A stretch of DNA of 64,000 bases, taken from the NCBI GenBank assembly GCA_029204225.1, contig CM055102.1, positions 13,761,658-13,825,657 of the forward strand. Reading direction: 5' to 3'. The first letter of the stretch is position 1. Each line of letters opens with the position of its first letter. Of the stretch, positions 1 through 64,000 are shown in pieces. The position numbers and the translations under genes are program-made. The notes beneath the pieces were generated by a model, which searched no databases, was not told the origin of the DNA, and saw nothing but the letters and a program-made list of their open reading frames with translations. This stretch comes from Diphasiastrum complanatum (Eukaryota; Streptophyta; Lycopodiopsida; Lycopodiales; Lycopodiaceae).

Positions 1-365
1 TTATTTTTGTTAAGTCTATTGTTATGTTAGGCCTAGGGAACTAAAAATAGGTACTAAAGGACACAGTTCTCCATGTAGTAGACTCATCTCTCTCATTGGT
101 AGCAATGACGAGTAAGAAGCTATGCGATGTTTCCAACTTGAATCCATTGGTAGAAATCAAATTTTAGGGCTTTTCTTGAATGTCATGTTGCCACAAGTTC
201 TGAGAGCTATTCAATGTGGAATTATGCATGCAAATGTTTGGGGTTTGGAAAATGTATTGAACATTTGCTTTTTTGGTTGTTCTTTTGCAGGATTGATTCC
301 ATACTGACAAAATGTTGATCGTTGGTAGGGGCATTTGAGCAGAGGTTGAGCTCACAGACAGTGAC

Positions 366-1080
366 GTGGGTATGCATCATTGTTCAGGTACCTGCAGATC
401 GAGATGCTTGCACTATGGTGGGATCTTCACTGGATCTCTCACTAGGGTTAGGGCTCACCTATTGCAGCTCAAAGAGCCAGATGGGCAGTATTTGGGCATA
501 GCTCCTTGCCCCATGATATCTGATGAGGAGGCTCAGAGATTGATGGATATGTATGGGCCCGATTATTCATCCACTATGACAGTGAGACCGGCACAAAGTT
601 CTATTCAGGGGCTTGGTCTAGGTGCTAAACATGGTCCAGGAGTTGCTCCTCCCGTTCCAACCACAGCATCATGGCCTAGTTTATCAGGTCCACATGTACT
701 TTGTCGCCCTTCAAGATCAAAGGCAGGCCCTTCCCATCCCACAACGTCATCATTAGCATATGCACCTTTTCACGAGGTTGATCCCGCTGGAGAGAGGTAG
801 AGAGATCCAGCATCCGATGCTCCACCACCCTTTCAGTTGGTCCATCCACCGCATCTACAGGGCGTGCTAGACCACGACAAACCCATGTACAACAAAGGGG
901 TTAGGCCCAGGTCACAGCAGACCCTGGAGTGTTGTAGGTGGTAGATAGGTTGGCCATTTTTGTCAAGAGTGCAGCATGCCTTTTGCAGTTGCCAACACAT
1001 GGGCATTTAAGGAGCTTTGTCATCTTGTCACATTAGTGGATACTACATGGAGGTCTCTCGGGAGAGAGGATCGCCAACAT
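366..1080 (+). pseudogene. hAT-family transposase relic (BED-type finger, then DUF659-like start)
   Basis: The open frame at 366-800 (144 codons) begins with a decayed BED-type zinc finger: a Cys, a GGIFTGS-like turn, then TRVRAHLL and an APCP motif followed by SDEEAQRLMDMY. This layout (Cys pair, TR..HL, then PCP before an acidic helix) is typical of plant hAT transposases. At about 935-1050, in a frame needing a one-base shift, the sequence reads VVDRLAIF then PFAVANTWAFKEL. That matches the start of the DUF659 region (family pattern: ARFFY...PFNVA.S..FKEM). The catalytic region and hAT C-terminal dimerisation domain are absent here. Stops and frameshifts make it a dead fragment. No terminal inverted repeats were found. 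Confidence 0.6.
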
Positions 1081-1300
1081 AAGGGCTTCAACATCCATAG
1101 TAGGCGTAGAACTCATGGCTTCAACTAGCTTAAGTTGGGTAGGATCCATAGAGATGATGGAAGAAAGAGGAGTGATGAAACTTGCAAAAGGAGTACAAAT
1201 CATCAACTCAAAGCAACTATTCACAATTCCCTAGGATCCCAATAGCTTCTCTTATATGGTAAACTTCGAAGCTGGAGAAAAACCAGCCAAAGGAAATCTG

Positions 1301-1305
1301 AAAAC
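1301..1305. repeat. TRIM target-site duplication, left copy (right copy 1710-1714)
   Basis: AAAAC immediately precedes the left LTR and the same five bases immediately follow the right LTR. Five bases is the usual integrase stagger of plant copia-type elements. It confirms that the whole 404-bp unit moved by retrotransposition. Confidence 0.92.
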
Positions 1306-1449
1306 TGTTGGAATATCAATCCACACTCTAGAGAGAACTATCAAACAGGGCGGATAGCTCAGTGGTAGAGCATCCCATCCGATATGAGGGAGGTCCTGGG
1401 TTCGAATCCTAGTCTGTCCATCCATATTATGATTTATGGATTTCTAACA
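1306..1449 (+). repeat. TRIM 5' LTR (144 bp)
   Basis: Starts TGTTGGAATATC and ends TTTCTAACA. Apart from the tRNA-like core (1348-1420) it has only 42 bp upstream and 29 bp downstream, so half of the LTR is tRNA-like. Differences from the 3' LTR are G1362 versus A1622 and A1382 versus G1642; both fall inside the tRNA-like core. Confidence 0.92.
1348..1420 (+). tRNA. tRNA-like sequence inside TRIM 5' LTR
   Basis: Seventy-three bases fold like a tRNA. The seven-base acceptor stem GGGCGGA pairs with TCTGTCC with G-U wobbles, followed by discriminator A. There is a four-base D stem (GCTC/GAGC) and a five-base T stem (CTGGG/CCTAG) around the loop TTCGAAT. The pol III A box (TAGCTCAGTGG) and B box (GGTTCGAATCC) both match consensus. 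The anticodon arm is irregular: TCCC pairs with GGGA but leaves an enlarged loop, so no anticodon can be assigned. No T-run terminator follows within the LTR. I read it as a captured tRNA or pseudo-tRNA used as an internal promoter or structural module, not a decoding tRNA. Confidence 0.7.
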
Positions 1450-1462
1450 TGGTATCAGAGCC
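1450..1462 (+). promoter_or_regulatory. TRIM primer-binding site for initiator-Met tRNA
   Basis: TGGTATCAGAGCC directly abuts the 5' LTR. It is the standard complement to the 3' end of plant initiator methionine tRNA, from which minus-strand cDNA of copia-type elements is primed. Confidence 0.9.
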
Positions 1463-1565
1463 AATTCTGACCTAACAGTTCATGGTGTCAAAGCCATGGT
1501 TAGGTGGCCCAAGTTGTGGGGCAGGTGACAACTAGGACCCCAACCAAGTGTGGCTTGAGGGGGGG

Positions 1566-1709
1566 TGTTGGAATATCAATCCACACTCTAGAGAGAACTA
1601 TCAAACAGGGCGGATAGCTCAATGGTAGAGCATCCCATCCGGTATGAGGGAGGTCCTGGGTTCGAATCCTAGTCTGTCCATCCATATTATGATTTATGGA
1701 TTTCTAACA
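1566..1709 (+). repeat. TRIM 3' LTR (144 bp)
   Basis: Second copy of the 144-bp repeat, starting TGTTGGAATATC directly after the G-rich tract and ending TTTCTAACA before the AAAAC duplication. It contains the second tRNA-like copy at 1608-1680. Confidence 0.92.
1608..1680 (+). tRNA. tRNA-like sequence inside TRIM 3' LTR
   Basis: Second copy of the tRNA-like module, with one change in the D loop (A at 1622) and one in the anticodon loop (G at 1642). Acceptor, D and T stems and both internal promoter boxes are unchanged. Confidence 0.7.
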
Positions 1710-1714
1710 AAAAC

Positions 1715-2530
1715 TGAGAATTGAAAGAGTGAGTGGTGGATATCCACAAATCCCTCTCCCCCTTTCTTTGAATCACCAAGGAGCCACAAAGTGCAATCCC
1801 CCCCCCTTCCCAAACCCTTGCTTGCGATTGCTGCCAACGAGGACTACTAACTCAGCTACTAGCTGGCAACGGCCAACTGCGTACTATTAATTTTTTTTCT
1901 TCAATTCTTCGAAAAAAAATTTGTAACTCTAATTTTAGAGTTTAATCGATTCTTTTTAAAAAGAATTCGAATTCAACCAAAATTCAACATATAGTTCACC
2001 GGGACGGATCGATCAAACCTAGACATGGTTTTCGATGGCTCTGATATCAACTATTACAACCACACTAACCAGAAACCGCCAAGTGCCAATCAACACAAGA
2101 AATCGAACGCTCACGATCCACCTCGCCATAGCATCCAACCATGCCATGAGCCCAATGACGCTTCCAGCCCTAACAACGTCCCATACCGCTGCCAATACCT
2201 TCGGCCTTCTCCTGCCCCTAGCTAGCACAATCCTTGCTATGCACATGCACACTACCATCCACCAACTCCTAGGTAGATAGAATGAATAGTAACTGAGATC
2301 TCCTTTGTATACCTCCGAGGTGGGAGCCTCCATCCCAAGCACATGTCCCCGACTACGACAGATGGCATGCATGTGGTCCACGAGTCAGCTAGTGAAGTCA
2401 ATACGCCTCGTCCCAACGTCCGTTAGGTGTGGGACCCACTGGGTTGGGTCCCTACCAACCACCATCCTTTGTACAATGCCCATTGCCTCTCCTACGATCA
2501 TTGCTTCCAAGCCCTATGAGTTCAAATGGT
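1715..2530. other. No gene recognised between TRIM and LINE relic
   Basis: Low-information sequence with a poly-C run near 1800-1807. On the minus strand near 2035-2047 there is TGATATCAGAGCC, one base from the copia primer site, possibly the last trace of an LTR element. The short frames here show no family motif. Confidence 0.4.
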
Positions 2531-2559
2531 ACTTCATGCCATTGTTTCAACTAGTACAT

Positions 2560-3200
2560 GGTCGTGCCCATTCTATTGCACACCTCAAGGTTGAACTTCC
2601 TATCCATGATGCAAACATTCTATCTCCCATCCTAGCCAGTCATCTTGTAACAATCATCACCTTTGATTCCCCACCTTCTTGGTGCACCGTCATTCACCTG
2701 ATCCATAAAATGATGTCTCCATAAGGCAAGACAACTTCTGCACCCATCATGATTGGACATGTGACTTCCAAGCCTATCCTCCAGATCACAAGAGCAAAGA
2801 GGCAAAAACTTGCCAATTGCCTGCTATTGGGAAGGCTGGCTTTAGTGCACATCACTCTACCTCTAATCATATCTTCACTCTGTGGCACTTGTTGATGAGG
2901 TGAAGTTCATGAAAAAGTGAGTCTACTAATGCTTTGTAGACTTCAAGCGTGCCTTTCACACGGTACCAAACGGATGCCTTTTAAACAAAACTGTTAGTTG
3001 ATAGATTGTGAGATCTCTTTGACACTCCAGCCAACTATCACTTCTACAGAAATCACGAATGATATGCGGTAAGCCCTCAATTCCATATCTAATTACCCTA
3101 GCAGAGTTTGTTGTGCCTCCCATACATGTGGAGGTGATATCTAGACTCAAGCTTGTCGAATAGCCTTTAAATTGCTTTGGGAGAGCCTCATGGTTCCTCA
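2560..3200 (+). pseudogene. LINE reverse-transcriptase relic (internally deleted)
   Basis: Broken frames match, in order, the RT of the long LINE at 11.2-16.5 kb. They are a segment ending PPSWCTVIHLIHK (its counterpart ends PSSWCTNIIHPIHK), an APIMIGHV segment, a GKAGF..HHSTSNHIFTL segment after a frame change, and motif A as FVDFKRAFHTVP (2937-2975). After a large deletion there is the region GKPSIPY..TLAEFVVPPI (about 3060-3120). It lacks the catalytic YADD block and the 3' tail. It ends at about 3200, where minus-strand copia gag sequence begins. Confidence 0.75.
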
Positions 3201-3202
3201 CG

Positions 3203-4213
3203 CTAGTTCCAGGTAAAGATTTGAAGTGGCAGAAATCTCTTCTTGAGGAGAGATGAGATTCTTAGTGACAAAAGCATAATCATTATTGAAAAGATTATCC
3301 TCCTTTCCAAATTGTTGTTCCAACGTAATGATTGCGGTACTTGTATCGTTACCTTTCTCTTTTTACTTTGCAAGCCTCTTCCTACATTCTTTGATGTCAT
3401 GCCCAAACTTCTTGCAATAGTGGCACTTACCCTTCTTCTTGGAGCCTTGATCTTGAGCTTCCTTAGATTTTTGATCATCTTTGGAAGTTTTGAAAGAAGG
3501 CTTCCCTTTCCACTTGCCTTTGCCTTTGCCTTTGCCTTTTGCAAAGAAAGCTTGATCTTCTTGTTCCCCAAAGTTGATCCTTGTTTGCTCTTCTTGAAGA
3601 AGTAAGCCAACAAGTTCGTCGAAGGAGATTTGTTGTCCCCTAAGAGAAATGCCCAATGATGACACAAATGGAAGGTAAGAATTAGGAAGAGAGTTGAGAG
3701 TAATAGATACAAATTGTGAGTTCTCAATCACCTCATCAATACTAAGAAGCTCCTCTCGAAGATCCTTGATCTTCGTCAAGTGGTTTGTAAGCAAATCACC
3801 TTCTTGCATCTTCAAAATAGAAAGTTGATTTCGAAGATATACGACTTTTGTGGCATTCTTTACTTGAAACATCTTGGCAAGAGTCTCCCAAGCACTTTAG
3901 AAGTCTTGCATGATCTAATATGAGGAAGGATAGATCTCTTTACTGATAATGCAATGACGGAATGTGCTTGTGCATCTCATCGATCCCACTTTTTTTGCTC
4001 ATCGGAAGACACCTCCGTAGATGTTGAAGTAGTTGTTCTAGATGGTGTAATAGGTGCCAAGGTAGGCAGCCTCTCTTCGTCACCATTAACTACTTCCCAC
4101 AAACCTTTAGCAATTAGAAGGTTGTTTATCATGTAGCACCACAAGGAATAGTTTGTGCCATCCAGCCTATCTTCATTGAATAAAGAACCAATAGACTCTG
4201 ATTCTTTAGCCAT
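3203..4213 (-). pseudogene. Copia gag (UBN2-type capsid region and CCHC knuckle), broken
   Basis: Reading leftwards from the ATG at 4213, the product starts MAKESESIGSLF and continues RLDGTNYSLWCYMINN, the typical N-terminus of plant copia Gag. The frame is lost near 3977 and resumes at 3872 (MFQVKNATKVVYLRNQL...), giving the central capsid helices. A lysine-rich stretch (KGKGKGKGK) precedes one zinc knuckle, CHYCKKFGHDIKEC (CX2CX4HX4C), near 3373-3415. Protease, integrase, RT and RNase H are missing: the gene runs into the LINE relic at about 3200. It belongs with the LTR and primer site at 4824-5121. Confidence 0.85.
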
Positions 4214-4823
4214 AACAGAAAAATCAGCTTGTAGTAGATAGGAAATAGACTTTCCAAGACAAATCTACTCAAAGGGCCACAACCTCAAAGCTGAAATTAT
4301 GAGCACAATAGATTGCAATACTCTACATGCAATTTGCTCAACAAGTAATGAAATAGGTGGCTGATTTCTACACAAAAAACAGAATGCTCACAAATAGGTA
4401 GATTTCAAATGAGGCCTAAACCATAACCAGAAATTTGTGGCTAAAAAGAGTGCACACTATGTGTATATGAGCTGATGGTAGCGCCCTACTCCAAGCTCAC
4501 CAACGGGGAAATTTCAGCAAGAAATGTGTGTAAAACACATGTATCTTCATTTAAGAAGTAAATCTGAAATTACATCTGAAATTTTCAGCATGTAATTGAG
4601 TCAAGATCACATGCAATTGGTTTGAGCATGGGCGCCCTACTGCTAGCTCTCAAATAGGTGAAGGTGCCCTTCAATTTCCTGCAATTTCCTGTAAAAAAGT
4701 TATAAGAAGATGAAAACATTCTTCTCTTGCAAAAATCAGCATCTTGATGATTTTCTGCAACCAAGAAGGGAAGAAGATAGCTTCCTATTGGGCGCCCTCC
4801 TGCAAGCAATATGACCACCTAAA

Positions 4824-5121
4824 GGCTCTGATACCATGTAGGAAATAGAAGCCTAAGGATCCAGAATCTTAACTATTCAATCACACAAAGCATTCTCAAT
4901 AGAAACAGAGAGATGGCTAGAAACCCTCTTGTAGAAACTCGTGGAAGTCTACCAAGCATGGCCGAAATACGCCGCCTTGGCTAAGAGTCACAATTAGTCA
5001 CTAAGGAGAATAGTCAGTATTGCTTACAATAGTGTCTCATACAAATAAGATGCACACATATATATAGTCCAAGATGACTATCTAACTTCATGACTATTGG
5101 CTATCCAACTACTTGACTATT
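4824..5121 (-). mobile_element. Copia primer site (4824-4836) and 5' LTR, truncated by a LINE
   Basis: On the minus strand the sequence reads ...CCTACA then TGGTATCAGAGCC, an LTR end followed at once by the initiator-Met primer site. The LTR therefore extends rightwards from 4837. About 285 bp is visible before sequence matching the LINE family begins near 5122. The LTR start (TG on the minus strand) is not seen, presumably lost at the LINE junction. The 600 bp between the primer site and the gag start is the untranslated leader. Confidence 0.75.
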
Positions 5122-5581
5122 GGCTTACTTTTGATGGACAGGTTCTAGTGGTGGTCTCTTCTTATACATACCTGGGGATCCTTTTCTCGGGTCCTACTTT
5201 CAGTATGAGACAGGCTGCTGCCACTCAACTGGGGAAGGGACATGCCTCCCTTGTTCAGCTAGAGTGATTTTGCTTTTGGAAGTCCATCTAGGATGCTCGC
5301 AGTAAGTGTCGCCTCTTTGATACTATTGTCACTCCCACGGCTCTATATGCGGCCGAGGCATGGTGTACAGGTCTCCCCTCTTCACACTGGGCCAGTCTTT
5401 CACGATTACAAACCACCATGTTAGCTCGGTTGATTCGAGCGAAGCCTTCTATTCCACATAACATTCTTCTAGCCAAGTTTGTTGTTCCACCTATACAGAT
5501 CGAGGCAGCCCTTCAGCTCATTACCTATATTCAGAGGGTACAAACAAGCATTGCCAGAAATAGACAGACGATACATACAGA

Positions 5582-6170
5582 TTGCACTATCCTCGGACCT
5601 CTTCACATTATCTTCAAGATCAGGGCTATAGATTATCATGGTTCTCTCAAGCATCTCACCTCCTACTTGAGTCGTTTGGTATCTCCATTACAGAGCTTCC
5701 CCCAGAAACTCATCAGTATATCAGACGATTTCTCTATCGAGCATATCTGGAGCGGACTTGGAGTCGCGAGTTAGGGGTTAAGCCAGCTTTCTACCGTACC
5801 CATTTTTTGGAGCTAGATGCAGCAGGGATCCCAGTCCTGCCACGCTACTTGGACTCAGGACTATCACATTGCCTCAGATTCACACTGGAACAGCTCTGGG
5901 TGTCTTCTCACCAGCTAGCTATTGAGATTGGGAGGTTCCACGGTATTCCTAGAGAGGAGCGGATTTGCCAGTTATGCTCTCTAGGTGAGGTGGAGTCTGA
6001 GGAGCATTTCATCTTTAGATGCCCTATATACTACGAGATCAGAGGGAGATATCACTGTTTGTTTCAAAACATGCCTACCACTCTACGCTCTCTCATAGCC
6101 TATGAGGGTCCACGATGTGTCGCTCTCATGGTACGAGAGATGTTGATCTTGCGGCACAGACATAATATCA
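5582..6170 (+). pseudogene. LINE ORF2 C-terminal part with CX2CX9HX4C motif
   Basis: An uninterrupted frame covers the last third of ORF2. The LGVKPAFYRTHF and LDSGLSHCLRF blocks are followed by a zinc-binding-like motif with CQLC, nine residues, then HFIFRC (about 5967-6025). This resembles the zf-RVT motif at the C-terminus of plant LINE reverse transcriptases. The frame stays open for some 200 codons, better preserved than the same region of the long copy, where a stop replaces the Gln of CQLC. Confidence 0.75.
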
Positions 6171-6357
6171 TGACCTGGATACATATTAGTATCATGCACA
6201 CACACACACTCTCATTTTCGCATTTATCTTGGTTTGTACTAGATGCTTCTTTATTACAGTTTCGGAGACGTTTTATGCGCTCCCATTGTTGCCACATACT
6301 TGACATGTACTTCATTAGTCTTATATGCCTTTTGGCATGGAAACACATTAATAAAGC

Positions 6358-6360
<3 letters not shown>

Positions 6361-6421
<61 letters not shown>
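6361..6421. repeat. (CT)n microsatellite, about 30 units (LINE tail)
   Basis: Uninterrupted CT repeat directly joined to the LINE 3' UTR. The same junction is seen at 16,453 in an independent copy. Confidence 0.95.
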
Positions 6422-6423
<2 letters not shown>

Positions 6424-6747
6424 ATATATGTACGAAGGCTACGAAGAAGCTCAAGCAGAGTGCAAACAAAAAGGAGAATACAAAAGCTACTACATACAAT
6501 GAGTTGGTTTTCACAAGTGCGCAAGGTACAATACCAAATATGTGGCAGAAGGAAAACTCTTTTGGAGATTTGATAAGCCAAAGTCCAAAGAAACAAAAGC
6601 CTTAAAAGTTATCAAAAGTCAAAAATATAGAAAAATTCAATGCTTCAAACCTTCATCAGGAAAACACTTACTTTTACTTACAAACATGTAATGCAGAACA
6701 TAGAAATGTCTAAAAATATTGTGCATTCATCCTACTCTAGCTCAAGA
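6422..6747. other. No gene recognised
   Basis: Flank of the LINE tail. Short frames only; no family motif or terminal repeat recognised. Confidence 0.4.
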
Positions 6748-7002
6748 CTATAGAAATATAGTACCTTCAAAACTTTGTCCACCTTTGTTCCTCCAACAAT
6801 CTACATGACTTGATCCTATGCAATGACGGAATTGTGAGCCACTTGTTGGGGAGATTTCTCCCTCTTCTACATCATCCACTACCTCTTGATCCTCAATTTC
6901 CAAAGCTTGTAGATCATCTTCGAGATCTACATCTCCGAGATCCTCCTCAAAATCCAACATATCATCTTCATATATGACTTTTGAAGTTGTTTCATGATCC
7001 AT
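6748..7002 (-). pseudogene. Acidic C-terminal ORF, possibly end of a hAT transposase
   Basis: An 84-codon frame begins MDHETTSKVIYEDDM and runs through a strongly acidic stretch (DLGDVDLEDDL, VVDDVEEGEI) to a Ser/Gly-rich end. Low-complexity acidic tails of this sort follow the dimerisation domain in many plant hAT transposases, but no catalytic or dimerisation motif is visible next to it. The assignment is a guess; it could also be a chance or host fragment. Confidence 0.3.
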
Positions 7003-9540
7003 ATGTCCTGAAAGAAAATGACCAACAAAGAATTTATTACATGCTTACCCAAATTACACTTTATGAGAAGTATGTTTCCAAACAGTCCTAATGGATTGAG
7101 CACAACAACTAGAAAAACAAGGCAACCCACAAATAATAGCAAGAAAATTCAAAAAATAGATAGGTTCTACCATTATAGGCAAAACAACACATGATGCATG
7201 AAATGGCCAATGTTCCCGCAAATAGCCTCCATAAGGATGATGAAGATGATACAAGCTGATCAATCTCCTAAATGTGAAGGAATTATGCCTATTTATAACT
7301 TACTAGGAGGTCGAGTGAGTTAGGGCTAGGAGCTCGATAAGACTAAGCAAACTTATCAGCATGCCAAGTGTACCTATAGATAAGACGAAGTGACATTATC
7401 CAACATCTACCGTTGTCGGAGAGGCCTAGTTACATGGCCTATTGACAAATAATCATAGATGAAATAGTGGAGATCTAATGCTCAATGCAAGGCCCATACG
7501 TGCCCTATAGTTCTCCATCCTTCTGAAAAACACATTGTCCTCAGTGTCTAGATAAGAAAGTGTATGTCCACATAGAAGTGCATGATTTGTACCAAAACAC
7601 AATGAAATTGTCTCATCTGAAATAGCAAAGCACAATAAACCTCCACTCCACCAATCCGATGGAATAGAATACACCTTACAACAATTGACTAACTTTATGA
7701 TTCTTGTTGACAGAATCTCAAATAATGATTCCAAAAAATAGTTGGCTGACCAACAATTATTAGATTCAAACTTCCAAATAACTATCAAAAACGTAATGAT
7801 AAGTTTGACAGTTGTATATAGGTGTAACATTATTTTATGTGTGAATTGAGTTGTCAAGTTACATGGTTGGGTACTGCCAAAAGCCTTTCTGAACCCAATC
7901 ATTCCCACATTATGTATACCACCAATTTTGCATAATGACAATGTACAATTGTAAAAGCTAATGTTGTGTCTGTGAGTTCTTCTCTTTATTGTGGCTTATG
8001 CTTCCGCTACTACGATTGATCTTGGTCAATAACATTTTGTATTCAAGAAATTTGTATACATTTTCAAACACTCTAATCAACATAAATAGCTTAATTTATA
8101 TCATTAAACAAAGCATGTAAGCTAACATCTACATGGAGCATACAAAATGTGTGCGTATATGCAACCATTTACCAAGGCAATCTCGCAAAGTCCTCAAACA
8201 GGAGGTCAAGGCAATGTGCAACAAAGGGCATTCGATATGTAGCGCCCCCCCCCCCCCCCCCCCCCCCCCTCCCTCCCTCCCTTCCAAAGCAACAAAATCT
8301 GACACATCATTGGGCAAGCGAATCAAATTTCAAAGCACAACAAAGCAGGTTACAATGTTTAATACATTGGGAGTTACAGTTTGCAATTCACTAATTGATC
8401 CAAATGCTCAATACTAAGTAGTAACTTCTCAGTGCGCTCTAACCCCAACTCCTCAATGGCATCCTAATATGGTAAAAAAATGTACTCGCCAATCACCATT
8501 GTGCTTCCCTCAGAAGTGTTGATAGCCTACAGGAAAATCATGCCCATGCAAGAAGACACCAATATATTGAAAATGTGGCACTTCCGTGCATCCACCAACC
8601 ATCTGAGGTGATGGTACACCCATACCTAGCCCTCAACTCCCTAGTGTGCTCTAGCTGCCTACTTTGAAAGTCCTGCTCAGCACTAGCTCTCTTGTCCACG
8701 ATTGCTTCATGCTAGGCCCTTCCCACTCTGAACCAATCTTAAAGATTGATCTCATCATCTCCTTCCATGCAGAAATCTTAGCCAAGTGAAATGGGAGCTC
8801 GCATATATAAAAGCACCTCCTACCGACAACTACGACATTATCCTTGCTCGTTTTCTAAACGTGCACTCATATGCATCCCTTTGCACCTAAGATGTGAGCG
8901 ACCCCTCGATGGTGCTAACAATGCCACAAATAAACCACTAGCTCTCACCTCAACAACAACCTCAATCTCTACCTGGTACTTGATGGACAATGAGAAGACA
9001 TGGATGCAAGCATATTACATGCAGTTGCTACAATGGATCGTCATGTGGAAGGCTCTATGAAACATGTTGCTACAATGACAAGTCATACATTTACAAACTT
9101 TTACTTGAAATTTGAACGTTGAAACAAGTCACAACAAAGTTCAAACAAATTTGTAGCAGTTTGTAAAGCCGAGTCCAAAGTCTACACCCTAGACCTATTC
9201 CCTTACAAACTAGCAAAGTTGGAACTTGAAAGAACAAAACATGAGCACCAACATTGAGGGTGGAGTCAAGAAATGTCCACCTGTGGTCAAAGGATTAGCG
9301 TCCTCCCTTGCACCATGTCTTAGTGATACTAATGGTGCCTATAGGCAAGCAGCGATCTTTTACATGATAGGTGCACTTGTATCCAACTGGGGCCGCCCGT
9401 GTAGCTTATGCCACAACATTTGCAAATCCACCTTAATGTTTCACAAATCAAATCGGTGGTTCCAATTAGTCTCGTTTGAACCGCAAATCTCTTGTTCAAA
9501 CCAAATGCACCCAATCAAGCCTGAGAATGATAGTTCTTTA
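7003..9540. other. 2.5 kb without recognisable genes
   Basis: Decayed AT-rich sequence. The minus frame at 7453-7941 (162 codons) has no domain I recognise; a DWWS motif near its middle could be a hAT trace. The proline-rich frames at 8133-8417 are artefacts of a homopolymer (C run at 8245-8269 followed by CCCT repeats). Confidence 0.4.
8245..8284. repeat. Poly-C run of 25 followed by (TCCC)n
   Basis: Twenty-five C followed by about four TCCC units. The complementary strand is G-rich and could form a quadruplex; the exact length is error-prone in sequencing. Confidence 0.9.
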
Positions 9541-9544
9541 AAAG

Positions 9545-9690
9545 AATGTGTGACAGAGGAAGAGAGTGTGAGTAGGAAAGAGGAGAGAGAAATAGGAGGG
9601 AAGAAAGAAAGCTTCATTATTGTCTTCACAATGCCAAAAGGCACATAAGAAAAAATACATGTCAAGTATGTAAAATCCATGGGAGTGCCT
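9545..9690 (-). mobile_element. LINE 3' end relic
   Basis: On the minus strand the sequence reads CTTGACATGTA...TATGTGCCTTTTGGCAT...AATAATGAAGC. It then enters a pyrimidine-rich, decayed CT tail. It matches the last ~100 bp and tail of the LINE copies at 6290-6421 and 16,390-16,518. Only the 3' end is present, as expected of an extreme 5'-truncated insertion. Confidence 0.75.
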
Positions 9691-10950
9691 AAAACATATC
9701 CGACACAATAAAAGGAAACTACACATAAATCTAGAGTGCCAAGATATAAATGAATAAAAAATAGTGTTAGACCCTATATTGGTATAATGTGCTACAACAT
9801 AATGGTATGATATGTCATCAACACATTGTCATCATGTCCTGTTGAAGGAGGAGGTGATGCAAATGTCGTTGATGGTATCTCAACAATGTGCCAATCTCGT
9901 TGTCGTGGAGATTGTCCGTGAGAGGTGTGTGCAAGATGAGTAGCTCTAACTGCCATATGACGATGAGTGGTGCACCGTCTCTTATCTCTACGACGATCTT
10001 GTGAACTATGTGTAGAACTGTTATTATCGTCGTCATCATTTGGCTCTTCTCCTAAGGAAGAAGGATGCAATCAAAAGACGTGTATCATGATCATAGTTGT
10101 GTCAAACTGTGGTTCATTCAAAGAACTGCGGTTCGAACCGACGGTTCAAATCAGCCCAATTCGAACTGTTTTTTTTGGTTCAAACCAGAAAAAAAAAAAA
10201 ATGACGGTTCAAACCGTTTTTGGGCATTTTCCAAAGGACTATCTTTCTAGTCAAGCCAAAAAAACGGTTCAATTTTTTCATATTATTTTTCTAGTCATTT
10301 ATGGAAGTAGCTACTAGCTAATGTCACTAATGATATCAAATAAATCATAGCTAAAACTGTAGGCAACAGATGGATCAAGAACCCTAAATCACAGGTGACA
10401 TGTATTGTTAGGTAACAAGACTCAGGAGTTGGAAGTTTGAAGTTCCACATCAAAATTCACTATTGATTAATCACAAATTTGGAATTATGATCTACATGTT
10501 ACCCATTAACACTAAGAAAGCACTTGTTTTTGACATGATCGAAGGGTAGAAATTAAGGGGGGGGGGGGGGGGAAACACCCTAAAACTGATTCGCCGGCTC
10601 AAACCTGGAGAAGCCGATTCTTTCCCGATTCAAACACGTTTTGAAAAGGCGATTCGAAAGGTTCCATTGCATGTCAGTATGTACGAGCCTTGGGCCAGAG
10701 CCCCTTGGTTAGTACCATGTCCGTTGGGTCTTAACTCAGTTAGGGGCCTACTAGTAGCATGGGTCCAATTAGGTACTCTAAATGGGGACGTCAATTAGGT
10801 GACATGCAATAGTGGCAGTTCAGTCAGTCTGTGTGTCACGATGCATGCCATCAATCTCATAGTGGGCTAGGAGGGGCATTCTCTATAAGAGGAGAGTGCA
10901 TTGGCTAGGTGGATTAGACTATGCTAGCCCTACTGTGGTTTCTAGGCATC
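9691..10950. other. Repeat-rich non-coding interval
   Basis: No gene seen. About 10,125-10,270 holds several copies of a GGTTCAAACC or GGTTCGAACC palindromic motif around an A-run. A 16-base G run lies at about 10,557-10,572. Both resemble decayed terminal parts of DNA transposons, but no family can be named. Confidence 0.4.
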
Positions 10951-10954
10951 TAAC

Positions 10955-11031
10955 CATAGTTGCACTGTGTTCCTAGAAACGCGTTCAGAAATGCGTTTCT
11001 GGATTCTGGTAGCGTTTCTCAAAAACGTGTT
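10955..11031. repeat. Left inverted repeat of a foldback-type element
   Basis: Starts CATAGTTGCAC and carries AGAAACGCGTT, AAATGCGTTTCTGG and AGCGTTTCTC. The reverse complement of 16,546-16,614 gives CATAGTTGCAC, AGAAACGCGTTTCTGG and AAATGCGTTTCTC in the same order, with small indels. The flanks CTAAC (10,950-10,954) and CTAAC (after ATC at 16,618-16,622) hint at a target duplication but are not cleanly placed. The arms are also internally palindromic (AGAAACGCGTTTCT). Confidence 0.6.
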
Positions 11032-11229
11032 TTATTTTTATTTATTTTTTGATTTTTTTGTGGGCAATATGGGTATCAGATGAAAGCTCTAATTAAGAGC
11101 AATGCATCTGTATAGTTTGCCGAATGTTTCGAGTACATGATGGTCCAGTTCAGGTGCATTAACTCCTAGGTTTACGCTTTAGCTCCTTTAATATAAAAAA
11201 TTAAAATGTCCCAACGTGTTCACAATAGG

Positions 11230-11232
<3 letters not shown>

Positions 11233-11300
<68 letters not shown>
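11233..11300. repeat. (CT)n microsatellite, 34 units, at the LINE 5' border
   Basis: Perfect CT repeat between AATAGGATT and TTTGATCCGCTCC. Either the remaining half of a CT target site or part of the LINE 5' UTR. Confidence 0.95.
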
Positions 11301-11303
<3 letters not shown>

Positions 11304-11619
11304 ATCCGCTCCAGCTCCCTTGATCCGCTCCCTGATGACGAGCTGATCCGCTCCAGCTCCCTCTCTCGTTGATCCGCTCCCCTGATGACGACCTGATCCA
11401 GCTAATGACGAACCTGCCCTGGTCCACCCTGCACTAGTCCACCCTGCCCTGATCTCGTGGAGATGGCTCCTCATGGACCTGTCTCCTGCGCCACAGCTTC
11501 TCTCCCTCCACGCCGCACCACCCGCTCCCCTATCACCTCCCCCCCCCCCCACACACACACTAACATCCCCTCCCCCCCCCCCTCGCTGAAACCAACACCA
11601 CCCTCAGTGGTGGGCTTAC

Positions 11620-11735
11620 AAATGTGCCCTCCCCCTCGCTGTCCTCAGATCCGCCCTCCCCCTCGCTGCCTACAGATGTGCCCTCCCCCACATTGTGCTC
11701 AGTTCTGCCCTCCCCTTGCTGCCTACAGATCTGGG
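11620..11735. repeat. Minisatellite in the LINE 5' region (about 27-bp unit, 4 copies)
   Basis: Units of the form GCCCTCCCC(CT/CA)..GCTG.CTACAGAT follow one another about every 27 bp. They lie just upstream of the presumed ORF1 start and could be promoter repeats of the kind found in other LINE 5' UTRs. Confidence 0.75.
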
Positions 11736-12656
11736 GGCACCCCCTTCTTCCTCCCCACTCTCGCTCTCTTCCTCCTCTTCTTCTCTCTCTTCTGTTGTTC
11801 CTTCCTGTCTTTCATCTTCTCCTTCTTCTGCCTCTTCATCATCTCCATTGATCTCCAACCCTATCGATCTGGCCATACCTACCGGCCCCCTTCCTATCCC
11901 TATTTCCCAAGCACCCACAGCTCCCTTATCTGCGGTACCCATCCCATACACCCCTTCCAAAGCAACCGAACTATTTTCCTCCTGGGAAGCTGACCAAATG
12001 AAAGCCGATTTTCAGCTTTTGACACAGGAACTCTTACAGCTGAAGGGAATAGTGGTCTCCTTACTCAAGGAAAAGAATGTGTTGCAGTCCAAAGTCGCTT
12101 CATTGGAGCAGGTGATCAATACTAAGCAGGTTGCAGCCTCGGAATTGACCACCACCATGATAAGGGAGCTTGAGAGTAAAATTGAGCAGCATAAAGACTC
12201 ATGGGCAGCAGTCCTGAAGAAAGGCACCAAGCCTAGCACCCCAATCTCCTCCGTCATCTCAGCCACCATTTCGGAAGAGAGGTCAAGGGAGCAAAAGGCC
12301 CATAACATCAGGGTTCATGGGATACCGGACACACAAGATGCCATTGCCGAAGCCATGAGATTTCTCGAGACCACTCTAGGACATATGACAGATGGGCTAG
12401 ATACAGCGTGGAGGACCACCAGAGACGCAGCTACACTCATTATCCATTTCACCTCCCTAGAGAGCCGCCGAGATGCCTTGCGGTGCAGAGCTAAGTACGT
12501 GGCACCACTATCTATATGGATGATAACCTCACATATATCCAGGTAGAGGAGAGGCGTAAGGCCTTTCAAGCAGCCCGCGAGTCTGGCAGACGAGTCATTT
12601 ATCGAGATGGGCGAGTGCGCTTTCTTGATAGCACTCCTAGCATATCCCAGTGCTAG
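11695..12656 (+). pseudogene. LINE ORF1: Ser-rich N-terminus, coiled coil, RRM-like and C-terminal domain
   Basis: The ATG at 11,695 opens a Ser/Pro-rich N-terminus (residues 1-95). A heptad-rich coiled coil follows (about 100-165: FQLLTQELLQLKGI to ELESKIEQHKDS). An RRM-like domain begins at NIRVHGIPDTQ (about 203) and includes DAATLIIHF and SRRDALRC. The frame shifts near 12,510 and continues DDNLTYIQVEERRKAFQAARESG then VIYRDGRVRFLD to a stop at 12,654. The order coiled coil, RRM, small basic C-terminal domain is that of mammalian L1 ORF1p (nucleic-acid chaperone binding its own RNA), not the zinc-knuckle ORF1 common in angiosperm L1s. The start is uncertain. Confidence 0.75.
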
Positions 12657-12689
12657 GGATTTGGGGTGCCCATGGTTGGGAGCACCCCG

Positions 12690-13757
12690 GGGCCCCATCC
12701 ACACCACCTTCGGATTGGAGTGTGAAATTGTGCTGGCATACACTCATCCTCTACGGCAGGGGACCTTGTTGATTTTATTACAGGTAGAGATATATTATTC
12801 TTCATGGAGACACACAAGAGCCTGGAGCGAGGACTTCCCTCTTTTCCTGGATACAGATGGGACTCGGTATTCCGACAAGAGACTAGATCGGCCAGTGGAC
12901 GAGGTTCAGGTGGGGTCGCCTACTTGTACAGAGAGACTCTCCATTTGAGTATCGACTTCATCCGACATGACGAGCAGGCCCGCTACATATGGACTCGCAT
13001 CGTGGGCCAGGATATTGGTTTGAATAGAGATCTCTTTATTGCATCATGTTACTTTCCACTTGAGTCCTCGTCTTTTGTTGAGGGTATTGGATCCCCATAT
13101 CAGGACCTCTCACCAGATATTATCAGATTCTCAGAGCGCGGGCTTATTCTCCTCACGTGGGATTTTAATGCCCGGACATCCTCGAGACAGACAGAGTTCT
13201 TCGACACCACTGATCAACTACGTGTTCGTGCCCTTGACAGTGATATGCTTGGAGTTACCAGGACCTCTGCGAACAGTTTGGGACCTACTACTTCATATAG
13301 TGAGCACTTACTGCAGTTTGGAGAGGCACATGGGCTAGCCATTTATAATGGCTTACAATGTTGGCCACATTCAGACAGTTATACATGCCACCCTCACAGT
13401 GGAGGACATAGTGTCGTTGACTATCTCATGGGGTCACCATCCTTTGTACCCATAGTTTTCAACTTCCACATTTCCCCCACCACCCTTTCTGATCACACAT
13501 TTCTCTCCTTCGATATCGGCCACCTTCCACCCACTCATTCATCTCCACGTACACTTTTGATCCCACTTACATGCCACTGTACCGGCAATCCTTGGCTTCA
13601 CTTTTACACTCCTTTCCTCACGACAGTCCAGTCGACACCCAAGCTGATTTTCTCACTCTACCTCTCTCCACACGGCTGCATCACTAACCCTTCCCACAAA
13701 ACCCCATCCCAGAAAGACTCGACGCACACCTCGACCATTGCACCCCCCATGGTATGA
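12690..13757 (+). pseudogene. LINE ORF2, AP endonuclease domain
   Basis: Target-nicking APE-type endonuclease. It begins about 12,712 with RIGV, a stop where Trp is expected, then NCAG (catalytic Asn). FFMETHKS (catalytic Glu), GRGSGGVAYLY, LFIASCYFP (Tyr), LTWDFNAR (family GDFNAR; the Gly is Trp here), HSVVDYLMGS (Asp) and LSDHTFL (Asp-His) follow. All expected catalytic residues can be located. A long frame runs 12,804-13,757 but loses homology after about 13,560, where a shift leads into the frame at 13,738. Confidence 0.85.
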
Positions 13758-15066
13758 TACCGAGTGCCCTTCTCTTCATCAGTCAATAACCTATTCACGC
13801 ATCCATGCCCCACATTTGCTTCGATCTTCCCGACGCTCCTACCATCGTGCTCTCTGCCGTAAGAAGCGTTCCTATGATGATTCTGAAGGGAAACGTCTCA
13901 TTGACCTTCTTTTCAGTTCTTCTTCGGGCGCTTTTTGGCGTGAGTTCATTCCTCACTCTCCACCACCTCTACTGGAGGACCTCCGCATTTAAATTGATTA
14001 TGCTACTAGCCTGTACATTGTCCCTACCGACTCACCTATCTCTATATCTCCATGACCATCTAAGTTCTCCTTCTTCACATCTGACATGGTACTTGCAGCC
14101 ATTAAGAAGATGAAGTTCCACAAGGCCAGAGATATTGAAGACCTTGAATCTGAACTCCTCTCCCATGCCTCTGACTTACTCACCCCCACCATAGCCACCC
14201 TTCTTTCCTTCGCAGTTGTCTCTAGTTTCCCGTCATCCTGGTGCACTAACATTATCCACCCCATCCATAAGAATGGTGACCCATGATTCCTAGTAACTAC
14301 CGCACCATCATGATTGGGCATGTCCTGGAGAGACTATACGGTACCACACTACAGTCTGTTGTGAGCTCAGAGGCGGAGACTAGGAGACTACATGCCATGG
14401 GTCAGGCTGGTTTTCGAGCCCATTATTCTACTGCAGATCACATCTTCACATTGCGAGCCTTGATTGAGGAGGCTAAGCACAGGAGAGAGAGGGTTTACTG
14501 TTGTTTTGTGGACTTTAGGAAAGCCTTTGATTCTGTTCCTCGCTCACTGCTCATCCAGAGACTTCGAGACCTCGACTTCTCCACCGACATCGTTCTTGTT
14601 GTGATAGCACTTTATGAGCGTGTCCTGGGTTGTTTCCGGCATAGTAGTGGCATATCTGATCACATTTGGAGCACCATTGGGGTGAAACAGGGTTGTTCCC
14701 TCTCACCAGTCCTCTTTGGCTTGTATATTGATGAGTTGGAGAGAGTCATTACACAGTGTGGTGTGGTGGTTCTGGCTGCAAGCTTGGAGACATCTTGATT
14801 GCTATCCTCCTTTATGCCGATGATGTGGTATTGGTCTCACCGACCAGAGAGGGCCTACAGCGACAGTTGGATTGCCTGCATGAGTTTTGCACCAGATGGG
14901 GCCTAGGGGTGAACATTGGAAAGACCAAGGTTATGGTCTTCAACACTTCACGGGCATTCATGCAGCGACATGAGCTTACTTTGGGTGGACAGGTTCTAGA
15001 GGTGGTCCCTTCCTATACATACCTGGGGGTCCTTTTCTCAGGTCCTACTTTTAGCATGAGACAGGC
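13738..15066 (+). pseudogene. LINE ORF2, linker and reverse transcriptase
   Basis: A linker (PPWYDTECPSLHQ to FWREFIPHSPP) leads to the RT. Visible blocks are MKFHKARDIEDLESELL (14,115), PSSWCTNIIHPIHKNGDP, a frameshift at about 14,283, NYRTIMIG, GQAGFRAHYST, CCFVDFRKAFDSVPR (motif A, Asp), VKQGCSLSPVLFGLYIDE (motif B), a second shift near 14,790, LLYADDVVLVS (motif C, catalytic Asp pair), GLGVNIGKTKVMVF (D) and YTYLGVLFS (E). A TGA at 15,077 follows QAATT. The catalytic residues survive but the frame is broken at least three times. The enzyme would prime cDNA at the endonuclease nick. Confidence 0.9.
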
Positions 15067-15960
15067 CGCTACCACTTGACTGGGGAAGGGACATGCCTCC
15101 CTTGTTCAGCTAGAGCGATTTTGCTACCGGAAGTCCATCTAGGACGCTCGCAGTAAGTGTCGCCTCTTTGATACCATTGTTACCCCCACGGCTTTATATG
15201 CGGCAGAGACATGGTGTACAGGTCTCCCCTCCTCACACTGGGCCAGTCTTTCACGATTACAAACCACCATGCTAGCTCGGTTGATTCGAGCGAAGCCTTC
15301 TGTTCCACATGAGATTCTGCTGGCCGAGTTTGCAGTTCCACCTATACAGATCGAGGCAACTCTTCAGCTCATCACCTACATACACCGGACACAGGCGTTA
15401 CCAGAGATAGGCAGGCGATACATACAGGTTCATTATCCTTCTCACAGCATCTTCATGATCAGGGCTACATGTTATCATGGTTCTCTCAGGCATCTCACCT
15501 CCTACTAGCGTCATTTGGCATCTCCATCACAGCGCTTCCCTCAGGCACCCATCAGTATATCAGACACTTCCTCTTTCGCACATATCTAGAGCGGACTTGG
15601 CGTAACCAGTTAGGGGTTAAGCCAGCTTTCTACCAGACTCATTTCTTGGATCTAGATGCATCAGGGACCCCGATCATGCCACGGTACTTGGATTCGGGAC
15701 TGTCACATTGCCTCATATTCACATTGGGGCAGCTTAGGGTGTCCTCTCATCAGCTAGCTATTGAGATTGGGAGATTCCATGGTATTCCCAGAGAGGAGCG
15801 GATTTGCTAGTTATGCTCTCTAGGTAAGGTGGAGTCTGAGGAGCACTTTATCTTTAGATGCCCATTATACTGCGAGATCAGAGAATGATATCATTGCCTG
15901 TTCCGAGACATGCCTACCACTCTACGCTCTCTCATAGCCTATGAGGAACCTCGGTGTGTC
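15067..15960 (+). pseudogene. LINE ORF2, post-RT region and Cys-His motif
   Basis: Continues with ARLIRAKPSVPHEI (15,270), AEFAVPPIQ, a frameshift, QASHLLLASFGISI, LGVKPAFYQTHF and LDSGLSHCLIF. It ends with the zinc-binding-like block in which TAG replaces the Gln codon of CQLC; HFIFRC follows. Sequence matches the truncated copy at 5122-6170 closely, showing that one family inserted at least twice. Confidence 0.85.
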
Positions 15961-16450
15961 GCTCTGATGGTACGCTCATCCTACGGAGAGATTTATACGG
16001 GACACCTCAACACCTTACCTCACAACCATTGATTACTTCATTCTTTACTAGGCGGAGATCACGTGATTTAGTACAGAAGGATGAGGATTCTGAGGATGAC
16101 GAGGATGATGGCCGCTCACATGCTCATGCTCAGAGATCAGAGACAGTGTACTTCCCACCATCATATTACTACCAAGAATACCAGACATTCTACGCAGAGG
16201 CATACTACTACTACTACACATGCACATGCTCATGCTCACAGACAACACCGGCAGGCTCTAGTGCTTTCCCATTCTATGGCTCATATGATTACTATGCACA
16301 CACACTCTCGCATACGTGGCTATTTTAGTTTGTACAAGATTCTTTACTACAATTTGGAGATGTTTTATACGCTCCCATGGTTACCACATACTTGACCTGT
16401 ACTTCATTAGTCTTATATGCCTTTTGGCATGGAAAAGACATTAATAAAGT

Positions 16451-16452
<2 letters not shown>

Positions 16453-16518
<66 letters not shown>
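16453..16518. repeat. (CT)n microsatellite, 33 units (LINE 3' tail)
   Basis: Begins directly after TTAATAAAGTTGT and ends at CAGATCACAAC. It takes the place of a poly-A tail. Confidence 0.95.
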
Positions 16519-16520
<2 letters not shown>

Positions 16521-16545
16521 ATCACAACAAACTGATTTTTTTACC

Positions 16546-16614
16546 ACGTTTCTATGACAGAAACGCGTTTCTGAGAAACGCATTTGCCCAGAAACGCGTT
16601 TCTGTGCAACTATG
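16546..16614. repeat. Right inverted repeat of a foldback-type element
   Basis: Partner of the repeat at 10,955-11,031, ending GTGCAACTATG. Together they bracket the long LINE and about 200 bp of unrelated AT-rich sequence, as if a non-autonomous DNA transposon had been split by the LINE insertion. Confidence 0.6.
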
Positions 16615-16619
16615 ATCCT

Positions 16620-19600
16620 AACACATAGCACATCAATAATTGGCAGGTATATGTTCACCATATCAGGGATGCCATTGAGGACATGGGCCCAACAAATGTT
16701 GCACATATATTAACCCGAAACTTAGTGCTCAATGCTTGCTAATTCATACTCAATGTTGAATACTTATCAATAGTTCGTATATCTAGATCCGATAGAATTA
16801 CAGTCGCCACTGGCCAGGCATCAATTAATAGATTCATGATTAATTGATCATCAATTTTAAAGATTATGAATTCTGTATCCAAAGTTGTGCATTGAACAGG
16901 TTGTTAGCAACAATGTTACGAATTGCGTTTGCCATAGGGAGACTTGTTAATTGGTCCTATTCCCACATAGTTTGGACACGAATTGCAATGTACTGCACAC
17001 CTAGACCTCCTTTCTGAGAACATTGCAAAAAAACCATGGATCAAGGACTTTGTTGATACAACACGCTTCTTGGTGAGGTTTGTCACCAAGAGATTAAGGG
17101 TGCTGAGTATGTTAAGGGCCTGTTCTATTGGGACCTGCCCCCACCAGGTTTGCAACTTTGAAGTTTGCATAATGATTGGTCCTAGGTCTTCATTGCTATT
17201 GCTAGAGCCTAGCAACTAGTGCTAGACATGTTTCACATTTGATTGATCCTAAGATTTTTGCTAGACATTATTGTAGTAGCATTGATATTTAAGTAGACTT
17301 GTTTTAAGTTTAGAATCTAGATTTTAGCAAGTTACAATTTAGCACTTACTAACATGAATTTATTGTCCAAGTGGGGCCATCCCAAGAGCCCAGGTCAAAG
17401 AGATTTAAGATGGTCGTGCAATCATCTTCCCTTTGAGACATGGCACAAGCCATCATTATATGCAGCCCATCCACATTATCCTGCACCTTACAAATAGAGA
17501 GGGCTGCACTTTGCTTTGCTTAATTGGTTAAATGCAAGATGGACAGATGCTACACAACTCCCTTGTTGGCTTCTGCAAAGCTCCCGTTCCCCTTTGAAAC
17601 ATTCCAGAAGCGAAAAAGAAAGGGCGCATTATTTTATTCCTGCAAACCATAAACTTAAGTAGCTGCATAGCAACACGAAGTTTCAGGAAATGCTCCTCTG
17701 CCTATCATTGCATGCATTCTGAATTCTCTCTCCCTGGTCCTTCCCAAAAACCCTAACCCTAATTCTGCTTTGTATCATAAGCAACAACTAAAATATTTGG
17801 AAAATAGCTTCACGAAAGTAAGAAAGATACAGACAATCCTAGATTTCGTCGGATTGGAGAGTACTGGGAACCCTAGATTGACCTTTCAAGCAATGTACAG
17901 AACTGATTATGACTGAGAGTCGCTGCAAAAATCAGCCCATAAATGCCTTCAAGGTTTAGAACGCAATCAGAGAGAGAGAACGAGCTTAATAAACCAGTCT
18001 ATAGTCTCCAGATTCGTGTCCCACCTGACGTTAAACTCTCTCAACAGACAACAGCTCCTACGTCTGTGGCTGATTCTAAAACGGTTGTATCGATTTGTTG
18101 GAAGCTATGTTTAATAGATCCACATTCACCTCAGCAATTTCGCTTTTTTCTGGAAGGCTTAATCAATGCACGTTGTCGTCGGTGATTTCGCCCTCACTCC
18201 GTCATTCCAAGATTTTGATCGATGGCAAACTCTTTTCTGCTCCGTTCTGAACTTCCAATGCATCAATCAGTATTGAAACGCCCATCCCCAGGATGCTGTC
18301 GTTGAAGCATCGACCCTTTCCATGCTAGGGTTTAGTGTTGCTAAAATGCAATAGCTCCAACCAAACTATTTGGTACCCTAGCATTCCTTAGCAATGATAG
18401 CGGACATGTGGCATTACGTCATTGGTTGAGAACACGCAGATTATGAACCATAGCACAGGTTGCAAACAAATTTAGATCTCGACCGTCTATCTCTCTGGCA
18501 TCGTTCATCCGACGATGAGCTATAGCGTTGCAGCTAGATTTGCTGCCCCGTGGCTCATCTTGCTACATGCGTAGCCCACCTCCTCATGAACGATACCTAG
18601 TCCATACTTTCTCATGGCACTCCATGGGATGTGTGATAGGCACCTCAGACTCTCATCGTCGAGGTAGTGTCAGAGTCACACCCGGGATGGCCCTCGGTGT
18701 CAACAATGTCATTCAGGTTGAACAGAGACAACGGAGATGCAGAGCACAATTTCCTTAGTTCGTGGAAGGCGGCCACAACTCAACAATGTCCCAATCCCTG
18801 TTGGAGCCTAGCCACAATGAGGCTGGTCCACTGTGGGATTAAATTACTAATTTTAAAATGTTTTTAAAAGAAAAATTAATGTGATTAATAATTTATCATA
18901 ATCCAGCATGGAAGGCGGCATTGAAATTTTTTTGTTAGCCATCACATTTTGGCAAAAGATATTGATGAAGTGACTTTACCATTGACTCAACTATTGGGTG
19001 GGCATATAAGGTCTTTAAACAAACCATTACCATATGCCCTCTCAAACAACCATTAGAAAATGAATCATCTCCTCTTCACTTAAATCTTCCATCTCAGTCT
19101 AGAATGTGCCACCATACAATCGAGTCTAAGGACTACACTAGCATCTCACAATTTCAGACACTACAATCATCTACAACATTGTGAACTCAGTTTCTAATTA
19201 TGTCTTAGATCATAACCGCTCCAGCTCTTGTTCTAAAGCTTCCAAGAATGTCAACAAAATAAAAGAAATCAACAGAGCTCCGTCTTGAATCAAACCACAC
19301 CAAGTAGTTGGCTCTGTTTGTTGCATGCAACTTACACAAAACATATCACCACACAAAAAACGCCTTCCACTTGCTAACAATTCCGTCTGATGTTGTTGAA
19401 GACAAAAATAACAAAATCCAAAACACATGAAAGCGGCTGGCTTTTTCTAAAAGAACATCTTCCACATGGTGACAAGTCCAAGTGTTGATGAGGATTAAGA
19501 TTACACCATGGCAAGTGGCATCTATCAATAAAAACACCAAATGAGCTAATTTATAACAAAAAACAAACAATTAAATATATGAATGTATGACATGTGGGTC

Positions 19601-20864
19601 TTCATAACATTAGCTTACACATTGTTGTAAAAGAGTTCAAGCTTGTTGGGTTTCCAAACTTAATGAATGTGCTCATTGAGAGTCTCCAGTGAGCAGCTGC
19701 AAAGCAAATTGAATCATGAAGAACAAGCTTATCCTTCTTTTAACAACCATAGCTTTTGCATCCTACGTTGATGAGTTCATTATTTGAATTTTGAATAGGA
19801 GGTCACAGGTACCCCCTCCAAGGTGTGCCCAACATAGAGAGGTCATTTCAGCACATTTATACAAATTTAAATTATGTTGCCCATCAATACATATTTTATA
19901 AATTTTCTAATATATTCAAGACATATTGATTGATGTGTAACCTTGATAAAAATAATTGTCACATATTGTTTAGTTCGTTTTTTGTATTTTGACATACTAG
20001 TTCACATAAGTAACATTATTAAGAGACGTGGTTGCTAAGAAATTTGTGATAGTAGAAGACTAATCTTCAATTTGTTCTTAAAACTGGAGTCCCAACACTC
20101 GAGCATTTGCAACTTTGTATAATCAAACTTCTAAGAGTAAAGCGTCAACAAACCTTAAAAGACTGTCTTGGCAATGCTTGAATATTTTGCATAAAAGACC
20201 ATATTCGTAGGAGTTTTTTGTGTTAGAGAAGTCCAATAGCCTTGAAGCAATGGTCTATCTTTCCATCCTACTTAGGGATTCAATAGCCTAGGAATTACTA
20301 AAAAAATATCAGAACTTCAGAATTCACAATAGTAAGCAAGGAAAACTTAGCAAGTACAAGGTAAGTAAATTTTATAGAAGAAATTTTTTCACAAGGGCAC
20401 AAATGTTTATATGAGTTCAAAGATGTCAAAAGAATGATTTGCTATGTGTTTGAAGACCCTTGCTCACTATCTTTCTGCCCTTTATGTAAGTAAGTTCATT
20501 GGATTTTTGGCATGCAATCATTTACAAGAAAAGGTAGTGCACAAATATTAGAATGGACAATTATGCCCTATAATTTTTGCAAGGCAATAATTTCAATTTA
20601 AAAATGTGAATTGAAGTAAGGAATAAAGTTTCTAATAATCTCGTCATTTTATTTTATTTTTTGACCTTACCTATGTGTTAAAGCTGGTTGGAAATTTTAG
20701 ATAAGTTTCAAATAAAAAAATATGCCTCAAAACTCTATGGATTTAGGCCTTGCCCTTGGCTTGCAAGGCAGGTCTACTAGCAAGCCTTGTAACATGTATT
20801 ATATTTAGTCATGCATGAAACTAAGAAGCATGTATCACTAATAATGTACTTCACCTATAGAACC
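16620..20864. other. 4.2 kb without recognisable genes
   Basis: No frame over 100 codons and no transposon motif. A telobox-like AAACCCTAACCCTAA stands at about 17,751, followed by AGCAACAACT and a small frame at 17,943-18,185. Teloboxes occur near transcription starts of plant housekeeping genes, so a 5' gene end here is possible but unsupported. The segment at 18,370-18,430 has no clear repeat ends. Confidence 0.4.
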
Positions 20865-21212
20865 TCACACCTTTGTTCCTCCTGTAGCACAATCCCAAGA
20901 AGATCCTCGATGCAATGCCACTTGTGAAAGTTTTCTATAATCCATCATAGTACCAATTCTATGCCCCATGTTGGTTCTCCAATCGCCTTGAGTTGGTCTC
21001 AGTTCTTTAATCTCTGTGGGAAAAATGAACTTGCATTTTCTCTTTCCTACATGCATATATTGTTCATTTTTCGATGGGTTCGTTGTTTGATAGTATGTCT
21101 GTAGTGCCTTCCAAGCACATCTTGCAGTCATAACTTTGCTGATATGCACAATGACATGATCTTTGACTAACAAGTTGATCAAGGATATGGGCCTTTTGTG
21201 CTCTTTTCTCAT
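20865..21212 (-). pseudogene. Copia gag fragment (UBN2 region)
   Basis: The frame reads SLINLLVKDHVIVHISKVM, then ARCAWKALQTYYQT and MDYRKLSQVAL. This corresponds to the gag pattern L.V.D....HI...TA.EAW..L...Y and later helices. No zinc knuckle, LTR or primer site is attached. It abuts a plus-strand copia RNase H piece at 21,262, so two different elements have been joined or nested. Confidence 0.6.
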
Positions 21213-21261
21213 ACGAGCGTATATCGATAGTCATTGTCGTTGACCTTTGTTCTCCACTAGT

Positions 21262-21590
21262 GATGAAGATGGCCAACGAAATAATTTGGCTAAGCCAGTT
21301 CCTAGACGAATTGGGCGAAACAAGGAACGAGCCTCTGGTCTTGCAGATGGACAACACCTCTGCAATACACCTGACGAAAGATCTCGTGTTCCATTCCAGA
21401 ACGAAGCGATCAAGTATCACTTGATCAGGGATTTGATTGAAAAGAAGATGATGCTGACCACCTTCATAGGAACAAAAGACATGGTTGTTGACATCTTCAT
21501 AAAGGCCCTGGACAAAGGACTCTTTGAGAGGCAAAGGAGCAGCCTCGGGATCGTAAAGCTTTCATGCTTTGAGAGGGAGCTAAAGAAATA
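21262..21590 (+). pseudogene. Copia RNase H 3' end with one frameshift
   Basis: Reads MKMANEIIWLSQFLDELG, then MDNTSAIHLTKDLVFHSRTK (counterpart of CDNQSAI.LA.NPVFH.R.KH). After a shift near 21,412 it continues HLIRDLIEKKMM, IGTKDMVVDIFIKALDKGLFE and LRSSLGIV-like sequence. This is the very end of copia Pol, normally followed by the polypurine tract and 3' LTR. The next 650 bp are non-coding and may hold that LTR, but no TG...CA boundaries could be fixed. Confidence 0.75.
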
Positions 21591-22725
21591 AAATGTTTCT
21601 GATTACAAAGCCTTGCTAGCTTTCAGCCCTTCGCCTGACGAAGATGTTCACGAACTTGAACATCTGGAGACACGAAACACGAAGAGTTTCGTGAACACAA
21701 AAGTCAACAGAGACAAAGACGAAGACGAACAGTTCGCGCACACAAAAGATCCACGAACGAGATTCCTTCGCGGTCCAGTACGGAAGAAGGCAGACGAGGT
21801 AAACGAAACCCGTTCAACGCTCACGTCCCAAGGAGTACCACCAAAGATCACGCAAGTATCCAGAAGTATAGTAATTTGATCTGATGACATGACGTCAACC
21901 TCCCTAGGTCGTGGCTAATCTGTCACTCTTGTAATTCTCTGGTTAGTTGTAGATGCTTAATCACTCTAATCTTATATTTACACAGAGAGACCGTACTTAT
22001 TGGATCATACTTGACATATCGATCAAAATAGAATACACAGAGTGTAACAGATGAAGAAGTCTAATGTTGGTAAGCAATCAAGACGATATGAAAAATACAT
22101 GTCCACCTACACGCGAAGACAATTCTGTCTAGGGTCAGAAGATCCAACTGTCCGCTAGTGAAGCAAGACTATTACTCGTGAGAGAACCGTGTTTCTTTCA
22201 CGCCAACGCACTACGTGGATTCGCATGCAGTGCTTGAAGAAATTTAGAGAAAATTAATATAGATTGTTTTCTTGTTGTGTCTGATCTTGGATGTTGAATG
22301 CTTATGCTGATATTTCATATGTCTGAGTTTTCTTGTTCATTTTGAATTCCACACTTTGGTTGAAATTTTGTTGAAAGCTGCATTAATTTTATGAATATAG
22401 ATTAGCAGTGACTGACTACACTCTGGAGGATTGTAGGAGCGATTTAGCTGGCAGTGTCCAACGGTCGCATCTGAACTCCATCCGAGCTGAAGAGAGTCGT
22501 GATTGATTCGTCTTCGCGAAAGTTTCGCAAATCCGACGAATTTCTCATCAATCAATCATTTTTTTCTCATCACATGGGAAGCAAAGGATGGCAAAGCACT
22601 TGCCATTGTATCCTTGGAACTGAAGGACACTCAGATTGCTCATGTATCAAACAGTATCACCTCCAAATAAGCATGGAATATCTTAACAATTATCTATGAG
22701 ACTTCAGACACAATAATATATCACG
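21591..22725. other. Probable copia 3' flank and unassigned sequence
   Basis: Non-coding. At about 22,500-22,555 GATTGATTCGTC and GACGAATTTCTCATCAATCAATC form a short inverted repeat. No gene recognised. Confidence 0.4.
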
Positions 22726-23113
22726 CGGATTCCGACGTGGGTGTCCGACAAATTTTTAGAAATTTTATAATTCGTCGTAATTTGACGCATCGAAATCCGA
22801 CATCTAAGCAAAAATACCAAATCTGGATGTTTGGCCACCAAAAAATTGTGGCGGCAACTCATTTTCAAAGTATACATCAGAATCCGACAGGCAAATGTGG
22901 ATATGACGTGTAATATACACAAAATAAACAAAAATACGTGTCTGTTGACATGGACGTTGGAATCTGATGGACGTCAGATTCTGACATCCATGTCAACAAT
23001 CTGAAATGAATGACAAGGTATCTGACGTCTGATGCCCGACGAGTTCAGAGGTCTGACTGACACAAATGTCGAAATCCGACGTACTTTTTACCCGTCGGAT
23101 TCCGATGTCTGAT
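22726..23113. repeat. CACTA subterminal repeat array (CGGATTCCGACGT-type motifs)
   Basis: Copies or near-copies at about 22,726 (CGGATTCCGACG), 22,791 (CGAAATCCGACA), 22,878 (CAGAATCCGACA), 22,953-22,986 (paired), 23,068 (GTCGAAATCCGACGT) and 23,093 (CGTCGGATTCCGATG). Around 22,943-22,998 two 28-base arms starting TGTTGACATGGA form a foldback. Orientation alternates, as expected of subterminal protein-binding arrays. Confidence 0.75.
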
Positions 23114-23370
23114 ATGTTTTTGCGAAATCGCGATTCCAGATCATTCCTATCACTCTGTTTTCAGCGAGCATTGGAGCGATTGAAGGCTGGCGCTTGGAGC
23201 GATTGAAGGCTGGAGCTTGGAGCTTGGAGCAATTGGAGGTTGAAGGTTGGAGCAATTAGACGTTGGTTTTTTGAAAGTTTTTGGAGTTTTTGTGAAAGAA
23301 AGAAAAGGAAGGGAAGATAGAAAAAAGAGAGTGAGAGATAGAAAAGATGTGTGTGTGTGATGTATTTTAT

Positions 23371-24640
<1,270 letters not shown>

Positions 24641-24907
24641 CATTTTGGCATGTGTGTTGTAGCATATTACTAGTATAATATTTTATGCTTTGAATCTATC
24701 AACCCTAAATTCTTTAATCTTTATAAATAAAAGTATTGCAATGAATATTAAAATAAAGAAATGAATGCAAGTGAATTCCAGTATTAATAATTATAAATCA
24801 TTCTCGTCATCACACAAGTCTTGACACTCATCTGAATCTAGGTCTAAGTACAATCGTAGATTTCTGATCGTGTCTCTTTGATAATGTGAGCTACCTTCAT
24901 ATTCAAA

Positions 24908-25190
24908 CTATTCTTCTTCTAGCTCTATTTCATCCAAATGTGGGGGCCTGAAATTATCCTCAATTTGGCCTTCTACGATCGTAGGCATCTCATCATTTGC
25001 AATTGTACCTTCTTCTCCTGTCATGTCCATATCATTTGGTTGGATGAGTGGTTCATGTTCTTCCAAAACCTCAAAAATGGATGGTGGTTCGTCGTGTGTG
25101 TCCGATGTTACAATATCTTTTCCTTCAAACACACGTCGTTTTCTTGCATTAAGTTGGATCACATACCACCATCTTGGGTCTATTTGATCC
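24908..25190 (-). pseudogene. CACTA TNP2 C-terminal exon
   Basis: Reads DPRWWYVIQLNARKR, then EGKDIV and an acidic tail (EVLEEHEPLIQ to DEIELEEE). WW.V...R is how the conserved part of TNP2 ends after the DUF4216 domain. An intron probably separates it from the exon at 25,250-25,630: a GTGAGA donor follows the HYEH codons and AATAG precedes ACCC. Confidence 0.65.
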
Positions 25191-25249
25191 GGATGAAATA
25201 TAACAAAGAATTAAAAAAATTAGATTAGTATTATAAAATCGATACATAG

Positions 25250-25630
25250 ATAAGACATTGAAAATATTAATCTCACATGTTCGTAATGTCGTGACAATAT
25301 TAAAGTGTCATGAGAGTCCATCGATATACATTTTGTTGAGTCGATTTGAAGAAACTTTGAGTTATCATTTCTAATTGTGGTGTTGCTTCCATGATATATG
25401 ACCTTAAACCATTTTACGTCAAAAATAAAGTATTTGCCATTAGTCTCATAATCGACTTCATAAATGTGTTGCAATGTGCCGACATAGTCTAGGAGGCTGT
25501 CCGAAATGATATTCGCGTCCCTCGCACTAGAACGACTCTCTTGTTGAAAGTTGGCCATTATACCACAATCATATGTACGTTGCTTGTTGTCCACTCTCTC
25601 AACACGATAATGATGTCCATATGCCCACAT
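25250..25630 (-). pseudogene. CACTA TNP2, DUF4216 domain
   Basis: Begins MWAYGHHYRVERVD and contains DYVGTLQHIYEVDY, KYFIFDVKWFKV and DTLILSRHYEHV. These match the DUF4216 pattern (YYG.L..I.EL.Y..K.VLF.C.W.D, later PFILA...QVFY). This domain follows DUF4218 in plant CACTA transposases. Confidence 0.75.
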
Positions 25631-25944
25631 GGCAATGTATGATTTATACTAAAATACAAAAACGAACAAATTTATGTAAATAAAAATACTATTTATATAT
25701 TGATCATGAGTAGTATAAAGACAAAACTTGACAAATACAATACTACACTAATCTTCCATCCACATCCACGAACAAATTTCCATTCTAATACAGTCACTTC
25801 TTTTCCATTTTGGGATGCTTTTAGCATCGTATCAAAAACTCATTTGCGAGTGCATTTTGACGGTAAAGGTTCCAAAGGTTCGTCGATCTCCAAGGCTCTC
25901 CTTCTTCTTTGATTGATATTTCTTCTTCGTTATAATGTTATGTT

Positions 25945-26860
25945 TCATTCCTTTTTGGCTTCTGCATACCTTGAAATCCACTTTTCCATTTGTCCACAAT
26001 CATATAATATGAACGTGTCAATTTTCTCTTTTATTTGAGGTGAAAATCTCTTTTGCACACCATTTCCTTGTGGTACTTCACCCTTAACATGTTCATCTTC
26101 TTCTTCACACCACACTTTTGGACTTATGGGATGCAATTGTGAGATTATTTTGATGATATAAAAGAAAGATTTTTGTACAAGCCAACCTTCTGCAATGCTA
26201 CCTTTTGGCCTTGTCTTTTGTCTCACAAAGTCTTTCAAAACTTTCATAAAATGCTCAAGGTAGAACATCCACCTTGTGTGCACAGGTCCTACAATGATAC
26301 TTCTTCGACCAAATGCACTAGAAGATGAACTTGTATATCCAAAAAGAAAGTTGGAAAATCTCTTTTCAACAAACAAACCATTTCGATCATTTGGATTTTC
26401 ATGGAATCCAATTCATTATTTTTTATTTCTTTTGAGGAAATCCATCTGCAAGAATATTGATATAGCATTAGGTTGTTTAGCACATAAAAATATTGAAATA
26501 GCACATATTTATACAATTGTTTAAAAAAATATTCATACCTAATCATCAACGATAAATTATAAAGCATACTTCGTATGTTCTCGTTGAAGAGACCTCGAAT
26601 AGAAAGTGAAAGTATGAATTGCAACATCTTATGCCAATAATGTGATTTCAATCCACTTAATGATTTGCATAAAGAATGTGCATAGCATGTTGGAGTGCTC
26701 ATTTGTTTTATGACATGTTTAACATAAGAGAGTTGCTCTTTTGTAAGAATCCATGGCACGCTAGGTAAAATCTCATCTCCACCTTCAGTGTATTGAATCC
26801 AATATGGTCTTTTCACATCGGCCGCTTGTAGATCTTTACGAGGAGTTGTCTTTTATGCCA
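25945..26860 (-). pseudogene. CACTA TNP2, DUF4218 domain (frameshifted)
   Basis: The first frame (26,816-26,289) reads AADVKRPYW, LPSVPWILTKEQ, LSGLKSHYWHKMLQFI and LSIRGLFNENIRSML. The second (26,376-25,945) gives GPVHTRWMFYLEHFM, KTRPKGSIAEGWL and HPISPKVWCEEED. These are the signature blocks of DUF4218 (LKSHD.H.L, GPV..RWMYP.ER, EGSIAEGY). The two frames overlap at 26,289-26,376, so one indel separates them, and an apparent intron or insertion lies between 26,400 and 26,550. Confidence 0.8.
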
Positions 26861-27740
26861 ATGATGTGGTTCCATAATGATTCGCCAACTTTTTTGAATA
26901 TGTGCATAGGATCCAATAGATGATTTATCAATAAATTTCGCCAATAGAAAAATTTATGAAAATAGACAATTGTTTCATACCATGAATGGATTCATTTCAT
27001 GAAGAATTGACATCGTGATGTTTAAGCCATTCACCATGCCATTCTGCTACTCCCATGCATGAGGGTGGTGGTGTAGTTAAAGGATTATCTCCTCACCCCC
27101 CAAAAAACCTCCTATTCAATCTTCAAAAAGGGTGATCAAGTGGCAAGTATTTGCGATGATTTTCGTAGACCACTTTTTTTTAACATATTTGTGCTATGTC
27201 GACCCTCCAAATGTGGTCCACAAATGTAACATGTGTTGTAACCCGATGTGGTTAAACCTGCATAGTTCATAAACAAAATGTAAGATAAGCTCAATCAGTC
27301 AAATGTACTCAAATGCTAAACCCTAAGACGGATTCATATAATATATTATTTACATACCTGAACATTCACTTAAACCGAGGTAGTCATGCATCGTCCACAT
27401 TAGAAAATCCACAAACAATGAAATTCCTTTGTTGTATAGGTCTCGAGATGTCGTAAGCGCGAATACCATTCCAAAGAATGCACAATTAATCTACCAAAGG
27501 TGGAAGATACACATCCATGTTCTTGGCCTTGTACTTTCCTGGAATCAATAGAGTTAATAACAAGTGTCCCATTTTTATACTCAACTATGGAGGTATATTA
27601 TAATTAACGAGCACAACTGGCCATGTAGACCAAGTTGAGGCTTGAATGCTAAAAAGATTTACGCCATCCATAGCTAGGCCAAATCTCAAATTACGAGGTT
27701 CATTTCCAACATGTCGGACACATGTCACATTTTTTTGGAA
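26861..27740 (-). pseudogene. CACTA TNP2, core transposase (Transposase_21)
   Basis: Scattered blocks in three minus frames: PRNLRFGLAMDGVNLF (about 27,690), LLIPGKYKAKNMDVYLPPLVD (about 27,560-27,500, 21 residues abbreviated from the full block), YNTCYICGP and FLGG-type zinc segment near 27,200, and NHLLDPMHIFKKVGESLW (about 26,930-26,880). They occur in the order expected of the TNP2 catalytic region. Stops and shifts abound. The N-terminal transposase-associated domain is missing, since subterminal-type repeats begin at once at 27,753. Confidence 0.8.
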
Positions 27741-27800
27741 TGGTTTTGTTAGCAGACGTCGGATTTCGACATCTTTCTAGGACGTCGGAATTTGACAACC

Positions 27801-28926
27801 ATTTAATGATTACATGCCAGAAATTCGCAAAATTTACAGTTTTAGGCTATGTTCTAATAAAAAATTGCTTGTTTTTTAGGACTTTTGACTAGAAATGGGT
27901 AGTAAGAACTATGATATAGAACTTTTTGTGCTTGCAGGTAGTTAAATTATAGTAGATTGGGCCTGATTGCACTTGCATGTGGATTAGATCCACAAGATCA
28001 TGCCAAAAAAGTCGAAAAATGGTCAAAAAAAAAATGATGTATTCTGAAAGTTTTTCTCAAGATCCATGGGCAAAAAATTGCATGCACATTTTCGGGTGTA
28101 TATTGAAGCTGTCCAAAAGTTGTTACCATATTTGGTAGGATTCGGTCACCTTTAAGAGCCTCAAAAAATCAAAATTTAAAATATTTTTGGTGATTTTTGA
28201 GCTTAAATAGCTCTTAAAGTGGATCTAAAATCTCTAAACTTGTATACAGTATGAAAGGTAGATAGTACTGCCTCTGATTTGAGTTCTCATGCACCCAATT
28301 TGGTGGTAGGAGACTTAGATACCGATCTCGCGGAGTGTGCTTGATGATGCCCTCCATAGAAGTTGTTTTGGTGGATCTAAAACTATGCTTGCTTGCTGGA
28401 CCTACTTGAAACTTCTATGCCTCTCTAATGAACCTTAGTAGAGTGCTTGTAACCTCTAATTGAAGGCATGTAGGGCTGTAGTAGAATTTTTGAGAAAACC
28501 TCTTTGGAAAAGTGCGCCCTCCTACTAATTTTTTATGCATTTATAGTGCACATGTGTGAATTCCAGGTGGTAGGGTTATGTGACAATCATCTTGCTAACC
28601 CACTTTCCCTCTATACTATGCTTTATAGTGACCAATTTGGTGTCCTGTAGCAAAAGTTATGACCGCGGAAGTTTTGGCAGCTTTTATTGCAAAAGTTGCA
28701 AAAATTTCGAATTGTTCTGATGCATGTTTATTTTTTCCCATAGTTTAGTGTATTGTGCTTGTAGAAATTGGTTGCACAATGATTTTAATAATGATTCTGA
28801 CATGCATAGTAGATCTACAATTGTTTTGAGCGCATGTACTCTGATGGTTTTGTCATAGACCAATGAGAATGGCTAGTGGATTCTTGAAAACTGAGTTTTA
28901 CATAAAAGATTCCATAATGACATTTT
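27801..28926. other. No gene recognised between CACTA and Helitron
   Basis: AT-rich non-coding sequence. It may include the outer end of the CACTA element; TAGTG-type termini were looked for and not found. Confidence 0.4.
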
Positions 28927-30910
28927 GTGACTGATGTAATATGCTTTGCATGCCAGTATGACAATGGATTAGTGGTGGTTGCCGCTACATGGATACTATC
29001 ATCCATTGGATTCGATCAAAGCAAGTACATAAAAACGTTACGTACAAGCATTAAAAAACCAACAATATTTTTAAAAAGGCATCCAAAAGATATATACACA
29101 AATCCTTTCTATCGTCAAATTAGCTACTTGTGGAATGCAAATATTGACATCCAATACATCCTATATCCTTATGCGGCAGCAAGCTACTACACAAACAAGC
29201 TACTGCACATCATACATGACAAAAGTCAACAATACCTTGAAAAAAGTGTTAAAAGATGCTATGCCAAAATCAATTTTAAACAATATCGATACACTGAATC
29301 ATCTTAAAAGCACAAGAAATGCATTCCTTAATGGCACACAACAGATGAGTGCACAATTAGCTGCTTTTATAGTTTTTACACTTTCACTCAACAATACAAC
29401 ACGATCATTTTTGTTCATCAACACAAGTCCATAAAATGAACGAGCATTTGTCTTAAAAAACAAACACCAACTTCAATTGTTGAAACCTTGATCTATCGAC
29501 ATCAAATGTGAATCAAAGATTGATCACTACACGTCAAGAAAAATTTGGTGCCAATTTTGTCTTGCTGAATGTGTCACACATTATATTGAAAATGGAAATC
29601 AAGTAAAAAAAAAAAAGAACAAATCCTCACATCATTCGATTTGTCAATTACAACATCCACAAAGATCTAGAAAACTATTATAGAGAGCATCTAATTTTGT
29701 ATCTACCATTTGTATCGGAACAAAATTTAAAATGCAATAACCAGTCATGGCATGATGCTTATTATCAAAACATGCAAATCATATCACAAAATAAAACAAA
29801 ATTCAACTATGACTACAAAAAAACCAAAACATGGACATCATCAGTAAATTCAGACATTGAGCATTATGACTTAGCACTAGATTTTCTTTAAAAACCATCA
29901 TCGCAAACTCAAAAAAGTAACAACACTGAGCAAAACTTCATATACACTATATTAAATATGAAAGATTATCATTCAAAATAAAAAACACTAAACAATGCAC
30001 AAAGATTGATTTATGATGACATAATGCATAGAAAGAGAGTCAATCTAGATGAAAAAAATCCATCTTTTTCTCACAGAGAGGAGCTGGAACAAGAAAAACA
30101 TTCACGCTACTTTTGACTGTACAAGGTTTACTAAGGCACTACCATAAACAAATAAATACAAATATCAGTTTGTGTTGATACGCCAAAAGAATTACTTATG
30201 GCGTACACAGGAAAAGCAGCTTACAATATCAATGGAACAACAATACATTCTATACTACATGACATCATTGTCATTAGAAAAGCTGGACACATTCTCAGCA
30301 TTTTATTCACAGTTACAATTAGTAGTTTTTGATGAAAATTCACTTATTGGAAAGAGGATTTTGCAATTTGCAGATAAAAGACTACAAGCAATCAAACACA
30401 TCCCTTCTCAACACTTCAGAGGATTGGACGTAATTACATGCAGTGATTTGTATCAAGATGGACTAGTTTTAGATGAATGGGTCTTTAAAAATACCACAAA
30501 TTCATTAAAATTATTTGGATCTACATATTGGGCAAACATGCCACGTTGTTAAAAAGATACTTCAAAATGAAAACAACAATAATGACCAAAGACATTATTT
30601 GGATACAATTCTCTGACCCAAATATAAGATCCAAAACAAGACACAAAAACACTCATATTTACAACCAACAAATCAGTAGAATGTGGACACCTATACAACG
30701 ACTTGTCAAAGAAATACAAATTGGAAACAATCATTTGAACATCATCACTTAGTCTAGAAAACAATTTTCAATCCAAATTGCCGCAACACAAACAATACAT
30801 CGTGCGCAAGGACTGACAATGGACAAACTCACATTAAATCCAAAAGGTATTAAAGAGCATGAAAAACTTATACATCACTTTCAAGAATTAAGGATGGTGA
30901 AAAATTGACA
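28927..30910 (+). mobile_element. Helitron RepHel relic (Rep-side region and Pif1-like helicase)
   Basis: The N-terminal part (28,950-29,900, three frames) reads YRQISYLWNANIDIQYIL.PYAA, then QQMSAQLAAF and TRSFLFINTSP. ENYYREHLILYLPF follows. These are the conserved blocks between the HUH Rep domain and the helicase in Helitrons. The helicase (30,180-30,910) shows AYTGKAAYNINGTTIHS, LVVFDENSLIGKRIL (Walker B/motif II region), HFRGLDVI and QDGLVLD. After more shifts it ends AATQTIHRAQGLTMDKL and NPKGIKEHEKL (C-terminal Pif1 motif). The Rep HUH motif and the Walker A loop were not seen. Many frameshifts; no TC or CTRR ends assigned. Confidence 0.82.
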
Positions 30911-32040
30911 ATATTTTTAGTCTAATGATGAGACACAACATGGTGAAGCAATGCATAAGATGTTTGAATCTTATTTTGAAACAAACAATGACTCTATGCA
31001 TGCACCGCATATTGAAGATGAAGTCCATGAAGAAATTTATATAGATGAGGACAAGATTTATTACGCAAAGAGGCAGATACTCTTTTGTATCAAGGTGCAT
31101 CAATTTTCAACTTGCGCCATCAATTTTTATTCTAAACCTTCAAGCAACATACAAATGGAGTGAATGCAACGTCACTTCATTATTCGGGTACGTACCTAAC
31201 GTGTAACACAACGTACGTATATAATAACGTATTTACAAGGTTATTTTTTTTCTCCTAACTCACAATACTTCTGAAAGAAAATATGATACCTAAAACATGA
31301 CAAGAAACGCAAAAGATGATGAATATGCCATGAAAAACATTTACTCTGAGAATAGAGACAACCATAAGGCAACTTCTCTAGAAGTACATAACTAAATTCC
31401 TATATAATTGTCCTAATAATCCTACATTTTAAAAAATCCTCAACAAACGTAGGCATATAATTAGACCAATTAAATGCATCTGTATTCAAATCTTGATTCA
31501 TCACTCTAGTTAAGTTGGTTTAACAAGTAACACAAACGTGATGCTCAAAATCATATAAACATTGATTAAATGCAAGACAAGATACAATCAAATTAGACAT
31601 AATATTTATTTGGTTCTACATATGAGTGTCACAAAGTCCTTCAATGATGTTTTTTATTATTATCATAGAGCCAAAAATAATATAGCATTATATCTACCAT
31701 TATTTTAAGCAATTAAAGACTAATGAAAGACACTTATGATTAACGAAATAGTCATACATAAATGGTCCAAGTATAGAAATACATTACAAACTAAATTAGT
31801 ACGTATATTCAAACTTTGAGAATTCATAAACATTCATACTATCAAAAGAATCAAAATCTATATGCAAAACTAGACTTCTTGATCTAGATTCTACAAGAAT
31901 ATCCTTCCTCCAACATATGGAGCTTTCTTAACAAGGATCCAATCACAAGGAATTAAAATCGTCCACTCTGATTAACCTAAAACATGTCCCTCAGATTCTT
32001 CACTAGATTTGTCACAATCTCCAATTTCAACCTGCAACTT
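30911..32040. other. Helitron flank and unassigned sequence
   Basis: A 70-codon acidic frame at 30,951-31,163 follows the helicase directly and may be its degraded tail. A palindrome-rich segment with repeated ACGTACG lies at 31,170-31,230. The remainder, leader-like sequence left of the primer site at 32,041, codes for nothing recognisable. Confidence 0.4.
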
Positions 32041-32698
32041 GCTCTGATACCATGTGAAAAATTAGATCTAATTATGACTCAAATATATCTTAGATCTTTG
32101 GCTTAATTGGGTGCACATCACACAACATCAACAAAGAAAATCTCCATTCTAGCATGCTAGTTTTGGTAAAATCATACACAAACCATTATGAATGCTAAGA
32201 TCCAATTTTCTACTATCCATGTCCATACTACAACGGCTATATAACAACCTTCAGACATGTGCAATCATGTCATACAAGTTTAGATGCATTCTACACACTA
32301 GAATCACCAATATACACTATGAAGAGATAGAAGAAGACAAAAGGATAGAAGAAAAAAATTCTCCAAAGATGAAGAAAACATTTTTTGCATTTCTCCATGC
32401 TGGTCCTGCTATATACAACAACAAAATGTCATTTGGCCACTTGCCAATTATTGCCTTAATTGGTAGTTTCCAAGTACTTACCAAAAAACTAGTATCTAAT
32501 GACTAGATTCAATTTATCTCAAAATGTAAAGTCATTAGGCCCAAATCCAATCTTAGATGCTTCTAGAACCTCTTTAAAATAGTAAAATTACTATTTTTAG
32601 AGCTTATTAACATAAAGAAATGTTTCTCTAAGTTTACTTCAAACTTTGGCCCCCAATTTGCCAATAATAGTCAAGTAGCTAGTTGACAATTTTTCACA
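32041..32698 (-). mobile_element. Copia primer site (32,041-32,052) and 646-bp 5' LTR, minus strand
   Basis: On the minus strand an LTR ends AATTTTTCACA and is followed directly by TGGTATCAGAGC. On the plus strand the LTR runs from TGTGAAAAATT (32,053) to GACAATTTTTCACA (32,698), giving an 11-base terminal inverted repeat. The body, which should lie to the left, has decayed or been lost: no gag could be read. Its ends resemble the LTR at 33,751 (TGTGAAAAG...TTTTCACA), so the two belong to related families in opposite orientation. Confidence 0.7.
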
Positions 32699-33750
32699 AC
32701 AATGAAGTGACACGACCTTAGTAAATAGATAAGCTCGAATGAAGAGTATTCTATTATGAGTTGGAACATTCATGACTCTTCCAACAATTGCAAACATAGA
32801 TGTGTAAACATCTAATTGGTGTATGATGACATGGAAGATAACCAACTAAGCAATGTGTATACATGTCAATATTAGATTGGTTTATAATGAGCAGGTTTCT
32901 ACCATACTAAACGACACACATCCTTGTCTACATGATGTGTTAAACTATGAACTTTTCCTATATGTACCTTATTCAAATTCTAATGCTCTATCAAGAGTTT
33001 CGATTCTTGTCTCTGGTCTATCGTTGAGAGTGTACATAATTCTGAGTTTATCAATTTTCTGTCATACACAATAGATGACTAGAAATGTATGTGTGCTTCG
33101 ATCATTTGTTTGATTCTTACTGTTGTATGAGATTTAAATATTAAAGAAGTAAACACTTCTTGCTATTTGAGAATGCATCTAGTCGAATATGTCTTGTCTT
33201 GCAATTGAATGTTTTATCGTAAGTGAGATACCAGATGGATTAAATCAGAATAACAATGGTCTGAAGTCAATTTACCATGTGCAATGGTTATTGATCAAGT
33301 TCCAAGTCTTTGATTTGAAGTTAAGTTCTAGTACCTATTTGGAAGTGAGATCCGAATTGTCGTTGAACTCCATCTTAGGAACGTCGACAATATAGTTCAC
33401 TGGCAAATATGTTCAGCAATTTGAGCAATACTTAGACTATTCAAAAATTTGAATTTGGAAAACATTTGTTTCAAATTAGTAGAACAGAACTTTGTCGAAC
33501 TTCTTTTTGATAGGAAGCATATCGAATGTCGATGGATTCGATTTATTTGAGCCCTTCTTGTTTCTAAGAAATCTGTGCATTTCACTAAGAGTTCTTTGAA
33601 CCTCAGTAATAGTTTAAATTATGTGTGAATTTGATTCTTAACATTAAGGTAGTATTGGCTGCCTGCTTACTCGAATGTCTATAAATAACCAGGTTTACAT
33701 AACTTAAAACATAAAACAAGTCTAATTAGCTCTAATAAATATATACTATC
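32699..33750. other. No gene recognised
   Basis: Only short frames (under 80 codons), with no recognised motif. Confidence 0.4.
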
Positions 33751-34573
33751 TGTGAAAAGTTGTCAAAATCTATCTTGGTTATTTTATGATTTTATGTTTG
33801 TGAGTACATTTCACACGTGTGGAGCATGTTCCCATGTGTGTAAACTAGTTAAAATTAGTCTATAGTGTTGACTTTAGGGGTGTTATAAAGTTTTATGGTC
33901 AAGCATCTAAGTGTCACTAATCGATAGGGCCAATTTTGGCTTTAGAGGTCAAATAGTCAAAGTACACATGTTTGGCATAATTAGGCCAAAAGTCAATTGC
34001 AATTAACCTCGAGCTATTTGGTTGCTTACAAGTGTCCAAGTTATATTTGATGAGTGATCAAGTCAAAGTGTAAGTCAAGAGGTCCAATCATAAGTGAGAG
34101 ATTTGTTGGAAGGGGCCAATCAAAAGTAAGGGATGTTGCATCACTCATCCAATAGGATTAGAGAGGCTATGATTAAGGGGTCCAATAGGATTGAAGCATG
34201 GATCTCCACGAGTTCTATATGTACTCTTGTTTTCTATCATAATTTAATGTAAGTTTTTTAGTCAATTTGGAGATCTCTCAATTTTGTGTGTATTTCCTTC
34301 TCTCTCTACCAAAGAGCAAAATTGGCCTATTCTCTCTCTACCCAAGGTGAGGAGCTCATTTTGTCTTAGTTTTTTAATGAAGAGCTTCCACACGTGTGAA
34401 ACACTTTTGGTTATGAATGTCTGCATGTAGATTTGCCTCTTTGCCTTAGAACTTGACATTGATCTTGGTTTTCAATCAATAGTTGATCTGAAGTGCAAAA
34501 CCATTGCTTAGGAGATCAATTTTACATAGTAGGGCATTTTCACAGGTGTGAATTTTCACATGGTATCAGAGCC
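33751..34573 (+). mobile_element. Copia 5' LTR (33,751-34,560) and primer site (34,561-34,573)
   Basis: The 810-bp LTR begins TGTGAAAAGTTG and ends GAATTTTCACA, and is followed directly by TGGTATCAGAGCC. The LTR contains several copies of a CACACGTGTG or TTCACACGTGTGA-like palindrome (about 33,808, 34,390 and 34,545), perhaps regulatory. The gag gene downstream (35.3-36.2 kb) lies in the same orientation, so they form one element. Confidence 0.8.
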
Positions 34574-35310
34574 TACCTAAGCTTTTGATGCATCTATCAT
34601 CCATAGTTTCAAAATTTTCATGAAAATCAGGATCTAGAGAGTGTTGATTGCATCTCCCTTGATATCTTAGTGATTTTTCGATCAAGAGGGTTCATTATCA
34701 TATGGATCGGACCAGATCTGGTACTGTATGGAATTCAGTGCTCAAACACATGTGAAGGATAGCCAAATTCATTTGGGTGATTCTCTTCCAAGTTAGATCC
34801 AAATTTTGTGCTAGATAGCTTGTTTGAAAGCTAGATTGTCTAGTTTTTGTAGCCATTTGTTTCAATCCATTTCGTGGAGCCAATCAAAAGTTATAAGCTT
34901 TTGAAGAGGGTTATGGAAACTTTGTTTTGATCCATATCTTGATAGTTGGACCAAAAAATTCAAGAAGAGGCTTGCCAATCCCATCTATCTAGTCATCATT
35001 TTGAGGTCATAGCCACATTGTTTCTTACAATTTCATTGTATTAGAGAGATTTGTGAATTCTTTGAGTGTTTTACACGTGCCAAAGATAGTTTGACACAAA
35101 CTTTGCCTATAATCCATCAACTGATGAGAGGTTGATCTAGTTTGAGAGAGATTGGTAGAGCTAGTGAGATCCATATCACAATTTGTTGCAAGATCTTGCA
35201 TAGGAGTTGGTAGTACACCTTTCAAGGATCCTATATGAGAGAGAAACAACATTTATTGTCTCATTACAAGGAGTCTTCACTACTTTTGATGGCATCTATG
35301 GGTTCACCTA

Positions 35311-36260
35311 TTGGAATTTAGGGAAATATTATATACCTTCAACTATTCTATTTTAAAGTTTAGAATGGAGTCAATCTTGACACTCCAAGATGTGATGGAC
35401 ATTGTACTTGGGATTGAGGAGGAGCCTCAAGTTCTTCAAGAAGTACAAAAGCATAAGAAAAGAGCTAGGATGGCTCTCCATTATATCAAGGTGAATGTCT
35501 CTAATGAGATTTTGAGAGAGATTGGTGCTTGTACTTCAGCCAAGGATGTTTGGGATACTCTCAAAGCAATCTATGAGGCCAAAAATAACTCTAGGATCCT
35601 CACTCTTCGAAATCAAATATTTCAAAGTTGTCAAAAGAGTGATGAGAGTGCCACTAATTATGTTTTGAAAGTGAAAGACGTTCATACGGAGCTTGCTTGT
35701 ATTGGAGATTCCATCAAACAAAGTGAGCTAGTCCAAGTCATACTCAATGGCTTGAAGGATGAATATGAGAATCTTGTCCAATCATATGCTATCAAGGAGG
35801 AGCTACCAACCTTGGAGACTTTTCAAGGAGTGCTAATAGCTGATGAAGAATCAAGGCATGAGAACAAGCTATTAAGGATGGACAAATTGTCACTCAATCA
35901 TAATGGTGATGGCAAAGTTCTATTTGCCAAGCACAAAGAGAAGAGCAAAAAGCAACACCAACACTTTTCTAAGGACAAAGCAAAAGACCAAGATGAAGAG
36001 GAGGATGATTCCTCTTGAGATTCTACTTAAAATAAGAAGAAATAAGATGTTAAGTACTTCTTTTGTGGCAAGAAAGGCCACTATGCCACCAATTGCTTCA
36101 AGAAGAAAAACCAATTCAAGCAAGCCAACATCTCTCATGAAAAAGAAGACTTTATTGCAAGTGATGGAAAATGCTCACTTATGGCATCAAGCTTCTCCTC
36201 TTAAACCTTCAAGAAGGATGACTCTTGGTATATTGATAGTGGAGCATCATCTCATATGTG
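35311..36260 (+). pseudogene. Copia gag and start of protease
   Basis: The frame 35,311-36,018 (235 codons) contains KFRMESILTLQDVMDI, KVNVSNEILREIGAC, AKDVWDTLKAIYEAKN and LRNQIFQSCQKSDES. This is the UBN2-type capsid region of copia Gag. After a stop and shift come a knuckle-like KYFFCGKKGHYATNCF (36,052-36,100, first Cys replaced by Tyr) and the protease motif WYIDSGASSHM (36,226-36,258). Homology stops abruptly at about 36,260 and integrase, RT and RNase H are missing, so the element was truncated there. Confidence 0.85.
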
Positions 36261-36730
36261 AAGAATCCAAATTCGTCATAATACAAAATCGACGAATTAT
36301 AAAAAATTTCAAAAAGCATGCAAATTTATACAAGCCAATAGGCAATAGACACACAATAAAATTTTGTATATTAAATGAAATTTTTTACAAAGTACAATTC
36401 AACAGTATCTACTCTACTTCCGATACTTTCTCTAATGAAAGTTGCAACTTAGAATCATGCAACAATTTCCATCTTTCGTATGGATTCAACAGCTCATGGT
36501 TTTCATGCTTATTCAGATCAACGTAAGCAGCATACAATGCAAAATGAGCTGATCTGAGCATGGAATTCACTGGTGCATATTATCTTGCGCTCAAAATTGA
36601 TATTCAGTTCTAGTATCGATCTCAAGCGTCTTCTAATCACAAATTTTTTTGTTTTCATACCCTGCGCTTGGGTTCAAAATCAAATTTTTTTTTTTTCAAA
36701 TTTACTTTTTTTATTTTTATTTTGAGAATG

Positions 36731-37110
36731 ATGGCTAGGACCAAATCCACTACCCGTGCCATAACCACTGTACAGCCATCCCATGTCCGCGTTTCCCCTG
36801 GCACTAGCCATAGACATGGCGGAAAGCAGGTTCGGCTGAGGGAGATTAAAAAACTCCAAAGATCAACTGAACTGTGGATCCATAGAGCTCCTTTCAGCCG
36901 ATCTATCAGGAATGTCACTCTGTCACTTAGGCTAAATGTTCGTTTTGTCATGACAGCCATGCAGGCCTTATAGGGTGCTATAGAAGACTTTATGTTCCAG
37001 TTTTTTGAGGATGCATGTCTTTTGACCGTGCATGTTATGTGTCACCATCATGCCAAAAGATTTCGTCATTCTCAAAAGACTTCGGGACCATTATTCTGGT
37101 CTGCATGTGG
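36731..37110 (+). pseudogene. Divergent histone H3-like pseudogene
   Basis: Starts (M)MARTKSTTR, like the H3 tail ARTKQTAR, but the tail before the core is only about 25 residues instead of 38. The core then follows H3 almost position for position: HRHGGKQVRLREIKK (H3 HRYRPGTVALREIRK), QRSTELWIHRAPFSRSIRN (QKSTELLIRKLPFQRLVRE), an alpha-2 start with RF..TAMQAL, an in-frame TAG at 36,971, then FFEDACLLTVH (LFEDTNLCAIH). After a one-base shift near 37,040, VTIMPKDFVILKRLRDH follows (VTIMPKDIQLARRIRGE). Loop 1 has canonical H3 length, so it is not a typical CENH3, though RSIRNVT recalls CENH3. One stop plus one frameshift make it a pseudogene. No introns are visible, suggesting a retro-copy or intronless parent. 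Confidence 0.8.
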
Positions 37111-37295
37111 ATAATGCCAGCACCTCTAGAGTCCTGCCTCTGGATAGAACAACCTTGCTAACTACCTCTAGGAGGAAAAGGAAACGGCCTGTTCCCAAGA
37201 AAGTTGGATCTCGAAGGCCAGTTGTTTCCAACTTTGTATTTGATCTTGAATATCCACTTGCACAACTAGCAGCATGTGGAAATGCTATTGGTTGA
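37111..37295 (+). pseudogene. Open C-terminal extension of the H3-like frame
   Basis: Canonical H3 ends about 12 residues after VTIMPKD. Here the same frame stays open for 60 further codons (VDNASTSRVLPLDR, a basic RRKRKRPVPKKVG stretch with nuclear-localisation character, then FDLEYPLAQLAA) before a TGA at 37,293. It may be read-through sequence after loss of the original stop, or a real fused tail. Confidence 0.45.
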
Positions 37296-37635
37296 TGAGG
37301 CATGCCCTTCCAACTCATCACTGCCCAAAGAGATCCAAAAATATTGGAAATGAATATGATAGATGGTTGAGATGAGAAAATCGATGTACCATTAATGTAT
37401 ATGCATTGTCAAATCATGGTTAACTAAAGTTAATTCGTGGCGCCAAATAGATCAGTATTTCAAATTTACGCCAACACATATTTTCAGATTCATGGCTGTT
37501 TGTCTACGCATATTTTCAGATTCATAGTTCAGTGTTTCAGATTTTTGCCTGCACATTACAAATGGTGCCATCAAGAAAGCCGTGCTCCTTAATCGACTCT
37601 GTGTTTCTATTCAACAAGAAATATGATAATGCATT

Positions 37636-39052
37636 ATGAGTGCAAAGAAAATATTCAAAAAACTCTTGGGTTTTGATGCATCCATCATCGAGAGAAGCAT
37701 TTTGAAAAAGCAAAAGGCCAAAACTATCATTTCTATCTTATTGGAAGGCCAGAGGAACATCATCAGGAGGAAAATCTGGATTTCTATCTTTTGGATTTTA
37801 GAACATCATCAGGAGGAAAATCTTTCTAGTCCAACATGTATGTATGCATTCAGAGATAAATGTGCAAGGATTTAACCATCAGGATCACAAAAAAAGCAAC
37901 TGTGAGTATTAATATTTTTGATACTTTGATTTTTGTCATGGCATAAATATCTAATAGTAAACTTGCCAATCTTATCATTTTTTTCTTGCAGATTTATATC
38001 CATCCAACGTAAATGAATGGGAGCTCAGTGGATCTCTAGCAGGTGTGTTAGATGTTATTCACACTGATATTTGACAGCTGCAATATCGAGGTAGAACTGC
38101 AAAAGATCTAGTTGATAGTGAGATTTTTTTTTATAAATCAATGTACATTTCTGATACAAAAAGAGATTTTGGACAAATAGTCCCAATTTCATTACCTAGT
38201 TTTGAAAGTGATGAATGGATTGCACCAGATGCTGCAGTTTTAGAATCATTTCGTTGCAAGATATATAATGATGTAAAAAATTCATCAAAGATAAGCACGA
38301 GATAAAAAACAGTCAGATTGAATTGGTTTATTTCCTTGAATATATTTGTGGATTTCTTTTCAAGTGTCAACGTACACAAAACTCTAACAATGTGTGTATG
38401 CAAAAAATTTTCAAATAGTTTATTATATGAACTTATGGATGAAGGCTAGGACAAAAGATCAGATGGAGAATTATATGTAGAATTAAAATGTCTGCCATGT
38501 GCTTCCATTATCAAATTGAAAAACAAATGTTGACCTTATGCTTCCATTATCAAAGATGGAAAAAAAATAAAGGTAAATGGGTGCCACTCGATCAAGACTT
38601 GGAAGCCAGTGGACATTCAATACGAAAAAATATTGAAATTATATACAATATTGCCGTTTTGACATGTGTTGAGGTGAAAGAAGATTGAAGTCTAAATTAC
38701 ATCAGGCGAGAACTATTGCTCCTACAAGATGATGTACTTTCAAATTTTAGATTCATTTTCAATGGTAAACTCGTAAGTAACTATAAACATTCGATTATTT
38801 ATGAATAGTTTCAATCAAAACTTTCTAATACAATCTCTGTACTAATTGTAACTCACTTTGTATTAGTTTTATGCAGATACGTAAAAGACATGAGCTCGAG
38901 ATCAAATATTGGCGAAACAATTCAACTTATGGAAGAACACTGAGATTCACTATCAGCAAATACATGCCAATCATCATGTCTTTTCATCAATATAGAAAAT
39001 TACATTCCAGTATTACACTATGGACACAACCTGATTATAAGAATCTATATTG
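37636..39052 (+). pseudogene. Unrecognised intron-bearing relic
   Basis: Several exon-like blocks share strand and order. They are 37,636-37,875 (MSAKKIFKKLLGFD...); about 37,992-38,303 (preceded by TTTTTTTCTTGCAG; includes ELSGSLAGVLDVIHTDI, one stop, RTAKDLVDSEIFFYKSMY, WIAPDAAVLESFRCKI); 38,488-38,772 (GKWVPLDQDLEASGHS..., one stop, NFRFIFNGKL, then a GTAAGT donor); and 38,878-39,052 (after TTTTATGCAG; IRKRHELEIKYWRNN...). The splice signals and good codon continuity suggest a former spliced gene, either host or captured. I recognise no family. The in-frame stops indicate decay. Confidence 0.45.
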
Positions 39053-39512
39053 ATATCAATAAAAATCTCATAAACAGGTTGTTTACATGAAAAATTGTAT
39101 TTTTTTTTTGATGTATTTCTATTTACAAATGGATTTCTATTAAGTAAATTTTTCTATATTCTTAGTATCAGTATTAAGAATTGATAAGACAACAGTTCCC
39201 TCTTCTATAATCTCACCTTCCTCTGTTTCGGGAAGGACTTCTATGCCTTTTAAGGCAAGAGGCATCTCTGCTATAATATAGCCTTCCTCTATATTGGGAA
39301 GGACTTCTATTTCTTTTTTATCATATATAACAATATCTGCATCCCGAGCAATCTGAAAGGTTGTTAAGACAGGAGCAGCTTGTTTTCGAGGCCCTTGATT
39401 TTAGGTGGAACGCTTACACCGTTTTGTACATAGGTTTTGATCAACTCTTGTCGAAATCTATATACATCGTCAAGAGTATACGGCTCAAGAGTGAACTGTC
39501 ATCACAAAACAC
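39053..39512. other. No gene recognised
   Basis: Contains a two-copy imperfect tandem repeat (TCTCACCTTCCTCTGTTTCGGGAAGG and its partner about 60 bp on, around 39,205-39,315). It may be decayed copia pol upstream of the RT at 39,513. Confidence 0.4.
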
Positions 39513-40871
39513 GTGAATCAACAAATTACAAACAATGATAGTAGTATCAATAGAAAGAAATCTCAACTTGTCGCTAGAATATTTTCTCAAATTTTCAATA
39601 TCGACTACAATAAGACTTTTAGTCTTGTGTCTCCAATCAAAACACTTTTATCATATGTTATTACAACCAATATGGAGATAAATCAAATGTATGTACAAAT
39701 AGCCTATCTTGATGGAGTTATTGAAGAAGATATTTACATATCCAACCCAAGGGATATGTACTCAAAGGTAAGCATAATCATGTATGCAAACTTCATAAAG
39801 CACTTTATGGCTTGAAGCAATCTGCTAGAGGTTGGTTTCAAAGGATCAATACTTTTCTTATAGAACATGGTTATGATCCAAACATTTCAGATTCGAATGT
39901 CTACTTCAAATCAGTACAACATTCTTTTATTATTATTACTTTGTACGTGGATGATGCACTGCTCTTCAGCAACAATGTCAAACTGATAAAAGATGCGAAG
40001 AAGATTGGTGTCTTCAAAATTCGACATGACATATATCGGTGAATTTCACGACTGCCTAGGCATTCAAATCCATAGAAACAAAGAGCAAACCCATGGACCC
40101 AAGACTCAGATTGTCGAAAGACCAATGTCTTCACACAAAAGAGAAAAAGAACAGATGAGAGGATACCCATGTCATTCGATAATAGGTACTCTCATGTATG
40201 TGATGATCTACACCAAGCCATACATAATTTTTGCAATTAGTTCCTAAGCCAATACATGGCTAACCCGGGTATTATACATTGGAACGTTCTATCAAAGTCA
40301 TGGAATACATTCGAGGTGCTACTATGGGTCAATACATATGCTACTATGGATCAATACATATGTTATCGACAATTCGACAATGACAAATTCAGCATTTTGA
40401 GTGGCTATTTGGATGCAAATTGGGCAGGAGACGTAGACACTCGTAGATCCACATCTAGATTTACATTCCTCCTCAACAATGATCTAATTTCATGGAACAG
40501 CTCAAGCAAACCTCAATAGCTCCATCATCCACAAAATAAGAGTATATTGTTGCCTCTCAAGCAACAAAGTAGTGTGATTGAGAAACTTACTATCGAATGT
40601 TTGTTTCAAACAATATGATATGACAATCATCTTTTGTCATAATCAAAGTGCTATTGCTTTATCAGCCAACCCCAGATTTCATTCCAAGAGTAAGCACATT
40701 GATATCAAGTATCACTATGTCAGAATCAAAGTTTTCAATAAAGAGGTAACCGTTGGAATACTATCAAACGCAATACATCACAACATACATTTTTACAAAG
40801 ACGTTGGGTGTGATGCACATCAGAGACTTTGTGCAATGCTAAAATTGAAGATTAAAGCTTTCATGGATTTA
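39513..40871 (+). pseudogene. Copia RT and RNase H, heavily frameshifted
   Basis: The RT starts KKSQLVARIFSQIFNIDYNKTFSLVSPI, abbreviated here: the pattern is K.RLVAKGF.Q..GIDY.ETFSPV. QMYVQIAYLDGVIEEDIY (motif A region) follows, then, after a shift, ARGWFQRIN and IITLYVDDALLFS (YVDD). The DMTYIGEFHDCLGIQI block follows. RNase H is seen as GYLDANWAGDVDTRRSTSR, NDLISWNSS, CHNQSAIALSANP.FH and KSKHIDIKYHYVR. It ends just before the polypurine tract at 40,876. Integrase and gag are not adjacent. Confidence 0.85.
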
Positions 40872-40875
40872 GATT

Positions 40876-41570
40876 AAGGGGGGTGTTGGATTATATTCTC
40901 ATTCCTCAACATTCAATCTGATTATTAATCTAAATCCATTCAATTATGCAGTTGTTGCAATTTTACGTGCCTTTGTGCAAAAATACTCGAAAAAGGTTGA
41001 CAAGCAAATTCGACATCGACAACGATAACTATCGATAGGGGTCAAACTATTGCATGATAACAAAACATATTACCACTTGTTTTAAAGCTAACTGCTTGTT
41101 CTAATTATTGCTAGCAATGAACCAATGTGTAACCTAATTGGATAAGTGACAATACAATATGGGTAAGTGCTAATTGCTAAGTATATTTGACATTTCTAAT
41201 TAGTATAAATAATTGATCATTTCTCAATTCAAAGTGCCTAATATAATGACTTGATTAATGAAGTATTGCTAGTAGCCCTTCACTGCTTATTTTTAACGAA
41301 AGTATATCAGATAGAGACGACAATCAAGTGATCATAGTTGTTTCGAATATGCGGTTGCATCCGCAATTGTTTTGTGCTTGCTATTCCTCTTATTTGTACA
41401 TGCTATTTACTGAATACAATTCTGTAGTCTTATTTCATTTAATATCATGTCAAAATGAATGTATGCTTTTTTGATAAACTATTATCTATTTTGATCTCTT
41501 ATTGATTTGTCTGATGTATCAAATACTTTTGCATTAATTCTTAAGATCCATAGGTAGGAACTTTCAATAC
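40876..41570 (+). mobile_element. Copia polypurine tract (40,876-40,883) and 3' LTR (end uncertain)
   Basis: GATTAAGGGGGGG stands directly before TGTTGGATTATATTC at 40,884, the standard polypurine tract to LTR start transition, right after the RNase H relic. The LTR end could not be fixed; the segment up to about 41,570 is uniform AT-rich non-coding sequence and the right boundary is a guess. Confidence 0.55.
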
Positions 41571-41829
41571 ATTGTTAACCTCCCTTGAGAAGATCAACCT
41601 CATGAAAAATCTGGAGCCATTGATGCCTAGATAAAACAAATGAAAAAATAAATAAATATACAAAAACCAAAGAATGCGTTAACCTCCGCGGTTTAGACAC
41701 CAGTCCACTTTTGGATCCTATGCTAAGGCGCATGACACTCTTAGTTGATTAAATCCTCACTTCTAGATTGGATTTGCCCTCTCCTCATGCATTGAAATAG
41801 AATTCGTGAAGGATTCTAGGTTTCATACT

Positions 41830-41945
41830 ACCTCTTAGCACATCCCATGCCTCCCTTGGTTCATTTATGTGTGCAATCACATGGTCTTTCACGTATAGAT
41901 TAATGGTGGTCAAGGCCCTTCTCGCCTTTTTGTTATAGGCTTCAC
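41830..41945 (-). pseudogene. Copia gag fragment
   Basis: On the minus strand: KKARRALTTINLYVKDHVIAHI, abbreviated, followed by NEPREAWDVLRG. This is the same gag block as at 20,865-21,212 (LLVKDHV..HI...TA...W) and 35,480-35,570. About 40 codons only, isolated. Confidence 0.6.
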
Positions 41946-42978
41946 ATAATCTTCAACCAATGAATGAAATGCTTTGCCCTTAATTACCTCCCAAAGGTCC
42001 TTTTTCTTACAAATATTTTTGAGCATGAGCTTTCAAACACAATAATTGGACACTCCATCAATAATTGCCTCTTCCAATAGAACGTCTTCCATGTTAGACA
42101 TAGCTCCAAAGAATCACTCACAAACATTCAAAAAATTGTTTTTTAATACAAAAGAAACGCAATTCCACACACCTATCTTACGTCTTACCAACACCGAATT
42201 TGGCTTTAAACGATTTCATTGGCTTTAAAAACCACTAAATTTGTTACTATTGAGCATTACTAGTTCCAAGCTCTATATGGTGCAAACAGAGCTTCTCCTT
42301 GAAAAATAACTCTTCTTTTTTTTTCACTATTAGAGGATTCACCAACAAGCGGCTGCCAAAAATTTGGTCAATTTTGACCCAAAAAAACCACTTCTATTAA
42401 GAATTAATGAATTAGACAAGGAAATGAATGAGAACTTTCATTTGAAATTTCTAAAGTGACTTTGAACCTTCCTGCATGTTGGACCCCTTTAAGAATTCGG
42501 ACATGAAGCTTTCTAAAGAAAATTCTTGAAAAACTCCCCTTCAATTGTTCAAGACACTATTTCTCTCCTGCAGCTAAATGCTTAGAGATTACAACAACTT
42601 AAAAAGCAAACTTACAATCTGTAAAAAAACAGACGATAAATTCTAACTTATTGTATGCATAAAATAGATCCCAACATAAATATCATATTGCACATGAAAT
42701 TAGAATTAGTGCATACCTTTTTTTGCAGCTTCTTGCTAATGCTAACAATAGAGAACGAGGAAACTTCAGCACTGCTATTATGTACGAAATTCAAGGAGTT
42801 TTATTTAAGGCATGCCTACAAAACCAAGTAATTCTGAAAATAAATGTGGAAATCAATTTCTGAAACATCAGAAATCTACCCATAATCTCTAAAGAATACC
42901 CTTACATGCAACTTTATTGAACAACATTCCACCTTGGCTATAAGTTTTATGAGCCTTAATCATACACGGTTTGCATAC
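41946..42978. other. Presumed SAP18 intron 2 (proximal part)
   Basis: AT-rich non-coding sequence directly downstream (minus strand) of the SAP18 exon 2 donor GTATGC. The expected third exon (GGHH..ED, then IYTWKDA) was not found here or further left in the window. A pseudo-exon with flanking splice-like signals lies at about 42,722-42,815 but does not encode SAP18 sequence. Confidence 0.4.
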
Positions 42979-43232
42979 CTTGGTAAAGACACGTAAGAGG
43001 AGAGGACAAGTCTGTACTTCAAACAAAAATAGTCAACACTACATCAAAATTGAAAGTATATGTGAATGCAACTTCCATGAAAGCTTGAGAATATGGATAT
43101 GTTGGTTTTTACAAATACCTTCTCGCGATCGACGATGATCGGAGGAGCTGGCCCAGATGAATTGCGAGGAGGAGCCAGCAATGGGATTCTGGGAGGCCTG
43201 GATTGCACGTCTGCTGCTGCAGCCGATGACAT
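42979..43232 (-). CDS. SAP18: SAP18 homologue, first two coding exons
   Basis: Histone deacetylase complex subunit SAP18, which bridges Sin3-type complexes and splicing-associated ASAP complexes in the nucleus. Exon 1 (43,232-43,119) encodes MSSAAAADVQSRPPR, a Pro-rich stretch, and ends VDREK. A 107-bp intron (43,118-43,012, GT...AG) follows. Exon 2 (43,011-42,979, 33 nt) encodes TCPLLLRVFTK and ends at a GTATGC donor. Proline-rich tail, DREK, TCPLLLRVFTK is the diagnostic start of eukaryotic SAP18, and both junctions are in phase. The remaining ~105 residues (ubiquitin-like fold with IYTWKDA and FAFVYP) are not found; they lie beyond a long intron or are lost. No stop or frameshift in what is present. 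Confidence 0.85.
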
Positions 43233-43261
43233 CTTCCTACTGCTTCTAACTTGCAACTGAA

Positions 43262-43865
43262 AATAAATAACTTGCAAATGTAGTTGTATGAAAAGTTAGA
43301 TGTCAACTCTGGAACGCCAGCATAGGTGTGTCCACTCCAAAGGCCACTGCTTCAGTATTTCGTGGTTGCGTTCCACAAACGCACGATTTTAGATGTCTGA
43401 AACATCCGATTGGAGAAACGACCCTCAGCTGGATCAACAAGGGACTTGGACGAGATTAGATTTGTTCCCACATCAAAGTTCATGCTTGGCACACAAGTAT
43501 CTGTGGGTGATCGAAGCTTTGCCATATTGCTCTCCCTGTGATGTGGGCGACAATAAGCTTCCCGCTTTTTTCTATCAGCATTGAGGTGATGTTCATTCCA
43601 CTTGTACCACTCATCCAGACAGTTGTTTGATCAGGATTACAGATGAATAAGTTGCCATCTCTGGATAATCTCAAGAATGCACCATCCCTGGCAAGCTTGT
43701 TTTTGTTAGCCACCCAAACATGCGCGATGATCGGAATTTTGAAATAAGATATTCCCAAATAGTTTCGATGGCACTTGCTCTGAAGCAAAACCAGAATCCG
43801 GAAACACATTTCCAGCCACCACTAGAACCAGCAAACTATAGACGTAGCCACTTTCATGGATCATT
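43262..43865 (-). pseudogene. G-type (S-locus) lectin receptor-like kinase, N-terminal fragment
   Basis: On the minus strand the frame 43,809-43,480 reads YLGISYFKIPI..HVWVANKNK, RDGAFLRLSRDGNLFICNPDQTTVW and GRAIWQSFDHP. These are the bulb-type mannose-binding lectin domain blocks (VWVANR..P, L.L..DGNL.L, IWQSFD.PTD). After a shift, sequence like TLVPSMNFDVG, then WNATTKY, a stop, SSGLWSGHTYAGVPELTSN and FSYNY gives the S-locus glycoprotein region (family: SSGPWNG..F.GVPEM). Homology ends near 43,262, about 30 bp before the SAP18 start codon. EGF/PAN, transmembrane and kinase parts are missing. A possible start lies near 43,860 (MKVATSIVCWF, then a stop). Confidence 0.8.
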
Positions 43866-44981
43866 GATGCAGGTATTAGGAAGATTTTTAAGGAAATAGG
43901 CTCAAGAAAACATCATAATGGATTGCCTACGAATCTGAGAAGTTATTTTCCTACCTACTAATCCGCGCTCTTATTGTCTGCACATATACACTGATAATAG
44001 ACAGTGTGGCTGCACGAAGTACTATCACTTCAAACAAACAGTGACAGCCTCAAAACGCTGCAAACCGAGGAGAGGATCTGTTTTTGTGCTCTTATTGTCT
44101 GCGTATATGCGCTCTTGATGATGGAAAGCATGGCTGCATGAAGTACTATCACTTTAAACACTTCAAACAAACTGTGAAGGCTTCACAACGCCGCAAACCA
44201 ACGAGAGAATTTGTTTTGATCACAGAATCAAAAGCCCAAAAATGAGAGTAAAAGCAAGCAGCAGACTGAATCCGTTGTAGAACGTGACCCCTGATCCACG
44301 TGGCTGACATGCACAGCTTCCACGTATTAAATCATTATTTCTTATTCTCCAAAATAAAACCAATATAAGTTCGACATGGTTCGTTCTGCTCTCAGAAAGG
44401 GCACAACACAACCGTAGGCTAAAATTGTAAAAAGTATGCCACCACCAACAACTCATAGATACTGTAATGAATGGCCTGCAAATTGACCAAGAATTGGATT
44501 CGTTTTTACCTATCACTCGGATCATCTTGCTTTATCCAAATACTATGCTAAAACCTTCGTTCTGATCCTCAAAACGATTCACTTGTCTCTCTGCCACCTA
44601 CATGCTCTAATACCACTAAGAAAACATTGTTATGTGATGTTCCACTCACCTACATGTTTAGATCATCAAAGAATTAGCAATGCACTAATTTGGCCAAAAC
44701 ACACACACACATAGCATGACAAATCGCTAGCAGGACCAAGTCCTGACCCCTATGCCAATATGCAACACATGGCATGACTATCTTGGACCCAGACTGTCTA
44801 AAAAGCATTGTACTGATGGATTATGGCATCATAGTACAACTAAGCTTATAATCCAACCATAGAACCAATGAACCGTGACGGTTCACCATGGCTCTTGGAA
44901 CCGTACAGTGAACATAAGGTTCACAAAGTTTGGTTCCAAGAACCCTGGTGAACTGTGGTAATTAATTTTTTTTTTTTTTAC
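43866..44981. other. No gene recognised; contains a tandem duplication
   Basis: Upstream of the receptor-kinase relic. The minus frame at 44,220-44,525 ends in a hydrophobic stretch (FYNGFSLLLAFTLIFGLLIL) but has no other feature. TGGTATTAGAGC on the minus strand near 44,606 is one base from a copia primer site, with no LTR recognised beside it. Confidence 0.4.
43969..44219. repeat. Two-copy tandem duplication, about 125 bp per unit
   Basis: Both copies start CTCTTATTGTCTGC(A/G)(C/T)ATAT, continue GTGGCTGCA or ATGGCTGCA, then GAAGTACTATCACTT, and end CGCAAACC(G/A)A. Copy 1 is about 43,969-44,089 and copy 2 about 44,090-44,219, with several substitutions and a short insertion. Confidence 0.85.
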
Positions 44982-45101
44982 TTCCATGAGTGCCAAAAAC
45001 AGTGAAATGAGGGCAAAAACAATGAGTGCCACGAGTGCCAAAAACAGTGACTGCCAAAAACAATGAGTGCCAAAAAATAGTGAGTGCCAAAAACAGTGAA
45101 G
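44982..45101. repeat. Minisatellite of GAGTGCCAAAAACAGT units
   Basis: Six or more imperfect copies of (T)GAGTGCCAAAAACAGTGA, 16-20 bp apart, some with AAT for CAG. It lies immediately left of the long hairpin. Confidence 0.85.
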
Positions 45102-45111
45102 AGGCAGGGAA

Positions 45112-45231
45112 GCTTTCTTGAAGAGAATCAAACATGTACTGAATATAAAAATATATTCCCTTCCTCATGCATTGAATAGGAAGGGAATATATTTTTGTAT
45201 TCAGTACATGTTTGATTCTCTCAAAGAAAGC
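45112..45231. repeat. Near-perfect 54-bp-arm hairpin with about 12-nt loop
   Basis: The left arm (45,112-45,165, starting GCTTTCTTGAAGAGAATC) is the reverse complement of the right arm (45,178-45,231) with only about two or three mismatches. The loop is CATGCATTGAAT. Transcription of either strand would give a stable ~120-nt stem-loop. It could be a young MITE or foldback element, or a precursor of small RNAs; no target or mature sequence is known to me. Confidence 0.85.
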
Positions 45232-45929
45232 AAGAATGGGTGACGTCTCAAATTTGATGGGTGATACAAGCAAGAATGTGACAAGAACGAGAAGCCAAAC
45301 GCATTGAACAAGATAGGAACATTCAATAGCATTCTTCTACTCTTATTATTTATTTTGCAATTGAAAAGATCAGTCTATAGAAGAGAAGAAAAAAAATCAG
45401 AAAACTGATGTTCTCTTCAATAGGTTCAGGTTCATTGTTTTTCATCTTGTATACTGTATATTTCATTTTCTTTTCTCCACTTCTTTTGACGTCTACTTTT
45501 CTATCACATCATCGATGACATCTTGAACTAGAGAAATAAAAAATTAAGTATTTATGAAAATATATTGGCGCATTAACAATCTGGTACGAGATATGCCTGA
45601 ACTTTAGAGATACAAAGAGTACCAGCACAGATGAGAACTGCCAATCAGGTAGCAATGCTTGTAAAGGAAACATCCCAGCATTTTCCTTTCATGTATGGAT
45701 AATGGCAGCAAAAGAAACAGAAAAAATACATCAAGCAGAGTACCAGGGACGAGCCTTTCGCATTTGTCGGTGAAATGATGATTGCAAAGAACAAAAATTT
45801 ACATCATGGCAGAAGTCACAAATCCATACAAAATTGCCATGTACAGGATCTCAACATAGAAACTTGGCCCTAGCGGCCACCTGGTAAGGAGCCGGCATAT
45901 GAGACTTGTGTGTAAAACTAGCCCAGCTT

Positions 45930-46430
45930 CTATTTCTGCATCCCATAGGATCCCGTTACGTTAAGGTGGTTATCCGATTTCACAAACAAAAAAGTGAGCC
46001 CATCTGATAGCTGCAAGCCTGCACCATAGCGCAGCCTCTTGTAAAAGCGTTTCTCAAACATTCCGTCCACTTCTTCATTGCTCAAATCCACCTTCAACTG
46101 CTTTGGGCCATCTTTGGCCTTAGCAAGCAGGTCAGCACCGAGGAGGACCTTCACTATCTGCTCACTAATATTGGGAACTTCAGCAGAAAGCCGAGCTGAG
46201 CTATACTTGACACTAAGCTTATACACCACCATCTGCCTGCTGATCTGCTTATGGATTGAACTCAGCATCTTCTTCACAGATTGTCCAAGCTCTTTTGATG
46301 ACAGGACCACATTGGCTGGCTTGTCGGACTGTAGCTGTAGCTGCCAAAGCTTTTTGTGCTGCTCCTCCTTCTGGGTCAGAACCTGGATGAGCTCCTTCAG
46401 CTCCTTCTCAGAGCTCCATTCATGCTGCAT
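45930..46430 (-). CDS. Unrecognised coiled-coil protein, paralogue of the 54.5-kb gene (5' truncated?)
   Basis: A single open frame of 166 codons, no stop. The N-terminal third is a charged coiled coil (EKELKELIQVLTQKEEQHKKLW). The central part has SSKELGQSVKKMLSSIHKQIS and EVPNISEQIVKVLLGADLLAKAKD. The C-terminus has KRFYKRLRYGAGLQL and DGLTFLFVKSDNHLNV. It aligns end to end with the gene at 54,499-55,059, roughly 70-75% identical by eye, but lacks that gene's first ~20 residues; upstream of 46,430 the two loci differ. The 3' flank (45,590-45,929) also matches. It may be a functional paralogue with an alternative start or a truncated copy. Function unknown. Confidence 0.7.
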   Translation of the reverse strand: MQHEWSSEKELKELIQVLTQKEEQHKKLWQLQLQSDKPANVVLSSKELGQSVKKMLSSIHKQISRQMVVYKLSVKYSSARLSAEVPNISEQIVKVLLGADLLAKAKDGPKQLKVDLSNEEVDGMFEKRFYKRLRYGAGLQLSDGLTFLFVKSDNHLNVTGSYGMQK

Positions 46431-46833
46431 TTTTACTCACGTTGTCGCACAGTCTGCATATTTACATGTAAAATAAGGCAGACGAATAAAACACACAGGT
46501 GAAGAAAAGGCAAAAAACGCGACACTGTGTTTTTACACGTGTTTTGTGACAGGCGAAAAAGACGACACTGCCTTACAAAATGCCAAAGGTGCCCTAGGAA
46601 AAGCGAAGGCACCTTGTAAATCAAATCTTAAGGCATTTCGTCAGAGTGACACATTTTTCGCATCTTCACCAACGTTCACTTCAGCAAAGGTTGACGTCGC
46701 GGCCTTTTCATGCTCATCCCATACAACTGTGCTAACGGATTTGACAACGACAGCAGCCACCCATGATCTCTTGCAGACAGCACATCCACTTTGTACTTTC
46801 ATCATCTGCACACCTGTAACATTGTGTATATAT
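46431..46833. other. Unassigned sequence between paralogue and LTR
   Basis: A plus-strand frame at 46,546-46,836 (96 codons) shows no recognised motif. This stretch replaces the 5' region expected of the minus-strand gene. Confidence 0.35.
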
Positions 46834-47603
46834 TGATACCATTTTGCGTATTCACATAATCAAGAGATCAAGAGATTAAGAGATTGAAGATCAAGTGTGT
46901 GTAAAATAATAGCATCATCAGCTTATCAGAGATAGACGAAGTAGATGCCTTGCGCATTGATTCTTTATTTGTTAATAATAAATTCATTCCTATATAGATT
47001 GAATTAGCTTTGTAGAGCACGCGGTTTCGTCCGCTACTGTCTTGTGCTCTACTGCATTATTGACATATATATTTTGCTATACTTAATATGATAACAGCTC
47101 TTTTGTTCTGCGTTCAGATTTGTGTCAATATTGCTATGCTTATTTTTCATTCTGTCCAAATTTCTTGTTGCTCAATCTGGTAATCTGTTTTTAGCGAGTT
47201 ATTATTAGTCTAGTTGTTGACGACTAATATTTAGTCTTGCCTTTCGCGAATCATTCGACTGATTATCAGTCGAGCTCAATCTAGCTCTTCGCGAATCATT
47301 CGCGACAAATAATTTGTCTAGTTCTTTGCAACAAATTATTCTTCTGGTGTTTTTATTAATGTTTTGCTATGTAATCAGAACGATCATGATTTCCATCACT
47401 AACATTCTGTTCGTTTCTAATAGGCATAGTCATGCTTAGGGAAAGAGTAATATAGCTCATTCCACTGTGCACGAACACTTTCCATTCGAGTTCGTTTCTT
47501 GTTCGAGTTTCAAGTTCGCTTCTTTTTCGTTTTTGTTTTCTTTTCGAGCTATTTTCGTTTCTCACGTAGGACACACCCTCTTTCTCCAACATGGTATCAA
47601 AGC
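46834..47603 (+). mobile_element. Retrotransposon LTR (46,834-47,591) with primer site (47,592-47,603)
   Basis: A 758-bp repeat beginning TGATACCATTTTGCG and ending TTTCTCCAACA, followed directly by TGGTATCAAAGC, a one-base variant of the copia primer site. A closely similar 760-bp copy lies at 50,915-51,674. The LTR contains runs of TCGCGAATCATTCG-type short repeats. The element's own interior is not recognisable: an oppositely oriented copia pol occupies the space. Confidence 0.8.
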
Positions 47604-48422
47604 TATTTTTGTAGCCTGATAAGCTTCCACAGTACAAGACTCTACTAGCTGATAGAGGAATTGTCTTCTTGTTCTATAATTCTATACCAAATTTTTATAC
47701 TTAAGTCATTGATAGTTTTTCATATCACTTAGACTAATCTTTGTAAAAATTACATCAAATAAGGATCCGAAAACACTTGAAATGATGAGGGAAACAATAG
47801 ATTATGATCTCATAAGATTAGCACAAGTTGAACCATCAAACTCCATCAAAAATCTATGCTTGAACCTCACTAAATGGCCCAAATCCTTGAAGAAGGCTTC
47901 ACACATGTGAAAGTACGGCCTCCCACAGTCTGAGTACTGTACATCAGACCTACATTCAATCCTATAATCATTAGTAATCACAAAAACTCAAACAATCATG
48001 AATATAGAGAGCAATTGCACCATTATGAGAGAAAAATCATGAATTGCTTGATTGATTTTGGTGAGATATCATCACCTATATATACATGATCCATCACGGT
48101 TTTGGGCAGGTATGAGTAGCCCTAAACCTATCCCTAATGCTAATTTTGGTGGATCTTTCATCCCTACCAAGTTAGGGTTGGAGTCTTGGAGATCCCTCAA
48201 TAATGCAAAAATTACCAAAAATAGCTCCTATTTTTTCTCTCTTGTATCTAAGCATAATTTGGACTCATTCCAAAGGTTCTAACACTTAGGTCTACTTGAG
48301 AACATCCTTATGAATGGAAGCCTATGCTATTTGGCACATGTGACAAGCCACATCATGACCATCTAACTATTTACAAGTCATATGACCAAAACTAGTCAAG
48401 CTAGAATTGTGAATTTTTAACA
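47604..48422 (-). mobile_element. Interior remnant and 3' LTR of the minus-strand copia element
   Basis: On the minus strand a purine tract (AGTGAGGAGGAG, 48,423-48,437) follows the RNase H stop and is succeeded by TGTTAAAAATTC, the start of the 3' LTR at 48,422. The LTR extends leftwards; its other end was not fixed and may lie between 47,650 and 47,900. The left part is probably leader of the plus-strand element whose primer site is at 47,592. Confidence 0.6.
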
Positions 48423-48436
48423 CTCCTCCTCACTAT

Positions 48437-49222
48437 CTAGCTTAGTTCAATCATTGCTTTACTAATCACTCCAAGTGATGATCTGAACTTTATAAAAGGT
48501 GTCTTTTGAAGTGGTTTAGTAAGTAGATCAGCTACACATTCATTGCTTGGAACATGCTCCAAAGCAATCTCCTTGGCTTGCACCATTTCTCTCACAAAGT
48601 GATGGCATATCTCAATGTGCTTAGATCTTGCATGGAAGATTGGGTTAGATGCAAGGTGTTGGGCTGATATATTGTCATTGTAGATGATTGGTGCCTCCTC
48701 TGAATCCATGATCTTTAGCTCCATCAATAATCTCTTGATCCAGAGTACCTCCTTTGTAGTGGTTGTCAAAGCTTTGTACTCAGCCTCGGTTGAAGATAGA
48801 AATATAGTTTCTTGCTTTTTTGAACGCCATGAAACCACACCTTCTCCTATGAAAGTTGAATAGGCACTTCTTGATTTCCTATCCCTCTTGTCCCCTGCAA
48901 AATTTGAATCATTAAATGGATGAAGGTTAATCACATCTCCTCTATATAGAATCCCAAAATCCAATGTACCTGAGATGTATCTTAGAATTCTCTTAGCCTT
49001 TTTCCAATGGATATTCAATGGCTTTTGCATGGATTGGCTCAACCTACATACACTAAAGCTAAGATCTGGTCTAGTTATAGTGATCCACATTAAGGAATCT
49101 ATAAGTTGCCTAAACAAAGTGATGTCCATGAAGGATCTTTCATCATCTTCATTTGGCACTTTTACATCTTGCTCCATTGGTGTGTCAACACTTTTGCATA
49201 CTTCCATCTTAAACTTCTTCAA
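48437..49222 (-). pseudogene. Copia RNase H, open frame
   Basis: 261 codons without a stop. RT end: DTPMEQDVKVP, FRQLIDSLMWITITRPDLSF. RNase H: FNDSNFAGDKRDRKSRSAYSTF (first catalytic Asp region), VSWRSKKQETIFLSSTEAEYKAL (Glu), EVLWIKRLLMEL, YNDNISAQHLASNPIFHARSKHIE (Asp), VPSNECVADLLTKPL. Family motif DNQSA reads DNISA. Separated from the RT frame by indels around 49,225-49,290. Confidence 0.88.
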
Positions 49223-49287
49223 AAGACTTTGAGCATAGTTTACTTGACTTATAAAGATAAAATCAGACCCTCTAAGTACCTCTATGC

Positions 49288-50124
49288 CTAAGATGAAGTG
49301 AAGACACCTAGATCTACCATCTTGAACTCTAAAGATAGATCTATCTTGATTTTTTCAATACCATCAACACTATTTTCACTAATGATGGTGTCATCTACAT
49401 AAATGAGTAAAAGTACAATACCAACATCATCAAACTTAATGTAAAGAGTGGGATCATATTCACTTTGAACAAAAGAAAGTGAAATAAGATAGCAATGTAG
49501 TCTTGAATTCCAAGATCTCGAGGCTTGCTTCAAGCCATAGATGCTTCTTTGGAGATGGCATACTTTGTTCTCCATTCCATGCTTAATGAACCCTTGTGGC
49601 TGCTCCATATAGATATCCTCTTCCAAAAAACCATTCAAGAAAGCATTAGAGACATCCATTTGATATAGGATCCATCCAAAATGTGATGCAAGTGCAATGA
49701 TTAGCCTTATTGTGACCATCTTGGCCAGGGGTGCAAAAGTTTCCTCATAGTCTATCCCTCTCTCTTGAGCATAACCTTTTGCAACTAATCTTGCTTTATG
49801 TTTGTTAACAATCCCATTTGCATTCAGCTTAAGCTTGAAGACCCACTTGCATCCTATTACATTCCTTTGAGGTCTCTCAACAAGCAACCAAGTTTCATTC
49901 TTAATCAAGGCATCATACTCATCCAACATAGCTTTATACCATTCTTTGGAGTTCAATGCATCTTCAACATTAGATGGTTCTTCAAAACTAGATAAAGCAT
50001 AAGAAGTGAATGAGATACCCTCAACTTGTTGTCCTTTGCCTTGATATGTGAGCCTTGATGGCTCCACTTTTGCCCTTGAAGATCTCCTTGGTGTGATAGG
50101 TGGGTTTGGTGCTTGCTCCTCCAT
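49288..50124 (-). pseudogene. Copia reverse transcriptase, open frame
   Basis: 278 codons. A linker with TPRRSSRAKVEPSRL leads to the RT proper: ALNSKEWYKAMLDEYDAL, ETWLLVERP, CKWVFKLKLNANG, KARLVAKGYAQERGIDYEETF, LYQMDVSNAFLNG (motif A Asp), YMEQPQGF, CHLQRSIYGLKQASR and LLLIYVDDTIIS (YVDD). The frame is lost just after MVDLG. The coding region is well preserved apart from this shift and the junctions either side. Confidence 0.9.
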
Positions 50125-50148
50125 GAGCTCCTCCTCAAAACCAAGATC

Positions 50149-50914
50149 TTACTCCTCGGCCATCTTCTTCTTGATTGTTGGAGCACTTGAGCCTTCTTCA
50201 AGCATATGCATATGATGTTCATCAAAGATAACATCCCTTGAAACAACAAATTTGTTCAAGGATGGGAGATAGACTTTGTAGCCCTTGCTTGAGCTTGCAT
50301 ATCCAAGCATGATCCCTCTTGTGGAAGATGGATCCTCCTTGGTAAAGGTAGATATCTTGCTCTTCTCGGCCAACGTGACAACATTAGTATCCACAAATGC
50401 ATCCAACTTATAAAGTTTGCCAAGTCTAGTGCCATTAGCCACGATCTTACCCTTCTTCTTGATGAAACATTCATTTGAAGCAAAGTCAACATTGAAACCA
50501 TTGTTTACCATTTGGCCAACACTTAGTAGATTCTTTGTTATTGTAGGAATGTACAAAACACCTTCTATGTTGATCTTTTTGGAAGATACTATGCAAAGGG
50601 GAATGCTACCAACTCCTTCAATCTTACAAGCTTCATCATTTGCTGTATAGATAGACTTTATAGGTCCATCATAAGATAAGAGAGAAGAGAAAAACTCCCT
50701 TTTGCTAGTCATGTGTCAACTAGCACCCGAGTCAATCCACCAAGGATCTTCTCCTTTGAAGCTTGTTGAAAAAAATATGGACATCATGAGAGAGTCCTTA
50801 TGTGAACTCTCCTCCTCCTCCTCTTTGCTCATGTTGGCTTGGCTTTGATCTTGCTTCCTCTTGAAGCATTCCGAGGCATAATGCCCCATCTTGCTACAAT
50901 AGTAGCACTTCAAT
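50149..50914 (-). pseudogene. Copia gag end, protease and integrase remnants lacking the integrase core
   Basis: Starts at the zinc knuckle CYYCSKMGHYASECF (CX2CX4HX4C), then the protease motif WWIDSGAS. A TGA (50,713) stands in place of one codon before HMTSKREFF. The following frame (50,712-50,149) covers the protease domain (GVLYIPTITKNLLSVGQM) and NVVTLAEKSK. It then jumps without a stop to STRGIMLGYASSSKGYKV and SRDVIFDEHH, sequence normally found after the integrase catalytic core. The HHCC and DDE region of about 250 residues is therefore missing in frame. Gag upstream of the knuckle is replaced by the LTR at 50,915. Confidence 0.85.
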
Positions 50915-51674
50915 TGAATACCATTTTTCGTATTCACATAATCAAGAGATCAAGAGATTAAGAGCTTGAAGATCAAGTGTGTGTAAAATGATAGCATTAG
51001 AAGCTTATCAGAGGTAGACGAAGTAGATGCCTTTGCGCATTGATTCTTTATTTGTCAGTAATAGGTTCATTCTTTTACAAATTGAATTAGCTTTGTAGAG
51101 CACGCGGTTTCTCTACTATTGTCTTGTGCTCTACCGCATTATTGACATGTATATTTTGCTATAATCTGATAACAGCTCTTTTGTTCTGCATTCAGATTTT
51201 GTCAATATTGCTATGCTTATTTTTCATTCTGTCTGACTTTCTTGTTGCTCAAAGTACTGGTAATCTGTTTTTAGCGAGTTATTATTAGTCTAGTTGTTGA
51301 TGACTAATATTTAGTCTTGCCTTTTACGAATCATTCGTGACTGATTATCAGTCGAACTCAGTCTAGCTCTTCGCGAATCATTCGCAACAAATAATTTGTC
51401 AAGCTGTTCGCGACAAATTATTCTTTTGGTGTTTTTATTAATGTTTGGCTACGTAATTAGAACGACCGTGATTTTCATCACTAACATTCTATTTGTTTTT
51501 TTATAGGCGTAGTCATGCTTAGGGAAAGAGTAATATAGCTCATTCCGCTGCGCACGAACACTTTTCGTTCGAGTTCGTTTCTCGTTCGAGTTTCGAGTTC
51601 ATTTCTTTTCCATGTTCATTTTCTTTTTGAGCTATTTTCGTTTTTCACGCACAACACACCCTCTTTCTCCAACA
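50915..51674 (+). mobile_element. Second LTR of the same family
   Basis: 760 bp, beginning TGAATACCATTTTTCG and ending TTTCTCCAACA, then GTTAC. It aligns with 46,834-47,591 with many scattered substitutions. It abuts, without spacer, the zinc knuckle of the minus-strand copia gag at 50,914. Flanks of the two LTRs share no clear 5-bp duplication, so they may not be the two ends of one undisturbed insertion. Confidence 0.75.
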
Positions 51675-52309
51675 GTTACTGCATCAACTCTAATGTATTG
51701 CAATAGCCTTTTTAGAGCATCTTCAATTGCATTTGCGTCCGCTAGTGGTATGGCCATAAACAAATCAAACTGCAGATACATTTGAATAATGGAGTCTTTT
51801 TGCTATTTTTTGAGGTGTAATATTTGTGAAAATCACCGAATGTGCCATTCCTTCTAGTGTAGAAATTCTCCCAAAATGGAAAGCACACAAGCGTTTAGAT
51901 TTCATATGCAAATACGCAAATTTTCTAGAAAACTGACTTAACAACAATCAAGGCTGCCCTCTGCTCTCTGATGTTTAAGTCAATGATCAAAGCCACAAAA
52001 GACTTCACAATGCCACCAAACTCCATCTAATGATCAAACGTAAACTTTTGCAAAAAATGACGGACTGTGAAGTTCAGTCCTTGCTCTGTGAAGATAAAAG
52101 CGGATAAGATAATGAATTAACACAAAATAGAATCGCAGTATGGCAGGTTGCAAAAGCCCGTTGATCACACATGAGCTTTATTCTTTTGAGAGTCACATAC
52201 ATGCACATGCAGGATTCAAACACAAACACTCGAAGACTGCTAGGCACCTAAATTCCATCAGTGTTCCATGGAGAGCATTGTACCCTTACACATGGAAAGC
52301 TCTTGGAGT
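51675..52309. other. No gene recognised
   Basis: Right flank of the LTR. Short frames only. Confidence 0.4.
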
Positions 52310-52720
52310 TTACTTTAATCTTTCGGAGCCTCCATCCATGAGGAGTCTGGTTCCAGCACGTACTACACCACCTCCTGCCTCAGAGGAGGCTCGGATCGTG
52401 CCATCCTCACAGATTGAATTTTGACAGCTGCTAATCGCAGCATTTCTAGTTGGTGCACTCCCAGAGGATGGAGGTGGTGGACCTTCGGTAGCAATGGCTG
52501 AGCATATAGCTACACTGTATCCAGCAGCGATGTGGTTGAGAAGCGAACAGCCAGCTCTATCTCTCCCATCTTCTTGATGAAGCATCATCAACGGATACCA
52601 GGTGTTTGTGTACACGCGATTGCTCTCCAGAGTAGACAATCTGATATGCACATTTTCGATCCGCACATCCTTGTTGTGCATTGCGGCTTCGGAATTGTGG
52701 CTGTGAAGATGCCAATTCAT
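52310..52720 (-). pseudogene. MCTP-type (multiple C2 and transmembrane) protein, exon fragment
   Basis: The minus frame from 52,720 reads NKDVRIENVHIRLSTLESNRVYTNTW, abbreviated, then YPLMMLHQEDG. After a one-base shift near 52,575 it gives MGEIELAVRFSTTSL, YAQPLLPKVHHLHPLG, QLEMLRLAAVKI and MARSEPPLRQEVV, a stop and YVLEPD. This is the end of the last C2 domain and the linker to the phosphoribosyltransferase C-terminal (PRT_C) region of plant MCTP/QUIRKY-like proteins, which tether ER to plasma membrane at plasmodesmata. The membrane segments are missing. One frameshift and one stop. Confidence 0.8.
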
Positions 52721-54250
52721 GTTCTTGAGTCAAGTTTTAATCTAGAGCGCCCCATTTCCAATAATGTTTAATCGTCTTTTGTTGCTTTGTCCTCTGATTC
52801 TCTATGCAATGCAATATAGAGGAAGGTCAATTTTTAATGCCATCGTTAGACAATTCATTTTTTGAGTGTGATATTGGAGAATCTCGTCAATCCACATTTG
52901 ATCAAAGTCTTTTAATAAATGATGAAAATATTTATGACAATGATAGCACGGACATTGACAATGACGACGATGGCAATGACGAGGTTGGTGCCAACACCTA
53001 TGGTAATGTTCCCAAGGTTTTGTAAAAAAGGAAGGGATTTCATGTTGATCGAAATTTTTTCTTGTTGTCCTGCTCTCAACTTAAGGATTCACTTAAGGTG
53101 ACATGTTGCAATAATGGTTGCATAATTTTTTTTGGAATTTCTAGATTAGAGTCCTTAAGATCTTGTTACTTAAGTCTTACTTGAGAAGAGCAAGATGTGT
53201 ATCTTACTTATGCACTGAAATCTTACATTAAAGATCAAATTGAATATAGCAATATTGGGAAGATGAGGCTTCACCTGATCCTAAAGTTGACGTGTTCCAT
53301 GGAGACTTCAATAGCCTAATTTAAATTCTTTAAGCATATAGGGTTTGTCATACCATGGTTTGACAATAAGGTTCGGCAAGGCCTCTTCCAGTGGCGCCCA
53401 CTCAGAGACCAATGTAGAAGCAACCACATCGGGGGAGCCACATTCGGATCTTGTGTTGTGCTTCTTCTTTGGATCGTGAGAAGAAGGGGGGATCTTGAGA
53501 GAGGGAGAGGGGGAGGATCGTGAGAGAGGACGTGTATCCTCTCCCCATGCATGCATCTAAAAATCTAAATATTTTAGTTAGTTTTTTTTAAAAGTGCATG
53601 GGGTAGAAGGATGCACCCATGGTTGGAGGATGCACCCATGCAACCATGGGTGCATCCTCCAACCCCATACATATGTGCACCACATGCGCACAAATAATTT
53701 TATATATTATGAAAAAAAAAACATAATATAGGCCCCAAAAAGGGGTTAAAATGAGATGATTAGGTGTAACACAATTCCCTTGAGACTTGCAAGGAGGCTC
53801 TATCAACTTGTTAGATGATCTCAAAAGTAGCTAAGCTGGACCTCTCTTGTGGAGCCGTAAAATCAATTTTTGCTTTTATGAAGAAAAACACAGAATGTAA
53901 TTCTGTGCCACCTTGTTCATTTTTTTTGAAATCTTTTACATGCACCTTCCGGGATGCTAAAGGTGCATGTAAAATTTGTTACATAAACTTCCGCAAGAAA
54001 GGTGCATATACAAAAAAATTTACTAAAAAGAAAAAGACACGCTGCAGAAGGTCACCTCCTTGTCCGTTCCACCCTGGAAAGAGCCTCGGTTGAAGTCCCT
54101 TCCGGGGTGGAAAGGCATGGGACTTTACTCCCTTTATCACCCAAATTAGCTCTCATTAGGGCTGCCTCGCTATTTGCCACCGGGGAAGGAAATGTGGGTA
54201 GGAAATGTGGGTGGGGATCGTGGCAGCATACGCTGCTGCCTCCACGCGTC
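52721..54250. other. No gene recognised
   Basis: Holds a short acidic frame (52,804-53,025, Asp/Asn-rich, unrecognised) and a foldback around GGATGCACCCATGG (53,607-53,665). A direct/inverted AAGGTGCATGTAAA pair lies near 53,935-53,980. None is assignable. Confidence 0.4.
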
Positions 54251-54498
54251 TACATAAACAAGCCAAGCCCACGTCCTCCAAAACCCAATTCAACACATGT
54301 CTCTAGCTATAATAAGAGCTAGTTTCTCTGGTTGCGAATGCAAAAATCAAAGGAGCTCTTCGTCTTCGTCTTCTGATTCTGATTAGCAAATAAATAGTTG
54401 CTGCCCAGTTGATACTGTCTTTACATTTCTCGTGAGTGATTGCTACTGTCTTTACATTTCTCGTGAGTGATCTTGTTATTGCTTGCTCGCTTGTTGTT
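54250..54498 (+). promoter_or_regulatory. Likely promoter and leader of the 186-codon gene, with duplicated leader segment
   Basis: TATA-like CTATAATAAG at about 54,307-54,316 lies 180 bp before the ATG. A pyrimidine-rich stretch (TCTTCGTCTTCGTCTTC) follows. A 32-bp direct repeat (TACTGTCTTTACATTTCTCG... at 54,413 and 54,445) then sits just before the start codon. The TATA assignment is inference from position and sequence. Confidence 0.4.
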
Positions 54499-55059
54499 AT
54501 GGACAAATTGAGAGCCAAGCGTGTCCGGCCCTGGGATAGCTGCGACGATGTTCAGGAGCTGAGGCGGATGCTCTCTGAGAAGGATGAGGAGCTTGTCCAG
54601 GTTCTGATCGAGAAGGAGGAGCAGCACAAAAAGCTTCGGCAGGTACAGCTACTCTCCGACAATCCAGCCGGGGCCGCCAGTTCAACGCTGTCATCAAAGG
54701 AGCTTGAGCAATCCGTGAAGAAGATGCTGAGCTTAATCCAGAAGCAGATCAACAGCCAGATGGTGTATCAGCCCAGCCTCAAGCATGGCTCAGCTCAGCT
54801 TACTGCCGAAGTTCCCAATATCAGTGAGGAGATGGTGAAATGCATCCTCGGTGCTGACCTTCTTGCCAAGGCCAAAGAGGCGCCAAAGCAATTGAAGGTG
54901 GATGCGAGCAATGAAGAATTGGAAGGCATATTTGGTAAACGCTTCTACAAGAGGTTGCGCTTTGGTGCAGACTTGCAGCTATCAGATGGGCTCACTTTCC
55001 TGTTTGTGAAGGCGGACAACCACCTCAACGTAACGGGATCCTATGCGATGCAGAAATAG
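54499..55059 (+). CDS. Unrecognised coiled-coil protein, intact 186-codon single-exon gene
   Basis: Start chosen at ATG 54,499 (MDKLRAKRVRPWDSC); the same frame is open back to an ATG at 54,436, but that part lies in the duplicated leader. Residues about 15-50 are a charged heptad coiled coil (VQELRRMLSEKDEELVQVL, IEKEEQHKKLRQ). The middle has SSKELEQSVKKMLSLIQKQI and EVPNISEEMVKCILGADLLAKAKE. The C-terminal ~45 residues (KRFYKRLRFGADLQL, DGLTFLFVKADNHLNV, ending YAMQK) are the best conserved with the paralogue at 45,930-46,430. GC-rich codon use contrasts with the surrounding repeats and there are no stops. No signal peptide or membrane segment. I do not recognise the family; a soluble or cytoskeletal/nuclear role is only a guess. 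Confidence 0.8.
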   Translation: MDKLRAKRVRPWDSCDDVQELRRMLSEKDEELVQVLIEKEEQHKKLRQVQLLSDNPAGAASSTLSSKELEQSVKKMLSLIQKQINSQMVYQPSLKHGSAQLTAEVPNISEEMVKCILGADLLAKAKEAPKQLKVDASNEELEGIFGKRFYKRLRFGADLQLSDGLTFLFVKADNHLNVTGSYAMQK

Positions 55060-55400
55060 AACTTGGGCTAGTTTTCCAAAAGCCTCATATGCCTGCTCCT
55101 TCCAAGGGTTGCACATTAGTTTCCGCGTTGAGATCTTGCACAGGATAGCCCTTCACCTGGGCGTTAATATGGCAGTTTACTGTATAGATTTCTGTCTTTC
55201 TCCCACGATGTAAAGTCTTGTTCTTTGCAATCATCGTTTCCCCGAAAAAAACTAATATATGCTCGTTCTTGGCACTGCTTGATGTACTTTTTCTGTTTCT
55301 TTGGCAACATCCATGAAAGGCAAATGGTGGGATCTTTCCTTTCCGAGCATTGGTATTTGATCGGCAGTTCTCATCTGTGCTGATACTCTTTTATTTCTAA
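55060..55400 (+). other. 3' flank shared with the 45.6-45.9-kb locus (inverted duplication)
   Basis: GGGCTAGTTTT, CTCATATGCC, GGCTCCTT-like, TTGAGATC, GATGTAAA.TCTTGTTCTTTGCAATCATC and CAGTTCTCATCTGTGCTG recur in the same order on the minus strand of 45,590-45,929. The duplication therefore included genomic 3' sequence (3' UTR and beyond). TATAGATT-like and AATAAT signals are present, but no single poly-A site can be chosen. Confidence 0.8.
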
Positions 55401-55987
55401 AATTTAGCCTAGCCGTGAAGGAGTCATCTTAATCAATTGTTAATTGTTGCTATTTGGCTGTTGGTGATTTGAAGTTACACATTTTAAGGTTTTTCAGACC
55501 AAAATGTTAATGCTCCATTGTAAAGCCAAAGATCGATCTAAGAAAAAAATGTATGGTTCTACAATCTTTGTATGCCATTGAATATACTTTTGCTAATGCT
55601 TCCAACAATCAGCATAGACGGGTTGCCTTAAAAAGGATACGCGATCCAGGTACACTTCAACTTTTTGTATCAATTCTACCTGGTTTTTAATGATCTGAGT
55701 CCATCTAGCTGGATTTTGAAGATGTGGGCCCTATTTGATGTGTGCTTGGCTAATGCTGTATGTCCCGTCTGTTTTGAGATAATGTTCCAGAGAGTATAGG
55801 CTAAGTTTTGGGAGGAGAATTGACTGCGTTTTCTAGAAACCAATGGGCTCATTGCCCTAAAGGGAGTGAAGTAAAATGTGAATTTATTGGCACTTTTGAT
55901 TCCTAAAGATTATAGCCTAGAGATTGCAAAAGATGTGTATATCCTAGAATTGAGAAAGATTTATGTGATTATACACCAACAAAAACA

Positions 55988-56035
<48 letters not shown>

Positions 56036-57408
56036 CAAAGTTTGGCTTATAAAGTAAAATGCTTTCTGGATCATCAACTCATGGCCCACGAAAGTGCATA
56101 AATAGAATCTAACATGGGTGGGAGAGCCCAACTCAACCATGATCATACATCAATTGATCACCTTATATAACAAAATGGGACAAGAAAAATGGTTTCACTT
56201 TCACACTTGCGCTCATAAGTCTTTGTAAGGTCTATGCATTAGATGTATACATTGTTTGTGATTGCACTTTGCATCCTATTGGAAAACATCCCATGTTTAT
56301 TGACCTTAAATGTATACTGGGTGAATTTGTGGTGATGCTTCTTGTGGGGCTTTGCATTTGATTTGAAAACATCCCATATTCATTTACGTTATGATGTACA
56401 TATTCCTCTACACACAAAACACAAGCCATAAACCACGTTATGATGTACATATTCCTCTACACACAAAACACAAGCCATAAACCACCTTACCAAGATGTGA
56501 GGACTACTTGTAATGATTCTCTCATATACACACCTTACCAACTTCTTAGTTGGGTGCCCTCTCGCAAGGAGAAATAATCTCTTGAACATTCAATAAATCA
56601 ATATATCCTCTCAATATCTTTATCTCACCCAGTCATTATATAGCATTGGGGTTATGGCCACAGAAAGCCAATTATTGTTCGGTTATGCATGTAATCAATA
56701 TTAGAGATCTCAATCAAGAATGATACCACCATGATTTTCAATATGTAGATATTATTTAACAAAAAGTCATTAAGTTGTGGCATTTTGCATGTCAATGAAG
56801 ACGAAGTGAGAGTAGAAGTAAAAGAGTAGTGACAAAAACTTAGCTACTAAATCTTCTTTATCACATATCCAAGAAAGTAATTTCCATGGATAATGTGGAA
56901 ACAAAAATAAAGTGGGAATAACACTCAAAAAGTTCACAAAAATAAGTCAAATCTTTAGCATAATATCTCGACTAAATTATCTACACAAGTAATATTTTCA
57001 TCATAACCATCTCTAATGTTTAACTAGAAGAGGGCATGGTAGGAATGGAAGAGATAATAGATAAAATGCGCATTCTAGTCTAAGTAATAATGGATAAACA
57101 AACGTTAATTTGACTTTTAATTTGATGAATAGACAATTCAATTATGCTCTTGTTACAATTTTGTCCTATGGCCAAGCTTAAGCTCCTTGCTCAAAGAGAC
57201 TATCCACGTGGCAGAATATTTAACATAGATATGTGCTCCAATCAAAGGCTATAATTTGACATCCATAAAAAGAAATTGTGTGCCAAATTGGTGTGTCTCT
57301 CTCACCATCGACCTTGTAAATGAGAAATCTCTTGTGTGTCTCTATTTCACCAGCGCAAGTTTGTAAGAGTGAAATCTTTGTGTGTGTCTCTCTCATCAGC
57401 GATCGGTT
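55401..57408. other. 2 kb without genes; one (CT)n tract and one 50-bp tandem duplication
   Basis: (CT)n of about 21 units at 55,989-56,031. No coding motif in either strand. Confidence 0.5.
56388..56486. repeat. Perfect or near-perfect 49-50-bp tandem duplication
   Basis: GTTATGATGTACATATTCC to CATAAACCAC is repeated back to back (units starting at about 56,388 and 56,437). The near identity suggests a recent event. Confidence 0.9.
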
Positions 57409-58066
57409 TCATGCCACATAGTACAGATGAGTTTCCTGCCACACAAGCCATCAGTTTGTATGTGCATTGCAGCAGAACTCCATTTGCTATCAATCCATCG
57501 CAGACAACATCGAGTTCAAAGATTGGTTAGGTTCTGCTACCACTGATATCAATCTCGTTTTGTTGCTGCTATACTATCGACCCAAAAATTGACCACGTTT
57601 TGGTGCCACAACAGTAGTTTGCAGGATCAATGACTAATATCTGAGAAATTTAGAAAATCCTTTCAATCACTATATCGTTTCTTCTGCTTTCTGACAGTCT
57701 TTGAGGCTCCTTCTTGCCTCTGAATTGATCCTGCCACATAGCAGAGACGAGTTTGATGCCACACAAGCCATCAGTTTGTATGTGCATTGCAGTGGAAGTC
57801 CATCTGTTATCAATTGCAGACAACAGTGACCTCAAAGATTGGTCATGTTCTACTTCCACTGCTATCAATCTCATTTTGCTGCCAGTGCTATCAATCGGAC
57901 GTTCTACTGCTACACTATTGACCTAAAAATTGGCCATGTTTTGGTGCCACAGTAGCAGTTTGCAGGATCAATGGTTAATATCTGAGAAATTCAGAAAATC
58001 CTCTTTATCACTAGATTATTTCTTCTGCTTTCTGACAATTTTTGTGCCTCTGAATTGATTCTTCTG
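57409..58066. repeat. Two-copy tandem duplication, about 325 bp per unit
   Basis: Both copies run from TGCCACATAG(T/C)A through GCCATCAGTTTGTATGTGC, CAAAGATTGGT, AAAAATTG(A/G)CCA, TTTTGGTGCCACA, TTGCAGGATCAATG and CTTCTGCTTTCTGACA to CTCTGAATTGAT. The second copy has small insertions. No coding content recognised. Confidence 0.85.
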
Positions 58067-59439
58067 CCGAGTGTAGTAGTCCAGCTTTGATCTGCATGTC
58101 TCTTCCTTCGTCTTTCTAGTAGAAGGTTGTTTGTTCTTCGAGGTTGAGGCTTGGGTTTTGTGATCGAACTCGTGTTGGTTGCATGTGCACTATTTCCTCC
58201 ATGTTGGTGTCGTTTGTGGCCTCTTTTCCTCACTTGGCCTACAGAGAAAGATATTGAATGCTCTCTTTGACCTGCATTTCTGGACTCAAAATCTAGGTAA
58301 ATTTACACTGTCCTTCATGTGGCATTCAAGTAACTCGTTGCTATGGGATATCATAACCTGACTTTGATCTCTTCTTGTCCCTAGTCCAAGAGGTGTATGT
58401 CATTGATGATGTGATAGAAAAGTAGGAGTGAAATTAAGTAGAATCAAAGAAAAAGAAAGATTCTATATGCAAATTGAAAAACAAAGAAAATTTATTGAAA
58501 GAATTACATCAATTTTCTAAAATTACTTCAATAGATTGACTTTTTTTGAATTGCAAGATGGAATCGAGATATCTAGATTATGGTTAAGAATAAGAACCAA
58601 AACATAGTTGAAAAAGGTTTATTTCCCCTCCTACAAAGTGAATCATAGAAAAGGAGAGTAAGAGCATAAGAATGATGCTAAATGTTTCTATCCTGTACAA
58701 TGCATTTGGATTCTCATTCTTTTGTCACACATTGCACCTTGCTTGTCTCACCCATTAAACTGACAAAGTGATTTCATAACCAATATTATTAGTTTTAGTA
58801 GCATAGGTAGACTTGATTATTGTATGCCATGTAAAAGATTGGTTGGTTTCCACCATTCCATGTGCGACATATTGTGAAAGTTTCAAAGGAAAAGCGTTGA
58901 GTTCGATGATAATCCACAATTTGTTTCCTCCAATACTTGGCAAACTAAAACTTAGATGTAGTGAAACAATCAAGGATTTACCTCTCAAATATTGTCACAT
59001 AAGATTCATCCAAAGCAAGTGAAAAGAGCATGAATATGACTGACCACAGGTGGACACATACTAAAACTAATATAATGATCAAAGATCTATTACATATCAT
59101 AAAATTGAAGTGATGTAAACACCTACCACAATCCTAACATTATCACAAAACTTAGCAGTACTTTAGTGTTTCACTTGATATGGGACCTGAGGTACCTCTT
59201 TTTTATAGTGAACATAGAGTGTGGATGTAATTCTACCTCAAGCTATCACCTCTCAAATATGTCTCAATCATCTTTAGAATTCTTTCCTTGATTTAAGGCA
59301 TCTCTTTTGTCACATGTGAATTTCTAGATGAGACACCTCTTGATTCTTGAAAAATATCAAGAGACTCACACTTGGAAAGATAGCTTTTGGCCTTAATAAA
59401 TGATTATGTTAGGTCCAATTCAAAGTTGGCATTTGAATC
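58067..59439. other. No gene recognised
   Basis: Short frames only. Nothing assignable to a transposon family. Confidence 0.4.
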
Positions 59440-59960
59440 ATATTCCTCTTGAAATCCAACTTCTTAACCCCAAGGGAGAGCCTATGCTTCTCAAATAGTT
59501 AGTTCCCTTAAGATTTAGTCAATATATCTGCAATACACACTTTCGAGGGTATGTGGTCAAGTATAATACACTTGGCAAAAACTTTTTTTCACTAAAATGG
59601 TGAGCAATCTTGATATGTTTGTTCCTTGCAAGACGCGTTGGATTATGTGCTAATTTTGGGGTTGAGAGTTTAGCACAATCAATGGTTGTGGTAGTCTCAA
59701 AATTTTAAACTTAGATATTTATGAGTGGCCTTTTAAAAAAAATGCCTCTTTGCAAGATGTAGCAAGTGCTCTACACTTGGCTTCAATGGATGACAAGGAA
59801 ATAGTATCTTGTTTTTTGGATATCCATGAAGTTGCTCCATCCCCAAAGAAGAAAACATGCCCCCTTGTAGACTTCCTATCATTAATATTGCCAACAAAAA
59901 TTTGAAGTTGAGTAGTCTTGAATGTTGATTTGAGAACCCAATATTCAGCCATAATCTCTA
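59440..59960 (-). pseudogene. Copia RNase H relic
   Basis: The minus frame 59,952-59,719 reads VGNINDRKSTRGHVFFFG, ATSWISKKQDTISLSSIEAKCRAL and TSCKEAFFLKG (family: D.DWAG...DRRSTSGY.FFLG, ISW.SKKQ..VSLSS.EAEY.AL). Further left, in other frames, come LAHNPTRLARNKHIKIAHHF, HIPSKVCIADILTK and a GSPLGV end. The catalytic Glu of EAEY is retained (EAKC). Confidence 0.8.
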
Positions 59961-60474
59961 ATTCTTGAGCTTTATCTTAAGACTCTCTTAGCCATACTCC
60001 AATGCTCGGCGCCAGGGCTTTGGCATGAATTGATTTAACTTCCCAACGTCAAAGCTAAGATATGTTCTCCTAATGCTTAATCACATTAGGCTAACAATAA
60101 GTTTTCTGTAGAGAGTAGTACTTGAAGCATGGTCCGCTACTTTCTTTTTTAAACTTATAATTACAACTTATATCCATTAGTGTTGTTATGGATCTACATG
60201 TTTCCACTTTTAACTTCTTAGAGATAGAGTTTACATACTTTTCTTGACATAAGAGTAACATCATTGCTTCTCCATACTTCTATCTCTAATGTTTATCTCA
60301 AACACTTGATTAAGTATTATCTTGACATTATTAATCTCTAACTCACTCATATTGGAGTGTAGATGAGTATTAGGACTTTTGTACCAGCTCCTAGGTGCTT
60401 TCATGATTCCATATAAGCTCCACCAGTCACCAAGAATACACTACCAGAACAAGGACACGAAAGCCTAAACTCTA

Positions 60475-60560
60475 AACCAAAACTGTCCCAACACAATATG
60501 TCGATATTGTAAAAAATCAGGCCATTTGAAAGATAGACGTTGGAATAGAAGAGAGCCTTA
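60475..60560 (+). pseudogene. Retrotransposon Gag zinc-knuckle remnant
   Basis: Reads CPNTICRYCKKSGHLKDRRWNRRE. The block C..CKK.GH....(C) is a copia-type CCHC knuckle with Arg in place of the last Cys. Nothing else of the gag is readable nearby. Confidence 0.5.
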
Positions 60561-60667
60561 AACAATGGAAATCGAATACCAGGACCAACTACCACGTGAA
60601 CTTGGGACATAGTTGAAATTTAGCCTTTTTTTCATGGCTCTACCATGCGTGGCACATCCACACCAAC

Positions 60668-60905
60668 CATTTTTCGGTGACATTGCTTGTCAAAAATGGG
60701 TTGACTATGGGTACGGGTGTCACGAGAGTGCCACTTTTAAATTTTTGCATGGCAAATTTCCAAGAAAGGGATGTTTGTTACATCCATGCCAATAAATTTT
60801 TGGCAACATTGTTGGTAAAACATGGGTTGACGATGGGTACGGGTGTCGCGAGAGTGCTACTTTTAAATTTTTGCATGGAAAATTTCCAAGAAACGACTGT
60901 TTTCC
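60668..60905. repeat. Two-copy tandem duplication, about 127 bp period
   Basis: Copies start TTTTTCGGTGACATTG (60,669) and TTTTTGGCAACATTG (60,797). They share TGGGTTGAC.ATGGGTACGGGTGTC.CGAGAGTG, ACTTTTAAATTTTTGCATGG and AATTTCCAAGAAA. Confidence 0.88.
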
Positions 60906-61619
60906 ACTCGCGGGAAACAACCCTTTTTAATTTTTTTTGAAATTTTTTTGTTGCGTGGTACAATCACGTGGTTGTACCAAGCATATTCAAATTCAAAATC
61001 CCCCTCTATTTCTGGCTAAGGACGGGTGGAGTTGACAATTACTTTTAGAGTTAACAGACCTTCTTATGAATTAATTAAAAAGTGATTTGGATAAGGATCT
61101 AAATGTGGTGTTGTACTGGTACAATTAAAATCTACACCTGGACATTTGAGATTTCTAAATTATTGGAATTAACTTGAGTGATTGGGTGACTCTTCATTTG
61201 AACAGTTACTTGGTCAGATGGACAGTCTGAAGAAAATTCACCAAAAATCGTTTGTTTATAAATATATATTGCTTATAAGACGCATGATTTATGAATCTTC
61301 GACACTGTCTCGATAATGGGAGTAAAACTACAGAGTAGTTCCACATTACAAAATGATTTAAGGAATGAAATCTGATACTCCCCCTTAATGTAAACTCATT
61401 AAATTTGAGGTATTAAGTTGAGCATACCACCAAACTTAGAATGATTGTCGAATGATAACGCTTTAGGAAATATATCTGATGTCATGAACTTTGTTTTGCA
61501 AAAAATTAGAATAATCTCTCTTTCAAGTACTTTGTCCTAACAAGATGATACTTTATCTCAACATGCTTGCTTCGGGAATGATACCTGGGACTAACAGATA
61601 AAGCAATTATACTATAATT
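60906..61619. other. Non-coding; probable 3' end of a minus-strand copia element
   Basis: On the minus strand CATTAAGGGGGAG stands at about 61,381-61,395, a polypurine-like tract downstream of the RNase H relic at 61,640. An LTR should begin just left of it, but no TG...CA ends could be fixed. Confidence 0.4.
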
Positions 61620-61639
61620 GTCACAAAAGATGGAAATTG

Positions 61640-62345
61640 CTTGTAACTAACTAAGATTAATGTCCCGACAACCAGATAGCTTCTTTTGCAACATGTGCGA
61701 CGACAATGTATTTGGCCTTTGTCGAAGATAATGTAGTCGAATTTTGCTTCTTCTTGTTCCAAGAGATAGGAACTTTGTTGACTACAAAGAAATATCTTGA
61801 TGTCGACTTTTTCCTGTCAATATCTCCAACCCAATTTGCATATGTAATCCTTGAAAAGATTACATGGTCATTCGAATTATCATTCAGATTTCCACCATAA
61901 CAAATGCAATAATTTTGTGTTGACTATAAATATCGAAGAACTCTAAGTAGAGTTTTCCAATGACAAAATTTGTATTCAACATGTACTGGCTTAGTATACT
62001 AAATGAATGAGCAATGTCAGGTCTAGTACATATCATGGCAGACATGAGAGAACCAATAATTGAATGATAAGGATACTGTTTCATTTGATCGACTTCTTCG
62101 AAAGACTGGGGACATTGTTCCTTGGAATATTTTGAACTTGGATCTATTGGTGTTTTGGCTGGTTTACAGTTGGCCATTTGATGTTTGAATAACAAGTTAT
62201 GAATGTACCTTTGTTGATTGATGTAATTCAATCTATGACATGATCTCTGAAATTCTGTATACCAAGGCAAAAATGGGCCTCCCCTAAATCTGTCATATCG
62301 AATTTCTTTGATAACATCTTTTGGACATCCTTCAACATTAGAATG
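61640..62345 (-). pseudogene. Copia RT 3' end and RNase H relic
   Basis: In minus-strand order: KDVQKMLSKKFDMTDLGEAHFCLGI (62,345-62,270, abbreviated), a shift, INQQRYIHNLLFKH, CKPAKTPIDPSSKYS, YPYHSIIGSLMSAMICTRPDIAHSF and LSQYM. After further shifts come ANWVGDIDRKKSTSRYFFV, ISWNKKKQNSTTLSSTKAKY and AKEAIWL. The order is exactly that of copia Pol between RT motif E and mid RNase H. Multiple frameshifts. Confidence 0.82.
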
Positions 62346-63109
62346 TCATTACTAAATAGTGTTGGGGCTTTGATACCACTCTTGTTAGGGGAGGTGACCT
62401 AGTTCGACATGTCCGATATCTCTCCAATTGGGAAAAGAATAATGAAATTAGAAGGATCGAAACAAACCAAGATTCAAAAAATTGCTTAGAACATTCGTTC
62501 AACTTAGTAGAATATCTGGGTAGGTGTCGAAGACAACCATGAAGAGTGCAAATAGTTAGGTGTTTTGACAATTGTGCAAACTTCGATAGATATTGTATCT
62601 TTAATTGATGGAATGATAGCATCAGACAATGAGAGAGCATTTGACAATGACTAGAGCATGTGAAGACAATAGAAGATCTATAAATTAAGCTTGTTGTAGT
62701 ACAACAATCAAATCATGAATAGGAATCATGTGCCCAAAAATGCTTCATAGTAGTAGTGCGCTAAGTGCTGTGATCCTATTATGCTTAAATAATTGATCAA
62801 AACAACTGACAGGTAAAACACTCTCTCTATCATCTTGAATAACTCTCACTTTCTCGAATATCTGGTTCTAAGGACTCAGATAGCCTAATGCATTTGACAC
62901 ATAGTACTAATATACCATAGCTAGAGCCTCTGTATCGGAGATACACATTCGAATCTACAATTGGAAGTAAATTGATGCTACAAGAATAATCGATTGATTC
63001 TATTGAACCAGGCTCTTGGAGCCTACTTATAGACGACCTTGTACAACGTGTAGACTTTGTGCTCTTGGACTTGAAGGACATAACCTTTTGGTTGATGGTG
63101 TTGAAATCC
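62346..63109. other. No gene recognised
   Basis: On the minus strand TGGTATCAAAGCC occurs at about 62,365-62,377, a variant copia primer site, but no LTR end precedes it convincingly. Other frames are short. Confidence 0.4.
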
Positions 63110-63582
63110 TGTTAGGATCTAGTGCGGTATGCAGATCACATAAATCAATCACCATAGACACTCCTCACAAGCTCTCAAAGATGGCACAACAAAAGCTTAT
63201 AGATTACAAAGAAACACTGTACATATAGAGTATTCACAAACTGCATGAAAAGGCAGGTGTCCGAAAATTGGCCCTACCCACCTGTCAAACTAAGGTCGGC
63301 CCAATATGGCCAAATTCGACCGACAAACTTGGGACATGCCCCCAAGTATAACAAGTACTATAGATAACTTTGTACAAGCTAATTCTTCCTATGTGTGGCT
63401 ACTCGGCTAACCCAAGTAGCCGTCTACAGGATCAGTGCCCGACTGATATGACAATAGTGGGTCACGTCCCGATAACAACCAAAAACTGTAAATCCCTAAT
63501 TAATTGAAGATATGTACAGTTGATTACAATACTACATTTTGAGCTTACAATAAACATATCAGATCAAATCTGATTCTTAACA
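63110..63582 (-). mobile_element. Copia-type 3' LTR (473 bp), body to the right beyond the window
   Basis: On the minus strand a purine tract CTTAAGGGAGAG (63,583-63,594) precedes TGTTAAGAATCAG, and the LTR ends GATCCTAACA at 63,110. TGTTA...TAACA form the short terminal inverted repeat. Because the polypurine tract lies on the right, the internal region must extend past 63,594 towards the window edge; 63,595-64,000 has no readable Pol and may be its 3' untranslated part. Confidence 0.7.
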
Positions 63583-64000
63583 CTCTCCCTTAAGCTCAAA
63601 TGCAGTAGAGTAAGGAAATATATTGCAGCAGTGTCTGGAGTGTCCAATAGATGTTATGCATATCCCTGCTACCCTGTACTTGACTCACACTCAAGCACAC
63701 CATCAAACCACCAGGTTTGGCACACAAAGTATCATGTAAACACAATGCTCATATAGAGAGTCTAGCACACTCTCGACCAACTGACTCATCCCCAATCCAA
63801 CTTGACCACAAGTGGACCACATGACTGACATGGCTCAAACTGAGGAAATCCCACTGCCACCATGAGACTTATATCCTCCATCTAGCTAGGCTGACATCCT
63901 ATCAGGCACTTACAAGCACAAACCTGTAAAGCTGACACAAATGGTGACTGAGGCTCAACCTGAGACCTGTGATTGCTTTCCCTCTCAAAATTGTCGCCAA

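Follow-up and report, generated by a model that had tools for sequence, protein, structure and literature searches.

A family of TRIM retrotransposons with a tRNA-like module in its LTRs, and its hybrids with Copia elements, in the clubmoss Diphasiastrum complanatum

TRIM retrotransposons whose LTRs carry a stretch resembling a gene of RNA polymerase III (pol III) are already known, and the closest of them to the element considered here is Helenus, a name given by Kojima 2024 (PMC10886601) to TRIMs whose LTRs contain tRNA-derived sequence and which that text describes from fungi, animals and a single plant; the only plant in Table 1 of that paper is Selaginella moellendorffii, whose Helenus-1_SMo has an LTR of 120, an internal stretch of 85 and 5-bp duplications. 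Like the clubmoss TRIM, Helenus is presented there as having an A/B-box module in both LTRs, an adjoining primer site and a polypurine tract, 5-bp duplications (in plants and fungi), a module that is mostly no working tRNA and, in one fish family, tandem arrays such as the clubmoss TRIM also forms. For fungi, Kojima argues for Copia helpers on the strength of primer sites and of one internal region held in common, and leaves the pol III promoter activity of Helenus open; the main text describes no direct Copia hybrids, and “chimer” and “template switch” occur in it 0 times (PMC10886601). Cassandra resembles the clubmoss TRIM in its tandem arrays and in the pol III gene within its LTRs, and it differs in carrying 5S rRNA sequence, for which there is no match in the 64-kb window. 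According to Kojima, Cassandra has no known helper (PMC10886601), and its search pattern, as given in the text of PMC7215508, includes the same primer-site sequence as ours, TGGTATCAGAGC. The LTRs of Ajax, another TRIM, likewise include a pol III promoter stretch; Ajax differs in being 5S-derived and in occurring in two nemerteans (PMC10886601, as described in its text). The word “tRNA” has 0 occurrences in the main text of PMC4717578.

How does the clubmoss locus compare? It lies at 1301–1714 of what we call the window, the whole stretch of 64,000 nucleotides that was analyzed (C11:13761658-13825657 of the Diphasiastrum complanatum genome; 1.745 Gb, 5176 contigs, searched genome-wide), and it is a TRIM of 404 bp—LTR 144, internal 116—that is too short to encode the proteins for its own movement (Table 1). 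Protein matches agree with this host: one Copia frame of the window is 96% identical to a Diphasiastrum complanatum protein, and a frame with a lectin domain is 98% identical. The anatomy proposed in an earlier, sequence-only reading (a TRIM retrotransposon with 144-bp LTRs, an initiator-Met primer site adjoining them, a polypurine tract and a perfect AAAAC duplication) was borne out in each of these parts. The primer site, which stands at the start of the internal stretch as GAGGGGGGG stands at its end, is that for initiator tRNA-Met. The two LTRs differ at LTR positions 57 and 77, each time by a transition, and no further copies of the TRIM were seen within the 64-kb window. An A/B-box pol III promoter is also found in tRNA-derived SINEs. 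SINEs lack LTRs, a primer site and a duplication fixed at 5 bp, and they end in a LINE-type tail; we rejected a tRNA-derived SINE on account of the two LTRs, the primer site, the purine tract and the TG...CA ends. The internal stretch also has, at 1470–1504 and inside a predicted hairpin, another motif that resembles a primer site but is decayed (TGGTGTCAAAGC at 1483). The real primer site of a second family, described below, aligns with it, as one would expect had the internal part grown longer.

Table 1. Features of the TRIM, and of a decayed Copia element, in the window
Feature	Position	Strand	Remarks
Target-site duplication AAAAC, left	1301–1305	+	
5' LTR, TG...CA, 144 bp	1306–1449	+	
CAA triplet, putative pol III start region	1342–1344	+	4–6 nt upstream of module; 3' LTR: 1602–1604
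tRNA-like module, 5' LTR, 73 nt	1348–1420	+	ARAGORN Ile-GAT
A box TAGCTCAGTGG	1355–1365	+	3' LTR counterpart 1615–1625, TAGCTCAATGG
B box GGTTCGAATCC	1399–1409	+	3' LTR counterpart 1659–1669
7-bp hairpin then TTT in U5	1420–1441	+	possible weak terminator
Primer-binding site TGGTATCAGAGC, initiator tRNA-Met	1450–1461	+	0 nt spacer from 5' LTR
Polypurine tract GAGGGGGGG	1557–1565	+	
3' LTR, 144 bp	1566–1709	+	2 transitions vs 5' LTR
tRNA-like module, 3' LTR, 73 nt	1608–1680	+	ARAGORN Thr-GGT
Target-site duplication AAAAC, right	1710–1714	+	
Decayed Copia element	3258–5126	-	gag ORF 3366–3896, primer site 4825–4836, LTR part 4837–5126

The features of Helenus found in the window TRIM are the short two-LTR plan, the tRNA sequence in the LTR, the A and B boxes, the primer site, the polypurine tract and the 5-bp duplication. 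The parallel with Cassandra that the sequence-only reading had drawn holds good, in that a pol III module sits in the LTRs of a TRIM. Its suggestion that such a layout might be undescribed has to be given up, because Helenus (Kojima 2024, PMC10886601), as its text describes it, has the same layout; a match to a described family is there for the kind of element and not for this family, Selaginella moellendorffii being the only plant in that Table 1. LTR and internal lengths are 144/116 for the window family and mostly ~153/73 for the second, against 120/85 for Helenus-1_SMo (PMC10886601). A search for later work turned up no further paper on such elements, and both clubmoss families appear undescribed in the open-access literature searched; the kind has been known since 2024, and the families and the host lineage are apparently new.

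Within the LTRs, both tRNA-like modules exceed the cut-off of 29 bits against Rfam RF00005, the one in the 5' LTR at 50.0 and the one in the 3' LTR at 49.8 (E 1e-7, reckoned over the 64-kb window), and they are the only ARAGORN genes and the only gathering-level Rfam matches in the 64-kb window. When A-box patterns (based on the consensus, which is also quoted in the text of Kojima 2024, PMC10886601) were combined with the B box GGTTCGANTCC at 25–70 nt on both strands of the window, pairs occurred only in the two TRIM LTRs, at 44 nt in both. The boxes had been called perfect, which is right for the B boxes and the 5' A box and wrong for the A box of the 3' LTR, with its single G-to-A change. 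The window TRIM contains no T4 run, so its RNA would run through both LTRs; this lack is non-significant, 1184 of 2000 shuffles and 120 of 574 T-matched 404-mers also being without T4. The first T4 downstream of the 3' LTR comes at 1891, so that a transcript from 1342 would be ~550 nt. The hairpin with its TTT tail, a feature picked after the fact, recurs in 25 of 3548 144-mers of the window on both strands. An unusual RNA fold energy was considered and rejected as ordinary (z -0.68), as was priming of reverse transcription by the module itself, whose end the primer site mismatches.

The genome search that had been called for revealed a large family. The LTR start (first 28 bases, at most 3 mismatches) occurs 909 + 916 = 1825 times genome-wide and the B-box/acceptor 21-mer (at most 1 mismatch) 725 + 747 = 1472 times, and reversed control patterns for both occur 0 times. 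Among the 1312 candidates for the whole element, 40 were scored; 40 of the 49 matches listed span 1–404 at 98–100%, and the rest are 7 overlapping or adjoining tandem units at 94–97% and 2 short ones. As a sample blind to the module, we used every exact LTR start listed on contig C1, 80 in all. The module sits where it should across 65 or more of its 73 bases in 66 of them; the A-box pattern is exact in 70, the strict B box GGTTCGANTCC is present in 39, and TTTT is present in 7. The 14 without the module in place are truncated, carry deletions or are hybrids, and one duplicated hybrid accounts for three of them; members lacking the tRNA-like core, which the sequence-only reading had named beforehand as what would count against it, come down to these damaged or hybrid copies. 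The module is a constitutive part of the LTRs of the window TRIM family. All 26 matches to a gap pattern {10,39} look like the window family with deletions, and we rejected them as further families.

We put at roughly 0.75 the probability that the window TRIM belongs, as a complete copy, to a large family of Helenus type in which the module acts as a pol III promoter, Copia elements do the packaging and hybrids arise through reverse transcription. Pol III would be recruited by the A and B boxes of the 5' LTR and would start near the CAA, ~37 bp into the LTR; its RNA would read through both LTRs, end in the flank and be packaged in particles of Copia elements using the same primer site. If the known course of LTR retrotransposition applies, initiator tRNA-Met would then prime the first strand, the minus strand would jump between LTRs, the polypurine tract would prime the second strand and integrase would insert the DNA with a 5-bp duplication. 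The two RNAs would sometimes recombine during reverse transcription and so yield the TRIM/Copia hybrids, whose structures are seen. The module would be retained as a promoter, not as a tRNA. Pol III transcription of the TRIM we infer from its promoter signals, and the hybrid copies point to larger Copia retrotransposons as what probably moves it. The primer site TGGTATCAGAGC is common in plant elements, so that sharing it with Copia says little about a helper.

The most useful new evidence is the TRIM/Copia hybrids, joined at the common primer site or at short microhomologies, with partner domains assigned by Pfam. L109 (which we read, together with L036, L107 and L108, as a single event) passes from Copia gag to TRIM sequence, from internal position 74 to LTR position 98, and then to Copia pol, with GGTGACA and TTC at the joins common to both partners. 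We rejected L036 as an amplified hybrid: of its three loci (only three genome-wide for the second join), two are identical over 8.8 kb and the third, which diverges upstream of the gag start, is 99.65–99.9% identical over ~8.5 kb, and since this near-identity reaches well past the Copia body, we take all three to go back to a single event that was later copied along with its surroundings. L034 runs from Copia, up to integrase, through a join with a common ACAT into TRIM primer site, internal stretch and LTR and then into a 306-bp stretch with TATAAAT, which has a second copy 0.7 kb further along and which we take for a Copia LTR. L084 has a stretch matching L109 downstream of pol (read as an LTR), then TRIM internal stretch and LTR, then a primer site, with gag further on; L054 has an LTR end like window 4837–5126, then TRIM internal stretch and LTR 1–130, then a Copia integrase region. 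The partners in L109, L034, L084 and L054 are one Copia clade, at 85–98% over overlapping parts of gag and pol, with the LTR stretch of L084 at 75–82% to the same clade. The decayed Copia element of the window (Pfam Retrotran_gag_2; 77% to the gag of hybrid L036, its LTR end 77% to L054) is, by sequence, a diverged relative of this clade, its outer limits being approximate; it lies on the minus strand, which is why hybrid matches to the window are antisense.

Other hybrids involve other partners. L035 leads from a TRIM LTR through the primer site into a copia-type gag frame; we rejected it as a Copia element with two tRNA-bearing LTRs, since no second TRIM LTR occurs in the 8.4 kb downstream, which makes it a one-sided join. 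L032 consists of an LTR (with a copy 3 kb on), TRIM internal stretch and LTR, and a further leader with its own primer site; the body that goes with this leader is 71% similar to stretches next to the window Copia gag at 35290–36015 and has a weak, sub-threshold Pfam pol match only. L079 holds TRIM pieces in both orientations and a leader 84% like an L032 stretch ~350 bp before a copia-type gag frame; L083 has LTR 82–144 followed by a foreign primer site; and L063 and L033 have a foreign LTR-like end, for which no partner was found. In L079 and L080, TRIM LTR pieces are inverted, each then followed by a similar foreign primer-site leader.

Could such joins have been made in the DNA, by recombination or repair after insertion and not by template switching, in which case they would say nothing of a helper? 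We regard this as rather unlikely. Common 12-nt primer sites and microhomology guide DNA repair as well, and C1 holds near-identical duplicated regions. Against it stands orientation, which is readable in six hybrids (L033, L063, L079 and L083 could not be judged): the partner is in sense to the TRIM in L032, L034, L054, L084 and L109, with both strands searched, and in L035 by its gag frame. The joins, moreover, lie at the primer site itself or within Copia coding sequence, without normal TRIM ends, and complex LTR elements of plants have been described as arising by template switching (PMC1950507). Flanks match the main Copia clade in 4 of 10 hybrids and, as a control, in 3 of 33 full copies (two of them one duplicated locus, all sense), a contrast that is descriptive because the hybrid list was drawn up after the joins had been seen. 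Sense-oriented joins at the primer site and at microhomologies suggest that TRIM RNA may be co-packaged with Copia RNA. The fuller proposition, that pol III transcripts of the TRIM are co-packaged and reverse-transcribed with particular Copia clades and that the primer site is an exchange point at which LTRs, promoters and bodies are shuffled, we offer tentatively, at a little under even odds. In the six stretches read as Copia LTRs, a TATAWAW box is present in five and a B box or tRNA call in none. The hybrids thereby supply candidates for the Copia clades that help a tRNA-module TRIM, and the question of a helper can now be put to the test.

A second, diverged TRIM of the same plan adjoins an array on C3 (L111 1231–1579, minus strand; C3:4648600-4650500). 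Its LTR is 150 bp in the L111 copy and 153 in 9 of 14 others, its internal stretch is 73 bp and its primer site is the same; a 32-mer from it occurs 254 + 295 = 549 times genome-wide (control 0), and one copy, L119, has a GTTAG duplication. Across 14 LTRs in 8 loci, the A box is kept in 13 and a GGTTCRANNCC B box in 10 (a stricter B-box regex finds 0 of 14), and TTTT is present in 11. Foreign sequence adjoins copies of this family too: L121 comes after a stretch that resembles the Copia LTR end at window 34520–34560, and one L118 LTR is followed by a foreign primer-site leader.

It is against these two families that one must set the idea of an ordinary pol II TRIM whose tRNA-like stretch is a passenger from a tRNA-derived SINE. 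Insertion of a SINE into an LTR is indeed the origin that Kojima proposes (PMC10886601, in its text), and yet several observations make mere passage improbable. No TATAWAW or AATAAA was found in the window TRIM LTRs; the two diverged families keep module and A box, at 47–59 of 73 positions identical to the window LTR in the module and 34–40 of 71 outside it; and the CAA start motif stands at the same place in 72 of the 80 C1 LTRs with an exact LTR start. Functional CAA motifs are reported at most 10 nt upstream of plant tRNA genes (PMC11700998, in its text). With only two families compared, the module could also have been kept by chance after common descent.

Much less probable still is that the modules are working tRNA genes, for threonine or another amino acid, spread by the element. 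ARAGORN does call a tRNA in 59 of the 80 C1 LTRs, 45 of them Thr-GGT (and tRNA gene predictions in this host are for that reason likely inflated); the Rfam scores reach 50 bits, and the second-family copy in L111 is called tRNA-Ser GGA at 50.3 bits, so that the tRNA shape of that family is not always broken. Working tRNAs have U at position 33. Of 58 loops parsed from C1 LTRs, 42 show the common loop word, in which the base at that position, just before the anticodon, is C, as it also is in the window module. The anticodon arm is irregular there, a small correction to the tRNA stems of the sequence-only reading, so that we find no convincing working tRNA. The 14 second-family LTRs yield 8 ARAGORN calls, all with an unassigned two-letter anticodon and 0 with a full one, and Kojima found that the majority of Helenus modules probably do not function as tRNAs (PMC10886601, in its text). 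A and B boxes kept beside a mostly defective anticodon arm are what promoter function predicts, and this pattern favors a pol III promoter over a working tRNA. As for the idea that a tRNA-derived sequence landed just once, by chance, in one TRIM copy, which the lone copy in the window might by itself have suggested, it is refuted by the genome-wide counts of a module present throughout the family and can hardly be credited at all.

The insertions on C1, taken as loci from either pattern (we left out clusters that touched the end of a locus or lay no more than 60 bp from one already counted, and treated pieces separated by over 80 bp as distinct insertions), number 69 distinct ones: 33 LTR-INT-LTR, 5 LTR alone and the rest partial, tandem or hybrid. 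One of the 5 LTR-alone loci has a perfect duplication, and L035 and the duplicate pair L064/L065 are included among them. The 33 full copies have target-site duplications that are perfect over 5 bp in 16, with one mismatch in 10 and with two or more in 7; at 1/1024 per copy, 16 of 33 would have a chance of ~8e-40, some of the loci being mutual duplicates. Their LTR-LTR distance has a median of 0.049 and a minimum K of 0.014 with 0 identical pairs, which gives no sign of current activity. Several C1 loci are near-identical mutual duplicates (97.9–99.9%), so that counts overstate independent events. Near-identical duplicated regions on C1, some inverted (e.g., at 12.43, 59.49 and 60.83 Mb and at 82.23 and 82.83 Mb), reflect either recent segmental duplication or an assembly artefact.

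Tandem arrays of up to 5 LTRs within a single duplication also occur. In L009, one TAATA duplication encloses 5 LTRs and 4 internal stretches, the outer LTRs showing no difference across 140 aligned bases and the third LTR being identical to both; L114 has 5 LTRs within GAAAC, L005 and L110 (same flanks) 3 within GTCTG, and L022 3 within GTTAC, the middle one without most of the module. L057 lies within a GAATC and L113 within an ATTAG duplication, and no flanking duplication was seen for the arrays L089 and L112. Such arrays fit the reverse transcription of read-through RNAs as a unit; they could also have come from unequal exchange after insertion.

Outside the host, a B-box-to-primer-site pattern gave 0 matches in a viral contig set and 1 in a genome contig set, a Clostridiales match that we read as chance (an ARAGORN tRNA-Arg precedes the motif), and the exact module 3' end gave 0 matches in the viral contig set. 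With Diphasiastrum, the lycophyte orders that have tRNA-module TRIMs become two, Lycopodiales joining Selaginellales, with two families of 1825 and 549 pattern matches in the one host.

The window holds other repeats as well. At 46836–51674, some 4083 bp separate LTR-like repeats; a motif resembling a primer site (47592) is on the plus strand there, and the Copia ORFs between the repeats are on the minus strand. Two copies of another repeat, at 5123–5897 and 14974–15736 (91% and 83% in two blocks), are probably LINE pieces; the latter comes directly after a reverse transcriptase frame at 14280–14795. Finally, 45911–46228 and 54761–55078 are the arms of a 318-nt inverted repeat, 86% complementary and 8.5 kb apart.
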